Shown here one piece after another: positions 1 to 64,000 of a stretch of 64,000 nt of DNA. A program made the position numbers and the translations under genes. Every line of letters starts with the position of its first letter. Positions within the stretch are counted from its first letter, which is position 1. Origin of the DNA: Methylocystis sp. (lineage in GTDB: Bacteria > Pseudomonadota > Alphaproteobacteria > Rhizobiales > Beijerinckiaceae); NCBI GenBank assembly GCA_022843405.1, contig JALHNQ010000001.1, forward strand, positions 61,447 through 125,446, written 5' to 3'. The notes beneath the pieces are model-generated. The model was given only the letters and a program-made list of their open reading frames with translations. It was not told the origin of the DNA and searched no databases.

Positions 1-80
1 AATGATTGGTATCTTTTTTCGTAGCTTGGCTTTGTAACGCCATGGTCCTCAATTCTGAACGTGATCCAAACCGTAGCCAT
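1..80 (-). CDS. N-terminus of an unidentified protein, cut by window edge
   Basis: Reading leftward from an ATG at 80, 26 codons are open up to the window edge (begins MATVWITFRIEDHG). An AAGGAG-type ribosome binding site lies a few bases upstream (around 87-93), which is why I think this is a real start and not a chance frame. The visible residues alternate hydrophobic and polar as in a first beta strand. Too little is visible to assign a function. It lies downstream of dctA on the same strand. Confidence 0.45.
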   Translation of the reverse strand, partial: MATVWITFRIEDHGVTKPSYEKRYQS

Positions 81-176
81 GCCAAGCTCCTTGCTGAAAC
101 GCATATAGTCTCTACATCTAGCTATGGGTTTGTCAAATGGAATATCGCCATCGACCAGCGTCCGCTGCAAGCGGCC

Positions 177-1487
177 TCAATCGGTGGAGACGGCGGTTTC
201 CACATCGGAAGGATCGAAGCGGCGGGCGAGGCCGCTTTCGAGGCGCGTGCGGTCGAGTTCGCCCTCCCAATGGGCGATGACGATCGCCGCGACGCCATTG
301 CCGATGAAATTGGTGAGCGCCCGGCATTCGCTCATGAATTTGTCGACGCCGAGCACCAGCGACATGCCCGGCGCCAATTGTGGATCGACCGCCGTCAATG
401 TCGCCGCCAAAGTGATGAAGCCGGCACCGGAAACGCCGCTCGCGCCTTTGGAGGTGAGCATCGCGACGACGAGGATCGTCGCCTGATGCGAGAGGTCAAG
501 CTCGACGCCCATGGCGCGGGCGATGAACAGCGTCGTCAGCGTCATATAAATATTGGTGCCGTCGAGATTGAAGGAATAGCCGGTCGGCACCACGAGTCCG
601 ACGACCGATTTCGAACAGCCGAGCCGCTCCAGCTTTTCCATCAGCGCGGGCAGGGCGCTTTCCGAAGACGAGGTGCCGAGCACGATGAGCAGCTCGTCGC
701 GAAGATAGACGATGAGGCGGAAAATGTTGAAGCCCGCGGCGCGGGCGATGAGGCCCAGCACCAAGGTCACGAAGAGCCCGGCCGTGAGATAGAACAGGCC
801 GACCAGTCCGGCGAGCGAAAGAAGCGCGGTCGAGCCGTATTTCGCCACCGTATAGGCCATGGCGCCGAAGGCGCCGATCGGCGCCGCCTTCATGATGATA
901 GCGATGACGCCGAACATGGCGTGGCCGAGATCGTCGATGATGACGCGCAGCGCGCGGCCGCGTTCGCCGAGCGCCAGGAGCGCGAAACCAAACAGCAGCG
1001 AGAACAGCAGAACCTGCAGAATGTCGCCCTTGGCGAAGGCGCCGAGCGCGCTGTCGGGAATGATGTCGAGCAGAAATTCGACGCCGCCGCGCTTTTCGGC
1101 GAGCGCGGTATATTTGGCGATCGCGGAAGGATCGGGCTTGCCGGCGAAACCAGCGCCGACTTGCGAAAGATTGCCGACCAGCAGGCCGAGCGCGAGCGCG
1201 AAAGTCGAGACGATCTCGAAATAGACGAGCGCCTTGAGGCCGACGCGGCCGACCTTGCGCGCGTCTTCGATATGGGCGACGCCCGACACCACCGTGCAGA
1301 AAATGATCGGCGCGATCGCCATTTTGATCAGCTTGACGAAGCCGTCGCCGAGCGCCTTCACCCAGTCCTGCGCGGCGGCTTCCGGCGCCAGCCAGCCAAA
1401 CAGCGCGCCGAGCACAATGGCCGCGAGCACCTGGACATAGAGGTGGCGATAGAGGGGCTTGCCGGTGGCGGAGGGATTGGCGGTCAT
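177..1487 (-). CDS. dctA: Dicarboxylate/amino acid:cation symporter (DctA/GltP family)
   Basis: Inner-membrane secondary transporter of the DAACS family, importing C4-dicarboxylates or acidic amino acids with protons or sodium. The 436-residue product has the family length and the usual eight hydrophobic segments. Family signatures are visible: [15 protein letters not shown] near residue 55, the serine-rich hairpin [11 protein letters not shown], the NLDGTNIYM motif and the re-entrant [12 protein letters not shown] loop, followed by the conserved [11 protein letters not shown] helix. The frame is open upstream to 1553, but the ATG at 1487 matches the normal DctA N-terminus. The substrate (succinate/malate versus glutamate) cannot be read from sequence; the gene symbol is by family resemblance. 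Confidence 0.85.
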
Positions 1488-1560
1488 GAGGGTATTGGCG
1501 CCTGCCGCGCGTAACGGGAGCAACGCATACTTTAGTATCACCTTTCGCGTCAAAACCGCC

Positions 1561-1644
1561 CGTCATTGCGAGCGAAGCGAAGCAATCCAGCCGTCCGCCG
1601 CCGCCTCTGGATTGCTTCGTCGGCTGCGCCTCCTCGCAATGACG
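1561..1644. repeat. Dispersed palindromic repeat (REP-like)
   Basis: An imperfect inverted repeat: CGTCATTGCGAG at 1561-1572 is the exact reverse complement of CTCGCAATGACG at 1633-1644, and the inner parts (AAGCAATCCAG and CTGGATTGCTT) also pair. It sits between dctA and the toxin gene. This motif type is a familiar extragenic palindrome in alphaproteobacterial genomes (recollection). The long hairpin could also act as a terminator for the upstream toxin-antitoxin transcript or protect mRNA ends. Confidence 0.75.
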
Positions 1645-1668
1645 GCGGGGGATTTCCAAAGCGTATCG

Positions 1669-2091
1669 CTAGCGCGCTTCGAACGGATTGACGACGGCGA
1701 TGTCGAGATCGACGAAATCAGCGACATTGCGCGTCGCGAGAGTCATGGCGTGCGCATTGGCGATGCTCGCGACCAGCGCGTCCATGACATTGAGCGGTTT
1801 GCCGAGCGCCTGCCGCTTCGCCCGCAGCAGCGCGAAGGCATGCGCCGCGCGTTGATCGAAGGTGAGTATCCGGCCGGCGAAAATCTCGTCTTCGATTATC
1901 TGGCAGGCCTTGGTCAGAGCATCCTTCTTGCGGCCCGATGGCAGCACCGCCAGTCCAAAGCGCAATTCCGCTATGACAGGCGTTGCAATGTAGAAATCGA
2001 TTTCCGCGCGAGAATCGACCCATCGGCGCGCCTTCTCGTCGCCAGTCGGCTTCATCATTTCGGAAACGACATTTGTGTCGAGAAGGATCAT
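1669..2091 (-). CDS. PIN-domain toxin, FitB/VapC type
   Basis: A 140-residue PIN-domain ribonuclease, the toxin half of a type II toxin-antitoxin pair that would cleave RNA when released from its antitoxin. The start MILLDTNVVSE carries the first conserved acidic residue (Asp5). A central glutamate lies in VIAELRFG, and another conserved aspartate in NVMDALVASIA. The C-terminal TRNVADF motif is typical of the FitB subgroup. Its ATG overlaps the antitoxin stop by 4 bases (ATGA), indicating translational coupling. Target RNA is unknown. Confidence 0.88.
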   Translation of the reverse strand: MILLDTNVVSEMMKPTGDEKARRWVDSRAEIDFYIATPVIAELRFGLAVLPSGRKKDALTKACQIIEDEIFAGRILTFDQRAAHAFALLRAKRQALGKPLNVMDALVASIANAHAMTLATRNVADFVDLDIAVVNPFEAR

Positions 2092-2351
2092 TCGAATGTC
2101 GGCAGGGAGCGCTCACTCTTGTCGCGCGGCTGGACGAAATCGTCGGTCCAGTCCTCTTCCCGAACGAGGCCTTTGAGCCGCGTTCCAAGCCCGCCGGCGC
2201 TTAGGGCGCGCTCGCGTTCGCCACATTGAGCCAGGGCCAGTTCGAGCAGCGATTTCGCTTCGCTGGAAATGCTGCGCTTGTGCCCATGCGCCAAATCCTC
2301 GATCTGGCGCTTCATCTCGGGGGAAACGTCTCGCAACAAAATGTCCGGCAT
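2088..2351 (-). CDS. FitA-like ribbon-helix-helix antitoxin
   Basis: An 87-residue protein starting at the ATG at 2351 (MPDILLRDVSPEMKRQIED). The N-terminal beta strand and two helices fit the Arc/MetJ-type ribbon-helix-helix fold used by FitA antitoxins to bind DNA as dimers. The C-terminal tail (VREEDWTDDF) is acidic and is the probable toxin-binding part. The gene precedes and overlaps the PIN toxin. The frame is open much further upstream, but that part has no recognisable domain and would run through the operator palindrome. Confidence 0.8.
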   Translation of the reverse strand: MPDILLRDVSPEMKRQIEDLAHGHKRSISSEAKSLLELALAQCGERERALSAGGLGTRLKGLVREEDWTDDFVQPRDKSERSLPTFE

Positions 2352-2363
2352 TTTCGATCCATT

Positions 2364-2380
2364 TGATATCCATGATATCA
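2364..2380. promoter_or_regulatory. Palindromic operator upstream of the fitAB-type pair
   Basis: TGATATCCATGATATCA: two 7-bp arms (TGATATC / GATATCA) separated by CAT, 13 bases upstream of the antitoxin start. FitA/VapB antitoxins repress their own operon from such inverted repeats. The location and symmetry are seen; the binding is inferred. Confidence 0.6.
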
Positions 2381-2487
2381 ATAGGCGAAGCTTGGAAGGC
2401 GCGTCAATAGATTTCCGGGGCCACGCATGGCATTTGCCTTGCTGGGCGCTTAAATGGACGCCTCCACTCTCGTTCCGGCCTTTTTGA

Positions 2488-5505
<3,018 letters not shown>

Positions 5506-5514
5506 GAGCGCAAG

Positions 5515-5552
5515 CCCCTCTCCGCGCCTATCCCCGCAAGCGGGGAGAGGGG
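5515..5552. terminator. Hairpin between convergent uvrA and clpA
   Basis: CCCCTCTCC (5515-5523) pairs with GGAGAGGGG (5544-5552), with an inner stem CCCCGC/GCGGGG (5532-5545) around AA. It sits 10 bases after the uvrA stop and 48 bases from the clpA stop. It could terminate both transcripts, but it has no U-tract and may instead be a dispersed palindrome. Confidence 0.5.
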
Positions 5553-5599
5553 GAGGTGAGGGGCCTGGTGTTTGGCCGGAAAGCGTAACGGCGTGCGAA

Positions 5600-8044
<2,445 letters not shown>

Positions 8045-8053
8045 GCGCTCGTC

Positions 8054-8443
8054 CTATTTCTTTTCCATGATGCATTGCAGAGGATGCTGATGCTTCCTTG
8101 CAAAATCCATGACCTGGGTGACTTTGGTCTCAGCGACCTCATATGTGTAGACGCCGCATTCGCCGACGCCGTGATTGTGGACGTGGAGCATGATGCGCGT
8201 GGCTTCCTCCAGCGACTTGTTGAAATATTTGCGCAGCACGATCACCACGAACTCCTGCGTCGTGTAATCGTCGTTGAGCAGCAGCACCCGATACATATTG
8301 GGCTTGCGCGTCTGAGGACGCGTTCGGGTGACGAGCGCAGTGCCGGCCCCTGGACCAACGTCTGCGCCCCTGCGCGGCTCTTTCGCCGCGCGAGGCGCAT
8401 GACGAGCGTCCGCCGTCAAAAGAGCTAAATCCTCCGCAGCCAC
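8054..8443 (-). CDS. clpS: ClpS, N-end rule adaptor of ClpA
   Basis: ClpS binds destabilising N-terminal residues and hands the substrate to ClpA. The 129-residue protein has an unstructured N-terminal 45 residues, then the core: [17 protein letters not shown], containing the Asn-Asp-Asp of the N-degron pocket, and [19 protein letters not shown]. The tail covers the ClpA-binding surface. The frame begins at 8443; the long N-terminal extension resembles alphaproteobacterial ClpS1 proteins. It is cotranscribed with clpA, 9 bases apart. Confidence 0.95.
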
Positions 8444-8694
8444 GTCCTTACCCTTTCGGTCCTTTCCATGTAGGTCGGCACGGCGGTTCTTTTAGGTGTC
8501 GCCTCGCAGAATCCGGGCCACTTCCATGGGGAGGGAAATCAGGAACATCGTCAGTTTTGAGCTTTCGCCGCGGCTTTGCAAGGGGCTGTGCGACGCGCCG
8601 CTCCGCGTCCGGACCGGGCGCGCCGTCAACCAAAAATTTACCTTCGCTGGATTAGCGTCTTTACCGCTAACCCTCAGGCTCATAAGTGCGTCCA

Positions 8695-9033
8695 ATGGGC
8701 GAGCACCGCCGCATAAGCCAACATCGGGCCGGACTGCCGACGGGCACCTGGAGTCTTGCGGCGCTGTCGGTCGCCGCTTGTTTGTGCAGCGTGCTTGGCG
8801 CGAAACTGCTCTCAAATCTGTTCGATCCGCCCGGCGCGCCCGCGCCGGCCCGCTTTTCCCGAGGCGCCGCCGCCGAACCGCCCGGTCGCGCCAGATCGGC
8901 GCCGCAAGTCGAGGCGCCGGCGCCTAAGGAGCGGAGCGACGCCGATGTGGACTATCTGACGACAGGAACGATTCCAGACAGAATGAACGCGCGCCGCGCT
9001 CTGACGCCTTGCGGCGAAGCTGCCGACCACTAG
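8695..9033 (+). CDS. Hypothetical single-pass membrane protein
   Basis: A 112-residue frame from ATG 8695 (GTG 8686 is an alternative). A hydrophobic segment spans about residues 18-40 (SLAALSVAACLCSVLG), followed by a Pro/Ala-rich low-complexity stretch and a polar tail with YLTTGTIPDR. The composition suggests a short membrane-anchored or exported protein. I recognise no family. It is divergent from clpS, and no strong ribosome binding site is visible. Confidence 0.45.
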   Translation: MGEHRRISQHRAGLPTGTWSLAALSVAACLCSVLGAKLLSNLFDPPGAPAPARFSRGAAAEPPGRARSAPQVEAPAPKERSDADVDYLTTGTIPDRMNARRALTPCGEAADH

Positions 9034-9271
9034 CTATTTTTTGGACGAAGCCTGGCGGTCGTCGCCGGAACCACACATATATTCATTGACAATCCGGCGA
9101 TTGCCCTTAAAGCATTTCCGTGGCTATCGCCCGCGCTTCATAGCTGCGGACTGTCGGCGGGCCGGATGGCCGTCGCGGCGGCGGCGAAATTTCTCTCATA
9201 CTCGCGCGCGTTGTTTACGGCTGGCGCGCAACCGGACTATCCGCATACGTGAGCCGTCACCAGGATAATTG

Positions 9272-10792
9272 ATGACATTCGAGGAACTGGGCCTTTCCCA
9301 AAAGGTTCTCCAAGCCGTCCAGGCATCTGGCTATACAACTCCAACGCCGATCCAGGCGCAGGCCATTCCACCCGCCTTGCAGGGTCGCGACATTCTCGGC
9401 ATCGCCCAAACGGGCACCGGCAAGACCGCCGCCTTCACCTTGCCGATGCTGAGTCGTCTTGAAAGCGGTCGCGCCCGCGCCAGAGTGCCGCGAACGCTCA
9501 TTCTGGAGCCGACGCGCGAACTTGCCGCGCAAGTTGAAGAGAGCTTCGCCAAATATGGCAAGAACCATCGGCTCAATGTTGCGTTGCTGATTGGCGGCGT
9601 GTCCTTTGGCGATCAAGAAACCAAGATCATGCGCGGCGCCGACGTGCTGATCGCGACTCCGGGCCGCCTGCTCGACTTTTTCGATCGCGGCAAGCTGCTG
9701 CTGACGGGAATCGAGATTCTCGTCATCGACGAGGCGGACCGCATGCTCGACATGGGTTTCATTCCCGACATCGAGCGCGTCTGCAAGCTGGTGCCGTTCA
9801 CCCGCCAGACGCTTTTCTTCTCCGCGACGATGCCGCCGGAAATCACGCGGCTGACCGAAGCTTTCCTGCACAATCCGATCCGCTGCGAAGTGTCGCGCGC
9901 CGCGACGACGGCGGTCACGATCAGGCAGATTCTCGTCGCCTCGCGCGGCCATGCCGACAAGCGCGAGACGTTGCGCAATCTCATCCGCAGCGCCGAAAAC
10001 TTCAAGAACGCGATCATCTTCTGCAACCGCAAACGTGACGTGGCGATCCTCCACCGGTCTCTCGTCAAGCATGGCTTTTCCGCCGGCGCACTGCACGGCG
10101 ACATGGATCAGCTAGCGCGCATGGCGTCGCTCGACGCGTTCAAGAACGGCGATGTGTCGCTCATCGTGTGTTCGGATGTGGCGGCCCGCGGTCTGGACAT
10201 TCCTGACGTAAGTCATGTGTTCAATTTCGACGTCCCGACTCATAGCGAAGATTATGTGCACCGGATCGGCCGCACCGGCCGCGCCGGGCGGTCGGGCGTG
10301 GCCCTGACGATCGTCACCGAAGACGACATGAAATATGTCGATCAAATTCAGAGTCTGATCGGTAAGGCGATCGACTGGGAGGGGCCGGGTTTCGACGCCT
10401 TGCCGCCGCCGATGGAGACGAGCCGTCCGCAGGAGCGCCGCGGCGAGCGCCCCGATCGCGGGCAGCGACGGGATCGCGGCCGAAGGCCGTCCGGCGAGCG
10501 CGAGCCGCCGATCCGCAGACCAGCGGCCTCAGAGCGTGAAGCGCCGATCCGCAGACCAGCGGCCGCCGAGCGCGAAGCGCCCGTCAGCATTGGCCGGCCG
10601 CGTGGCGGGCGCCCGAGGCCGGAGGAGGAAAGCTTCCGGTCTCCAGCCTGTGCGGCGCCGACCGAGCGTCGCGAGCGCCGGCCGCGTCATCACGAGGACG
10701 ATGGGCCGCCGGTCGTCGGGCTCGGCGACCATGTGCCTTCGTTTTTGCTGCGGCCTGTGGCGTTGAAACCGGCCAAGGTCGGCGAGGAATAG
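9272..10792 (+). CDS. DEAD-box ATP-dependent RNA helicase (RhlE-like)
   Basis: An RNA-unwinding ATPase for ribosome assembly or RNA turnover. All DEAD-box motifs are in order: Q motif (TPTPIQAQAIP), motif I AQTGTGKTAA, Ia PTRELAAQ, Ib TPGRLLDF, II DEAD, III SAT, then RecA2 motifs IV, V (ARGLDIPDV) and VI (HRIGRTGRAGR). The C-terminal tail (about residues 385-506) is Arg/Pro/Glu-rich with a 12-residue repeat (EREPPIRRPAAS, EREAPIRRPAAA, then a degenerate copy) at residues 409-444, as expected for an RNA-binding tail. ATG 9272 is preferred over TTG 9269 because an AGGA site precedes it. Confidence 0.95.
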   Translation: MTFEELGLSQKVLQAVQASGYTTPTPIQAQAIPPALQGRDILGIAQTGTGKTAAFTLPMLSRLESGRARARVPRTLILEPTRELAAQVEESFAKYGKNHRLNVALLIGGVSFGDQETKIMRGADVLIATPGRLLDFFDRGKLLLTGIEILVIDEADRMLDMGFIPDIERVCKLVPFTRQTLFFSATMPPEITRLTEAFLHNPIRCEVSRAATTAVTIRQILVASRGHADKRETLRNLIRSAENFKNAIIFCNRKRDVAILHRSLVKHGFSAGALHGDMDQLARMASLDAFKNGDVSLIVCSDVAARGLDIPDVSHVFNFDVPTHSEDYVHRIGRTGRAGRSGVALTIVTEDDMKYVDQIQSLIGKAIDWEGPGFDALPPPMETSRPQERRGERPDRGQRRDRGRRPSGEREPPIRRPAASEREAPIRRPAAAEREAPVSIGRPRGGRPRPEEESFRSPACAAPTERRERRPRHHEDDGPPVVGLGDHVPSFLLRPVALKPAKVGEE

Positions 10793-10818
10793 GTCTTCGC
10801 CGTCGAGCCTGAGCAGGC

Positions 10819-11253
10819 TTAAGCCGCGAAAGGCTCTATCGCCGCTCGGATCTTCTCCGCCTGTTCCGCGAGCTTCGCGTCGTCCGCCATCGTGCCGGGC
10901 GGCCGCAAGGCGACGCCATCCCAGCGCGGCAGCAGATGGAAATGCAGGTGATAGATCACCTGGCCGCCGGCGCTTTCATTGAACTGATGAAGGGTCAGCC
11001 CGTCGGCGTCGAAGGCTTTTTCGATCGCTTTTGCGACATGCTGCACGCGCTTCATCAATTGCCCCAGCGTTTCCGGCGAGACGTCGAGCAGTCCACGAGC
11101 GCCTTCCTTAGGGATGACCAGAACGTGGCCTTCCGCACGCGGCATGATGTCCATGAACGCCAGCGCGACGTGATCCTCAAAGACCGTATGCGCGGGGATT
11201 TCGCCGCGCAGAATCTTGCCGAAGATATTGTTGGGATCATAGGCGACGGCCAT
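10819..11253 (-). CDS. HIT-family nucleotide-binding protein
   Basis: A 144-residue histidine triad protein, a small cytosolic nucleotide hydrolase/transferase of the Hint branch. The catalytic triad is YHLHFHLLPR near residue 100, and the N-terminal half has the family pattern CKIL-like NIFGKILRGEIPAH and VLVIPKEGARG. The usual substrates in this branch are AMP-lysine-type phosphoramidates; the real substrate is not deducible. It is a single gene between the helicase and pheA. Confidence 0.93.
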   Translation of the reverse strand: MAVAYDPNNIFGKILRGEIPAHTVFEDHVALAFMDIMPRAEGHVLVIPKEGARGLLDVSPETLGQLMKRVQHVAKAIEKAFDADGLTLHQFNESAGGQVIYHLHFHLLPRWDGVALRPPGTMADDAKLAEQAEKIRAAIEPFAA

Positions 11254-11419
11254 GGGCGGTTCCCTTCGAGCGCTTGCTCCTCAATATCGTTTTGGCCGTT
11301 CCAACGTGCGCTTGCGTCTCAAGGGACGCCGCTCATGCCGCGAACGGATATCGTCGGGCGACGACGCTCCGTTCCCGCGGAAGAAGGCCGGCAAGGAAAG
11401 CAACTGCCTCTAGGGCCTG

Positions 11420-12283
11420 TCAATCCCCATAGGCGAAGGCGCGGATGTTCGTGATGCGGAAATCGCTCGCGGGATAGACGCCGAGAATCTCCACCTCCTT
11501 GGAGAAAAACTGCAATTCTTCCAAGGCGCGCGCCATCGCCGGCTGCTCGGGATGGCCGTCGGCGTCGGCGAGAAAGCGCGTCGCGGCGAATTCGCCGTCG
11601 ACCATGTAGCTTTCGAGCTTGGTCATATTGACGCCGTTGGTGGCGAAGCCGCCGAGCGCCTTGTAGAGCGCGGCCGGCACGTTGCGCACGCGAAAGATGA
11701 AAGTGGTGACGGTCGCCCCGGCGTTCGGCGCCGCCCACTCCCTTGTCTTCGACAGCACAATGAAGCGCGTGGTGTTATGCGCTTCGTCCTCGATGTTCTC
11801 GGCCAGCACGTCGAGATCGTAGATTTCGGCGGCGAGCCTTGGCGCGATCGCCGCCTTGGTCGGATCGCCCCATTCGGCGACTTCGCGCGCGGCGCCGGCG
11901 GTGTCGCCTGCGGTATGCGCCTCGAGTCCGAACTGGCGGATGGCGCGCCGGCATTGACCGAGCGCATGGACATGGCTGTAGACGCTCTTCAGTCCCTGCC
12001 GCGTCGCGCCTTTAGGCGCCATCAGATGAAAATGGATTGGCAGGAAGCGTTCGCCGACGATGTGCAGTCCGGAATGCGGCAGGAAATGATGGATGTCCGC
12101 CACCCGTCCGGCGATCGAATTTTCGAGCGGGATCATGCCGAGCGCGGCGCGTCCCTCGGTGACCGACGCGAAGGCGTCCTCGAAGCTCGCGCATGGGAGC
12201 GGCGTCAGATGCGGATAGGCCTCACGGCAGATGAGGTCCGAATTCGCGCCCGGCTCTCCCTGATAGGCGATATATTGCTTCAC
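11420..12283 (-). CDS. pheA: Prephenate dehydratase
   Basis: Converts prephenate to phenylpyruvate in phenylalanine biosynthesis. The 287-residue monofunctional enzyme starts YIAYQGEPGANS. It carries the PDT-domain signatures MIPLENSIAGRV and YSHVHALGQC, and the catalytic TTRF motif near residue 167 (HNTTRFIVL). A C-terminal ACT domain (about residues 185-275) contains GVNMTKLES, the phenylalanine-sensing ESRP-like region. No chorismate mutase domain is fused. It overlaps kdsB by 4 bases, the usual alphaproteobacterial kdsB-pheA pair. Confidence 0.96.
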   Translation of the reverse strand: MKQYIAYQGEPGANSDLICREAYPHLTPLPCASFEDAFASVTEGRAALGMIPLENSIAGRVADIHHFLPHSGLHIVGERFLPIHFHLMAPKGATRQGLKSVYSHVHALGQCRRAIRQFGLEAHTAGDTAGAAREVAEWGDPTKAAIAPRLAAEIYDLDVLAENIEDEAHNTTRFIVLSKTREWAAPNAGATVTTFIFRVRNVPAALYKALGGFATNGVNMTKLESYMVDGEFAATRFLADADGHPEQPAMARALEELQFFSKEVEILGVYPASDFRITNIRAFAYGD

Positions 12284-13029
12284 TTTGCGTCCTGTTCGCG
12301 CGTCGCGGCGGCGCGCAGCGCAGTCAAATCGCGTTCCGTATCCACCGATGGCGCGGCTTTGTCCAGCAGCGCGGCGTCGATGCGCATGCCGGCCTCGAGC
12401 GCGCGCAACTGCTCAAGGCGCTCGCGCACCTCCAGCGGGGAGGGCGGCAACGAGACGAAACGCTCCAGCGCCGCGCGGCGAAAGGCATAGACGCCAACGT
12501 GCTTCAAGCGCGGCCCTTCGCCAAAGGGCGCGGCCGCTCTGGTGAAATAAAGCGCGCGCAGCCGATTGGGCGTGAGCGACGCTGCGACGAGCTTCACGGC
12601 GTTCGGATCGTCGACTTCTTCCGGGCGCGCCGGACAGGCCAGCGTGCCGATGTCGACGCAAGGGTCGTCGAGCAGAGCGAGCGCCGCCTCAAGCGCGCCG
12701 TCGGGCAGGAAGGGCTGGTCGCCTTGCAGATTGACGACGGCGCCATGGCGGCCTTGCGGGTCGAGCGCGCGCAGCGCCTCGCCGAGACGGTCGCTGCCGC
12801 AAGCATGCGAGCCGCGCGTCAGCGCCGCTTGTCCGCCGGCCGCTTCAACAACGCGCGCGACTTCCGGCGCGTCGGTGGCCACCACGACAGGCCCGACCGC
12901 TGCGGCGCAGGCGCGCTCCCAGACGTGAATGATCATGGGCCGGCCGTCGATGTCGGCGAGCGCCTTGCCGGGCAGACGCGTCGAAGCTAAACGCGCCGGA
13001 ATGACGACAATCGGCGCGAGCGCCGGCAT
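12280..13029 (-). CDS. kdsB: 3-deoxy-manno-octulosonate cytidylyltransferase
   Basis: Activates Kdo to CMP-Kdo for lipopolysaccharide inner-core synthesis. The 249-residue protein begins with the nucleotide-binding PARLASTRLPGKAL motif, followed by MIIHVWERA, VVATDAPEV and the metal/CTP-binding LQGDQPFLP. The C-terminal part has YFTRAAAPF and HVGVYAFRR, typical of KdsB. It overlaps pheA by the ATGA-type junction and lies 7 bases downstream of the lipoprotein gene, so the three are likely cotranscribed. Confidence 0.96.
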   Translation of the reverse strand: MPALAPIVVIPARLASTRLPGKALADIDGRPMIIHVWERACAAAVGPVVVATDAPEVARVVEAAGGQAALTRGSHACGSDRLGEALRALDPQGRHGAVVNLQGDQPFLPDGALEAALALLDDPCVDIGTLACPARPEEVDDPNAVKLVAASLTPNRLRALYFTRAAAPFGEGPRLKHVGVYAFRRAALERFVSLPPSPLEVRERLEQLRALEAGMRIDAALLDKAAPSVDTERDLTALRAAATREQDAK

Positions 13030-13036
13030 AGCGGCG

Positions 13037-13450
13037 TCAGTAGGCGTTGTTATCCTCGGCCATCCAACCCTTTTCGCTCTTCACGAAATGCAGCGTGCCT
13101 TCGCTGGTATGCACTTCGCTCTTGGCGAAGGTCCGGTCGTCGTCGAGGCCGAGAAAGGCGCATTTTCCGCGTTCGCGCTCATCGGCGCATTTGGCTTCGA
13201 AGCCTGCGGGGAACTGAATTTCAGCCTCATACATCAATTCATAGGCGTCAATATTTTCACGCTTTACTTCCCGGCCCTGCACCTTCTTGAAAGAGACGAG
13301 TTTGGCGTCCACGCCGTTCTTTTCTAGAAGACTGCGCAAGACCTTGGCGCCGGTGGCGTCGCCGGGCATATGCTCGCCGCAAGCGGAAAGCGCCAAGGAA
13401 ACGGAGAGGCCAGCCACGAGCCCGAGAACAAAGCGAAATCCAGATGCCAT
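13037..13450 (-). CDS. Putative lipoprotein of unknown function
   Basis: A 137-residue protein with a hydrophobic signal peptide and a lipobox L21-S-A-C24, so probably an acylated envelope lipoprotein. The mature part is small, mixed charged, with ECK-type cysteines (FEAKCADERERGKC) that might form a disulfide, and ends in a polar EDNNAY tail. I do not recognise the family. It leads the putative lipoprotein-kdsB-pheA transcript, where many relatives carry a cytochrome c gene instead. Confidence 0.75.
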   Translation of the reverse strand: MASGFRFVLGLVAGLSVSLALSACGEHMPGDATGAKVLRSLLEKNGVDAKLVSFKKVQGREVKRENIDAYELMYEAEIQFPAGFEAKCADERERGKCAFLGLDDDRTFAKSEVHTSEGTLHFVKSEKGWMAEDNNAY

Positions 13451-14020
13451 CTACTCCTCCGGCGCGGCGCTCGTTGCGGCGCGTTATTGCTTGTTATGCT
13501 GGCGTGCAAACGCTTCACAACTCCCCATCTGTGAAAATTCATATCAGATAGTTGCAATTTTGTGCAGCCGGAGTAACGTAACTGCGCCAAATGAGTTGCG
13601 CGTCTGGCGGCGTCGAAGGGCCTGAAAGAAGACCCATGGCGTGCGTAAGCGTTCGATGCGTATTCGGCACAACTTTGAATACCCTGCGGAGTGCTCAGGT
13701 CCGCCGCATCTCCTGGGTCCGTGGGGTTGGCCGACTGGCGGTGGTTGGAGTGGCCTCCTTGAAGCCATCGTCAGTCGGCCGCCTTGCCCCGAAGCGGTCG
13801 CTCCCCAAAATTCTCTGAAGCCCGCCGAACGATCGGTCGCGTTGTTGTGGCCACGCTTCCGTTGCATGGCGCGCACCGCGAAGACGCGGACGCAGGCTTT
13901 TTTTTCGCCGCACGCGCTGCGCTTTTGCAATCGATCAATTCATCTGCATCTAGACGATTACGCCTAAAGGCGGCGCGAGCCATGGCGGCGGCGACGAAAT
14001 TCTGATGCGCCTGTCCGCGC
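13451..14020. other. Intergenic region, no convincing gene
   Basis: 570 bases between the lipoprotein gene and rpmG. Only short frames with Arg-rich, domain-less translations are present. An inverted repeat GGCCGACTG (13729-13737) / CAGTCGGCC (13772-13780) flanks a 34-base loop; its arm shares the GGCCGACTG string with the uvrA repeat. The promoter of the lipoprotein-kdsB-pheA operon should lie near 13455-13600. Confidence 0.5.
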
Positions 14021-14188
14021 TTACTTGATCTTGGTTTCCTTGAATTCCACGTGCTTGCGCGCGACCGGATCATATTTCTTGAAGACGAGCTTTTCCGTCT
14101 TGGTGCGGGCGTTCTTCTTGGTGACGTAGAAATAGCCCGTATCCGCCGTGGACAGGAGCTTGATCTTGATCATGGCGGACTTGGCCAT
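14021..14188 (-). CDS. rpmG: 50S ribosomal protein L33
   Basis: A 55-residue ribosomal protein, read directly on the minus strand: [18 protein letters not shown] at the start, then [11 protein letters not shown] and a C-terminal half with [14 protein letters not shown]. This is the standard L33 pattern and length. It lacks the CxxC zinc pairs of the C+ type, so it is the zinc-independent (C-) form. It is located near rnr/topA as in many Rhizobiales. Confidence 0.97.
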
Positions 14189-14534
14189 CGCTTATTCCAG
14201 TCGCTTAGAGAAAAGAAATCGTCCCGGCCGCTGGGCGCGCCGGGAGCGAATTGGCCGGCAACATACGTGCGGCGAAAGCGATGTCAAGGCGGCGCCTGGG
14301 CGCCAGTCCGACTCCGGGCGATGCGATCGCCATCAGCGGAACGGCAAAGATCAGCCATAATTTTGTTGGTTAATCACAAAGAGGAGCGGCGCGTGGCCGC
14401 GGCAATACTCGGGCTGGGAGCAATATCTCGTAAGAAGCCGATGCTTGCGCGTGTCGATGAACGCGGAGCCGGCATGTATCGTCGTGAAGAAAGCCGTCTT
14501 TAACCTTCACGCGAACGGGCCTGGAGTCAGCAGT
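14189..14534. other. Intergenic region upstream of rpmG
   Basis: 346 bases between divergent rpmG and the membrane protein gene at 14535. It should hold both promoters. The AT-rich patch near 14355-14385 (TTTTGTTGGTTAATCACAAAG) is the likeliest promoter region. No credible gene is seen. Confidence 0.4.
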
Positions 14535-15434
14535 ATGAGCGTAACACTCGAAAAGCGACGCAAAGTTGCCGAGTTAGAGAACTTTGAACGGCGGATACTC
14601 AAAGAAAAGCAACGCCTCTTAAGCGAGCTGGAAAGCCTGGAGCGGCCGTTCCGCAAGGCCAAAGCGAGCGGCGGGACCAGAGGTTTTTCAAGCCACACCG
14701 CAGGCGAGTGGCGCGCGCTCTACGCCGCCGCCTCATCCTGGGCGTCGATCTGGTTTTACGTTGTCGCGGCGATCATCCTGCTTGGGGGCGGCGGCCTGGT
14801 CGCGCATCTCGCGATAAGCGACGCGCCGCCCGAGCGCACCCAGCTGGCGTCGCCGCGCCGGGTCGAGCCACAGCCCGCTTCCGCGCATGCGCAAGACCCG
14901 TTTGCATCGTCGGCGCCGCCGGCGCCCGATGCGACGGCTTTGCGCGAGCGCTTCCGGCAGGCGCAGTCTGCGACGGCGCCCTTGCCCGAGCCGCTGCCGC
15001 CACCATCGGTCGCCAAGGCGCGAACGCCTGACCCGGCGCCAGTTCAGGAGGCGGCGCCGGTCGCCGCGCCCGACAACGCGAAACCGCAAGCCGCTGTCGA
15101 GCGCGCGCCATCCGTCGACGCGGCAAGGTCGACGAGCGCCGCGTCGGCGGCGGTCGAAAGCCAGGCTGAGGAAAAGCCGGCCAATGAGGGCCGCCATACG
15201 CAATGTCTCGTCAAGGTCGACGGACAGGTTCTGTTCCAGCGCGGCTGCATGCTCCGCCAATCCGGGCGCTCCACGTTCACGTTCAACGCCGGAGACGAGG
15301 CGGTGGTTCTGACGCTCGAACGTGGACGGACGTGGACGGCGCGTCTCGGCGGCCGCAGCCTGGGCAAGGTCTATCGCACGGGAGAGTGCTGGGGCAGGCG
15401 CCGAGAAGTTTACATCTGCGCGAAAGGCGCGTGA
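14535..15434 (+). CDS. Membrane-anchored protein with coiled coil and Pro/Ala-rich linker
   Basis: 299 residues from ATG 14535. Residues 4-42 are charged and heptad-like (LEKRRKVAELENFERRIL), a probable coiled coil. A single transmembrane segment lies at about 71-93. It is followed by a roughly 110-residue Ala/Pro-rich linker and a compact C-terminal domain containing CLVKVDGQVLFQRGC and ECWGRRREVYIC, whose four cysteines could form two periplasmic disulfides. This layout suggests a protein spanning the periplasm. The family is not recognised. It ends 9 bases before the convergent rnr stop. Confidence 0.7.
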   Translation: MSVTLEKRRKVAELENFERRILKEKQRLLSELESLERPFRKAKASGGTRGFSSHTAGEWRALYAAASSWASIWFYVVAAIILLGGGGLVAHLAISDAPPERTQLASPRRVEPQPASAHAQDPFASSAPPAPDATALRERFRQAQSATAPLPEPLPPPSVAKARTPDPAPVQEAAPVAAPDNAKPQAAVERAPSVDAARSTSAASAAVESQAEEKPANEGRHTQCLVKVDGQVLFQRGCMLRQSGRSTFTFNAGDEAVVLTLERGRTWTARLGGRSLGKVYRTGECWGRRREVYICAKGA

Positions 15435-15443
15435 CGCGCCGCG

Positions 15444-17732
15444 CTATCGCTTTTTCTTCGCGCGCATCGGCGGGCGTCGTTCCTTCGATCTCGCGCTCGC
15501 CTGCGGCGGCGCGCGGCGTTCGCCGCCGCTCACCACCTCGAAGCGCAAGGCGCCGGCGATCGGCGCCGCCTCGATGAGCCGCACCTCGATCACATCCGCG
15601 AGCCGATAGCTGACGCCCGAGCGTGAGGTCAGCGCATGCGCCGCTTCGTCATAGGCGTAATATTCGCGGCCCAAGGTCGCCGCCGGCACGAAGCCGTCGG
15701 CGCCCGTCTCGGCGAGGCGCACGAAGAGCCCCGATCGCGTCACGCCGGAAATGCGCGCTGAAAAGCGCGCGCCGATCTGGTCGGCGAGATGATGCGCGAT
15801 CAGCCGATCGACGGTCTCGCGCTCCGCCGCCATGGCGCGCCGCTCGGCGGCCGAGATGCGCGCGGCGATTTCCGCAAGTTCGCCGACGGGCATGTCCGGC
15901 AAACCGCCTTCGCCGAGCTTTAAGGCGCGAATGAGCGCGCGATGGACGATAAGATCGGCGTAGCGCCGAATGGGCGAGGTGAAATGCGCGTAGCGGCGCA
16001 GATTGAGGCCGAAGTGCCCGTAATTTTCATGCGTATATTCCGCCTGCGCCTGGGTGCGCAGAATGATCTCGTTGACGATGTTTTCGTGCTCCAGGCCCTT
16101 CACCCGATCGAGGATCACGTTGAAATGCGCGGGGCGCAGCGTTTGGCCCTTGGCGAGCTTGACGCCGATCGTCGCGAGGAATTCAGAGAGCGCCGTCACC
16201 TTCTCGCGCGAGGGTTCGTCATGGGCGCGATAGATCAGCTGCTGGCGATGCTGTTCCAAGGTTTCGGCGGCGGCGACATTGGCGAGGATCATGAATTCTT
16301 CGATCAGCCGATGCGCTTCGAGCCGCGGCGGAATGATCACGCGATCGAAGGACCCGTCTTGCTTCAAAAGGATCTTGCGCTCGGGCAGATCGAGATCGAG
16401 CGGCGCGCGGAGATTGCGCGCGTGCCGCAGCGCTTCATGCGCGGCGTAAAGCGGACGCAACACCGCAGCGAGCAGTGGCCTGGTGGTTTCATCCGTGCGG
16501 CCTTCGATCGCGTCCTGCGCCTGCGCATAGGCGAGCTTGGCGTGCGAACGCATCATCACGCGATGAAATTTGTGGTCGATCTTTCTGCCCTTGCTGGTGA
16601 CGCGCATGCGCACAGCAAGCGCCGGCCGATCTTCGCCGGGCCGCAATGAGCAAAGGTCGTTGGAGATGCGCTCGGGCAGCATCGGCACGACGCGATCGGG
16701 GAAATAGACCGAATTGCCTCGGTCTAACGCGTCGCGGTCAAGCGCCGAGCGCGGCGTCACATAATGCGCAACGTCGGCGATCGCGACGGTAAGGACGAAG
16801 CCGCCGTCATTATCCGGCGCGTCATCCGGCATGGCGTGAACCGCGTCGTCATGGTCCTTGGCGTCGGGCGGGTCGATGGTGACGAGCGGCAGGTCGCGCC
16901 AGTCTTCGCGGCCGTGCAGAGACGCGGGCTGCGCGCGCTCGGCCTCCGCGCTCGCCTCGACGCGAAACACGTCGGGAATGTCATGCGCGCGCAACGCAAT
17001 GAGACTCACCGCTTTCTCGCCCGTCACCGAGCCCAGCGTCTCGCGCACCCGGGCGCGCGGCGCGCCAAAGCGCGTCTTGCCGATAAGATCGACCGAGACG
17101 AGGTCGCCGTGCCTGCCGTCGCCGATGTCGGCCGCCGCGATGGCGAGTTCGCGCCCCGCCTGCTTCTTGTCGATCGGCTGAATGCGGCCGGCGCCATTCG
17201 CCTCAATATGCAGCACGCCGAGCACGCGTTGGCGCTGGCGCGACAGAAGTTTCACAACCCGCCCGACATAGGGCGGCTCATTCGGTCCGGCGTCGCGATC
17301 AGGCTCGGCGCGCACCAGCGCGCGGTCGCCGAGGCCCGCCAGCGGCTCGCCCGGCCGGGCGCGGCGCGGCGCGTGGATGCGAATCCGCGGCGCCGGCCCC
17401 AATTCGTCTTCGTCCCATTCGACCGGCGCGGCGATCATCTCGCCGTCGCGGTCGCGGGCGATGATGTCGACGAGCGCGACCGGCGGCAGCGCGCCCTTGC
17501 GCGTCACGCGCTTGCCGCGCTTTTCCAGAACGCCTTCCTCGGCGAGTTCGGCGAGCATGCGCTTAAGCGCGATACGGTCATCGCCGGCGACGCCGAAGGC
17601 GCGGGCGATTTCGCGCAGGCCGATCTGGCGCTGGCCGCCCGCCTCGGTTTCGCGGGAGATGAAGGCGAGAATGTCTTCGCGAGACGGCGCGCCTTTAATT
17701 TTTTCGTTCTTCTTCGCCAAGGACTCGCTCAA
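15444..17732 (-). CDS. rnr: Ribonuclease R
   Basis: A 3'-5' exoribonuclease degrading structured RNA and acting in RNA quality control. The 762-residue protein has an N-terminal winged-helix region (about 15-80), cold-shock domains, and the RNB catalytic domain with TIDPPDAKDHDDA, whose aspartates bind the catalytic metals. RYAHFTSPIRRYADLIVHRAL marks the end of RNB; a C-terminal S1 domain (FSARISGVTRSGLFVRL) and a basic tail follow. It lies downstream of topA on the same strand, the conserved alphaproteobacterial order. Confidence 0.96.
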   Translation of the reverse strand: MSESLAKKNEKIKGAPSREDILAFISRETEAGGQRQIGLREIARAFGVAGDDRIALKRMLAELAEEGVLEKRGKRVTRKGALPPVALVDIIARDRDGEMIAAPVEWDEDELGPAPRIRIHAPRRARPGEPLAGLGDRALVRAEPDRDAGPNEPPYVGRVVKLLSRQRQRVLGVLHIEANGAGRIQPIDKKQAGRELAIAAADIGDGRHGDLVSVDLIGKTRFGAPRARVRETLGSVTGEKAVSLIALRAHDIPDVFRVEASAEAERAQPASLHGREDWRDLPLVTIDPPDAKDHDDAVHAMPDDAPDNDGGFVLTVAIADVAHYVTPRSALDRDALDRGNSVYFPDRVVPMLPERISNDLCSLRPGEDRPALAVRMRVTSKGRKIDHKFHRVMMRSHAKLAYAQAQDAIEGRTDETTRPLLAAVLRPLYAAHEALRHARNLRAPLDLDLPERKILLKQDGSFDRVIIPPRLEAHRLIEEFMILANVAAAETLEQHRQQLIYRAHDEPSREKVTALSEFLATIGVKLAKGQTLRPAHFNVILDRVKGLEHENIVNEIILRTQAQAEYTHENYGHFGLNLRRYAHFTSPIRRYADLIVHRALIRALKLGEGGLPDMPVGELAEIAARISAAERRAMAAERETVDRLIAHHLADQIGARFSARISGVTRSGLFVRLAETGADGFVPAATLGREYYAYDEAAHALTSRSGVSYRLADVIEVRLIEAAPIAGALRFEVVSGGERRAPPQASARSKERRPPMRAKKKR

Positions 17733-17829
17733 AAAGAGGCGGAAAATGCGCGCCTATGCCGCCCATTGCATAGGAAGTTCCGTTGAGGCGTTTGCACAAA
17801 TGTCATTCCAGGCAGACCAAAGGCGCGAC

Positions 17830-17879
17830 CGGGAATCCAGAGCAACATTCAAGGTATTCGTCGTGACTCTGGCTTCCCG
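17830..17879. repeat. Extragenic palindrome between topA and rnr
   Basis: GGGAATCCAGAG (17831-17842) faces CTCTGGCTTCCCG (17867-17879), an imperfect inverted repeat with a 24-base loop. It resembles the dispersed REP-like family seen elsewhere in such genomes and could attenuate topA-rnr readthrough. Confidence 0.6.
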
Positions 17880-17988
17880 ATCGAGGGCGAGACGCGCGTC
17901 GGAAATGGCGTCGGGCAGTTCGACCGGACTCGTTGTCACTCATATAGGTCGCCGGCGCCGAAATCGAAACGCCGCGCCAAACCACTTC

Positions 17989-20898
17989 CTATTTCGCTGC
18001 GAACTTCTTCGTCGAAGGCTTTCTAGCAGGCCGCTTTTTTGACTCGGTCTTTTTCGCAGCCGCCTTCACCACCTGTCTCACCGGCCGAGAATCGTCGAAG
18101 GGGGTCTCGTCGCTGTCTTCGATATTCTTCTTGGCTTTGGCCGGCGCTTTCTTTGCCGGCGCCTTCTTCGGCGCGCCGCCCTTCTTTGGCGCGCCGCCCT
18201 TGGCTTCGATCAAGCGCAGGGCCTCTTCGAGAGTCACGTCTTCGGCGGACGCGCCCTTGGCCAGCGTCGCGTTGATCTTGCCCCAATTGACGTAAGGGCC
18301 GAAGCGCCCGGCGCGCACCGTGACCTTGCCGCCCTCGGGATGGTCGCCGAGCGTGCGCCCGCCAGACGCGCCGCCGCCCGCAGCTTTCGCCGCGAGAAGC
18401 TCCAGCGCTTGCTCCAGCGTCAACGACGCTGGATCGGTTCCTTTCGGTATCGTCGCATTGACCTTGCCCCAGTTCACGTAAGAACCGAAGCGGCCGGCCT
18501 TGACGCTCACCGCGCCGCCTTCGGGATGATCGCCAAGCGAACGCGCCGGCTCCGCCGGACCGCGCGAGAAGCGCGAGCCGCCGGTCCCTGACTCCTTCTG
18601 AACGATCAGGTCGATGGCGCGATTGGCGCCGATCGACAGCACGTCGTCGTCGCGGCCGATATTGGCGTAGGTCTTGGCGTGCTGCACATAGGGGCCGTAG
18701 CGGCCGATGCCGGCGACGATCGGCTCGCCGCTGGTGGGATGTTTCGCGACTTCGCGCGGCAGCGAGAGCAGGGCGAGCGCCTGCGCGAGCGTCAATTCGT
18801 CGGGCTTGATGTTTTTGGGCAGCGAGCCGCGTTTGGGCTTTTCGCCGCCTTCCTCCTGCTCCCCCTCCTGCACATAGGCGCCAAAGCGCCCGTCGCGCAG
18901 CGTCACTTCCGCGCCGGTTTCCGGGTTGACGCCGAGAACCTTCACGCCCGGCCGCGCGACGTCGGCGGCGTCGCCGGTTGGCGGCGACAGCGTTCGCGTG
19001 TAGCGACATTCGGGATAGTTCGAGCAGCCGACAAAGGCGCCGAATTTGCCGATTTTCAGCGAGAGCTGGCCGCTGTTGCAGGCGGGGCAGAGCCGCGGAT
19101 CGCTTCCGTCCTCCTTCTGCGGGAAGACATGCGGACCCAGCAGCTCGTTGAGGCTGTCGAGCACCTCGCTGACGCGCAGATCCTTGGTGCCGTCGACCGC
19201 CGCCGAGAAATCTTTCCAGAAGTCCCGCAGCACCTGCTTCCAGTCGATCTCATTATTGGAGACGAGATCGAGCTTTTCTTCGAGGTCGGCGGTGAAGTCG
19301 AATTCGACGTAGCGCGAGAAGAAGCTTTCGAGAAAAGCGACGACGAGGCGCCCCTTGTCCTCGGGCACGAGGCGCTTCTTGTCGAGCCGGACATAATCGC
19401 GGTCGCGCAGCACGGCGAGCGTCGAGGCGTAGGTCGAGGGGCGCCCAATGCCTAATTCCTCCATGCGCTTGACGAGCGTCGCCTCGGTGAAGCGCGGCGG
19501 CGGTTCGGTAAAGTGCTGGGTCGCGTCGATCTTTTCGCGGGTGACGGGCTCGCCCTGCGCCATCGCCGGCAGGCGGCCGCCGTCCTCGTCCTCTGCGTCG
19601 TCGCGGCCTTCCTGATAGAGTTCGAGAAAGCCCGGAAAGCGGACGACCTGGCCGGTAGCGCGCAGCTCTAGCGCCCGCGCGCCGGCCTTGGCGTCGATCT
19701 CGACCGTGGTGCGCTCGAGTTCGGCCGACTCCATCTGGCTGGCGATGGTGCGCGTCCAGATCAATTCGTAGAGCTTCGCCTGCTCGGGCTCGAGATATTT
19801 GGCGACGTGCTTGGGAAGACGCGCGGCGTCGGTTGGCCGGATCGCCTCATGGGCTTCCTGCGCATTCTTGGCCTTCGTCGTATATTTTCGCGGAACATGG
19901 GGAACGAAACGGTCGCCGTATTCCCGCCCGATGACGCCACGCACGCTTGCGATGGCCTCGGGCGCCATGTCGACGCCGTCGGTTCGCATATAAGTAATGA
20001 GTCCCGCCGTCTCGCCGCCGATGTCGACGCCTTCATAGAGCCGTTGCGCGATGCGCATGGTGATCGCCGGCGCGAGACCGAGCTTTCGCGACGCTTCCTG
20101 TTGCAGGGTCGAGGTGGTGAAGGGCGCATAGGGGTGGCGTTTGACGGGCTTGGCTTCGACCGAGCGGACCACGAAGGACGCGGCGTCCAGCGCCTTCTTG
20201 AAGTCCTCGGCCTCCTGGCCCGCGCCGATGTCGAGCCGCGAAATCTTCCTGCCGTCGGCGCCGACCAGCCGGGCGGTGAAGGGCTCGCCGGCCTTGGTCT
20301 TCAAATGGGCGACGAGCGACCAATATTCGCGCGGGACGAATTTCTCGATTTCGAGCTCGCGGTCGCAGACGAGGCGTAGCGCCACCGACTGCACGCGCCC
20401 GGCCGAACGTGCGCCCGGAAGCTTGCGCCACAGTACTGGCGACAGGGTGAAACCGACGAGATAGTCGAGCGCGCGCCGGGCGAGATAGGCGTCGACCAGC
20501 GCCTGGTCAATCTGGCGCGGATGCGCCATCGCCTCCTTGATTGCGTCCTTGGTGACCGCGTTGAAGACGACGCGCTCGATCGTCTTGCCCTTGAGCACGC
20601 GCTTCTTGTTCAAAATGTCGAGCAAATGCCAGGAGATGGCCTCGCCCTCGCGGTCCGGGTCGGTGGCGAGGATGACCTTGTCGGCGCCCTTTATCGCCTC
20701 GGCGATGGCCGAGACGCGCTTTGCGCCCTTGGCGTCCATCTCCCAAACCATGGAAAAATCCTGGTCAGGATCGACCGAGCCGTCCTTGGCGGGCAGGTCG
20801 CGAACATGGCCGTAACATGCCAGCACATTGAAATTACTGCCTAAATACTTGTTGATCGTCTGCGCTTTGGCCGCCGATTCGACGATAACGACATTCAT
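17989..20898 (-). CDS. topA: DNA topoisomerase I
   Basis: A type IA topoisomerase that relaxes negative supercoils through a transient 5'-phosphotyrosine. The 969-residue protein has the TOPRIM domain (IVESAAKAQTINKYLG; ATDPDREGEAI) and the active-site tyrosine in ITYMRTDG. The C-terminal region has a Topo zinc ribbon (CPACNSGQL ... CSNYPECRYTR), several non-cysteine topo-C repeats (GRFGPYVNWG type), and a long Lys/Ala-rich tail. An oddity: the usual ESPAKAKT sequence reads ESAAKAQT here, while the catalytic glutamate is kept. It is upstream of rnr. Confidence 0.97.
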   Translation of the reverse strand: MNVVIVESAAKAQTINKYLGSNFNVLACYGHVRDLPAKDGSVDPDQDFSMVWEMDAKGAKRVSAIAEAIKGADKVILATDPDREGEAISWHLLDILNKKRVLKGKTIERVVFNAVTKDAIKEAMAHPRQIDQALVDAYLARRALDYLVGFTLSPVLWRKLPGARSAGRVQSVALRLVCDRELEIEKFVPREYWSLVAHLKTKAGEPFTARLVGADGRKISRLDIGAGQEAEDFKKALDAASFVVRSVEAKPVKRHPYAPFTTSTLQQEASRKLGLAPAITMRIAQRLYEGVDIGGETAGLITYMRTDGVDMAPEAIASVRGVIGREYGDRFVPHVPRKYTTKAKNAQEAHEAIRPTDAARLPKHVAKYLEPEQAKLYELIWTRTIASQMESAELERTTVEIDAKAGARALELRATGQVVRFPGFLELYQEGRDDAEDEDGGRLPAMAQGEPVTREKIDATQHFTEPPPRFTEATLVKRMEELGIGRPSTYASTLAVLRDRDYVRLDKKRLVPEDKGRLVVAFLESFFSRYVEFDFTADLEEKLDLVSNNEIDWKQVLRDFWKDFSAAVDGTKDLRVSEVLDSLNELLGPHVFPQKEDGSDPRLCPACNSGQLSLKIGKFGAFVGCSNYPECRYTRTLSPPTGDAADVARPGVKVLGVNPETGAEVTLRDGRFGAYVQEGEQEEGGEKPKRGSLPKNIKPDELTLAQALALLSLPREVAKHPTSGEPIVAGIGRYGPYVQHAKTYANIGRDDDVLSIGANRAIDLIVQKESGTGGSRFSRGPAEPARSLGDHPEGGAVSVKAGRFGSYVNWGKVNATIPKGTDPASLTLEQALELLAAKAAGGGASGGRTLGDHPEGGKVTVRAGRFGPYVNWGKINATLAKGASAEDVTLEEALRLIEAKGGAPKKGGAPKKAPAKKAPAKAKKNIEDSDETPFDDSRPVRQVVKAAAKKTESKKRPARKPSTKKFAAK

Positions 20899-21007
20899 TT
20901 CGAGCTTATTCCAAGGGTGCGCCGGCTCGGCGCGAGCGGCGGAAGATGGTCAAAATGGGCGCCGCCTGTCAAATTGGCCAGCCCGGGAGCTTAAGGGAAG
21001 CTGCGTC

Positions 21008-21493
21008 ATGGAAAAACCGAGCGAGCTTCAACCGGCGGCCGTCGAGGCGGCGGCCGTCGCCCCGCGCGCCAGGGCGTCGAACTATCCCGAACCATTCGCC
21101 TCGCGGATGCGCGGGCGCGAAAAGCGTGTTTTGGGCGACCTCTTCGGCTTGAACAATTTCGGCGTCAACCTTACCCGGCTCGCGCCCGGCGCGCAGTCGG
21201 CGCTGAAGCATCGCCACAGCCGGCAGGACGAATTCGTCTTTATCTTGGAAGGAGAGCCGACGCTGCTGCTCGACGATGACGAGATCGTCCTGCGCGTCGG
21301 CATGTGCGCGGGCTTCCCCGCGCAGGGCGCAGCCCACTGCCTAGTCAATCGGACCGATCGCGACGTTGTCTACCTCGAAATCGGCGACCGCTCGGCTGGC
21401 GACGCGGCGACCTATCCCGACGACGACCTCGCCGCGGCGTTCGGCCCGGACGGCCACTGGATCATGACGCATAAGGACGGCCGTCCTTATTGA
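21008..21493 (+). CDS. Cupin-domain protein
   Basis: A 161-residue protein with one cupin barrel. Motif 1 is visible as LKHRHSRQDEFVFILEGEPTL (His, His and Glu metal-ligand candidates) and motif 2 as GMCAGFPAQGAAHCLVNRT. The C-terminal tail (PDDDLAAAFGPDGHWIMTHKDG) matches a conserved group of cupins with a short substrate-unknown C-terminus. The ATG at 21008 is chosen because the region upstream overlaps topA's leader in antisense and shows no domain. The reaction is unknown. Confidence 0.85.
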   Translation: MEKPSELQPAAVEAAAVAPRARASNYPEPFASRMRGREKRVLGDLFGLNNFGVNLTRLAPGAQSALKHRHSRQDEFVFILEGEPTLLLDDDEIVLRVGMCAGFPAQGAAHCLVNRTDRDVVYLEIGDRSAGDAATYPDDDLAAAFGPDGHWIMTHKDGRPY

Positions 21494-21573
21494 CGCGCGT
21501 GCTCGCGCGACCCGGCTTGCCCGCCCTGGCGCCCTCCTGTATGAGCGAGCCCACGCGGCGCACGCCGCGCGAC

Positions 21574-21644
21574 GGCCTCGTGGCGGAGTGGCTACGCAGA
21601 GGACTGCAAATCCTTGTACGGGGGTTCGATTCCCTCCGAGGCCT
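21574..21644 (+). tRNA. tRNA-Cys (GCA)
   Basis: A cloverleaf of 71 bases: acceptor GGCCTCG pairs with CGAGGCC, the anticodon loop reads CTGCAAA (anticodon GCA), the T-arm is GGGGGTTCGATTCCCTC, and the discriminator is T, as expected for tRNA-Cys. The 3' CCA is not encoded. Confidence 0.95.
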
Positions 21645-21814
21645 CGCGCTTTCTAAGGCGGTCGCTCTAAAATGGTCGTCGTCGGCGCCCACAGGCGCGC
21701 AGGCTTAATGATAGCGCAAAAGAAACGGGCCGCGCGGCCGGCGCGGGGGCCATTTAGGTCGGGTTTCTTCGCAGTTGCGTTGTAGTTGGGGCGAAATCGC
21801 CATCGGAGAGCGTA

Positions 21815-22021
21815 ATGAAGCTGAATGCATTGATTGCGGATGCGCAGACGCGGCTGGATCAGGCGCGGCGCGAGTTGAAATCCGCCGTTCTCGATTTCGA
21901 CGTCTCGGACGAAAGCCTATTGGAAATGCGGGCGGCCGCACGGCGCGTCTATGACGAACTCAGCGCGCTCGACCGCAAGAAGCTGAAAGGCGGCCTGTTC
22001 GGCTTTCTAAAATTCTGGTGA
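21815..22021 (+). CDS. Small conserved-looking protein, helical
   Basis: A 68-residue protein starting MKLNALIADAQ, with a GGAGAG-type site upstream (around 21804-21810). It is almost wholly helix-forming and charged, ending in the hydrophobic KGGLFGFLKFW. The composition and clean start suggest a real gene. The function is unknown. Confidence 0.6.
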   Translation: MKLNALIADAQTRLDQARRELKSAVLDFDVSDESLLEMRAAARRVYDELSALDRKKLKGGLFGFLKFW

Positions 22022-22118
22022 CCGCCACGCGGCGCTTCGGGCTCTTTCGCCCGCCGACGCGCGCTCCATAATTGATTAAGGAGCGCGCGTTCATCGCGCC
22101 GCAGAACGAGGTCGCCAA

Positions 22119-22412
22119 ATGATCAGTCCTGAAACGCCTCCCGGCGCCGAGGTGATTTGCCTAGACGCGACTGCCGGCCCCTATGGTCGTTGCGAGGGCC
22201 TGGCCCGCGGGGCCATCTACACGGTTGCGCGCATCGCCCGCGGCATCGACGGCGGCCATGTCGTGATTCTTGCGGAAGTTTCGCCCTGGCGGACCTATGC
22301 GCCGCCTTGGGGCGTGGTCGAGGTCGGTTTTGAACTTCGCCGCTTCCGCTATCTCGACATCCCTGGCGAACTGACAAGGCTGCTGCGCGAAACGCAATTC
22401 GAGGACGTCTGA
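22119..22412 (+). CDS. Small protein of unknown function
   Basis: A 97-residue protein with a beta-rich pattern: GAEVICLDA, a GLARGAIYTVARI segment, and the C-terminal GFELRRFRYLDIP. Short proteins with an 'xxG.xYTV..i....GFe..RF' pattern are common in alphaproteobacterial genomes and some phages (recollection), with no known function. It is 97 bases after the previous small gene on the same strand. Confidence 0.6.
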   Translation: MISPETPPGAEVICLDATAGPYGRCEGLARGAIYTVARIARGIDGGHVVILAEVSPWRTYAPPWGVVEVGFELRRFRYLDIPGELTRLLRETQFEDV

Positions 22413-22422
22413 ACTTCCCGCT

Positions 22423-24366
22423 TCATCTCGCCGCCGGCGCCTGGGACGACGCATCCGGGCGCGGCAGCAGCGGCGCGGCGGCGTCCGATCGGCGGATAAA
22501 GGACTGCGTATCGAGCTTCAGCGCCAATTCGTCCCAGCGGCCGGCCACCTCGAAGGCGATGCTGGGAGCAGAATCGCTGATCTTGCCCGCGCTATCCGTT
22601 TCGCGCGCGATGGCGTTGATCGCGAGCGCGCGTTCCGGCAGTGGCGCCGATCCGCTGAAAGCCACCGAGAAGCCAGGACCCCGTGCGCTTCCATCAAAAA
22701 TTTTAGCGACCCCGTTTTCGAATTTCATGGCGGCGCTCGCCGCATCGACGATCGAACGCCCGGAGCGGATGTCGACGGCGCTCGACAATGGGCGTTTTTC
22801 CCAACCCTGCAGCGCCTTCTCGAGATCGACGCCGGACATCTCTCCGTCGACGAGCGCCACGCTGGCGCGCCCGTTCAGACTTTGCATAAGCGCCGACATC
22901 CGGTCGCCGCTCCCGTCCAGCGTAAGAGTCGCGTTGAGGGCGCCGGCCAACCATGGCTTGCCAAAAGCGTCCCAAATCAGTGGACCCGCCTCGACCGCCA
23001 TCGTTTGCGCATTGGCGCGGAACGCCAGCCCCTCGGGTCCCGGCGCGACGGACGCCCGGAACTTAAACGCCCCGCGATAGGCTTGGGCCTGGTCGATCGA
23101 GAACTCCGCCGCGCCGTCGCGTAGAGTCGCCCTGATCGACGCATCGCTGATCTTCAGCCGGCCGAGTCGTGCGTGGCCCACGGCGAGACGCAGATCGACG
23201 TCGGCGCCGGACAAGTCCGGGAGATCGAAGGGCCGCCTATTCCACTGTCCATCCGAATCGACAAGCGCGGGCGCTTCGGAAAGAAACGGCCGCAAGGAGA
23301 GGAACTCGCTTTGAAGCGCGGCCGCGAACGTTGGCCGGCCCCCCTCGTTGTGAACGTCGAGATCGCCTCGAAACTCGTTTCCATCGACAAATAGGCGTGC
23401 GCCTTTGAAGTGCGCCTCTCGCGGCGCGAGCGTCGCCTGCGCGGAAAATTGCGTGTCGCTGAAAGGGCCGGGCAGGGGCGCCGCCACGCCGAACAGAGCG
23501 AGCGCCCGTCGCGCCGAGGCGGCCGCGGCTGCGACATGGCCCGCGAAGCGGGCGTTGGCGCCGAGCTGGCCGACGCCCTGCGCCTCGAACCGAAATGTCT
23601 GGCCGTCGAGCCGCGACGTCACGACCGATTCCTCGCCGCGCAGCAACGCGCCCGGACGCGCGACCCAGAGGAGGGCTTCGAGTCGTTCGCCGTTGACATC
23701 GAACGCGCCCGTCAGGGCCGCGGCCTCGCCGATGCGGCGCCATTCAAATTTCGCGGCGATTCTCTCCAGCGCATAGAGCCGGCCGCGATAGGAGATGCGT
23801 GCGTCGCCATCGACGATCGATACGGTTCCGAACCGCACATTATCCGCCGCGGCGGCTTCGAGCGTCGCCGGCTTTGCGGCCGCGGCGCGCGCCGCCGCGC
23901 CTGGCGCGCCGTCCGGAGTCTTGTCGAAATCGATGCGCGCATGCGGGCGGATGAGCGTCACCGCTGTGACCTTGAGCCGTCCCGCCAACAAGGGCAGAAC
24001 ATCGACGTCGCCGTGAAGCTCGCTCGCCTCGATGAGCAGCGCGCCATTGCGATCGGCGAAGGCGACGGCGTCGACGGCGATGCTCGGGCGCGGCAGGAGC
24101 GAGAAGCTGATTTTGCCGCGCGCCGCCACATAGAGACCCGACGAGCCTTGGAGCTGATCGGCGACCGCGTCCATGAGAGCGGTCGGCGAGAACAGCCAGG
24201 GCGCGATTGCGGCGGCGATCGCCGCGAAGGCTGCGACCGCCGCCAAGGCCGACGCGAGCCGGCGAAGCGCGGCGGACGGACGGCGCGCCTTAAGGGCTGG
24301 CGAGGGCTTGTTGGTTAAGGCGGACGGCTGCACGCCACGGGCTCCAGAAGCTGGTCTCAAGGACAT
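22423..24366 (-). CDS. AsmA-family envelope protein
   Basis: A 647-residue protein with one N-terminal transmembrane helix (about residues 35-58) followed by a large periplasmic domain. AsmA signatures are the start LMDAVADQLQGSSGLYVAARG-like region and the C-terminal AsmA_2 part containing LNGRASVALVDGEMSGVDL and FDGSARGPGFSVAFSGSA. AsmA-like proteins are proposed bridge-like lipid carriers between inner and outer membrane. Any specific role here is inference. Confidence 0.88.
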   Translation of the reverse strand: MSLRPASGARGVQPSALTNKPSPALKARRPSAALRRLASALAAVAAFAAIAAAIAPWLFSPTALMDAVADQLQGSSGLYVAARGKISFSLLPRPSIAVDAVAFADRNGALLIEASELHGDVDVLPLLAGRLKVTAVTLIRPHARIDFDKTPDGAPGAAARAAAAKPATLEAAAADNVRFGTVSIVDGDARISYRGRLYALERIAAKFEWRRIGEAAALTGAFDVNGERLEALLWVARPGALLRGEESVVTSRLDGQTFRFEAQGVGQLGANARFAGHVAAAAASARRALALFGVAAPLPGPFSDTQFSAQATLAPREAHFKGARLFVDGNEFRGDLDVHNEGGRPTFAAALQSEFLSLRPFLSEAPALVDSDGQWNRRPFDLPDLSGADVDLRLAVGHARLGRLKISDASIRATLRDGAAEFSIDQAQAYRGAFKFRASVAPGPEGLAFRANAQTMAVEAGPLIWDAFGKPWLAGALNATLTLDGSGDRMSALMQSLNGRASVALVDGEMSGVDLEKALQGWEKRPLSSAVDIRSGRSIVDAASAAMKFENGVAKIFDGSARGPGFSVAFSGSAPLPERALAINAIARETDSAGKISDSAPSIAFEVAGRWDELALKLDTQSFIRRSDAAAPLLPRPDASSQAPAAR

Positions 24367-24524
24367 CGCTTGTCGCGGTCAAGGGCGGCGAGAAAGTGGC
24401 GAAAAGCCGAGAGTGCGGGGCGTGCCGCAAAAAGAGAGTCCAGGCGTTAACGCAGCGCGCTCCAAGCCTTTGGAATCGATTGCGTCATCCGCATTTGGGC
24501 GATTCCGCCCGAACGCTGCGCGAC

Positions 24525-24962
24525 CTAGCGATCTTCAGCGCGCGCCAGCTCGCTGCGCAGCGCAGCCAGGATTTCCTCGACATAGAATGGTTTTTCGACC
24601 ATGGCGTGCTCAAGATACGCCTCGGGCAATCCCGCGCGCCCACAGCCCGTGGTGAAGATGAATGGGCAGCCGCGGGCGGCGAGCGCGTCGGCGACGGGAT
24701 CGATCTTTTCGTGCCCGATATTCACGTCGAGCAGCGCGAGGTCCACGCCGTCTTCGCGCGAAAGCCGAACCGCTTGTTCGACGCTGCGCGCCATCCCCGC
24801 GATAATCAAGCCGAATTCTGAAAGTGTCTCTTCAAGCGCCAGCGCGATATAAGGATCGTCTTCGACAATAAGCAGCCGTCGCCCGAGCAAAGGATCGCTC
24901 GCACGCTTGGTGTCATCGCTCGGGGCCACCGAGGATGTAAGGTCGGAGCTTGAAACCGACAT
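24525..24962 (-). CDS. Stand-alone receiver-domain response regulator
   Basis: A 145-residue protein with a single CheY-like receiver and no output domain. The acidic pocket is VEDDPYIA, the phosphoacceptor is Asp79 in LALLDVNIG, and the conserved Lys is in MVEKPFY. The ATG at 24962 starts it after a short polar tail; the frame upstream lacks domain signal. Such proteins usually pair with HWE/HisKA_2 kinases; no kinase is next to it. Confidence 0.85.
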   Translation of the reverse strand: MSVSSSDLTSSVAPSDDTKRASDPLLGRRLLIVEDDPYIALALEETLSEFGLIIAGMARSVEQAVRLSREDGVDLALLDVNIGHEKIDPVADALAARGCPFIFTTGCGRAGLPEAYLEHAMVEKPFYVEEILAALRSELARAEDR

Positions 24963-24994
24963 AGGTGAATGGTGGGGCGGATTCCCACAGTTGT

Positions 24995-25396
24995 CTAGCT
25001 TTCGCGGGGCGTCTTCGACGAATTTGCACACAACATGGCGAATGTCGCCCAAACTGCTAGAGCGCTCCAGCTTAAGATCGTCAGTCCGCCGCCGATCGGC
25101 GCGGCCAAAGGAAAAAGTTTCACCGTCAGAAAGACGCGCGCCGCAAGGTCCGCGGCGAACAGAGTCACCCCCGCTTGCAGCGCCAGGGCGATTGCGGCAA
25201 GCCAATTCGCCTCCCGTCGCGGGGTCACGCGTGTAAGCGCGGCGAGGCCGAGGCCGGCGGCGGCGTGAATCATGAGAAATTGGCTCGCCGACGCGAGAAA
25301 GGGACTCGAATCGACATGGGCCGCCGCGGCGGCGAGTGCGACGCCCGTCGCGCCTTGAACGGCGGCGACGGCGGCGATGAAAAAGGACAATCTCAA
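24995..25396 (-). CDS. DUF423 family small membrane protein
   Basis: A 133-residue integral membrane protein with four hydrophobic segments. The start FFIAAVAAVQGATGVALAA, the central ASQFLMIHAAAGLGL (His in a membrane segment) and VKLFPLAAPIGGGLTILSW are the DUF423 (YgdD/YwdK) pattern. The function of the family is unknown. Confidence 0.85.
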   Translation of the reverse strand: MRLSFFIAAVAAVQGATGVALAAAAAHVDSSPFLASASQFLMIHAAAGLGLAALTRVTPRREANWLAAIALALQAGVTLFAADLAARVFLTVKLFPLAAPIGGGLTILSWSALAVWATFAMLCANSSKTPRES

Positions 25397-25667
25397 CGGC
25401 GACTCCCTATCGGGCCTGCGGCCAAACGGGTCTTCCGGCTTCAGGCGTCGCCGCCAAAATACAGACGCCCGACGGAATGGACCAGTTCTTCAAGAAACCG
25501 ATCGCGTTCGACGCATTTTCTTGAATCGCTCGACCGATACCTCCGGCGAACGCCAGCCGCTCGCCTCCGCCGCCGTCGCGCCGCGAAGGCGTCCTCCACG
25601 AGGCGGCGCTCTCGCAAACAGGAACGCGCCCTCCTATATTGCCCCGGAGAATTGGCAGGAGCGCAGA

Positions 25668-26903
25668 ATGAGCGCAATGGGAGTCGTGATTTGTCTGGCG
25701 ATCGCCGCCTCGGCTGGCCTCGGCGTTTATTTGCGCTTGCGACAGATGGCGACGGTTGAGGCCAATCGCGATCGGGTGCCGCCGGATTTCGCGCTTGACG
25801 TGACGCTCGACGATCATCGCCGCGCCGCCGAATATACGATCGCGAAAACCGAGTTTTCCATCGTCGAAACGATTGTCGACGCCGCCATTTCAATTTTGTG
25901 GCTGGCGTTGGGGCTCGCGCCGCTCTATGCGGCGATCGCCGTCCTGGTCGAACCGGGCCTCCTGCGCAGCGTTCTGTTCGTTCTCGCCTTTGGCGTGATC
26001 GCCGGTTTGATCGACATGCCCTTCGCCGCCGCGCGGGCCTTTTGGCTGGAGGCGCGATTCGGCTTCAATCGCCTGACGCCGCGGAAGTTTCTCGTTGACC
26101 AGGCGAAGACCGGCGCTTTAGAAATCGCCGTTTCGGCGCCTTTGCTGTTCGGCATGTTCTGGCTGCTGCGCGCCGCGCCCGACACATGGTGGCTCTTCGC
26201 CTATGTCGCCTTCCTCGCCATAGCGGTCGCGATGTCCGTGATCTATCCGACCATCATCGTGCCGCTCTTCAATACATTCACGCCGCTCGAAGAGGGCGCG
26301 ATGAAGCAGCGGATGGAGGCGCTCCTCGCCAGATGCGGCTTCGAGTCGAAAGGGCTCTATGTGATGGACGCCTCGACGCGCTCCACGCATGGCAACGCTT
26401 ATTTCAGCGGTTTCGGCAAAGCCAAGCGCATCGTCTTCTTCGACACGCTGCTTGCGAAACATTCGCCTGACGAGATCGAGTCGATCCTCGCCCATGAGCT
26501 CGGCCACTTCAAATTCGGCCATATGCGGCAGATGCTGCTACAGGCGGCGGCGATCGCCTTCCTTGGTTTCGCCGTGCTGTGGCTGGCTTTCGGCTCCGAC
26601 GTCTTCGCCGGCTGGTTCGGACTGCCGAATGATCCGGGCATCGTCCTCGTCGCGCTGCTGCTGGCGCGCGAGCCGATCTCGCATGTCCTGTCGCCCTTGC
26701 TCGCCTGGCGGTCGCGCCGGGCGGAGTTCGAGGCCGACGCCTTCGCCCGCGATCTCGTCGGCAAGGAGCCGATGATCTCGGCGCTGACCCGGCTCACGCG
26801 CGACAACCTTGCGACGCTGACGCCCGACCCGCTCTACGCGACGTTTTATTTTTCGCATCCGCCCGTGCCGGTGCGGGTCGCGCAACTGCGCGCGACGGAG
26901 TAG
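25668..26903 (+). CDS. M48 family (Ste24/CAAX prenyl protease 1-like) membrane metalloprotease
   Basis: An inner-membrane zinc protease of the Ste24 type, proposed to process or degrade membrane proteins. The 411-residue product starts at the ATG at 25668, preceded by a CAGGAG site; the long open frame upstream is not protein-like. There are about six hydrophobic segments, the family signature SRSTHGNAYFSGFG-like (STRSTHGNAYFSG), the zinc motif HELGH at residues 276-280, and a third-ligand glutamate in EFEADAFA. The C-terminus has FYFSHPPVPVRV, the Ste24 SHP motif. Confidence 0.93.
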   Translation: MSAMGVVICLAIAASAGLGVYLRLRQMATVEANRDRVPPDFALDVTLDDHRRAAEYTIAKTEFSIVETIVDAAISILWLALGLAPLYAAIAVLVEPGLLRSVLFVLAFGVIAGLIDMPFAAARAFWLEARFGFNRLTPRKFLVDQAKTGALEIAVSAPLLFGMFWLLRAAPDTWWLFAYVAFLAIAVAMSVIYPTIIVPLFNTFTPLEEGAMKQRMEALLARCGFESKGLYVMDASTRSTHGNAYFSGFGKAKRIVFFDTLLAKHSPDEIESILAHELGHFKFGHMRQMLLQAAAIAFLGFAVLWLAFGSDVFAGWFGLPNDPGIVLVALLLAREPISHVLSPLLAWRSRRAEFEADAFARDLVGKEPMISALTRLTRDNLATLTPDPLYATFYFSHPPVPVRVAQLRATE

Positions 26904-26989
26904 GCGCACGCGGCGCCCGTCTGTTCGCCCTCGTTGGGTGCGATCGCGTTGATCCAAATCCAGCGGGCGCCGTCGGTGATCAGCTCGCG

Positions 26990-28354
26990 TCATTCAACGA
27001 CACGCGGAAGCGACATCTTGAAAGTCGCGCCTCCGCCGGGCGTATCCTCAACCCAAATTTTTCCCTTCAGCTTGGTGACGAGTTCCTTGGCGATTGCTAA
27101 GCCAAGCCCTGCGCCTGAGGCGCCTTCGCGCTTGCGCCAAAATGGTTCGAAAATCGACTGCCGATCCTCCACCGCTACTCCAGGGCCGTGATCGATCACC
27201 TCGATCGTCGCATTTTCGTCGACACGAACCACGACCGCGCCATGATCGGGCTCGGCATGTAGCGCGTTGTCGATCAGATTGGCGACGATAGCTTCTATCG
27301 CGCTTTTGTTGCCCTGAACCAGGACAGCGCTGGACGGGCCCAAATACTCAATTTCACGATTGTTGCGAATTGCAATCAGCGCAGCGTCATCGACCATTGC
27401 GCGCACCGATGCGGCAACATCCACGATTTCATCGAGAGGCAAGGACTGTTCTTCGGCGCGCGCCTCCGCGAGCAACTGTTGAATGATATGCGAGATTCGC
27501 TGAACATCTCGCTTGAGCTGGTTGTCGAAATTTGGTTCGCGCGGCGCGTCAAGGCGCGCGGCAAGCACGGCGACTGGCGTCCGCAACTCATGAGCGGCGT
27601 TGGCTGTAAAAAGCCGCTGCCTTCTCGTCCCGATATCTAACCTTTCGAGCGCTTGATTTATCGCACCGACAAGCGGCATCGCCTCGGTGGGGACGACGCT
27701 CAACGTCAACCGGTTGCCCAGAGTATCCATCTCGATGAGGGACGCTTCATGAGCGACTTGCCGAAGCGGCAGCAGCCCGTTTCGCACGGCGAACCACGCA
27801 GTCGCGGTTGAAAGTACGATCGCCATCGCGAAATAGGCGGCAAGCACTTTGATGTCGAACGCCCAGGCGTCGATCAGATCGTCCCACCGAAATTTCTGCC
27901 CATGCACCGCGACGTGCAGTCGTCCGAATGGCGTCTGCATCGGCGCCATGAAACCCTCCGGCGCAAAACTATCATCCTCGGGAAGCGCAAAATGAACATG
28001 TGTTGGACTGATGCCGACGACGGGAGTCAGAATGGAAACCAGCACCGGGTCTGACCCGGGCAGCGGTTGCTTGAATTTGTCAAACACGGCGACGCGCATG
28101 TGGGGCGCGCGACGTATCTCGGTTAGAAGTTCCTGCGTTGGCGTAATGCGGACAGTTCCGTCTCCGTCCGCGGCGAGCGCCGCGATCGCCTGCCGCTGCG
28201 CACGTGAAATCGCAAGGGAATCCCATGACGAAGGAAAGACGCCAATTCCCACCATCGACAGCGCGGTCGAAATGATCCACCCACAGAAAAAAGCAAACAA
28301 CTGAGCGAGTATAAGATATCCGACAACGCGCGGCGCGAGAGGCAGCGATTTCAT
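26990..28354 (-). CDS. Sensor histidine kinase
   Basis: A 454-residue membrane sensor kinase. Two transmembrane segments (about 10-36 and 168-190) enclose a periplasmic domain of about 130 residues. Then come HisKA with the phosphoacceptor His255 (AAHELRTPV), and HATPase_c with the N box NLIDNALHAE (Asn363) and G boxes DHGPGVAV and GAGLGLAIAK. No clear HAMP domain is visible. It overlaps its regulator by 4 bases. It is near, but divergent from, the TonB receptor locus; the stimulus may be a metal or envelope signal (inference). Confidence 0.95.
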   Translation of the reverse strand: MKSLPLAPRVVGYLILAQLFAFFCGWIISTALSMVGIGVFPSSWDSLAISRAQRQAIAALAADGDGTVRITPTQELLTEIRRAPHMRVAVFDKFKQPLPGSDPVLVSILTPVVGISPTHVHFALPEDDSFAPEGFMAPMQTPFGRLHVAVHGQKFRWDDLIDAWAFDIKVLAAYFAMAIVLSTATAWFAVRNGLLPLRQVAHEASLIEMDTLGNRLTLSVVPTEAMPLVGAINQALERLDIGTRRQRLFTANAAHELRTPVAVLAARLDAPREPNFDNQLKRDVQRISHIIQQLLAEARAEEQSLPLDEIVDVAASVRAMVDDAALIAIRNNREIEYLGPSSAVLVQGNKSAIEAIVANLIDNALHAEPDHGAVVVRVDENATIEVIDHGPGVAVEDRQSIFEPFWRKREGASGAGLGLAIAKELVTKLKGKIWVEDTPGGGATFKMSLPRVVE

Positions 28355-29028
28355 AATCCCTTCTCCGCGAGCAAGTAGCCTCTGCCGCGCACGGTATGAA
28401 TTTCCACGCGAGCGCCGAGTTCCGACAGTCTTCGGCGAAGTCGCGAAACAATCGTTTCAAGGGCCGTATCGCGCACGTCGTCTTCGTTTCCATAAATCTC
28501 GATAAGCAATGATTCTCGTGACGTTACTCTGCTAACTCTTTGCACGAGCGTTCTCAGCAGCATCATTTCTCGACGAGACAAATGGATGATCGAGCCATCG
28601 ATCGTTACGTCGTCGGTCTGCAGATCATAAGACAGGGCGCCGACGACAATGGGCGGGCGGGTCTCGCCGCCTGGCCGCCACAAACAGGCGCGGATACGCG
28701 CTACAAGCTCTTCGCCCTGAAAAGGCTTGGTCAAGTAATCATCGGCCCCGGCGTTGAGCCCGGATATTTTGTCGCTCAACGCATCCAACGCAGTCAACAT
28801 GATGACTCGAATGCCGGGATGCAGGTGTCTGGCCGCCTTCAAGATGGACGCCCCGTCGCCATCGGGCAATCTTCTGTCCAAGAGAAGTAAGTCATACGCT
28901 ACTTCACGAATCGCATGGAGCGCATCGGCGATTGTCGTGACGACGTCGATTTTGAAACCAGAGTGAGCAATTAGCGACGCCACCAGACGCGCCATCTCCT
29001 TCTCATCCTCGATCAGCAAGATCTTCAT
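28351..29028 (-). CDS. OmpR/PhoB-family response regulator
   Basis: A 225-residue regulator with an N-terminal receiver (acidic pair IEDEKE, phosphoacceptor Asp51 in LLLLDRRLPDG, Lys in YLTKPF) and a C-terminal winged-helix DNA-binding domain (LSRREMMLLRTLVQR ... VSRLRRRLSELG). It is first in the two-gene operon, with the kinase following by a 4-base overlap. The adjacent divergent region (29029-29289) is a candidate target promoter. Confidence 0.95.
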   Translation of the reverse strand: MKILLIEDEKEMARLVASLIAHSGFKIDVVTTIADALHAIREVAYDLLLLDRRLPDGDGASILKAARHLHPGIRVIMLTALDALSDKISGLNAGADDYLTKPFQGEELVARIRACLWRPGGETRPPIVVGALSYDLQTDDVTIDGSIIHLSRREMMLLRTLVQRVSRVTSRESLLIEIYGNEDDVRDTALETIVSRLRRRLSELGARVEIHTVRGRGYLLAEKGL

Positions 29029-29289
29029 CAGTTACGCTCCGTGCGGCGGCGAGCGCCTTGAGTCTGCGGTCCGCGCGAGAACCGTTCTATGATGGAAGCG
29101 CTTGGAAGATTCCGTTCCCGCTCGTCGCAGTGATTATTGATTCTACTTCGGAGGCCCGGCTGTGGCTAAATTGTCACAAACGGCGGAAATTGCCAGCATC
29201 AAGTCCATTGACAGGCTGTCGCAAGGTGACCTGACGTATCAAATGTCCCGGGAAAATCGTCGCCTCCAGACATCGATTTGGGACGGTCA

Positions 29290-29829
29290 ATGCGTCGGAA
29301 TCATCCGCTTGCTGAATTCAAAAAATCCGATCCGCTCCAGGCGGCTATCGGCTTTTCGATTCAGTTCGGCGCCCGCATTGGCCTTCGTGCATCGAAGCTT
29401 TTTTCCTGCAGGACTGATCGCAAGTCCTTGGCGGGGTTGTTACACTACCGTCTTCTAACTTTCTGTCTGCAGATTGCCGCCATCGCCCTCGTGCTGACGG
29501 TTGGTCCGCGCGCTGCGATCGAATCTCGTGAGTATCAGGCCGTCGGCAACAGCCTGATATCATCCACAGATATTGAGAACTGCAAGACGCAGGCAGGCGA
29601 CGAAGCCCCGGTGCATCCGCGACGTGCGCACGCCCAATGTTGCGTAACCTGTACCGCGGCGGGGCGCGACATTTTAACTTTTCTGATCGCAGGCATTTGC
29701 TTCGCCGGATATTGTTTTGCTCGTGCGGCCGAAGCATCCGTCGCCTATTTCACCCGTCGCGGATTCCTTCCTTCCGTCCTGGGGTGGGCCAGTAGTTGGT
29801 CGTCCCGCGCGCCTCCGGTGTTTTCCTGA
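29290..29829 (+). CDS. DUF2946-like small membrane/periplasmic protein
   Basis: A protein of about 179 residues with a hydrophobic N-terminal segment (LLTFCLQIAAIALVLTV), a Cys-rich patch HAQCCVTCTAAGRD, a second hydrophobic stretch and the characteristic C-terminal ending WSSRAPP. This Cys patch plus 'SRAPP' ending is the pattern I associate with DUF2946 proteins, which often sit beside TonB-dependent receptors and copper genes (recollection). The start is uncertain (ATG 29290 or TTG 29278). It is 80 bases upstream of the receptor gene on the same strand. Confidence 0.6.
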   Translation: MRRNHPLAEFKKSDPLQAAIGFSIQFGARIGLRASKLFSCRTDRKSLAGLLHYRLLTFCLQIAAIALVLTVGPRAAIESREYQAVGNSLISSTDIENCKTQAGDEAPVHPRRAHAQCCVTCTAAGRDILTFLIAGICFAGYCFARAAEASVAYFTRRGFLPSVLGWASSWSSRAPPVFS

Positions 29830-29909
29830 CCTGATCGCCTTTCCAAGGCAGGCTGCACCACTCTGACATCAATTCAGAATTGCGGTTCGCGCCGCATAAG
29901 GGGATTCTC

Positions 29910-32345
29910 ATGTCCGTCAACACTCTCTTGCGCGGCGTCTCCGCCGGCGCGGTCGCCCTCGTGTGCTGGTCGTCTATCGCCGAAGCGCAACAAAGTCTGC
30001 CCACGATTGATATCGGGTCCCGCACGACCGGAAAGCCCCAGCGCACACAGCTCTCGAGAGGCGCCTCGACGGGCGCCCCACAAGGCGCCGTCTCGCAACC
30101 ATCGGCGTCGCAGTCCGCGCCTCAGCCAATCCTGGGGATTCCGCGCCGGCAGGATAGCTACGTCGTCAAGACCACGTCCACCGCGACGAAGATGGCTATT
30201 CCGATGATCCAGCTTCCCGCATCGGTGAAGGTCGTGCCAGGGGAAGTGATCCAGGATCAGAGCGTCACCGACATCAAGGGCGCGCTCGAAAACGTCAGCG
30301 GCGTGCAAACGGCGCAGACGCAAGGCGGCAACGCCTCCTTCACCCGCATTCGCGGCTTCCAGACGCCGCGAATCTTCCGAAATGGACTATTGGCGGTGTC
30401 GCCGACCAACTTTACCGATTTCGGCACGTCGAACATTGAGAGAATCGAGGTGATGAAAGGGCCAGACGCGATGCTCTACGGACGCAGCGATCCTGGCGGA
30501 TTGATCAATCTAATAACGAAGCGCCCGGTCGTCGATCGCATCCACATGGTTCAGCAGCGCTTCGGCAAGTATAATGACTACTTCACCGAATGGGATCAGG
30601 CCGATTCATTGAACGCAGATAGATCTCTCTTCTATCGGTTCTCGGGCGGCTATTTGAACACCGGCGGATTTGTCGATTTCAGCCGCGCCGAACGCGTGCA
30701 TGTCAATCCGAGCGTCGCCTGGCATCCGGATGAGGATACGACCTTCGTGGCGGACGTGGAGTATTACAATCAGGACTATAAGCCCAATCTCGGCCTGACC
30801 ATCAATCCCTTCAATACCACGAGGCCGGCGGACGTTCCGGTTTCGCGCAACTTTGAAGGTCCGTACGTGCCGCTATCCAATAACAACAACGTCTTTGTCG
30901 GATCGGAGTTCACCCACCGGTTCAACGACATGTTCACGTTCAAGCAGCGCTTCCTGGCGGCGTTCCTGCATCATCACGACGCCTACTCCGGTCGTGACGA
31001 CATCGATGCGACAGGAAATGTCCTGAAAAATCCCTTCAGTCAGCAAAATGACTCGGACGTCTACGGAACCAATTTAGATCTGCTCGGGCATTTCGATTTT
31101 CTCGGCGCCCATCACGATACGTTGCTCGGATTCGACTATCAGCGCGTCCACTCGATATACGGCAATCAGGGGCGGTTTTTTCCGCCGAATCCGCTGTTCA
31201 CCGTCAATATGTACAATCCCTGGATAAGCAATGTCTATAACGCGATCCCTACCGCCTTTTATGACTGGCAACGCGTGTATGACCGGCCCCGATTTCTGAA
31301 TGACCGCCAGGCGAACCTCTCCAACCAGGAAGGCTTCTACTTCCAGGATCACATCACCCTTCTGGACGGGAAAGTGCATATTCTCGGCGGCGGTCGCTTT
31401 GACTGGTTCTGGCAAGGGCAGGCGAGAGGCTCCACCGGCGACTTAGCGGAATCATATATTTTCACTAATCCCTTGACCATCAATCCCGCCGCCATCGGAG
31501 ATCCTTTCTTACTTCAGGGCTTTGTTAATAATCGCCAGTACTCGTTCCTTGCGCCCACGCGTTTCGACATGGCCTTCAGTCCGCGCGTCGGATTGCTCGT
31601 TCAGCCTGTTCCCTGGGCGAGCTTCTACGGAAGCTGGACGCAGGCGTTCGGACCCAATGCAAACGGCTCCGTCGGGGTGGACAGCTTCAATCGGCCTTTC
31701 GCGCCGGGAAAGAGCGAACAGATCGAAATCGGCGCGAAGGCGGAATGGTTCGACGGACGGCTGCTGACGACCCTGGCGCTGTACAATCTCGTAAAGACGA
31801 ATATTCCCGTAAGGGACGTTGCATCGCTGGACCCGACCGCGTTCGTCCTGGTCGGCGCGGCGCGCAGCCGGGGCGTGGAACTCGACGCGACGGGGAAAAT
31901 TCTCGACAATCTCAGCCTGATTAGCAGCTTCACCTATCTGGACGCGCGCGTCACCCAGGACAATAATACCGATCCGGCCACCACCACGCTTGGACGCCGC
32001 CTGATTGGCGTGCCGCGCTATCAGGGCAGCTTCTGGGCGAAATGGGACATCAAGGAAATTGCCGAACTCGACGGATTCAGTGTCGGGTTTGGCGTGTTCG
32101 TCGTGGGCAACCGCCAGGGCGACGATCAGAGCACGTTCCAGTTGCCCGGCTATGTGCGGCTCGACGCAATGGCCGCCTATAAGCTCAAGGTTATGGGCAA
32201 CGACGTGACGGCGCAGCTCAATCTGCGAAACCTCGCCAACACCCGCTATTTCGAATCCGCGGACAACAACTTCTCCACGCCAAGATTCAATATCTATCCA
32301 GGCGCGCCGTTCAATGCGATGGGCACGATAAGAGTCGCGTTCTAA
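29910..32345 (+). CDS. TonB-dependent siderophore-type outer membrane receptor
   Basis: An outer-membrane gated channel for a metal chelate, powered by TonB. The 811-residue protein has a signal peptide ending near AEAQQ, a plug domain with DIKGALENVSGVQ, RIRGFQTPRIFRNG and the plug-end GPDAMLYGRSDPGGLINLITKRP, then a 22-strand barrel ending in FNAMGTIRVAF (terminal Phe). The plug wording is that of the ferrichrome/ferrioxamine FhuA-FpvA class. The start is ATG 29910 with an AAGGGG site. The ligand is not deducible. Confidence 0.95.
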   Translation: MSVNTLLRGVSAGAVALVCWSSIAEAQQSLPTIDIGSRTTGKPQRTQLSRGASTGAPQGAVSQPSASQSAPQPILGIPRRQDSYVVKTTSTATKMAIPMIQLPASVKVVPGEVIQDQSVTDIKGALENVSGVQTAQTQGGNASFTRIRGFQTPRIFRNGLLAVSPTNFTDFGTSNIERIEVMKGPDAMLYGRSDPGGLINLITKRPVVDRIHMVQQRFGKYNDYFTEWDQADSLNADRSLFYRFSGGYLNTGGFVDFSRAERVHVNPSVAWHPDEDTTFVADVEYYNQDYKPNLGLTINPFNTTRPADVPVSRNFEGPYVPLSNNNNVFVGSEFTHRFNDMFTFKQRFLAAFLHHHDAYSGRDDIDATGNVLKNPFSQQNDSDVYGTNLDLLGHFDFLGAHHDTLLGFDYQRVHSIYGNQGRFFPPNPLFTVNMYNPWISNVYNAIPTAFYDWQRVYDRPRFLNDRQANLSNQEGFYFQDHITLLDGKVHILGGGRFDWFWQGQARGSTGDLAESYIFTNPLTINPAAIGDPFLLQGFVNNRQYSFLAPTRFDMAFSPRVGLLVQPVPWASFYGSWTQAFGPNANGSVGVDSFNRPFAPGKSEQIEIGAKAEWFDGRLLTTLALYNLVKTNIPVRDVASLDPTAFVLVGAARSRGVELDATGKILDNLSLISSFTYLDARVTQDNNTDPATTTLGRRLIGVPRYQGSFWAKWDIKEIAELDGFSVGFGVFVVGNRQGDDQSTFQLPGYVRLDAMAAYKLKVMGNDVTAQLNLRNLANTRYFESADNNFSTPRFNIYPGAPFNAMGTIRVAF

Positions 32346-32385
32346 TCGGATCGGCGACGGCGGCGCTCGGGCGTCGACCCGCGTT

Positions 32386-33276
32386 CTAGGCGAGCCAGTC
32401 TCGGGCGGACTCCAGAATGGTCACGACGCCCGCGTGCTTGATCTTTCTTTGCGCCGTGATCGCATAGAAGCGCTCGCTTACGCCTTTTAACGCAGCGATA
32501 TATTTGACGCCATATTGATGCTCGACTTGAGCGCCAACGGCCGTCGGCGCCATGAAGACGCCGGCGCCGGCAGCCCCGAACGTCTTCAGCAAGGCGCTGT
32601 CCTCTATTTCCGCGACGATTTTCGGAAAGAGACTGTTGGCGTCCAGCCATTGATCGATCGAACGGCGCAACGCGGTATTCGAGGTCGGCAGCAAGAGCGG
32701 CGCGCCATCGAGGCAACGCGGGAAATTCTTCCGATAGCGTTGGTGCAATTCAGGGACTGCAAAGGCCGCCACACCGCATTCGCCGATCGGATGATTGTAG
32801 ATACGCGCATCCGCGCCGCCGGTCGCCGGCCAGTCCGAGAGAACGAGATCGACTCCGTGCACTGGCAGTTCGGCCAGCAGGCGCTCCGTCTTGTCCTCAT
32901 GACAAATGACCTGATTATTCGCAGCGAGCGCAGGTTCGAGCAGACGATAAACGATGAGTTTGGGCAGGGCGTTTGAGACGCCGACGCTCAGTCTCACGCT
33001 GAGCGGCCCCGCATGGCCCTTTAAGGCGCTGCCGAGTTCACGGCCGATCGAGAATATTTCGTCGGCGTAATTGAACACGGTGCGACCAGTTTCCGTCATC
33101 ACCAGATTGCGGCCCTCCTTGCGGAAAAGCTGCGCGCCGATCGAATCCTCGAACACAGCGATCTGGCCGCTGATCGTCGGCTGCGCCAATCCGAGTTTTT
33201 CGCTCGCGCGAGTGACGCTTCCCTCCCGCGCGACGTTCCAGAAGTAGAAGAGGTGCTGATAGTTGAGACGTTCCAT
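32386..33276 (-). CDS. LysR-family regulator (NhaR-like)
   Basis: A 296-residue LysR regulator. The N-terminal winged helix (YQHLFYFWNVAREGSVTRAS ... LAQPTISGQI) is the NhaR-type variant, and the C-terminal periplasmic-binding-like domain starts around residue 90. It is divergently placed against the carbonic anhydrase/SulP genes with 128 bases between it and the first open frame. The arrangement suggests it controls those genes, with a CO2/bicarbonate- or pH/ion-related cue (inference). Confidence 0.92.
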   Translation of the reverse strand: MERLNYQHLFYFWNVAREGSVTRASEKLGLAQPTISGQIAVFEDSIGAQLFRKEGRNLVMTETGRTVFNYADEIFSIGRELGSALKGHAGPLSVRLSVGVSNALPKLIVYRLLEPALAANNQVICHEDKTERLLAELPVHGVDLVLSDWPATGGADARIYNHPIGECGVAAFAVPELHQRYRKNFPRCLDGAPLLLPTSNTALRRSIDQWLDANSLFPKIVAEIEDSALLKTFGAAGAGVFMAPTAVGAQVEHQYGVKYIAALKGVSERFYAITAQRKIKHAGVVTILESARDWLA

Positions 33277-33404
33277 GAATTTGATCCATAGGTTTTATCG
33301 ATGTAACTAATTTATATATCCTAATTTTCAATCTCAATCCCCTGCGCCATGTTGAAAACGTCAGCGTCGCAGCGCTCGACGCGTCTTGAACAGGAGAACG
33401 GTCA

Positions 33405-33590
33405 ATGGCGCACAACTTCGCACTCGCCGCGCTTGCTTTGGCTGGAGCCATGGCGTCACCCGGAATCGCGCCCGGACGTATGGATGGCGCGCCCGGACAC
33501 TGCTTGCTCTGCGAGCTTTTGCCCGAATCGCGACGGCGCCGCGCAGAAGCGGATTGCCGGCGTGATCTTGACAGCAGGCATAGCCAATAG
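33405..33590 (+). CDS. Possible small exported peptide upstream of carbonic anhydrase
   Basis: A 61-codon frame with a good AGGAGA site 8 bases before ATG 33405. The first 20 residues are signal-peptide-like (NFALAALALAGAMAS); the rest is Arg-rich with a CLLC motif and looks poor as a folded protein. Its stop codon overlaps the ribosome binding site of the carbonic anhydrase gene (TAGGAG), so it may act as a leader peptide, or be a frameshifted remnant. Confidence 0.35.
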   Translation: MAHNFALAALALAGAMASPGIAPGRMDGAPGHCLLCELLPESRRRRAEADCRRDLDSRHSQ

Positions 33591-33599
33591 GAGATCAAA

Positions 33600-34268
33600 A
33601 TGCAGCGGTTGATCGAAGGTCTACACCACTTCCAGTCACAGGTGTTCGGCAGTCAGCGCGAATTGTTTGAGCGCCTTGCCAAAGGTCAGGCGCCGGAGAC
33701 GCTGTTCATCACCTGCGCCGATTCCCGCATCGACCCATGCCTGCTCACCCAATCGGCGCCTGGCGACCTTTTCATTTTGCGTAACGCCGGCAATCTCGTG
33801 CCGCCTTACGGCGCGGTGCGCGGCGGCGAAGCGGCGACGATCGAATTCGCGATCGCGGGCCTGGGCGTCAAGGACATCATCGTCTGCGGCCATTCGCATT
33901 GCGGGGCGATGAAAGGCTTGCTCGATCCGCCGCCGGCAGCAGCTTTTCCCGCGCTGAGCGACTGGCTGTCGCACGCTGAGGCAACGAGGCGAATCATGCT
34001 GGAAAAATACGGCGACAGAACCGGCGCCGAACGGCTCAACGTGGCCATCCAGGAGAATGTGCTCGCGCAGCTCGAGAACCTGCGCACCCACCCGGTCGTC
34101 GCCTCTGCGCTCGCGCAAGACAAACTGAGGCTGCATGGCTGGGTCTACAAGATCGAAACCGGCGATGTCTTTGTCTACGACCCCGCCACTCGCCAATTCG
34201 CGCTCGCGCCGACGCCGTCGGATTTGCCCGCACGAGAAGAGAAAGCGCGGGTCAGCCTCGGCGTTTGA
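33600..34268 (+). CDS. Beta-class carbonic anhydrase
   Basis: Interconverts CO2 and bicarbonate in the cytosol. The 222-residue protein shows the beta-class zinc site: Cys39 with the Asp41-Arg43 dyad (CADSRID), His98 and Cys101 (GHSHCGA). RNAGN and the C-terminal GWVYKIETGDVFVYD are family hallmarks. An AGGAG site precedes ATG 33600. It is followed 47 bases later by a SulP transporter, a recurring pair in proteobacteria. Confidence 0.96.
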   Translation: MQRLIEGLHHFQSQVFGSQRELFERLAKGQAPETLFITCADSRIDPCLLTQSAPGDLFILRNAGNLVPPYGAVRGGEAATIEFAIAGLGVKDIIVCGHSHCGAMKGLLDPPPAAAFPALSDWLSHAEATRRIMLEKYGDRTGAERLNVAIQENVLAQLENLRTHPVVASALAQDKLRLHGWVYKIETGDVFVYDPATRQFALAPTPSDLPAREEKARVSLGV

Positions 34269-34315
34269 GCTGACGTTGTTACCGTCGAACGCGCCAAGTC
34301 ATAAAGGATGCGGAA

Positions 34316-35887
34316 ATGTCTCTGGAAATTGATGTCGCGCCTTCTCGCCTGTCAGCGATCAAAGACGATGTCTTCGCCTCCGTCGTCGTGCTGCTCGTCG
34401 CGCTGCCGCTGTCGATGGGTCTCGCGCTCGTCGCCGGTTTCCCTTTCGAAAACGCCGCCGCCGTCGGCCTCATCAGCGGCGTCATCGGCGGCGTTGTCGT
34501 CGGGCTGCTCTCCGGCTGTCCGCTTCAGGTTAGCGGCGCAGCGAATGGCGCAGCTGTCATGGCCGCCGTATTCATCAAGGATCTCGGCTTCGAAGTCTTC
34601 GGACTCATCGTGATGATGTCCGGCATCATTCAAATCGCAGCCGGCGCCCTGCGTTTCGGGCCGGTGTTTCGAGCAGTCTCGCCGGCGCTGATTCAGGGCA
34701 TGCTCGCTGGCATCGGCCTGCTGATTTTCGCCTCGCAGTTTCATGTCATGGTCGACGACACGCCGCCCGGGACGGGACGGGAATTCGGCGGAGTCATCAA
34801 TCTCTGGTCGCTGCCGCTGGCGATCTGGAAGGGCGTCACCATGGAGGCGCACCAAGCTGCGGCCCTTATCGGATTGCTGACGGTCGCCATCATTCTCTCC
34901 TGGCGTCGCTTTGCGCCACGATGGCTGGCATTTCTGCCCGCGCCGTTGATCGGCGTGGGTTTGGCGACAGCGGTCGCGTCGTTCCTCGCGCTCGACATCA
35001 AATTTGTGCCGGCGCCCGACGATCTTCTCGCTGCGGTGAGTTTGCCCACGACGCACACGCTCGGCCGAATCGGAGAGGGCGCGCTGTGGGCGGCGGCGTT
35101 GTCGCTCGCCTTCGTTTCAGGCGCGGAATCGCTTCTGACGGCGACAGCCGTCGACGCGATGCAGCGCCGCACGCCGCGAACGCGTTACAACAAGGAGCTT
35201 GTCGCGCAGGGCGTCGGCAACTTCCTTTGCGGGATGCTGGGCGTGCTGCCAGTGTCGGGCGTCATCGTGCGCAGCTCGGCCAATGTCACGGCGGGAGCGC
35301 GGACGAGACTCTCCACGATACTGCACGGCGTGTGGATCCTTCTATTCATCACCCTCGCGCCGGACGTGCTGCGCATCATCCCTGTGGCGAGTCTCGCCGC
35401 AGTTCTCGTCTATGCGGGGCTCAATCTCGTCAATCTGAGCTTTGCGCGCTTTCTCTGGGGTCAGGACCGTATCGAAACCGGCATCTACGCGGCGACGTTG
35501 GCGACGGTGATCGCGACCGACGTGTTGACAGGCATTGCGGTTGGCGTCGGTCTCGCGGTCGCGCGTCTGCTCTACACCTTCTCGCATCTCAACATCCGCA
35601 CCGAGCAGATCAACGGTATGACGGTGGTCCATCTTGAAGGCGCCGCGACCTTTATCCGGCTGCCCCAGCTCGCCGCCGTCTTCGAGACGCTGCCGCCGGG
35701 GGCGCGGGTGCATGTGCATCTCAACGAGCTGACCTATATCGACCACGCCTGTCTCGATCTGCTGGCCAGCTGGGACGAGCAGCTTCGAACTGATGGCGGC
35801 GAAATGGCGCTCGATTGGGACGCGCTGCACGGCCTGTTCCAGGAACGCGCGCGGGCGGCGGCGCCATCGTCGGCCGCTGCGGCCTGA
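34316..35887 (+). CDS. SulP-family inorganic anion (bicarbonate/sulfate) transporter
   Basis: A 523-residue inner-membrane anion transporter with the SulP pattern: DVFASVVVLLVALPLSMGLAL at the start, GLLSGCPLQVSGAANGAAVM (the SLC26-type anion-binding turn), and a long hydrophobic core. A C-terminal STAS domain (about residues 425-515) contains VHVHLNELTYIDHACLDLL. Its coupling to carbonic anhydrase suggests bicarbonate uptake, as with BicA-like SulPs; sulfate cannot be excluded. Confidence 0.93.
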   Translation: MSLEIDVAPSRLSAIKDDVFASVVVLLVALPLSMGLALVAGFPFENAAAVGLISGVIGGVVVGLLSGCPLQVSGAANGAAVMAAVFIKDLGFEVFGLIVMMSGIIQIAAGALRFGPVFRAVSPALIQGMLAGIGLLIFASQFHVMVDDTPPGTGREFGGVINLWSLPLAIWKGVTMEAHQAAALIGLLTVAIILSWRRFAPRWLAFLPAPLIGVGLATAVASFLALDIKFVPAPDDLLAAVSLPTTHTLGRIGEGALWAAALSLAFVSGAESLLTATAVDAMQRRTPRTRYNKELVAQGVGNFLCGMLGVLPVSGVIVRSSANVTAGARTRLSTILHGVWILLFITLAPDVLRIIPVASLAAVLVYAGLNLVNLSFARFLWGQDRIETGIYAATLATVIATDVLTGIAVGVGLAVARLLYTFSHLNIRTEQINGMTVVHLEGAATFIRLPQLAAVFETLPPGARVHVHLNELTYIDHACLDLLASWDEQLRTDGGEMALDWDALHGLFQERARAAAPSSAAAA

Positions 35888-35980
35888 CTGGCCGCCCCGA
35901 AAGGCGCGGCCTGCGGCGTTTGACGAATCCAGCGCGAGCCGCTTCAATGGGCGCGGAACTTGGTTTCCGCGGAGACGGCC

Positions 35981-36724
35981 GTGCCGGAGGAGACGACTCT
36001 CAGAGCGAAGCGGGCTGCCCTTTACGGAGCGGTTCTGCTGGGGACTCTTGCGACCGCAGTCCCTGCAGCGGCTGTCGATGAAGATTTCCGGATTTGGGAA
36101 AACGTCACCGCTGTAGCAAAACTCGGCTCGATTAATTCAAGTCTTGAAAAATGGCGGCTGTGGCTCGAAAGCCAGGGGCGGTTTCGCGACGACGGCGCGA
36201 TCGCCGATCTGGCGGTGGGACGCGCCGGCGTCGGCTATGCGCTGTCAGATAACGCCAGCGTTTGGCTCGGTTACGCGCATATCGCAGTCTTTCCGGAAGC
36301 CGCCAAAACGCAGCACGAAAATCGGATTTGGCAGCAAGTTCTGCTGACTGATAAAGCGACGTTCGGCGATCTGACGAGCCGCACGCGCCTGGAGCAACGC
36401 TTTAACCAGAACGTGACCCCCGTCGACTGGCGCCTGCGCCAGCTTGTGCGCTTTTCGCATCCACTTTGGGAGAATGCGCCTCTGAGCCTTGTGATCTGGG
36501 ACGAGGTGTTCGTGCGGCTGAATTCGACGACCCCGTCAACGCGATTCGGCTTCGATCAAAATCGCGGCTTCGCCGGCCTCGGCTACGCATTCAGCGAGAA
36601 GGCGCGGGTGGAAATCGGCTACATGAACCAACTGATCCAGTCGCGCGTCGTGTCGCGGCGCGAACAGAGGTTCGATCACCGGATCAATCATATCCTCTCG
36701 GTGAGTTTGTTTCTGAATTTGTAA
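35981..36724 (+). CDS. DUF2490 family, probable outer-membrane protein
   Basis: About 247 residues with a signal peptide (YGAVLLGTLATAVPAAA) and amphipathic beta-strand repeats: RLWLESQGRF, GRAGVGYALSDNASVWLGYAH, TRLEQRF, LRQLVRFS, ending in SVSLFLNL. This is the DUF2490 pattern of a small outer-membrane barrel. GTG 35981 has a GGAG site 6 bases upstream; TTG 35960 is an alternative start. It follows the SulP gene by 93 bases, probably the last gene of the group. Confidence 0.85.
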   Translation: MPEETTLRAKRAALYGAVLLGTLATAVPAAAVDEDFRIWENVTAVAKLGSINSSLEKWRLWLESQGRFRDDGAIADLAVGRAGVGYALSDNASVWLGYAHIAVFPEAAKTQHENRIWQQVLLTDKATFGDLTSRTRLEQRFNQNVTPVDWRLRQLVRFSHPLWENAPLSLVIWDEVFVRLNSTTPSTRFGFDQNRGFAGLGYAFSEKARVEIGYMNQLIQSRVVSRREQRFDHRINHILSVSLFLNL

Positions 36725-36729
36725 GTTCG

Positions 36730-37128
36730 CTATCGGCCATGCGTGGCAGACTTCTCAGCTTCGAACGAAGCGATAAGTCTTCTGTCCAAACTTATTAGAT
36801 CAAGACCCCGCGATAATGCAAGCCATGCATATGAGGCGTCGTAGATGGTCAAGTTCCGGCGCTGGGCAAGCGCCAATGCCTCACGAAATCCAACCTCGGC
36901 AAATTGGATTTTGAGGCGCAGAAAGATGTCGTAGGCCTCAAAGCAGTCATCAGCTTCTTCAGGATAGCGGCGCGCTTTTGTCAGCGCGACGTTTCCAATT
37001 TCGTAACACAGCAAGCTTGGCGCGACGACAACAGAACTCGCCCATGAATCGGCAAGGACGTCGCCTTCCGGTTCTCTGAACAGGACAGCGGCGAAAGCGG
37101 AGGCGTCAACGACGATCGAGGAGGGCAC
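36730..37128 (-). CDS. PIN-domain toxin, VapC type
   Basis: A 132-residue PIN ribonuclease toxin. Conserved acidic residues are seen in VVDASAFAAVLF (Asp8), YEIGNVAL and YDASYAWLAL, and the C-terminal LDLISLDRRL carries the last aspartate. The start is GTG 37128, inside the end of the antitoxin gene (23-base overlap, different frame). It is the second such pair in the window and of a different subtype from the one at 1.7 kb. Confidence 0.88.
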   Translation of the reverse strand: MPSSIVVDASAFAAVLFREPEGDVLADSWASSVVVAPSLLCYEIGNVALTKARRYPEEADDCFEAYDIFLRLKIQFAEVGFREALALAQRRNLTIYDASYAWLALSRGLDLISLDRRLIASFEAEKSATHGR

Positions 37129-37363
37129 GCATTCGCTCGTCGCGCATCTGCCTGACCATTTCGGCCGACTCGCTGCGCGCGCTCAGTTTCAGCCCCCGGA
37201 CGCTATTCCGTATGTCGGCCAGCGTCGCGTAGGGCTCCTCGGCGGCCGCCGTCACGATCGCCATCAACTCGCCCTGGAGGCTGCGGTGATTGCGCGCGGC
37301 GCGCGCCTTCAGCCTGACGACGACATCGTCAGGCGCATTCTTTATGGAGAGATTGACGGGCAT
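37106..37363 (-). CDS. FitA-like ribbon-helix-helix antitoxin
   Basis: An 85-residue antitoxin starting at ATG 37363. MPVNLSIKNAPDDVVVRLKA and ARNHRSLQGELMAIV form the ribbon-helix-helix DNA-binding part; the C-terminal half (SAEMVRQMRDERM) would mask the toxin. It overlaps the toxin gene. A perfect 10-bp inverted repeat lies directly upstream. Confidence 0.85.
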   Translation of the reverse strand: MPVNLSIKNAPDDVVVRLKARAARNHRSLQGELMAIVTAAAEEPYATLADIRNSVRGLKLSARSESAEMVRQMRDERMRALLDRR

Positions 37364-37370
37364 TCTGGCT

Positions 37371-37401
37371 CCAAAATGGAGACGAAACACATCCATTTTG
37401 G
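37371..37401. promoter_or_regulatory. Perfect inverted-repeat operator of the second toxin-antitoxin pair
   Basis: CCAAAATGGA (37371-37380) and TCCATTTTGG (37392-37401) are exact reverse complements separated by 11 bases, beginning 8 bases upstream of the antitoxin start. Autoregulation by the antitoxin/toxin complex is the expected role. Confidence 0.75.
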
Positions 37402-37442
37402 TAGCATATGGCGCTCAAAACAAGAAGCGCAAATTCTCGCTC

Positions 37443-39453
<2,011 letters not shown>

Positions 39454-39530
39454 CGCGCCCCGCTGCCCCAATCCCCTCAAGCATACTGGCGCCGCAGACC
39501 ACGAATTCGTGCGGCGCCCGCTTCCTGCAT

Positions 39531-40166
39531 TTAGCGCTTCGCGTCGCTTTCTTCGTCAGGCCGCTTCTCCTGGACGGCGTCGACAATTCCGAAAGCCTTC
39601 GCTTCCTCCGCCGACATGAAATGATCTCGGTCGAGCGTGCGCTCGATCGTGTCGTAATCCTTGCCCGTATGACGGACATAAATGTCATTGAGCCGCTTCT
39701 TCACTTTCAGAATGTCTTCGGCATGGCGCTGAATGTCCGACGCCTGTCCCTGGAAGCCGCCGGACGGCTGGTGCAGCATCACGCGCGCGTTGGGGAGAGC
39801 ATAGCGCAGACCGTCGGCGCCTGCGGTTAGCAGAAGCGAGCCCATGGACGCCGCCTGGCCGACGCAGAGCGTCGACACTTTCGGCTTGATGAACTGCATC
39901 GTGTCGTAAATGGCGAGGCCTGACGTCACCACGCCGCCCGGCGAGTTGATATAGAGCGAGATTTCCTTCTTCGGGTTCTCCGACTCTAGAAACAACAGCT
40001 GCGCGATGATGACCGACGCCATATGGTCTTCGATCGGTCCGGTGATGAAGATGATGCGCTCGCGCAATAGGCGCGAATAGATGTCGAAGCCGCGCTCGCC
40101 GCGAGACGTGTTTTCGATCACCTGCGGAATGAGATATTGGCTGTAGTTTTCGATTGGATCGCGCAT
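39531..40166 (-). CDS. clpP: ATP-dependent Clp protease proteolytic subunit
   Basis: The ClpP serine protease, the tetradecameric chamber used by ClpA/ClpX. The 211-residue protein has the triad Ser107 (GQAASMGS), His132 (MLHQPSGG) and Asp181 (LDRDHFM). The N-terminus ([19 protein letters not shown]) is canonical. It follows tig on the same strand, as usual, but clpX does not follow; the next gene downstream is the carboxylase subunit. Confidence 0.97.
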
Positions 40167-40328
40167 CGGGTATCGCCTCTGTGGTCCGGCGTCGGCTAAC
40201 GCGGCCTCCGCGGGGAAGTCTTGGGCCCGTCATATATCCGCGCCCGCGCCGAACGCAAAGATCACATTACGTCTCGGAGCCGCAGGATTGCCCCGCGACC
40301 CGCCGCCTGCGACGAGCGGCGGCCGAAT

Positions 40329-41675
40329 CTATTCCTCGTCTTCCTTGAACAGCGCTTCACGGGAGACGGTCTTGTCGGCGATCTTGATCAGCTTGGCGAG
40401 ATGATCGACGACGCGCTCCTCGTAGATTGGGGCGCGCAACTGGGCGAGAGCCTGTTCATTGTTGCGGTAATAGTCCCAGACCGCCTTCTCCTGGCCAGGA
40501 AACATGCGCACCCGCTCGACGAGCGCGTCGGTCAGATCCTTCTCGTCAACCGTCACGCCGGCGCTCTTGCCGATCTCGGCCAGAACCAGCCCCAACCGCA
40601 CGCGTCGTTCGGCGATTTTGCGGAACTCGGCTCTGGTCTCTTCCTCGGTCTTGCCTTCTTCCGCGACGGGTTGGCCCGCCTGCTGGCTTTCCTGCTCGTG
40701 CTGGCGCCAGATATTGGCGAATTCCTGCTCGACGAGGCTCTCGGGCAGATCGAAGGAATAGCGGCTGTCGAGCGCGTCGAGGAGCGCGCGCTTCATCTTG
40801 CCGCGCGAGGCCTTGTCGAAGTCGGCTTCGAGGTTGCCGCGAACGGCGGTCTTCATCGCATCAAACGACTCGAAGCCGTATTTCTTGGCGAGTTCCTCGT
40901 CGAGCCCCAGCGTCTTGGGCGCCGAGACGGACTTGACCGTCACATCGAATTCGGCGTCCTTCCCGGCGAGCGATTTGGCGGCGTAGTCATCCGGGAAGCG
41001 GACCTTGACGAGGCGCTGCTCGCCGGCGGCGGCGCCCTCGAGCTGCGCTTCGAAGCCGGGAATGAAGGCGCCTGCGCCCAGCAGCAGATCGACATCGCCG
41101 CCCGAGCCGCCTTCGAAAGGCTCGCCGTCAAGCTTGCCGGTGAAATCGATCGTGACCTTGTCGCCCGTCTCGGCCTTTGCGCCTTCCGGCTTCGCTTCGA
41201 ACTCCTGGGCGCGCTCGGCGAGAGACTGTAGCGCCTTCTCGATGTCCTCTTCCGCCACTTCCGCTACAGGGCGCTCTACGGAAATGTCGTCGAAGGCGCC
41301 GATATCGAACTTGGGCAGCGTTTCGAAAGTGACGACGTAGGAAAAATCGCCCTCGGCCGCGAGCGCGCGCTCGACTTCCTCCTGCCCGCCGGGGAAATCG
41401 ACCTTCGGCTCGAACGCTATGCGCAGCTCATTGTCCGCGACGATCTTGCGGTTGGCGTCGTTGACCGCCTCCTGCAACACGTCGCCCATGATGCTCTTTC
41501 CATAGAGCTTCTTGAGATGGCCGATCGGCGCTTTTCCTGGCCGGAACCCCTTGATCTGACTCTTCGCCTGAAGCTCGGCGAGCTGCGCGGCGAGCTTGGC
41601 GGCGAGTTCGCCGGCCGGCAGAACCACCTTGTATTCCTGCTTCAAACCCTGCGAGGAGGTCTGAGTTACCTGCAT
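40329..41675 (-). CDS. tig: Trigger factor, ribosome-associated chaperone
   Basis: Binds nascent chains at the ribosome exit tunnel. The 448-residue protein has the N-terminal ribosome-binding domain with the GFRPGKAP signature (residues 43-50), an FKBP-type prolyl isomerase domain (about 155-245; GDKVTIDFTGKLDGEPFEGG), and the C-terminal helical chaperone arms. It is upstream of clpP with a gap of 162 bases, so it may be separately transcribed. Confidence 0.97.
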   Translation of the reverse strand: MQVTQTSSQGLKQEYKVVLPAGELAAKLAAQLAELQAKSQIKGFRPGKAPIGHLKKLYGKSIMGDVLQEAVNDANRKIVADNELRIAFEPKVDFPGGQEEVERALAAEGDFSYVVTFETLPKFDIGAFDDISVERPVAEVAEEDIEKALQSLAERAQEFEAKPEGAKAETGDKVTIDFTGKLDGEPFEGGSGGDVDLLLGAGAFIPGFEAQLEGAAAGEQRLVKVRFPDDYAAKSLAGKDAEFDVTVKSVSAPKTLGLDEELAKKYGFESFDAMKTAVRGNLEADFDKASRGKMKRALLDALDSRYSFDLPESLVEQEFANIWRQHEQESQQAGQPVAEEGKTEEETRAEFRKIAERRVRLGLVLAEIGKSAGVTVDEKDLTDALVERVRMFPGQEKAVWDYYRNNEQALAQLRAPIYEERVVDHLAKLIKIADKTVSREALFKEDEE

Positions 41676-41749
41676 CTCGATCGCCTTCTAATAACTGCTG
41701 CGTCGTCGGCGCGCGACGACGCGTGTGCGACTGCCACGGGAGGCGGCGC

Positions 41750-41834
41750 TGGTGCGGGCGGAGGGAGTCGAACCCCCACGACTTTCGTCACCGGAACCTA
41801 AATCCGGCGCGTCTACCAGTTCCGCCACGCCCGC
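41750..41834 (-). tRNA. tRNA-Leu (UAG)
   Basis: Read on the minus strand: acceptor GCGGGCG pairs with CGCCCGC, the anticodon stem CCGGA/TCCGG holds the loop TTTAGGT (anticodon TAG), there is a long variable arm (TGACGAAAGTCG) as in class II tRNAs, and a GGGGGTTCGACTCCC T-arm. Discriminator A and the CCA end are encoded. Confidence 0.96.
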
Positions 41835-42044
41835 GATCGGCGGGAAGGCCGCCTTAATCCCTGCCCACGAATTGGGATCCCTCGAGGCGAAGCCGAGCAA
41901 TCGACTTCCACTCAAACGATCCTGAACCCTAAAAAGGGCGCATCCCTGCGCGCTTGGACGCGGCGTCGACGCGCGCCAAGCGCGAGCGCGACTCGCCGGG
42001 CGACGCTCTATAGCATGGACGCGGCGCGACGCCAGCGCCGCCGG

Positions 42045-42362
42045 CTACTGTGGCGCCACTTGGTGATCGGCGCCGTTTTGCCCGCGGATCAGCGTGATCA
42101 GCTTTTCGCGCCCTTGCGGGTCGCGCCATTTGGCGTTGCAGAGCGTCGGACCGCATACGACTTCCGGAAATTTATACAGGGCCTTGCCCCCGGCGGTTTT
42201 CAAGCCATAGCCGACGTTCGGCCTCCAGCCGCCGGCGATCAGCGACTGGCGATAATCGGAATAGGCTTGCGAAGCCTGTCCCGAGGCGGCGGACGGCAGA
42301 AAACAGGCGGCGGCGCAGAACCCGAAAATGGCGGCGGTCAACTTGCTGCGTGGCGCGGTCAT
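42045..42362 (-). CDS. Small secreted protein of unknown function
   Basis: A 105-residue protein with a clear signal peptide (AAIFGFCAAACFLPSAASG) and a compact mature part carrying VVCGPTLCNAKWRDPQGR, a Cys pair probably forming a disulfide. No family is recognised. It is divergent from the multicopper-oxidase-like gene with 112 bases between them, which may share a promoter region. Confidence 0.65.
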   Translation of the reverse strand: MTAPRSKLTAAIFGFCAAACFLPSAASGQASQAYSDYRQSLIAGGWRPNVGYGLKTAGGKALYKFPEVVCGPTLCNAKWRDPQGREKLITLIRGQNGADHQVAPQ

Positions 42363-42474
42363 GTCTTGGCTCTCCTTGCGCTTTTGGCGGTTCTAGCGCT
42401 CTCCTAACCGCGCGTGAAGCGTCGAGCTTTCAGACGTTGCCCTGGCGGCTCGCCTGCGCCATAGCTAGCGCGCC

Positions 42475-43824
42475 ATGACGAAGCCTCTCTCCCGCCGCGC
42501 CATGCTGTCCGGCGTCGCCGCCAGCCTGACCACATTGCCGGCGCTGGCGCAGGCGCCTGCGGGCCTGCGCACGCTTGAAGCGCGGCCGGGGAAGGCGTCT
42601 CTGTCCGGCGCCCGCGAAACCGGCATTCTTGGTTTCGACGGGACCACGCCGGGACCTGTTCTGCGTTATAAGCAGGGCGACGAACTCGCCGTGCGTTTCG
42701 TCAACCGGCTGGACCGGCCGGCGACGATTCACTGGCATGGCCTGCGCGGCGACAATGCGATGGAGGGCGTCGCGCCGCTGACGCAGGCGCCGATCGCCCC
42801 AGGCGCATCCTTCGATTATCGCCGCAAGCTCGCCGATCCCGGCCTGTTTTGCTATCGGCCGAGCGTCTATGGCGTGACGCCGGAGCTTGTCGGCCGCGGC
42901 CTCAAGGGACTGCTCCTCGTCGATGAGCCGACGCCGCTCCAGGCCGACGCGGACCTGCTGCTCGTTCTCGACGACTGGCTGCTCGACGACGCCGGCCAGG
43001 TGATCGGCGGCTTCGACGACCCGGCGGCGGCGCGCGGCGCTGGCAGGATCGGCTCCCTGCTCAGCGTCAACGGCCAGGCGGCGCCGGCGGCGCAAAGCTT
43101 CGCGCCGGGCGCCAGGGTGCGGCTGCGGCTCGCCAATCTCAGCAACGCGCGGATCATGGTTCTATCCCTGACGGGCGCCCAACCTTTCGTCATCGCCATC
43201 GACAGCCAGCCTTGCGAAGCCTTCGAGCCGATCAAGCGGAGCATTCCCGTCGCGCCGGGCGCGCGCTTCGAGCTGATGTTCGACATGCCGGAGACCGAAG
43301 GCGCCAAGGCCAGTTTGACGCTGCGCGGGCCGAATGGCGAGGATCGCGATCTTCTCATCGCGCAAGCCAAAGGCGAAAAGGCCTTAAAGCGTCCGCCGAT
43401 CGCCTCGCTCCCGCAAAATCCCGAACTTCCTCCCGAGATCAAACTTGCAGGGGCGAGGAAGGTCGATCTCGTGATCGAGCCGCGCGAGGGCGGGGCCGGC
43501 CCCGCCTGGACGATCAACGGCGCGCCGACGAAAGCCTATGAAGGCCCCGCGCTCTTCAAGGTCGCCCGCGGAAGCCCGGTCACGCTGGGATTTGTCAACA
43601 GGTCGGGCGTGGCGCTCGCGATGCATGTGCACGGCCAGTGTATGCGCCTGCTGCATGATCTCGACGACGGTTGGGAGCCCTATTGGCGTAATGGCGTGAT
43701 CATTCCGCCCGGAAAGACCAAACACGCCGCCTTCGTCGCGGAATCGCCAGGAAAATGGGCGATCCATGATGATATTTTGGAACATGAAGCGGGCGGGCTG
43801 GCGACTTGGTTCGAGGTGGTTTGA
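42475..43824 (+). CDS. Multicopper-oxidase-fold protein lacking type-1 copper ligands
   Basis: A 449-residue periplasmic protein with a Tat-like signal (SRRAMLSGVAAS) and three cupredoxin domains. Motif I is intact (IHWHG, His86 and His88). Motif II, normally Y-H-x-H, reads YRPS at 127-130. Motif III keeps only HVHG (His384, His386) and lacks the preceding type-1 His. Motif IV, normally HCHxxxH, reads HDDILEH (431-437), with no Cys. Classical oxidase activity with a type-1 electron entry site is therefore unlikely. FtsP/SufI of E. coli is a precedent for a copper-free member. Confidence 0.85.
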   Translation: MTKPLSRRAMLSGVAASLTTLPALAQAPAGLRTLEARPGKASLSGARETGILGFDGTTPGPVLRYKQGDELAVRFVNRLDRPATIHWHGLRGDNAMEGVAPLTQAPIAPGASFDYRRKLADPGLFCYRPSVYGVTPELVGRGLKGLLLVDEPTPLQADADLLLVLDDWLLDDAGQVIGGFDDPAAARGAGRIGSLLSVNGQAAPAAQSFAPGARVRLRLANLSNARIMVLSLTGAQPFVIAIDSQPCEAFEPIKRSIPVAPGARFELMFDMPETEGAKASLTLRGPNGEDRDLLIAQAKGEKALKRPPIASLPQNPELPPEIKLAGARKVDLVIEPREGGAGPAWTINGAPTKAYEGPALFKVARGSPVTLGFVNRSGVALAMHVHGQCMRLLHDLDDGWEPYWRNGVIIPPGKTKHAAFVAESPGKWAIHDDILEHEAGGLATWFEVV

Positions 43825-43880
43825 CGCAGGCGCGGACCTCACCAAATAGCTCATTGAAATTGATCCTGTTTTCCGTTTAT

Positions 43881-43896
43881 TCAGACTATTGTCTGA
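43881..43896. promoter_or_regulatory. Palindrome upstream of the DSF synthase gene
   Basis: TCAGACTATTGTCTGA: perfect 6-bp arms with a 4-base centre, 170 bases before the rpfF start. It is followed by an AAGGAG sequence (43904-43909) that is not followed by an in-frame start. A dimeric regulator site is plausible; it does not match a box I know. Confidence 0.4.
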
Positions 43897-44065
43897 TCCT
43901 TCACAAGGAGAAATATTCAACCTCTGGCTGAAATCTTTGCCAAGTGCCAGTTTAAGCTCAGATGGCGAGTCTGGCGGATCACGCGGCCGCGTCGTACGGA
44001 GCGTTGCGGCTCGTAAGCGTTCCTGTGAGACCGAGGAGGGAGGCTTTGGCCCTAGATTTTTTGAG

Positions 44066-44998
44066 ATGAGCAGCGCGTCGCCCCTCAAACATCCGCCTCA
44101 AAACTTTCCTGACTGGCGCTTTGAGCACCTCGACATTGAATACCACGCTCCGACACAATCGGTGTGGATGAATTATCGCGCAGATTCGCCGCATTGTTAC
44201 ACATTGCGGATGCTGCAGGATGCGATAGAATTTCGCGACGCGCTCCGATATCTGATGAAAACGGCAGGCGCCGACTGGCCGATCCGCTATGTCGTGATGG
44301 CGTCGAAAAAGCCGAATGTGTTCAGCCTGGGCGGCGATCTTGCGACATTCGTGTCGTGCATCAGGAACAATGACCGGGAGTCGCTGCTAACCTACGCCTA
44401 TGCGTGCATCGAGGTGATGTATGCTCTCACGTCCGCCTTCGACCTTCCGGTTTTGACGCTTTCCGTCGTGAGCGGGCAGTGCATGGGCGGCGGGTTCGAA
44501 GGCGCGCTCGCCACCGACTTTGTCATCGCAGAGGAGGGGTCGCGCCTGGGAGTGCCCGAAATCGCCTTCAACACATTTCCCGGGATGGGCGCGGTGACGT
44601 TTCTGACGCGGCGCGTCGGTCCCGCCCGCACCCAGCAGATTATTTCGGCCGGTCGCGTCTATTCGGCCCGCGAGCTTTTCGATCTCGACATTGTCGACGT
44701 CGTCGCGCCGCAGGGCGGGGCGCTCAAGACCGCACTCGAATGGATGCACGATCCGGACGGTTCGAAATTCCAGCGGCGCCGAGCGCTCGTCAAGCATCGA
44801 AAGCACTGTTTTCCCATCCGCAAGGAGGAATTGCTGCGCGTCGTCGAGCTTTGGACGGATTGCTCGCTCGCCATCTCCAAACAGGACTTGCGCTATATGG
44901 AGCGGCTCGTCTCGGCGCAGTCGCGCCTCTCCGGCGATGGACCGCCGGTTGACAAGGACGACGCTACGAAAAATCCTCCGTCTTCTGAGGAGGATTAG
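44066..44998 (+). CDS. rpfF: RpfF-type DSF synthase (crotonase fold)
   Basis: Makes cis-2-unsaturated fatty acid signals (DSF family) from acyl-ACP by combined dehydration and thioester cleavage. The 310-residue protein follows Xanthomonas RpfF closely as I recall it: NVFSLGGDLATF, GGGFEGAL, IAEEGSRLGVPE, FPGMGA, and the C-terminal ELWTD ... RYMERLVSAQSRLSG. The two catalytic glutamates correspond to Glu145 and Glu165, with the same 20-residue spacing as Glu141/Glu161 of RpfF. ATG 44066 is chosen; the frame is open to 43889 but the extra 59 residues have no counterpart. The stop is 3 bases before the GGDEF-EAL gene. The acyl product is not predictable. Confidence 0.85.
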   Translation: MSSASPLKHPPQNFPDWRFEHLDIEYHAPTQSVWMNYRADSPHCYTLRMLQDAIEFRDALRYLMKTAGADWPIRYVVMASKKPNVFSLGGDLATFVSCIRNNDRESLLTYAYACIEVMYALTSAFDLPVLTLSVVSGQCMGGGFEGALATDFVIAEEGSRLGVPEIAFNTFPGMGAVTFLTRRVGPARTQQIISAGRVYSARELFDLDIVDVVAPQGGALKTALEWMHDPDGSKFQRRRALVKHRKHCFPIRKEELLRVVELWTDCSLAISKQDLRYMERLVSAQSRLSGDGPPVDKDDATKNPPSSEED

Positions 44999-45001
44999 CG
45001 C

Positions 45002-47296
45002 ATGCTCGTCCGCGGGAAGGCAGAAGCCGGCGAAAGCTCGGACGTCCAAATCCATAGCGATCTCGTCGAAACGCTCTTTGGGACAGCCGGTTCGTTTTTC
45101 GCCGGGCTACTCGGCGGCCTGATCGCGCCAGGGCTGGCATGGCTCCTGCTCGCCGATCCAATCTATCTCGGCTTCGTCGCGCTGATCGTCGTCCTCGGCG
45201 CATTTCGGCTTTACGTTTTCCTCGCGCACGCGCGCACGCCCCTCTCGCTTCGCCGGCGGGAGTCCAGAAAATGGGAGCGTCTCTACGCGATCGGCGCAGT
45301 CGGCTTCATGACCGCGGTCGGCGTGTCCGTCGCCGTCCTGTTCTATAATCACTACAACGACTTTCTCGGCATCTACAGCGTCGTCATCATGATGAGCGGG
45401 TTGAGCGGACTTGCGGGCCGCAACGCTGGCCGTCCGTGGATCGTTCTCGCACAGTCGCTCGGTCTTGCGCTTCCTCTTGCGTTTGCCGCGCTGTTGCATG
45501 AAGAGCGGCGCTACCTCGGCCTGGCGCTGATCGTCACGCTGCTGATCATATCCATTCATTCGACGACGAAATTTCTGCACGGAAACCTGGAATCGGCGCT
45601 GCGCAACGGTTTGGACGCCTCTCGCCAGCGGCAAAAATTCAGTCTGGCGCTCAACTCCATGACCCATGGCCTATGCATGGGAGACGCCGATCACTCCGTC
45701 ACCGTCGTGAATCGGCGCGTTTTCGATTTCTTCGGCATCGTGGCGGCGGCGACGCCGATCAAACTTGAGGCGCTTGCGCATGCAATCGGCAAGAGCGCCG
45801 GTCTGTCGGCGCAGGATAGCGAAATCTTCATCGAGCGATGGAAGCGGCATATCGCAATGCCGCATGCGAATATTTTTACGCACAAGCTTGGCGAGCGCTT
45901 TTTCGAATTTCACTGCGAACGCGCCGAAGCGGGATCCTTCATCACCGTCATTGAGGACGTGACGCTTCAAAAGCGCGCTCTGCGCGAAATCGAGCGAATG
46001 GCCCATTTCGACGATCTGACCAATCTGCCAAATCGCTATCAGTTCCAGGAAACGCTTGAAGACGAAATGCTTCAGCTCGGGCAGCGTGGGTTTCAGGCCG
46101 CGCTGCTCAACATTGACCTCGATCGGTTCAAGGATGTCAATGACACATTGGGCCATTCGATCGGCGACCAGCTGCTGTCGACGGTCGGCGCTCGTCTTGC
46201 CGCCTGCGTCCCGCATCCGCACGTGGTCGCGCGACTCGGCGGCGACGAGTTTTGCGTGCTGCTGCGCGCCGGCGACAAGCTGCCCGACGTCGAGGAACTC
46301 GCCGCCAAAATACTGAGCGAGATGCATCGCACTTTCATTGTCGAAAACCATGTCATCAACATCGGCGCGAGCATCGGCATGGCGGCGGCGCCAAAGGACT
46401 CAGCGACGTCAGGAGGCCTGCTCAGATGCAGCGATCTCGCGCTCTACCGGTCGAAAGCCCAGGGGCGCGGCAAGGCGATCTGGTATTCGCAGGAGATGCA
46501 GGAGGCGCTCACTCGAAAGCGTGCGATCGACACGGAGCTGCGTCACGCGTTCCTGGCGAATGAACTGGTAGTCTATTATCAGCCAGTCGTCGATTCCCGC
46601 ACGGCGACAATCGTTTCGCTGGAGGCGCTGCTACGTTGGCGCCACCCGACCAGAGGCATGATCCGTCCGGGCGAATTCATTCCCGTCGCGGAAGAAACCG
46701 GCATGATTATCGAGCTCGGCGCCTGGGCGCTGCGGCAGGCGTGCAACGACGCCAAATCCTGGCCCTCGAACGTCCGCGTCGCGGTCAATATCGCGCCCAG
46801 GCAATTCCAGCAGAAGGACCTGGCCGAAATGGTCGCGCAGACGCTCCGCGAATCGGGATTGGAGCCCGATCGTTTGGAACTCGAAATCACCGAGACGACG
46901 CTCATGGAATCCGATGACGTCGAAAGCAAGTTGCGGGAGATCGAGGAACTGGGGGTGCGTCTGTCGCTGGACGACTTCGGCACCGGCTATAGCAGCCTCG
47001 GCTATCTCAATCGTTTCCCGGTAAAGAAGGTCAAGATCGACCGCTCATTCGCGCGGCAAGCGATCGAGTCGCCGAAAACGCAGGCGATCGTTTCGGCGAT
47101 CTCCGCGCTTGCGCAGGATCTGTCGATTGATCTCGTCGCCGAAGGCGTCGAGACCGATGCTCAACTGGCCTTCATGGCGAGCAAGCATATTTTTCTCATT
47201 CAGGGCTATCTCTACACGCGGCCCCGGCCAATCGAGGAGCTTAGACCGCTGCTCGCCCATTGGCGCGACGCGCCGCGCCTCGTCAGCGCGGCGTGA
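45002..47296 (+). CDS. Membrane PAS-GGDEF-EAL cyclic-di-GMP protein
   Basis: A 764-residue protein expected to make and/or hydrolyse cyclic-di-GMP. Residues about 25-190 hold some six hydrophobic segments, an uncharacterised membrane input domain. A PAS-like region (200-325) follows, then GGDEF (413-417, intact) and EAL (Glu541 in SLEALLRWRHP; DDFGTGYSS at 657-665), both with active-site residues. No RxxD inhibitory site is seen ahead of GGDEF. A strong GAGGAGG site lies inside the end of rpfF, 3-base gap, so translation is coupled to the DSF synthase. Sensing of the rpfF product is inferred, by analogy with RpfR of Burkholderia, although the input domain here differs. Confidence 0.93.
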   Translation: MLVRGKAEAGESSDVQIHSDLVETLFGTAGSFFAGLLGGLIAPGLAWLLLADPIYLGFVALIVVLGAFRLYVFLAHARTPLSLRRRESRKWERLYAIGAVGFMTAVGVSVAVLFYNHYNDFLGIYSVVIMMSGLSGLAGRNAGRPWIVLAQSLGLALPLAFAALLHEERRYLGLALIVTLLIISIHSTTKFLHGNLESALRNGLDASRQRQKFSLALNSMTHGLCMGDADHSVTVVNRRVFDFFGIVAAATPIKLEALAHAIGKSAGLSAQDSEIFIERWKRHIAMPHANIFTHKLGERFFEFHCERAEAGSFITVIEDVTLQKRALREIERMAHFDDLTNLPNRYQFQETLEDEMLQLGQRGFQAALLNIDLDRFKDVNDTLGHSIGDQLLSTVGARLAACVPHPHVVARLGGDEFCVLLRAGDKLPDVEELAAKILSEMHRTFIVENHVINIGASIGMAAAPKDSATSGGLLRCSDLALYRSKAQGRGKAIWYSQEMQEALTRKRAIDTELRHAFLANELVVYYQPVVDSRTATIVSLEALLRWRHPTRGMIRPGEFIPVAEETGMIIELGAWALRQACNDAKSWPSNVRVAVNIAPRQFQQKDLAEMVAQTLRESGLEPDRLELEITETTLMESDDVESKLREIEELGVRLSLDDFGTGYSSLGYLNRFPVKKVKIDRSFARQAIESPKTQAIVSAISALAQDLSIDLVAEGVETDAQLAFMASKHIFLIQGYLYTRPRPIEELRPLLAHWRDAPRLVSAA

Positions 47297-47314
47297 GCGT
47301 TCGGCACGCAAGTT

Positions 47315-48007
47315 TCAGTTGCGTTCAAGCGCCGCCAGAGACCGTCTGTCGACGACAGGCTGCACCATGCGCTGCGCGCGAAAAATCGCGTGCGACGCAT
47401 TGTAGCGCCGGCCGAATTGGGCGAGATAACGCTCGATTGCGTCGATCCCCGCCTGCGGCTCGACGACGTCTCGGACGATCAGCAGATCGCGAGCCTCTTC
47501 AGCGGTGAGCGCCGCATTGTTCTCGATGAGACGCTCAGCCTTGACGAAGCCCAATGTGCGGCCGACCGCCGCGTAAAGACCCAGAAGGTCCACGGCGTCT
47601 CCCGAAAAGGAGAATTGCGCGCTCTTTTCCGCAACGATCGCCGAGCAATGCATGGCGAAGTCGAAATCTGAGCCGCTCATTAGGCCACGAGCCCAGGCGA
47701 GCGTGATCACCGGCGTATCGACGATCAGTTCCGAATTTTCGGCGGCGATATCGCCAAATCCTTCCGCCGGTCTCGTCGCTTCGCGGACCCCATGGGCGAA
47801 ATCGTAAACGAGGTAGCGAATTTCACTGAGCTCCCCTCGGTCGATCGCCGCTAATAGATCAGTAATTGTCCTGATCGTCAGCGCGTCAAAACCCGGTCGA
47901 GTCTTGCGCAATACTAGAGCCTGGCGGTCTTTCAACCATAGGGTCGAAAGACAGCCGCCGTTGACAGAAAGTTCAGTCTGCGGACGCAGATAAGGAAAGT
48001 TCACCAT
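47315..48007 (-). CDS. Divergent crotonase-fold protein without catalytic glutamates
   Basis: A 230-residue protein. Residues 60-185 follow the enoyl-CoA hydratase pattern: IRYLVYDFAHG, TPVITLAWARGLMSGSDFDFAMHCSAIV, QFSFSGDAVDLLGLYAAVGR, and AALTAEEARDLLIVRDVV. At the positions of RpfF Glu145 and Glu165 it has Asp116 and no glutamate, so RpfF-like or hydratase chemistry is doubtful. It faces the GGDEF-EAL gene, 18 bases between stops. It could be a regulatory partner of the DSF synthase (compare RpfF-binding proteins) or an altered enzyme. Homology is by pattern only. Confidence 0.65.
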   Translation of the reverse strand: MVNFPYLRPQTELSVNGGCLSTLWLKDRQALVLRKTRPGFDALTIRTITDLLAAIDRGELSEIRYLVYDFAHGVREATRPAEGFGDIAAENSELIVDTPVITLAWARGLMSGSDFDFAMHCSAIVAEKSAQFSFSGDAVDLLGLYAAVGRTLGFVKAERLIENNAALTAEEARDLLIVRDVVEPQAGIDAIERYLAQFGRRYNASHAIFRAQRMVQPVVDRRSLAALERN

Positions 48008-48433
48008 GTTTCCCGCCGTCTTTTGTGGAAGGTTGGATTAGGTTAAATGAAAATTTAACTTCGCCAACCCTGGCGGCGATGATTGCATTGAATGCGCTTA
48101 CTTTTATAGGTTTTTGAATTTAAAGCCTCATCGCCAGCGCGGGCGGGCCGAAGAAATTTATCGTCAGCCGATAGGAATGTACAATATGCGGGTCGCGCAT
48201 GACTTTTTTAAATCGAGCCGGCGCATATTTTTTGCCTGCCGTGTCTCTTGGTCGCGGGACAAGCGCGCCGCTCCTGTCCTATATTGACTTAAGCGAAGCT
48301 GACGGCTGCGAGTCCGCGCTCGTTAGCTCGCTTTCGCGCACCGAGCGTGCGAGACATGGCCGCGCCGGGGCCGGATCCGTGCACCGATAAGACCGCCGAA
48401 TGAGAGCGGCCCGTCCAGAAGGGAGAAGACCAG
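48008..48433. other. Divergent intergenic region with an inverted repeat
   Basis: 426 bases between the crotonase-like gene and the gene at 48434. It is AT-rich near 48040-48125. GTTAAAT (48042-48048) and ATTTAAC (48053-48059) form a 7-bp inverted repeat 35 bases before the crotonase-like start, a candidate operator or promoter element. An AAGGGAGA ribosome site for the right-hand gene lies near 48418. No additional gene is seen. Confidence 0.45.
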
Positions 48434-49003
48434 ATGATGATGCGATTTTTCGCCGCGGCGCTATTGGCGGCGGCCGGTTGGGTCACGCAAGCGCATGCGC
48501 ATGGCGACGTTGGCGTCAACCAGGGTCAGTGCCTCATGAAGCTCGGCCCGGACACGATGACTTTTACCGGCTATCAGCCGCAAAAGTCTCGCGAGCAGTT
48601 TTGCGACGACATTCCCGACGCGGGTCCGACCATTATCACGCTGGACGCGCAGCAGGACGAGTTGCGCGACATGAACCTCGAAATGCGCGTCATTCGCGAC
48701 GTCGGCCAGAAGGACGACAATGAAAATCTCGAGGCCAATACCGAATATTATTCTCCGCCGAAGAAGTATAAGACAGGCACCCTCACCTTCGAGCATGTGT
48801 TTCCGCAGGAAGGAAAATTCATCGGGCTCGTTAAGGCGAAGAGCGATGATGGGACCAAGGAATATGTCGCCCGCTTTCCCTTCTCCGTCGGATTGACGCA
48901 GTCGAGGGAAATTACCATCGCCGTATTCTTCGGGGCCTTGGCGCTGGTCGGTTTCGGCCTTTGGTACAGGAACCAGTTCATGGCCAAAAAGCCGAAGGCG
49001 TAA
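48434..49003 (+). CDS. Periplasmic membrane-anchored protein of unknown function
   Basis: A 189-residue protein with a signal peptide ending at AHA, a periplasmic domain and a C-terminal transmembrane anchor (ITIAVFFGALALVGFGLWY) with a basic tail. The mature start HGDVGVNQGQC, followed by FTGYQPQ and EQFCDDIP, is a pattern I recall from uncharacterised proteins of several proteobacteria. The N-terminal His, two Cys and several Met would suit metal binding. A beta-sandwich (TLTFEHVFPQEGKFIGLVKA) is likely. Function unknown. Confidence 0.8.
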   Translation: MMMRFFAAALLAAAGWVTQAHAHGDVGVNQGQCLMKLGPDTMTFTGYQPQKSREQFCDDIPDAGPTIITLDAQQDELRDMNLEMRVIRDVGQKDDNENLEANTEYYSPPKKYKTGTLTFEHVFPQEGKFIGLVKAKSDDGTKEYVARFPFSVGLTQSREITIAVFFGALALVGFGLWYRNQFMAKKPKA

Positions 49004-49010
49004 ATCCGCT

Positions 49011-49694
49011 TCAGCCCAAAATCTCAATGCGACCGTCGCGTAACGTCACGCGGCGGTCCATTTGCTTCGCGAGCTCGAGATTGTGAGTCGCGATGAGCGC
49101 CGCGAGTCCGGTGTTGCGCGCAAGCGTCAGCAGCGTGCCGAAAACATGCTCGGCCGTTCGCGGATCGAGATTTCCGGTCGGCTCGTCGGCAAGTAGAAGA
49201 TGCGGCGCGTTGGCGACCGCGCGCGCGATGGCGACGCGCTGCTGTTCGCCGCCGGAAAGCTCCGAGGGCCGATGCGACGCGCGCGGTCCAAGCCGCAGAT
49301 AATCGAGCAGCTGTTGCGCCCGAAGGCGCGCTTCGCCCTTGTTCAAGCCATTGATCATCTGCGGAAGCGCGACATTCTCGAGCGCCGAGAATTCCGGCAG
49401 CAGGTGGTGGAATTGATAAATAAAGCCGACAGTGGCGCGCCGCAGCCGCGTGCGCTCGGAGTCGGACATGCGCGACGTTGGCGCATTCTTGATCAGGACT
49501 TCGCCGCCATCTTGGCGCTCCAAGAGCCCGGCGATATGGAGAAGCGTCGACTTGCCGGCGCCTGACGGCGCCAACAGCGCGACCGTCTCGCCGGGATAGA
49601 TCGACAGATTGATATTGACGAGAATGTCCAGTCGCGCCTCGCCCTCGCGATAGTGGCGCGCGACATTGCGCAATTCGAGAACGGCCTCGTTCAT
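49011..49694 (-). CDS. lolD: Lipoprotein-releasing system ATP-binding protein
   Basis: The ATPase of the LolCDE-type ABC transporter that extracts lipoproteins from the inner membrane for transfer to LolA. The 227-residue protein has Walker [10 protein letters not shown], signature [14 protein letters not shown] and Walker [13 protein letters not shown]. It lies 5 bases downstream of the permease gene. Confidence 0.95.
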
Positions 49695-49699
49695 CGTGG

Positions 49700-50980
49700 T
49701 TACTCGTGCCGCAGCGCTTCGATCGGGTCGAGCGACGCTGCCTTCCAGGCTGGATAGATCGAGGCGAGAATGGCGAGAACGAGAGTCATGACGACGATCG
49801 CCGCGACTTCGCGCGGATCGACGATCGCCGGAAGGCGCGAGAGAAAATAGAATTCCGCGGGAAAGAGATTGGCGTCGAAAATCTTGTTGATAAAGACGCG
49901 AATGGCGTCGAGGTTTTTCGCCAGCGCCAATCCCAGTGCAAATCCGGCCAGCGTGCCGACAACGCCGATCGACGCGCCGATAATCAGGAAGATGCGCAGC
50001 ACCGCGCCGCGCGTCGCGCCCATGGTGCGCAATATGGCGATGTCCTGAGTCTTGTCCTTCACGAGCATCGTCAGGCCGGAGATGATGTTGAACGCCGCGA
50101 CCACGACGATCAGCGCGAGAATGATGAAGAGGATGTTTTTTTCGACCTGCAGGGTGTCAAAGAATGTTTTGTTGCGCTGGCGCCAGTCAGTGACGATCAG
50201 TGGGCGCTCGACCGCTTTTTCGACGTTGATGCGAAAGTCGTCCATCTTCTCGGGATCGGAGACGAAGGCCTCGATGACCGTCGCTTCATTGTCCTTGTTG
50301 AAGAAGAGCTGAGCCTCGGCGAGCGGCATATAGACGAAGACATTGTCGAATTCGGACATGCCGATCGAGAAAATCGCGACGACATTATAGGCCTTGATCC
50401 GCGGCGCGACGCCAAACGGCGTCTGCGCGCCCTTGGCGATCAGCAGGCTGACCGGGTCGCCGACGCCGACCCCCAGCGTTTCCGCCAACCGCTGGCCGAT
50501 GGCGAGGCCGCCGGCCTTGTCGAACCCCGCCAGCGCGCCGCTTTTCACATTGCTCGCCACGCCCGGCAGCCGCGCCAGGTCCTTTCCCCGAACGCCGCGC
50601 ACCAGAACGCCGGACTGACCGAACTGGGTCGATATGCCGGCCGCGCCCTCGACCATCGGAATCGCCAGCTGCACGCCCGGTATCTTCGCGGTCTTTGCCG
50701 ACACCTGCTCCCAATCGGTGAAGGGAGTCTCCACCGCCTGAAGAAAGGCGTGGCCGTTGACGCCCAGGATTTTGTCCATCAGCTCGCGATGAAATCCGTT
50801 CATCACCGACGTGACGACGATCAGGGTGGCGACCCCCAGCATGATGCCGAGAAAAGAAAATCCGGCGATCACCGAGACGAAGCCGTCGGCGCGACGGGCG
50901 CGCAGATAGCGCAGCGCCAGCATCCGCTCGAAGCCCGAGAAAGCGCCGGCGCCTTTCGCCGGCAGAGCCGCTTCGGTCAT
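49700..50980 (-). CDS. lolC: Lipoprotein-releasing system permease (LolC/LolE family)
   Basis: A 426-residue inner-membrane protein with four transmembrane helices: one near residue 40 ([24 protein letters not shown]) and three at the C-terminus, separated by a large periplasmic domain. The N-terminal [14 protein letters not shown] and the C-terminal [18 protein letters not shown] are typical. Alphaproteobacteria usually have one such permease acting as a homodimer. It overlaps proS by 4 bases. Confidence 0.95.
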
Positions 50981-52317
50981 GCCTGCCCCGGCCTGATGGC
51001 GGCGACGATGCGGGTGACGGCGTCCTCGGGCGCGAGCAGTTCGCGCTCGCCCGTGCGGCGTTGTTTGACCTCGACTCTGCCCTCGGCGAGGCCTTTGGGA
51101 CCGACGAGAACCTGCCAGGGCAGGCCGATGAGATCGAGCGTGGCGAATTTCGCGCCGGGACGTTCGTCGCGGTCCTCATGCAGCACGTCCAGGCCGGCGT
51201 TCTCAAGCTGCTCGATGAGATCGGCGCAGACCTTGCCCGTTTCCGAGTCGCCGACTTTGAGGTCGGCGACGCCGACGTGAAACGGCGCGACCGATTCAGG
51301 CCAGATGACGCCATTGTCGTCATGGCTCGCCTCGATGATGGCGGCGACGAGCCGCGACGGGCCGATGCCGTAGGAACCCATTTGCACGACGACCTCCTTG
51401 CCGTCCGGCCCGTTGACCACGGCCTTCATTGGCTCGGAATATTTGGTTCCGAAGTAGAAAATATGGCCGACTTCGATGCCGCGCGCCGCGACCCGCGCCT
51501 CCTCCGGCACGGCGGCGAAGGCCGCTTTGTCGTGCATCTCGCTCGTCGCCGCGTAGCGGCTGGTCCATTTGTCGACGATCCCCTGCAGGCCCGCCGCATC
51601 GTCAAAATCGACCGAGGCGGGCGGCGGCGCGAAGGAGAGGAAATCCTTGTGGCAGAAGACCTCGCTCTCGCCGGTCGAGGCGAGAATGATGAACTCATGG
51701 CTGTTGCCGCCGATCGGGCCGGATTCGGCCGCCATCGGAATGGCGGTCAGCCCCATGCGCGCGAAGGTGCGCAGATAGGCGACGAACATCTTGTTATAGG
51801 AATGGCGGCCGGCCTCGGCCGTCAGATCGAAGGAATAGGCGTCCTTCATCAGGAACTCGCGCGAGCGCATCACGCCGAAACGCGGGCGGACCTCGTCCCG
51901 AAACTTCCACTGGATGTGAAAAAGATTGAGCGGCAGGTCCTTATAAGAGCGCACCGAGGCGCGGAAAATCTCGGTGATCATCTCCTCATTGGTGGGGCCG
52001 TAGAGCATTTCCCGATCATGGCGGTCGGCGATGCGCAGCATTTCCTTGCCATAGGCGTCATAGCGCCCCGACTCGCGCCACAGATCGGCGGGCTGGATGG
52101 TCGGCATCAGACATTCGATGGCGCCGGCGCGGATCTGCTCCTCGCGGATGATGGCGTTGATCTTATTGAGCACGCGCAGTCCGAGCGGCAGCCAGGCGTA
52201 GATGCCGGCCGACTCCTGTCGGATCATGCCCGCCCGCAGCATCAGCCGGTGCGAGACGATTTCGGCCTCTTTCGGCGTCTCGCGCAAAATGGGCAGGAAA
52301 TAGCGGGAAAGGCGCAT
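50977..52317 (-). CDS. proS: Prolyl-tRNA synthetase
   Basis: Charges tRNA-Pro. The 446-residue protein is the short bacterial form without the editing insertion, normal for alphaproteobacteria. Class II motifs are visible: motif 1 around [21 protein letters not shown], motif 2 [25 protein letters not shown], motif 3 [13 protein letters not shown]; the C-terminal anticodon-binding domain follows. ATG 52317 matches the usual start (MRLSRYFLP); the frame is open to 52377. It is first in the proS-lolC-lolD operon. Confidence 0.96.
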
Positions 52318-52491
52318 CTGGAATCCGGTTGGGCGAATCGGGGAGCGGCGAGCATAGCCTGTCCGCCGCCCGAGCAAACGGCGCGGGCGGGCCTATCAAC
52401 CCCCGCATGGCCGAAAACGCAAGCGGCAGGCCCCCTTCCTTTTTGGGGTCGCGCGCCCATTTCGGGAGCATGAACTCTTGAGGAGGCCGGC

Positions 52492-52743
52492 ATGGGCGAG
52501 ACTATGGGCAAGGCTAAAGGAGAGCCGGCGGTTAGACATCCCTGGGGAAGCGTGCGCGACAATCCCGAGTTCAGCCGCTTCGAACTCGACGCCGACGGCG
52601 ACACCGCGCTCGCCTATTACCGCATCGACAATGACGTGATGGTCTTCACCTCGACGCAGACGCCGCCGGCGCTACAGGGCCAGGGCGTCGCGTCGGAGCT
52701 GATCCGCAACGCGCTGGAATTCGCGCGGGCGCGCGGATTTTAA
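52492..52743 (+). CDS. Small GNAT-like acetyltransferase, C-terminally truncated
   Basis: An 83-residue protein of the short YjdJ-type GNAT family: FELDADGDTALAYYRIDNDVMVF, TPPALQGQGVASELIRNALEFARARG. The acetyl-CoA loop (QGQGVAS) is present. Family members normally continue about 12-15 residues past RGF with a strand ending in a 'RHPEY' motif; here a TAA follows RGF at once. It may be a decaying gene. Confidence 0.65.
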   Translation: MGETMGKAKGEPAVRHPWGSVRDNPEFSRFELDADGDTALAYYRIDNDVMVFTSTQTPPALQGQGVASELIRNALEFARARGF

Positions 52744-53072
52744 AGGTTAGGGGTGACTGTTCCTTCGTTGCGGATTATCTGCGGCGCCATCCCGAAGGCG
52801 CCGATTGACCGTAGGAGTTCGCGGCACGCTTTTCTCCCGCTCGCGGGAGAACGCAACCCGACGAAGCTGGGGCGAATGAGGGCAAGCCATGCGCGACCGG
52901 CTTCGCGCCAGGTTGCGTGAAGTCATCGAGCGGGGCAAACCCCGCCGCCAGCAGCATCATGAAATTGAAGACGCTGCGCAGGCCGGAACGACCGCAGAGA
53001 TATTTTTTTACGGAGTCGCTGCGGCGCGTCGCATCGCGGGCGGGGCTGAATAGGAACTCAAGCCCCTATAGA
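52744..53072. other. Intergenic region with a hairpin, no gene seen
   Basis: 329 bases between the truncated GNAT gene and the TfoX-like gene. A perfect hairpin TTCTCCCGC-TC-GCGGGAGAA lies at 52832-52851 and may be a terminator or dispersed palindrome. The short frames show no domain. Confidence 0.5.
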
Positions 53073-53441
53073 TTAGCCGAAACTCGGCATTTTTGGCTGT
53101 TTGGGACAAACTATTTTTGGCGGCAGCGTTTCAACAAAATCGACCGCGAATTGCGCGTAGCTGGAAAGCTGAGCATCGGTCCGAATCGCTTCAGGGAGTA
53201 TTGTAGCCCATCCCTTCATAGCCTTGCCCGTCAAGTCCATGGGCTTGACGCCTTCGCGACTCAGTAACTCCTTGGCTCGCGTTTCGCCGACACGAAGAAT
53301 GAGGTTCGCGTTGTGGACGCCGACGCACATGTTGCCGTTCAGAGTGAAGCAAACGCCGCCAAACATGCGGCGCGCTTCGACGCGCCGGTGGTGCGCGAGA
53401 ACAGCTCGTAGTCGTTCAACAAGAGCGGGGTCGGACGCCAT
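53073..53441 (-). CDS. TfoX N-terminal domain protein
   Basis: A 122-residue protein with the TfoX_N pattern: RRMFGGVCFTLNGNMCVGV and the C-terminal KGWATILPEA region. The name refers to the Haemophilus competence regulator, but single-domain members are widespread and of unknown role. It is 6 bases downstream of the GFA-family gene, likely cotranscribed. Confidence 0.85.
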   Translation of the reverse strand: MASDPALVERLRAVLAHHRRVEARRMFGGVCFTLNGNMCVGVHNANLILRVGETRAKELLSREGVKPMDLTGKAMKGWATILPEAIRTDAQLSSYAQFAVDFVETLPPKIVCPKQPKMPSFG

Positions 53442-53447
53442 TCGGGC

Positions 53448-53870
53448 CTAGCCCTTCATCATGGGCGGCATTGTTTCGAAGCGCGGCAAATTTGTATCGG
53501 AAATATCCCAAGAAGCGCCGCGGCTCGCATAAACGATCATTTGAGGTTTGAACACTTCGAGGTCGTCGAGGCTCGACGCCCTGAGGAAGATCAAATCGGG
53601 CATTGCGTCGTTTAGCGAATAGATCGGCGCGCCGCAGCGAGGGCAGAAAGCGCGCGAGACCACATGCCCGCTGTCAGCCGGTTTGTCGTAGACGGTTACG
53701 TCCCCTGAAATGGTCACAAAGGCGCGAGGAACGGCGAGATGCGAGCTATGACCCGTCCCGCTGCTCTTGCGGCAATCAGCGCACTGGCAATGACCGGACA
53801 TGAGCGGATCGGCGTTGCATTCATAATGGACAGCGCCGCAAAGACAGCGGCCCTGGAAGGGTTCTGGCAT
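53448..53870 (-). CDS. GFA family (glutathione-dependent formaldehyde-activating-like) protein
   Basis: A 140-residue zinc protein of the GFA/Mss4 fold. Cysteine motifs are GRCLCGAVHYEC, HCQCADCRKSSG and FCPRCGAP. The family is named after S-(hydroxymethyl)glutathione synthase, but most members have unproven substrates. It is divergent from the HxlR regulator across 82 bases containing a palindrome. Confidence 0.9.
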   Translation of the reverse strand: MPEPFQGRCLCGAVHYECNADPLMSGHCQCADCRKSSGTGHSSHLAVPRAFVTISGDVTVYDKPADSGHVVSRAFCPRCGAPIYSLNDAMPDLIFLRASSLDDLEVFKPQMIVYASRGASWDISDTNLPRFETMPPMMKG

Positions 53871-53919
53871 TGGATTTCCTCCTCAATTGTGCGTTCATGC
53901 CGTGCCAGATTAGAGTAGT

Positions 53920-53938
53920 GACTTGTGATTTGCAAGTC
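53920..53938. promoter_or_regulatory. Palindrome between GFA and HxlR genes
   Basis: GACTTG (53920-53925) and CAAGTC (53933-53938) separated by 7 bases, 14 bases before the hxlR-type start. HxlR proteins bind inverted repeats as dimers; autoregulation and control of the divergent GFA-TfoX pair is plausible. Confidence 0.55.
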
Positions 53939-53952
53939 GCTATCAGCCAACG

Positions 53953-54351
53953 ATGCGCGCCTTGAAGAAACTCAGGTCGGGATGCCCGATAGCCACCTCT
54001 CTAGATATTTTTGGCGACCGATGGACGCTTGTCATCTTGCGCGATCTTGCAATGGGGAAAACGCGGTTTGGAGATTTTTCTCAATCCCCTGAACGCATCC
54101 CGACGAACGTGCTGACAGATCGACTCTTACGATTGGAGGAATTTGGCCTTATCGAGAAGAGCGCCTATCAGGAACATCCAATCAGGTACGACTATGCGGT
54201 GACGCAGAAAGGAGCCGAATTGCTGCCCGTGCTGCAAGCCGTTTGCAAATGGGCGAATAAGCATCTGCCAGACACATGGAAAACGCCGGATAAGTTTCTC
54301 TCACTGAAGCCGTCAGACCTCACGGTAAAAAAAACCAAAACCGGTGAGTAG
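53953..54351 (+). CDS. HxlR-family transcriptional regulator
   Basis: A 132-residue winged-helix regulator. The HxlR signature is clear: GCPIATSLDIFGDRWTLVILRDL, FGDFSQSPERIPTNVLTDRLLRLEE and the wing YDYAVTQKGAELLPVL. Cys11 before the helix is the thiol/aldehyde-sensing position in some members (for example HypR, YodB). With the neighbouring GFA gene this suggests an electrophile response (inference). Confidence 0.92.
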   Translation: MRALKKLRSGCPIATSLDIFGDRWTLVILRDLAMGKTRFGDFSQSPERIPTNVLTDRLLRLEEFGLIEKSAYQEHPIRYDYAVTQKGAELLPVLQAVCKWANKHLPDTWKTPDKFLSLKPSDLTVKKTKTGE

Positions 54352-54367
54352 GTTGACGCCATATCAG

Positions 54368-56242
54368 TTAAACTTCCGTCTCGGCGGCGAGCACCAGCCA
54401 TTGCTCCTCAGCGGCGGCGAGCGCCTGGGCCAGCTCCTCACGCTGCGCGGCGAGACGCGCCGCCTCCTGCGGATTGCGCGCGAAGGCGTCGGGCGCGGCG
54501 AGCGCTTCGTCGACGCGGGCGAGAAGCTGGGCGAATTTCTCGACCCGCTCCTCCGCGGCGGCGAGCTTGCGCCGCGTCTGGCCGGCGTCGCGGCGCTTTG
54601 GCGCCGCCTGCTTGAACGACTCTTGTTTTGACGACTCTTGCGCCGGCGCGACAAACGCGCCCTTCGGTTCCTCGCCACGCGATTTCGACAAGACCAGTCG
54701 CGCATAATCGTCCATGTCGCCGTCGAAGACGCGCACCGTTCCCTCGTCAACGAGCCAGAGCTGATCGGCGCAGGCCTCGAGCAAATAACGATCGTGCGAG
54801 ACCAGAATGACGGCGCCTTCATAATCATTGATCGCCTCGATCAGCGCGGCGCGGCTGTCGATGTCGAGATGGTTCGTCGGCTCGTCGAGGATCAAAAGAT
54901 GCGGCGCATTGAACGCCGCGACGCCGAGCAGCAGCCGCGCCTTTTCGCCGCCCGAAAGACTGGCGATCGGCGTATCGGCGCGGGCGCCGGAAAAACCGGT
55001 CCGCGCCGCGCGGGCGCGGATGCGCGCCTCTGCCGCGCCCGGCATCAGCCGCGCGAAGACCGCGTAAGGCGTCTCGCTCTCGTTCAATTCGTCGATCTGG
55101 TGCTGTGCGAAAAATCCCGCCTCCAGCTTCGGCGCGCGCACCATTTCGCCGGCACAAGCGGCAAGCCGACCGCCAAGCAGTTTGGCGAATGTCGACTTGC
55201 CATTGCCATTGGCGCCCAGCAGTCCGATGCGGTCGTCATTCGAGATCGACAGCGTAAGCCGCGACAGCACGATTCGATCGCCATAGCCGACCGCCGCCTT
55301 CTCAAGCGCGATGATCGGCGGCGACAGCGGCTTCTCGGGCGACGGCAGATGGATCGGCAGAACGGCGTCGTCGACGATCGCCGCCACGGGCTCCATTTTG
55401 GCGAGGAGTTTGAGGCGCGACTGCGCCTGACGCGCCTTCGTCGCCTTGGCGCGGAAACGGTCGACGAAGGCCTGCAGATGTTTGCGCTGCTCTTCCTGCT
55501 TCCTGGCGCCCTTGGCGGCGAGAAGCTGCGCCTCGCGCCGCTGCTTTTCGAAGGAAGAATAGTCGCCCTTGTAGAGCGTCAGCCGGCCGCGTTCGAGATG
55601 CAGAATATGGGTGGCGACGTCGTCGAGCAGATCGCGGTCATGGCTGATGACGATCGCGCTCGCCGGATAGCGCGACAGATAATCGACGAGCCACAGCGTG
55701 CCTTCAAGGTCGAGATAATTGGTCGGCTCGTCGAGGAGCAGCAGGTCGGGCTGTGCGAACAGCACCGCCGCGAGCGCGACGCGCATCCGCCAGCCGCCTG
55801 AGAATTCCGATAGGGGGCGCTGCTGCGCGGCGGCGTCGAAGCCCAGCCCATGCAGAATGGCGGCGGCGCGGGCGGGCGCCGAATGGGCGTCGATGTCGGC
55901 GAGCCGCGTCTGGATGTCGGCGATGTCATGGGGATCATGCGCGGCCTCGGCGCGCGCGATGAGTTCGGCGCGCTCAAGGTCCGCCGCCAGCACAAAGTCG
56001 ATCAGCGCCGTCGGGCCGCCCGGCGCCTCCTGCTCGACGCGTCCGAGCCTCATGCGCGAGGGGAGCGAGATGGTCCCGCTTTCCGGCGCGATCTCGCCGC
56101 TGATCAACCGGAACAGCGTGGTCTTGCCGGCGCCGTTGCGGCCGACGAAGCCGGCGCGCGAGCGCCCGGGCAGAAAGACCCCGGCATGGTCGAAGAGCAG
56201 CCGGCCGCCGAGCCGGTAGACGAGATCGTTGATCGTGAGCAT
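54368..56242 (-). CDS. ABC-F family ATPase (YheS/ABCF3-like)
   Basis: A 624-residue soluble tandem ABC protein acting on the ribosome, with no membrane domain. Walker A motifs GRNGAGKTT and GANGNGKST, signatures FSGGWRMRVAL and LSGGEKARLLL, and Walker B LLLDEPTNYLDL and LILDEPTNHLDI are all intact. The charged linker between domains (about 235-310) is the P-site interaction motif; a coiled-coil-like C-terminal extension follows. Confidence 0.94.
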   Translation of the reverse strand: MLTINDLVYRLGGRLLFDHAGVFLPGRSRAGFVGRNGAGKTTLFRLISGEIAPESGTISLPSRMRLGRVEQEAPGGPTALIDFVLAADLERAELIARAEAAHDPHDIADIQTRLADIDAHSAPARAAAILHGLGFDAAAQQRPLSEFSGGWRMRVALAAVLFAQPDLLLLDEPTNYLDLEGTLWLVDYLSRYPASAIVISHDRDLLDDVATHILHLERGRLTLYKGDYSSFEKQRREAQLLAAKGARKQEEQRKHLQAFVDRFRAKATKARQAQSRLKLLAKMEPVAAIVDDAVLPIHLPSPEKPLSPPIIALEKAAVGYGDRIVLSRLTLSISNDDRIGLLGANGNGKSTFAKLLGGRLAACAGEMVRAPKLEAGFFAQHQIDELNESETPYAVFARLMPGAAEARIRARAARTGFSGARADTPIASLSGGEKARLLLGVAAFNAPHLLILDEPTNHLDIDSRAALIEAINDYEGAVILVSHDRYLLEACADQLWLVDEGTVRVFDGDMDDYARLVLSKSRGEEPKGAFVAPAQESSKQESFKQAAPKRRDAGQTRRKLAAAEERVEKFAQLLARVDEALAAPDAFARNPQEAARLAAQREELAQALAAAEEQWLVLAAETEV

Positions 56243-56382
56243 CGCCGCGATGCTTTACGGCCTCGCCCGAGGGGGCGCAAACCGGAAGAGCCGCGCGGCG
56301 ATCTGGGCGCCGCCCGCCGGCCTTGTCTTGGGCCGTCAGCGCCTCTATACAGCCGTCGCGCCGCCATGCGGCCGCGAGGCCC

Positions 56383-56458
56383 GCGCCCATCGTCTAGAGG
56401 CCTAGGACGTCGCCCTTTCACGGCGAAAACAGGGGTTCGAATCCCCTTGGGCGCGCCA
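56383..56458 (+). tRNA. tRNA-Glu (UUC)
   Basis: 76 bases including an encoded CCA. Acceptor GCGCCCA pairs with TGGGCGC, the anticodon loop CTTTCAC gives anticodon TTC, the D-arm is CGTCTAGAGGCCTAGGACG, and the T-arm is AGGGGTTCGAATCCCCT. Its 3' end abuts a decayed recombinase gene. Confidence 0.97.
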
Positions 56459-56459
56459 T

Positions 56460-56786
56460 TTGCGTATAAAGCCGCGAACACCCTTTCCGATTCGTTCGCC
56501 GGCGATGACGACCTGTTCCAGACTGGCCTTTGAGCCGCGGATGCGGATGACCTTGTCGTCCACCTAGATGGCGTCGACGATCGAACGCAAATAGGCCTTG
56601 CGGAACGTGTTCTCGCTGGTCGTTAAGCGTTCCCGCATCGAAACGCTGAACTTGATCCGGCCCTAGCGTGATTCCAGGCGCAAGCTGAGCCTTGATGCGC
56701 TCCAAGGCCGCCTTGGCGCGGTCGCGGTCCGATTTGAGCGCGTCGTCGAAACGACGCTTGGCGACAAAGACGAAAGCGTGAGCCAT
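56460..56786 (-). pseudogene. C-terminal remnant of a serine recombinase
   Basis: On the minus strand, 56786 down to about 56650 encodes KSDRDRAKAALERIKAQL. In a shifted frame, MRERLTTSENTFRKAYLRS and VDAI follow, then an in-frame TAG, VDDKVIRIRGSKASLEQ and finally VRGFIRKWRA. This is the conserved C-terminus of large serine recombinases/resolvases as I recall it. A frameshift near 56650 and the stop at about 56565 show it is dead. It ends at the tRNA-Glu 3' end, a classical element insertion site. Confidence 0.65.
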
Positions 56787-56951
56787 GCGGATGCGCGCCG
56801 ATCCTGCAAGGTCATTGCAAACAGATCTGAAAGACCGGCACGCTGTTCATTACGAAATCGCCGCAACGATCTGATCGACATTGTAGCGGAACAGGGCCGT
56901 ATATGTTGGCAAATGCCGCCGAGGAGGCGTCCATTGGACCAATCGATTCTT

Positions 56952-57347
56952 TCAAGCGACGGGTTGTTCCGGCATGAGGGAGGAATGGTGCTCAATTATC
57001 AGCCACTCCTCGCCGTTCCAGCGATAAACAAAGGATTTACGTACCTGCGCAGCGCTCTGATCCTTAAACGTGAAGGCGAAAACGCCCGAACAGATCGCGA
57101 CGTCGGCGAATACACGAACGTGGGCCTTGACGATCTTTCCTGACGGTCCGCGCGGCATAAAGGTCTTCGCAAAATAATCGCGGATTTCCGCATGGTTCGT
57201 TCGCGGCGCGTTGGAGAGCGTCGGCAACAGGATCGCGTTTGTCGCGTAGAGGCGAACAACCTTGTCCGGATCTCCGGATACCAAAGCCTTGTTCCACTCG
57301 GAAAAGAGACCCTCAATTTCAGCAACTGGGTTTTTCATGGACGACAT
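56952..57347 (-). CDS. SgcJ/EcaC-type SnoaL-like (DUF4440) protein
   Basis: A 131-residue NTF2-fold protein. The pattern IEGLFSEWNKALVSGDPDKVVRLYATNAILLPTLSN and VYRWNGEEWLIIEHHSSLMPE is that of the SgcJ/EcaC family. No signal peptide is seen. The function of most members is unknown. ATG 57347 or 57338 may be the start. It is downstream of the zinc operon, 53 bases after DUF1826, and may be a separate unit. Confidence 0.85.
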   Translation of the reverse strand: MSSMKNPVAEIEGLFSEWNKALVSGDPDKVVRLYATNAILLPTLSNAPRTNHAEIRDYFAKTFMPRGPSGKIVKAHVRVFADVAICSGVFAFTFKDQSAAQVRKSFVYRWNGEEWLIIEHHSSLMPEQPVA

Positions 57348-57400
57348 CGGTCACCTCTCTCAATTGCGCTGATGTTTGGGTGTGTCGCCGCGTTGACAGT

Positions 57401-58111
57401 TCATGCGCCCATGCCGGCACCGGAATTGGAGGCATTCATGCAGAGAAACAGTCGCGTTGTGCCGCTGCCGAAAATCTGGGGCGAACGATGATGAACGCCT
57501 GCTTCCCCTCCGCCGAGGCATCCCTTGAACATCGCGACCGACTGGGTCGGCACATGCAGCAGCTCGCCGTCATAGTCATGTTGCAGGCTCAGCGCTCTCG
57601 CCGCATTCTCGGCCGCGACCCATTCCGTGCCGGGGCCACGGTAGGTCGTGATGAGGCGCGCAATGACGCAGTCGCGATGGAATTTTTTGCAGGCGTTGTC
57701 GTGAACGGATTCGAGCCTGAGATGGACATGAGTCACGCGCAAGGCGTCGGCATAAAGCATCGCGAGCTGCGTCACGTCATCGATGAGCAGCGCGCGGCCG
57801 TCGCAATGCTCTATGCCCGCGGCATCAAAATGTCGCCGCAGCATTCTCGCTATTTCAGCTAGCGCCAAAACTTGCCGCAGACTCGGCCATCCGCCGATCG
57901 GTGAAATGTCGAGCCAGGATGAGAGCGCCGCCGGCAGTTCGCGGCGCCAGATCGCCAGATCGATTTCTGAACGACGGATCATCCGTAACACGCTGGGTTG
58001 CTCTCCCTCGATGACTGAAGAAGAGTACTTCGGCATGTAAACGGAGGACGAAGAGTCGCCTACGCGATGCGCAGGCGAAGTGGCCCCTTCATTGACGGCT
58101 GGCGCGGTCAT
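57401..58111 (-). CDS. DUF1826 family protein of the zinc operon
   Basis: A 236-residue protein starting at ATG 58111, overlapping the GTPase stop (ATGA). It has the DUF1826 pattern: [54 protein letters not shown] and RLFLCMN. His/Cys-rich positions would suit metal binding. DUF1826 genes are recurrent neighbours of COG0523 GTPases in Zur regulons (established comparative genomics). The biochemical role is unknown. Confidence 0.88.
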
Positions 58112-59337
58112 GCCGCTTCCCCGCGCTTCCATTTCGGAAACGGATCGGGAAGAGTCTTCCACGCCTTCAACGGCAGCACTCGTGCGTTGGGATCGCCTAC
58201 GAGGCAAGCGTCCAGCGCGGCGCGAATGGCCTTTTCGTCCATGTCCGAGCCAATGAAAACGATCTCCTGTCGGCGATCGCCGTAAACGGAATCCCAACTC
58301 CGGCCGAGATGCTCCCGCCAGGCGGGATCCTGCGGCCATTGTGACTGCGGAATCTCCGCCCACCAGATGCCCATGGCTTCGTTGTGCACGAGAGCGCCCG
58401 CCTGACTGAGTTCTCCGACCCATTCGGGACGCGTCGCCAGCCAAAAATGCCCCTTGGCGCGGATGACCCCTGGCCAGGGAGAATTCAGGAATTTGTGAAA
58501 CTTGAAGGGATGGAATGGTCGGCGCTCGCGATAGACGAAGCTGCGCACGCCATATTGTTCGGTTTCCGGCTTGTGGTCGGAAAAGCCATACAGCTCCTTG
58601 AACCAGAGCGGATGCTGCTGGGCCTTTTCGTAATCAAAGCGCTTCGTATCGAGAAGGCGATCGAGAGGCGCGGCGCTCATCGTCGTTTCGACGATATCCG
58701 CCTCCGGGTTAAGGGAGCGGATAATTTTTCGGGCCGCGTCGATCTGCGTCATGCTTGCCGCGTCGATCTTGTTGAGAACGACGACATCGGCAAATTCGAT
58801 CTGTTCGACCAGCAGATTGACGAGAGGCCGCTGATCTTCCGGCCCGAGCGACTCGCCGCGATCAGCCAGGAAATCGTTAGACGAATAATCGCGAAGGAGA
58901 TTGACGGCGTCGACGACCGTCACCATCGTGTCAAGCCTCGCCACATCTCCAAGAGATGCGCCGTCTTCCTCGCGGAAATGGAAAGTTGCAGCGACAGGGA
59001 GCGGCTCTGAAATGCCGGTCGATTCAATCAGCAGATAGTCGAAGCGGCCTTCTTCGGCAAGCTTTCTCACTTCACGCAAGAGATCGTCGCGCAAGGTGCA
59101 GCAGATGCAGCCATTGGTCATTTCGACCAGTTGCTCGTCCGTTCGCGACAGATTGGCGTCACCCTCTCGAATGAGATCGGCGTCGATGTTCACTTCGCTC
59201 ATATCGTTGACGATAACGGCGACGCGCTTGCCGCTGCGATTGTTGAGAATGTGATTGAGCAGCGTTGTCTTTCCCGCGCCGAGAAAGCCAGAGAGCACAG
59301 TTGTCGGCAGACGATTGTCGATAGATGGCGTGTGCAT
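58108..59337 (-). CDS. COG0523 GTPase, ZigA/CobW-type zinc metallochaperone
   Basis: A 409-residue G3E GTPase proposed to deliver zinc to client proteins under starvation. Walker [10 protein letters not shown] is at residues 17-25, the metal site CxCC (CICC) at 77-80, and NKID is the guanine-specificity motif; the C-terminal CobW_C domain follows (HPFKFHKFL). ATG 59337 is the start; the upstream frame overlaps hisI in antisense-like composition. Operon context with hisI, folE and a Zur box strongly supports the zinc assignment. Confidence 0.93.
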
Positions 59338-59381
59338 GCTGCTCCTCACGGACCGGATGATATGTGGACGTCGACGCAAGA

Positions 59382-59846
59382 TCAGAGCTTCGTCGGATTG
59401 GGCGCGTCGCCATAAATCTCTCGCGGATCGAAGACTTTTTCGCGCTCGACAAAGGTGAGCGCGACCGGCGCCTGGATCGCAAGGCCCATCTCGACTGAAC
59501 GAAAAAAGCAGGAGCGATAGCCGACATGGCAACTCGCCCCGAGACCCTCGACGCGGACGCGCAGCCAAATAGCGTCCTGATCGTCGTCGATCCGCATTTC
59601 GACGATTTTCTGAACCAGTCCGCTCGTTGCGCCTTTTCGCCAGAGCGCGCCGCGGCTTCGGCTCCAATAATGCGCCTCGCGCGTTTCAATCGTGCGCAGC
59701 AGCGCCTCGGCGTTCATGACTCCGAGCATCAGCACTTCGCCCGACTGCGCGTCGGTCGTGACGACAGGAATCAGACCGTCCCGGTCGAATTTTGGCGCTA
59801 GGAGCGCACCTTCCTCTACGAATTCAACGGAGCTGCGCTCGGCCAT
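59382..59846 (-). CDS. hisI: Phosphoribosyl-AMP cyclohydrolase
   Basis: Opens the purine ring of phosphoribosyl-AMP in histidine synthesis. The 154-residue protein has the family motifs [35 protein letters not shown] and [11 protein letters not shown], with zinc-binding cysteines and metal-binding aspartates (DDDQDAI). A GTG at 59864 overlapping folE's stop is an alternative start. It is probably the zinc-regulated paralogue, the main hisI being elsewhere (inference from the operon). Confidence 0.92.
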
Positions 59847-59860
59847 CCACGGCTCTTTGC

Positions 59861-60478
59861 TCACTCCACCCCCCAGCGATCTCGACCAATCAGCGCAAGG
59901 AACTCCTGGCGCGTCGCCTGATCCGTTCGGAACGCGCCGAGCATTTTGCTGGTGACCATTGATACGCCCGGACGTTTGACGCCGCGCGTGGTCATGCAGT
60001 GATGCGCGGCTTCGATGACGACCGCGACGCCGCGCGGTTTCAGCGCCACGTTGATGGCGTCTGCGATCTGCGCCGTGAGCGTCTCCTGAATCTGCAGGCG
60101 TTTGGCGAAAGCGTCGACGACGCGCGCCAATTTGCTGATGCCGATGACCCGGCCTGCGGGCAAATAGGCGATGTGCGCGCGGCCGAGGATCGGCACGATG
60201 TGATGCTCGCAATGCGACTCTACGCGGATGTCGCGGAGCGTGACCATTTCATCATAGTCGGCCGTCTCTTCGAACGTCGTTTCGAGCAACGCCTGCGGAT
60301 CCGACGTGTAGCCTTCGAAAAATTCCTCATAGGCGCGGACGACGCGTTGCGGCGTATCGATCAAACCTTCACGGTCTGGATCGTCGCCGGCCCATTCGAT
60401 CAAGGTCCGAACGGCTTGCTCCGCCGCGTTCCGACTGGGACGCGGCCGGCGCGCAACCTTGAAGACGGCTTCATCCAT
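59861..60478 (-). CDS. folE: GTP cyclohydrolase I (type IA)
   Basis: Makes dihydroneopterin triphosphate, the first step of folate synthesis. The 205-residue enzyme has zinc ligands Cys90, His93 (ESHCEHH) and Cys161 (AHHCMTTRG), and the [10 protein letters not shown] and RLQIQETLT motifs. It leads the operon folE-hisI-COG0523-DUF1826 behind a Zur box. Zur-controlled folE copies are usually the zinc-flexible type IB; here it is the zinc-dependent IA form, which makes it a likely client of the GTPase. Confidence 0.95.
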
Positions 60479-60548
60479 CGCTTTGTATCTCTTGGCGCTC
60501 CTGCAGACTTGGACACGAGATCCTGCGGGTCGAAGCGGTCATGTGATA

Positions 60549-60563
60549 TGTTATAACATAACA
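60549..60563. promoter_or_regulatory. Zur box of the zinc operon
   Basis: TGTTATAACATAACA: arms TGTTAT and ATAACA around AAC, one base from the common proteobacterial Zur core TGTTATAATATAACA. It lies 71 bases upstream of the folE start, so Zur with zinc would repress the four-gene operon. Confidence 0.8.
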
Positions 60564-60689
60564 ATAGTTAATCGGCCGATGAACCCCTGTCAATCGCAAA
60601 CTCCCCATAGGCGCCGGCAACGTAGGTCCACGATGGATTTGTCGCGGCGTTGACTGCGCTGCAGGGCGACGCTGATAGTCGCAGGGAAA

Positions 60690-60872
60690 ATGCGGAGCGA
60701 TCCGGACCGATCCAGCTTCCATCGTGGAAGCTTCAAGAGAGTGTTGCATGTCGACGGCTATGCCGGCTTCGAGCGATTGACCGCCAACGGCGACATTGTC
60801 CTCGCCGCGTGTCGGGCGCATACGCGGCGCAAATCTTACGAAATTGTCGACGCCACGGGCTCGCCGATCGCT
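60690..60872 (+). mobile_element. IS66-family transposase fragment
   Basis: The frame contains VLHVDGYAGFERL, NGDIVLAACRAHTRRKSYE and ATGSPIA, which is the central DDE-region wording of IS66 TnpC transposases. Only about 60 codons remain, with no ends or partner genes. It is a relic between the Zur box and the cyclase gene, fused in frame to the cyclase's upstream sequence. Confidence 0.75.
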
Positions 60873-60998
60873 CAGATAAATCCCTTTGGATTGATCATCG
60901 ATTCGACTTCGGTCGACGCGCTGTCAGAATTGCGCAGGTCGATTTGCGCATGCGATAACGCTGGCGGTCGGCATTCCCAGTTCGGTCGAAAGAAGCTC

Positions 60999-62030
60999 AT
61001 GGCAAAAACGCTCATTCCCGGTTCCCCGCTCCATCTGAGATTGGCCAGATTCCTGCTGGGCCTGTTGAACGCCATCCTGCTCATCGCGCTTGTGCTCGTC
61101 CTGCTCCCGCTCATCACGCATTATTTCAAGCATGCGAATTCATACTGGTGGATTGAGGCGGTTGAGGCTTTTGACGCGCGGATGATCCGGTGGATCAAGT
61201 CGGTGATCCCGACCAACTTCAAGGGCCATGAGCTGGCGCGCTGGTTTCTGGTCGGGGGGATACTCGTCGGGCGCATCTGGGTCGACAATTTGCGACGCAA
61301 GGTCTCGATCGCAATCTACCGACGGGCAATGCAACGCGACTTCGAGGCGCTGAAGTCCGCAGCTCCCGCCGGGGCGGACGAACGGGTGCTTGCTCCGGTC
61401 AAGGAAAAGATGAAAGCGATGGACGCGCGCAGCGCCAAGAGCCGCGCGGAGTTGCTCAAGGTCATGGCGGAAGCGAAGCGCCAGTTGGAATCGATGGGCC
61501 GTGACCTCGCTTTCCTGTCCATCGACGTGGTCGACTCAACCAAGATGAAGCTTGGCGAGGACAAGACCTTCATCGAGCACGATTTCCATGAATATAAAAA
61601 TCTGGTCGACGGCAAGCTCCGCAGCAATGGGTCGCTGAAAGCGGCGTGGACGCCGGACGGCGTGATGGCCTGCTTTCCGACGATCGACGCCGCGCTGAAA
61701 GCCGCCAAGGAAGTGATAAGCAGTCTCGACGCGTTCAACGCGAGGGTGAAAATGATCAAGTCGAATTTCAACGTTCGCTGCGGCGTCAACGCCGGGCATG
61801 TTTATTATGACGAGCAGACGCCGATGGAGGAAATGAGCGACCGCGTCATCGATATCGCCGGCCACATGCAGAAATATGCGCTACCGGGAACGATCGCCTG
61901 CGCAAAGCAAATCATTGAGCCGGTGCAGCAGCGCGGCGGCTTCAGTGATGCAGGCAAGGTGGTTGACGGCTACGAGGTCTACCAATGGACCTCGACAAGC
62001 CATCAGCAAGACGACCGCGCGGCTTCCTAA
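60999..62030 (+). CDS. Membrane class III nucleotidyl cyclase-like protein
   Basis: A 343-residue protein. Two hydrophobic segments (about 18-42 and 80-95) and a charged, coiled-coil-like stretch (115-160) precede a CHD-type cyclase domain (about 165-330). That domain starts LAFLSIDVVDSTKMKLG, whose aspartate is the first metal ligand position, and includes WTPDGVMACF and FNVRCGVNAGHVYYD. Whether the second metal and substrate residues make it an active adenylyl cyclase is not clear. The start is ATG 60999, since the frame upstream is an IS66 relic. Confidence 0.8.
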   Translation: MAKTLIPGSPLHLRLARFLLGLLNAILLIALVLVLLPLITHYFKHANSYWWIEAVEAFDARMIRWIKSVIPTNFKGHELARWFLVGGILVGRIWVDNLRRKVSIAIYRRAMQRDFEALKSAAPAGADERVLAPVKEKMKAMDARSAKSRAELLKVMAEAKRQLESMGRDLAFLSIDVVDSTKMKLGEDKTFIEHDFHEYKNLVDGKLRSNGSLKAAWTPDGVMACFPTIDAALKAAKEVISSLDAFNARVKMIKSNFNVRCGVNAGHVYYDEQTPMEEMSDRVIDIAGHMQKYALPGTIACAKQIIEPVQQRGGFSDAGKVVDGYEVYQWTSTSHQQDDRAAS

Positions 62031-62087
62031 GGCGTGGACGAAAAAGCGCGTGGTTTTGCGAGTGGGGCCATCCGTGGCTGGGCTTAT

Positions 62088-63116
62088 ATGAAATACGCCA
62101 ATTTATTGAGATCTGTCGCCTTGGCGTCGGTCTCATTGGCCAATGCCGCCGCTGAGGAAGCGTCGGCGCGCAGACATGCGACTGGCGAACCTCCGGTCGC
62201 CGTGCTGTCGGCGAAGCCAACGACCATCAATCCGGGTCAGTCGGCGACCTTGGCGTTTTCCTCTGCGCACGCCGACGTCTGTAAGGGTTCAAGCCGCCCG
62301 CATGATCCTAACTTCGTGGTCCACGATGTATCGGGCAATGCTCTCGTGCGGCCGACCCGAACGACGACCTATACGATAAAGTGCAAGAAAGGCGCTGCGT
62401 CCACGTCACGGCGCGCTGTAGTGACCGTAACGTCGGACCCTATCGTTCTATCCGAGGTATTTGACCGCGCTGTTCCTCACGGCCCTGAAACCCGAATCGA
62501 AGAGGGACAATTTCTCATTCCCAATTGGAAGTCCGTTTATCACGGCTATGGTTCGAACGCGGTCGTCCGCCAATTCGATGGCCAGGCGCTATCCATACGA
62601 CCGAAGGAGTCTGGTTCCGCAGGCGAAACGCATGCCGGTCTCATCAGCGGGCCGCATCCTGCCTGGCCCGTCGACATTCATGGCAATTTCACCATCGAGG
62701 CCTCGCTTCACACTGAGAAGCAGTTGCGGCGGCAAGATGCACCAAATCCATGGGAAGTGGCTTGGCTATTGTGGGACTATGTCAACGACAAGCATTTCTA
62801 CTATTTCATCCTCAAGCCGAACGGCTGGGAACTCGGAAAAGGCGACCCCGACTATCCGGGGTATCAGCGCTTCTTGGCGTCGGGGCATCGTCCAATCTAT
62901 CCAATCGGCAATCGATATGTCGTCAAAATTGTTCAGGCCGCTTCGCCAACCTCAACGACGCTTACGGTATTCGCCGACGGCGTTCTGTTGACCACTTTCA
63001 CTGATCGGGAGAGGCCCTATTCGAGTGGGCTTGTCGGGTTCTATTCCGAAGACGCTCTAGTCAACTTTCATTCAATTGTCGTGACGAGGCCTCCTGCCGA
63101 TCCGCCCGTGAAATAG
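62088..63116 (+). CDS. Secreted protein with Ig-like and lectin-like beta-sandwich domains
   Basis: A 342-residue exported protein. A signal peptide (LLRSVALASVSLANAAA) is followed by an Ig-like domain (about 45-120; INPGQSATLAFSS, TRTTTYTIKC) and a C-terminal jelly-roll region of about 200 residues (HGNFTIEASLHTEKQL, WLLWDYVNDKHFYYFILKPNGWELGKG, GLVGFYSEDALVNFHSIVV). That region resembles laminin-G/DUF1080 carbohydrate-binding folds. No catalytic residues are recognised. A role in surface polysaccharide binding is a guess. Confidence 0.75.
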   Translation: MKYANLLRSVALASVSLANAAAEEASARRHATGEPPVAVLSAKPTTINPGQSATLAFSSAHADVCKGSSRPHDPNFVVHDVSGNALVRPTRTTTYTIKCKKGAASTSRRAVVTVTSDPIVLSEVFDRAVPHGPETRIEEGQFLIPNWKSVYHGYGSNAVVRQFDGQALSIRPKESGSAGETHAGLISGPHPAWPVDIHGNFTIEASLHTEKQLRRQDAPNPWEVAWLLWDYVNDKHFYYFILKPNGWELGKGDPDYPGYQRFLASGHRPIYPIGNRYVVKIVQAASPTSTTLTVFADGVLLTTFTDRERPYSSGLVGFYSEDALVNFHSIVVTRPPADPPVK

Positions 63117-63191
63117 CGATGCGCTGGGCTCAGAGCGAGGGTTTACGTCGCGCCATCCGCTGATAGAGCGACCGCCCGGACCTGAATCGCG

Positions 63192-64000
63192 TCAAAAGGA
63201 AACGCCGATGGTCGCGTTGAGGCCGCCTTGGCGTCGACTCTCCCCGAAGGGAAACAAATAGCCGATTTGAACAGAAAGAATGCCGTCATAGGCGCGATAA
63301 TAGTCTCCGCCCAACCATGCGCGCGCAACGATCGCCGGTCCCACCCCAAAAGCAAACCGGCGGAGGTCGGCGCTGTCATATGCCCCCATGCCCATGGCGG
63401 CGGCCCCTAGCACCGTGCGGCTGTTCGCATCCCAGTAGGAGTAGCCGAGCAATCCCACCGCGTTTTGCAGATATCGAAGTTCGCCGACCCTGTAGGTGCC
63501 GTATGTCGCGAAGCTCACCAAGGGTTGCGACGCCGACTCATGCGGATAGTTCAGCATCGCCGGCTCCAGCGCGCCTGCCGCTCCCGCGCTTCCTGCGCTG
63601 GAGTAGGCGAATCCGCCGTAGCCATAGCCCCATGACAAGACGAGCTGATTGTAGGGCACGTTTTTTTTGGTGAAATGGTGCTGCCATTCGGCGCTGACCG
63701 AGAAATTGACGCCGTCGATCGGACGAAGGCGCAAGCCGAACCGTGAATAGGCCTCGGTGAAGCGAGTCCGGTCCTGAGACCAAAAACCGCCAACAAAACT
63801 TTCGAGCCCATAGAAGGACGGCAGATGGCGGCCGTCGAACCGAAGCGTGGTTTCGAAGCTCGGCTGCAGTTGATGGCCGCCCCAGCGTTTCGGCCGATCG
63901 GCCATGCCATTGAACACCAAATTCGTGCGAACGCTGGAATCCGCTTCGACAATCTGCGTTCTGACCACCTCCCGATCACGCGCGGGACGAGCCCTCAGCG
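63192..64000 (-). CDS. Outer-membrane beta-barrel domain, NfrA/BcsC-like C-terminus, partial
   Basis: At least 268 codons, open to the right window edge without a stop, so this is the C-terminal part of a longer protein. It consists of alternating beta strands with aromatic girdle residues (SFETTLRFDG, SVSAEWQHHF, LVLSWGYGYGGFAY) and ends GGLNATIGVSF with a terminal Phe. FAFGVGPAIVARAWLGGDYYRAYDG recalls the C-terminal barrel of NfrA-type proteins. Polysaccharide export is possible but not shown. Confidence 0.65.
   Translation of the reverse strand, partial: LRARPARDREVVRTQIVEADSSVRTNLVFNGMADRPKRWGGHQLQPSFETTLRFDGRHLPSFYGLESFVGGFWSQDRTRFTEAYSRFGLRLRPIDGVNFSVSAEWQHHFTKKNVPYNQLVLSWGYGYGGFAYSSAGSAGAAGALEPAMLNYPHESASQPLVSFATYGTYRVGELRYLQNAVGLLGYSYWDANSRTVLGAAAMGMGAYDSADLRRFAFGVGPAIVARAWLGGDYYRAYDGILSVQIGYLFPFGESRRQGGLNATIGVSF

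What the first reader, a model, noticed from the sequence alone, without database searches (positions are those of the whole stretch)
44066..48007. Candidate DSF / cyclic-di-GMP signalling module: RpfF synthase, coupled membrane GGDEF-EAL protein, and a crotonase-like partner
The first gene has every RpfF hallmark, including both catalytic glutamates at the correct 20-residue spacing. Its stop is 3 bases from a PAS-GGDEF-EAL gene whose ribosome site lies inside rpfF. A second crotonase-fold gene faces the pair. RpfF working with cyclic-di-GMP proteins is established for RpfF/RpfR (Burkholderia, Cronobacter) and RpfF/RpfC/RpfG (Xanthomonas). Here rpfC, rpfG and rpfB are absent and the GGDEF-EAL protein has a six-segment membrane input domain instead of the RpfR FI-PAS arrangement, so this may be a different DSF circuit.
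Basis: partly seen in the sequence, partly recalled or inferred. Interest (0 to 1): 0.85.

Follow-up and report, generated by a model that had tools for sequence, protein, structure and literature searches.

The report
Methanotroph fatty-acid signal–sensor gene module
A methane-eating bacterium (Methylocystis) carries a gene that looks like a maker of a fatty-acid signal, joined to a membrane sensor that controls a second messenger, and relatives appear to have exchanged the maker and the sensor's membrane half together, as if signal and receiver must match.

Summary
44066-44998 encodes an RpfF-clade crotonase with the RpfF active-site residues, followed after 3 bp by a six-helix-membrane–PAS–GGDEF–EAL protein and faced by a second crotonase-fold gene. 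Relatives are Methylocystis. The pair is in 22 of 22 readable loci of this type, the third gene beside it in 16 of 18. It is neither RpfF/RpfC/RpfG nor RpfF/RpfR: no RpfC-type input was found in the genome, the membrane domain shows no homology to it, and the sensor does not group with three RpfR-type proteins. The genome has 3 GGDEF and 2 EAL proteins. The third protein lacks the second glutamate, GGD loop and FPGMG in 18 of 18 sequences, yet is under purifying selection. New here: synthase and sensor membrane half place two Methylocystis loci together against the output half and third protein (AU p 0.001 and 4e-7, groups chosen afterwards). Between this genome and Methylocystis sp. B8 a 1.75-kb tract holding just synthase plus membrane domain differs inside 85%-identical DNA. 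This fits a matched signal–receptor cassette ('pherotype') exchanged at least twice. The chemistry is untested, the pattern rests mainly on two loci, and neutral recombination is not excluded.

The parts
44066..44998 (+). P1: RpfF-clade crotonase, candidate cis-2-enoic fatty-acid (DSF-type) synthase; Glu145 at 44498-44500, Glu165 at 44558-44560
44989..44993 (+). GGAGG, likely ribosome-binding site for GE, inside the 3' end of P1
45002..47296 (+). GE: membrane PAS-GGDEF-EAL protein, candidate receptor and c-di-GMP enzyme; GGDEF and EAL motifs intact by reading the translation
45002..45616 (+). GE membrane input domain (residues 1-205): helices 29-50, 53-78, 88-116, 120-140, 145-165, 170-218, the last running on to the PAS domain
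45650..45979 (+). GE PAS_7 domain (residues 217-326)
46001..46471 (+). GE GGDEF domain (residues 334-490)
46535..47224 (+). GE EAL domain (residues 512-741)
47315..48007 (-). P2: degenerate crotonase-fold protein (pseudo-synthase), convergent with GE
43818..45561 (.). Tract that differs between this window and Methylocystis sp. B8 (exchanged in one or other lineage): intergenic region + P1 + GE residues 1 to about 187, with ~85% identical DNA on both sides; the left edge lies in a stretch that is variable in other relatives too

Best explanation
A DSF-type fatty-acid signalling module of a third architecture. Inferred from family: P1 dehydrates a 3-hydroxyacyl-ACP and cleaves the thioester, releasing a cis-2-unsaturated fatty acid. 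Inferred: that lipid-soluble product is sensed in or at the six-helix membrane domain of GE, and the signal passes down the continuous sixth helix into the PAS domain to shift the balance of the GGDEF and EAL domains, changing c-di-GMP (most likely activating EAL, by analogy with RpfR). With 3 GGDEF and 2 EAL proteins found in the genome (shown), GE would be a main control point. Shown: two close Methylocystis loci carry a different P1 and a different membrane domain on nearly the same output half and P2. Inferred: the two parts travel together because synthase and sensor must match, either ligand to receptor or protein to protein. P2 is a conserved, probably catalytically dead crotonase; because it stays with the output half when P1 differs, I infer that it acts on or with GE rather than as an allele-specific subunit of P1.
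For: P1 in the RpfF-like clade. P1 next to GE in 22 of 22 readable loci (24 found, 2 contigs end at P1) and P2 adjacent in 16 of 18. In 37 genomes of the genus P1 and P2 occur together in 24, neither in 12, P2 alone in 1 whose contig starts inside GE. Identity correlations (Pearson) over 22 loci: P1-membrane domain 0.965, output half-P2 0.988, cross 0.72-0.76; over 18 representatives 0.876, 0.984, 0.53-0.61. Trees and AU tests. B8 breakpoints. Small c-di-GMP inventory. dN/dS about 0.07-0.15 in all blocks.
Against: No biochemistry: product and ligand are unknown. P1 scores 192 bits against NCBI's RpfF equivalog cut-off of 550; RpfR-linked homologues fail too (179-188) and 1 of 299 genomes passed. 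P1 3' and membrane-domain 5' are adjacent, so one neutral tract explains their shared history. With ranks instead of values (Spearman, 18 representatives) the contrast nearly vanishes for P1: 0.758 with the membrane domain, 0.751 with P2, 0.695 with the output half; the signal comes mainly from L109 and L110. P1 and membrane trees do not agree everywhere: the window's group joins L112 by membrane domain (95/91) but L103, weakly (49/58), by P1, and L111's nearest rows differ. Four membrane-PAS-GGDEF-EAL proteins without a crotonase neighbour were seen. The Bosea-type pair shows no such exchange. No PilZ match, so the effector is unknown. 2 of 18 loci (L102, L114) have no adjacent P2 and in G031 it is 2 Mb away.
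Confidence: 0.6

Rival explanations
1. Matching is by protein contact, not ligand: P1 docks on the cytoplasmic loops of the GE membrane domain, which holds it inactive, as RpfC and the RpfR FI domain hold RpfF; the signal may be sensed by the PAS domain, which is not exchanged.
For: RpfF is restrained by its sensor in both known systems (PMC6361424, passages; PMC4517397, passages). GE has a PAS domain, the domain type that binds BDSF in RpfR (PMC8846402, passages). The exchanged part of GE is only the membrane domain.
Against: No FI domain or docking surface identified; the membrane domain is mostly helices and short loops.
Confidence: 0.25
2. The module is DSF-like but the cassette exchange is neutral: ordinary recombination tracts that happened to span P1 and the 5' part of GE.
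For: The two pieces are contiguous; breaks lie where flanking DNA is conserved, which recombination needs anyway. Only two loci (L109, L110) show it, and rank correlations show little contrast for P1. No exchange in the Bosea type.
Against: Both right-hand breaks fall near the membrane/PAS boundary (about residue 187 in L109 and 194-210 in L110). P1 and membrane domain are 52% and 47% identical between window and B8 while flanking proteins are ordinary (ClpP 96, trigger factor 91, LolE 93). In S. maltophilia the synthase and sensor variants of rpf-1/rpf-2 are fully associated (PMC4517397, passages).
Confidence: 0.3
3. P1 is a metabolic or lipid-remodelling crotonase, and GE senses something else (oxygen, redox, membrane state); co-transcription reflects a shared stimulus, not signalling.
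For: No product known; unlinked GE-like proteins exist; a related crotonase with Asp for Glu145 sits beside the same kind of GE in 42 of 42 Bosea-type loci, so the link does not need canonical RpfF chemistry.
Against: RpfF-specific motifs and clade; RpfF-like genes beside c-di-GMP proteins of several architectures across the clade; joint placing of P1 and the input domain in L109 and L110.
Confidence: 0.2

Closest known systems
RpfF/RpfR (Burkholderia, Cronobacter)
   Same: RpfF-clade synthase beside a PAS-GGDEF-EAL protein
   Different: RpfR is soluble (PMC4504480, passages) with an N-terminal FI domain and convergent with rpfF (PMC6361424, passages); GE has a six-helix membrane domain, is co-directional with P1, and falls across a 99-supported branch from three RpfR-type proteins
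RpfF/RpfC/RpfG (Xanthomonas, Stenotrophomonas)
   Same: RpfF-clade synthase with a multi-helix membrane sensor feeding c-di-GMP
   Different: RpfC is a hybrid kinase and RpfG a separate HD-GYP protein; here sensor and c-di-GMP domains are one protein, the membrane domains show no detectable homology (hhalign probability 4.8%), and no RpfC input or HD_5 domain was found in the genome
S. maltophilia rpf-1/rpf-2 variants
   Same: synthase and sensor variants are fully associated, with horizontal exchange proposed (PMC4517397, passages)
   Different: there the sensor is RpfC and mainly the N-termini of RpfF and RpfC differ; here the whole synthase plus membrane domain differ and the GGDEF-EAL output half stays

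Membership tests
RpfF (DSF synthase) | crotonase-type sequence with two catalytic Glu 20 apart and oxyanion-loop glycines | tested here: met
   26 of 26 module P1s have E145, E165, GGD and G142; G141 in 24 of 26. The roles of these residues are recalled
RpfF (DSF synthase) | groups with RpfFs apart from enoyl-CoA hydratases | tested here: met
   SH-aLRT 99 with 4 hydratases as outgroup; quick tree with long outgroup branches
RpfF (DSF synthase) | NCBIfam NF053515 equivalog cut-off (550 bits) | tested here: not met
   192 bits; five RpfR-linked homologues score 179-188 and also fail. So filed as RpfF-clade (PRK08788, 284 bits, cut-off 177), not as the equivalog
RpfF (DSF synthase) | makes a cis-2-unsaturated fatty acid from 3-hydroxyacyl-ACP | not testable with these tools
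   needs mass spectrometry
RpfR | soluble FI-PAS-GGDEF-EAL | tested here: not met
   six membrane helices at the N-terminus; tree apart from three RpfR-type proteins
RpfC/RpfG | hybrid kinase with RpfC input plus HD-GYP partner | tested here: not met
   no RpfC input domain among 35 hits in the genome; no HD_5 match
Active crotonase (for P2) | second catalytic Glu, GGD loop, FPGMG | tested here: not met
   0 of 18 P2s; an acid stands at the first Glu in 18 of 18 (15 Asp, 3 Glu)

The most novel reading that the evidence does not exclude
Methylocystis carries a lipid 'pherotype' locus: diversified, matched alleles of a fatty-acid signal synthase and a six-helix receptor domain, exchanged as one cassette onto a conserved c-di-GMP output half and a conserved pseudo-synthase, so that close relatives talk on different private channels and strains can switch channel by recombination.
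Probability: 0.35. Interest if true: 0.87.

Novelty: new variant of a known kind. Interest (0 to 1): 0.73.

Why it matters
DSF perception has been described through two core pathways, RpfCG and RpfR (PMC4504480, passages), with BDSF-RpfR reported as widespread in Beta- and Gammaproteobacteria (PMC8846402, passages). A third circuit, a membrane GGDEF-EAL sensor in methane oxidisers, would extend DSF-type signalling to bacteria that matter for the methane budget, would give a one-protein membrane receptor candidate, and would offer natural chimaeras that show which domain carries specificity. What a membrane DSF receptor recognises would become testable by swapping one 1.7-kb cassette.

Tried and rejected
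Homology of the GE membrane domain to the RpfC input domain: not detected, hhalign probability 4.8%. A known fold for the membrane domain: among the 50 PDB matches listed (of 653), those I could judge match the PAS part or helices of other sensors, none a six-helix membrane domain. A general rule that synthase and membrane domain diversify together: not so in the Bosea type (41 loci; among 35 Bosea-like, synthase median identity 88.6% against 80.6% for the membrane domain, and the P1-membrane correlation, 0.743, is the lowest of ten). P2 as an allele-specific subunit of P1: disfavoured, P2 keeps 82-91% identity to the window's where P1 drops to 50-52%. P2 as a decaying pseudogene: rejected, dN/dS 0.10-0.14 over 6 comparisons. 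That P2 descends from RpfF is likely but unsure: long branch, and its fold matches crotonases in general. Promoter scan: 3 found, 1.7 expected; terminator-like 10 found, 5.8 expected; not used.

Rows dropped. One search translated several loci out of frame and is superseded. The ProS row was mis-framed and is not used. The label 'Mcys_linked' for L114_2853 is wrong: it is another gene of that contig. The tree used 88 of 133 gathered sequences: near-copies, L175, L195 and two longer own crotonases (L004, L006) were left out; L131 (synthase split over two frames) had been left out before. One search used 22 loci with all three genes; L092, L094, L101, L102, L104, L105, L111 and L114 lack one gene or are cut by contig ends. 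L133 repeats L132 and was left out. The named loci come from one peptide pattern and are the best 80 of 91.
Full report
What is there. The three ORFs stand as reported. P1 (44066-44998, +, 310 aa) has its best solved relatives among RpfF proteins and belongs to NCBI's PRK08788 (284 bits, cut-off 177), not to the stricter RpfF equivalog (192 bits, cut-off 550). That cut-off was passed in 1 of 299 genomes sampled across the phylum (51 had a match), and RpfF-like proteins beside RpfR-type genes fail it too (179-188 bits). GE (45002-47296, +, 764 aa) has PAS_7, GGDEF and EAL behind six membrane helices. P2 (47315-48007, -, 230 aa) is a crotonase fold by model. GE starts 3 bp after P1 with GGAGG inside P1. 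The nearest named cultured genomes are Methylocystis.

P1 is an RpfF-clade protein. In a tree of 88 sequences P1 lies within an 84-row RpfF-like clade, apart from 4 hydratases of the same genome (SH-aLRT 99; quick tree, long outgroup branches).

Partners of RpfF-like genes (classes by position and domain scan, Pfam run on single examples). (a) RpfC-type kinase: in three xanthomonad-like genomes (identity inferred), and in 10 Hyphomicrobiales loci where the RpfG place holds a REC-GGDEF-EAL protein (L115 confirmed by Pfam, with a PAS). (b) RpfR-type PAS-GGDEF-EAL in 5 loci (L212 confirmed by Pfam; the FI domain was not tested). (c) The window's type: P1 then membrane PAS-GGDEF-EAL, same strand, in 22 of 22 readable loci (24 found; L092 and L094 end at P1) from Methylocystis, Methylosinus, Rhodoblastus and some MAGs, with P2 beside it in 16 of 18 loci that reach far enough (not in L102, L114). 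(d) RpfF-like gene convergent with a PAS_7-GGDEF-EAL gene with a related N-terminus in L089 and L206. (e) A Bosea type, 42 of 42 loci, with Asp for Glu145. The named loci are the best 80 of 91 from one peptide-pattern scan.

Co-occurrence. In 37 genomes of the genus (own included), module-type P1 and P2 are both present in 24, both absent in 12 (2 of these, G025 and G033, have the Bosea type), and P2 alone is found in 1, whose contig begins inside GE. Of the 24, 20 have P1, GE and P2 adjacent on one contig, 3 are split by contig ends, and in 1 (G031) P2 lies about 2 Mb away. In G024 GE, and in G032 GE and P2, have frame breaks in the assembly.

Not a known circuit. Of 35 hits to an RpfC-like query in the genome none covers residues 1-170. 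No HD_5 domain was found. The GE membrane domain shows no homology to the RpfC input and no convincing match among solved folds. GE is not on the side of three RpfR-type proteins in the tree. Four membrane PAS-GGDEF-EAL proteins without a synthase neighbour were seen, so the architecture is wider than this module. The genome holds 3 GGDEF and 2 EAL proteins by Pfam models, GE counted in both.

The cassette. Pairwise identities over 22 loci correlate (Pearson) 0.965 between P1 and the membrane domain, 0.988 between the output half and P2, and 0.72-0.76 across. With 18 representatives: 0.876, 0.984 and 0.53-0.61. By rank (Spearman) the contrast is much weaker: P1-membrane 0.758, P1-P2 0.751, P1-output 0.695, output-P2 0.947. 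So the pattern comes mainly from two loci, and these were tested by trees of 18 loci. P1 and membrane domain both put Methylocystis sp. B8 (L109) with another Methylocystis group (98/96 and 100/100) and reject a clade of the window's group with L109 and L110 (AU p 0.0012 and 4e-7); the output half and P2 show exactly that clade (100/100, 99/99), and the output half rejects L109 with the other group (p 1e-5). The groups were chosen after the identities were seen, so the p values are descriptive. P1 and membrane trees do not agree everywhere: the window's group stands with L112 by membrane domain (95/91) and weakly with L103 by P1 (49/58). L110 is nested within the window's group by output half (96/94), and L109, L110 and the window carry three P1 types 49-58% identical, so at least two changes of type are needed; which lineage received which type is not settled.

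On the DNA, B8 is about 85% identical to the window from 37447 to 43817 and from 45562 to 52782, with the tract between at 31-67% in 100-base windows. The left edge cannot be placed exactly, because the intergenic stretch is variable in strain H62 too (59-72%). For L110 the left flank is off the contig; its right break is near 45.58-45.63 kb by sliding window, though the BLAST alignment reaches back to 45272. Flanking proteins of B8 are as close to the window as those of H62 (ClpP 96/96, trigger factor 91/91, LolE 93/92), but P1 is 52 against 82 and the membrane domain 47 against 88.

How I read it. The simplest functional account is that P1 makes a signal and the membrane domain is its matched sensor or docking partner, with c-di-GMP as output. 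A precedent exists: in S. maltophilia RpfF and RpfC variants are fully associated and horizontal exchange is proposed (PMC4517397, passages). Because P1 and the membrane domain are contiguous, a neutral tract is the chief rival; the placing of both right-hand breaks near the membrane/PAS boundary speaks against it but does not exclude it. The Bosea type gives no support.

P2. Profile comparison aligns it to P1 residues 125-252 (E 2e-18) with a gap next to the Glu165 region. It lacks GGD, Glu165 and FPGMG in 18 of 18 and keeps an acid at the first Glu position. It has its own invariant residues and dN/dS near 0.1. It stays with the output half, also in G031 where it is unlinked (L084 rows). I place its action with GE; that is inference, since both may simply follow the species tree.

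In print. Searches in the held library for DSF/RpfF with Methylobacterium, Methylocystis (quorum sensing), Bosea, alphaproteobacteria, methanotroph, Rhizobiales and Methylosinus, and for crotonase with GGDEF/EAL, showed no paper on this module in the listings seen (20 of 55 listed, 22: 15 of 35, 23, 28, 34, 42, 43, 84); two further searches were for precedents. Of all papers I saw only listings, apart from passages of PMC6361424, PMC4504480, PMC8357829, PMC8846402 and PMC4517397. Most subscription papers are not held.

Noticed in passing
L115, L116, L117, L119, L121, L122, L131, L202, L203, L088: Hyphomicrobiales RpfF-like loci with an RpfC-like hybrid kinase in which the RpfG place holds a REC-GGDEF-EAL protein (10 loci; Pfam domains checked for L115 only): a second unusual DSF circuit.
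   Followed up: partly
L129, L130, L132-L171: Bosea/Methylorubrum/Enterovirga-type crotonase with Asp in place of the first catalytic Glu and no FPGMG motif, beside a membrane PAS-GGDEF-EAL gene in 42 of 42 loci.
   Followed up: partly
L125 7962-9787: Two rpfF-like genes face each other beside an RpfC-like kinase and a REC-HD_5 (RpfG-like) gene in a gammaproteobacterial MAG.
   Followed up: no
window 42475-43824 and 48434-49003: A multicopper oxidase and a conserved 189-aa protein without a Pfam match flank the module, and their homologues lie in most of the 16 relative loci compared; no link to the module was tested.
   Followed up: no
own genome G000: Small c-di-GMP inventory: 3 GGDEF, 2 EAL, no HD_5 and no PilZ match at E 0.001, so the effector is unknown.
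   Followed up: partly
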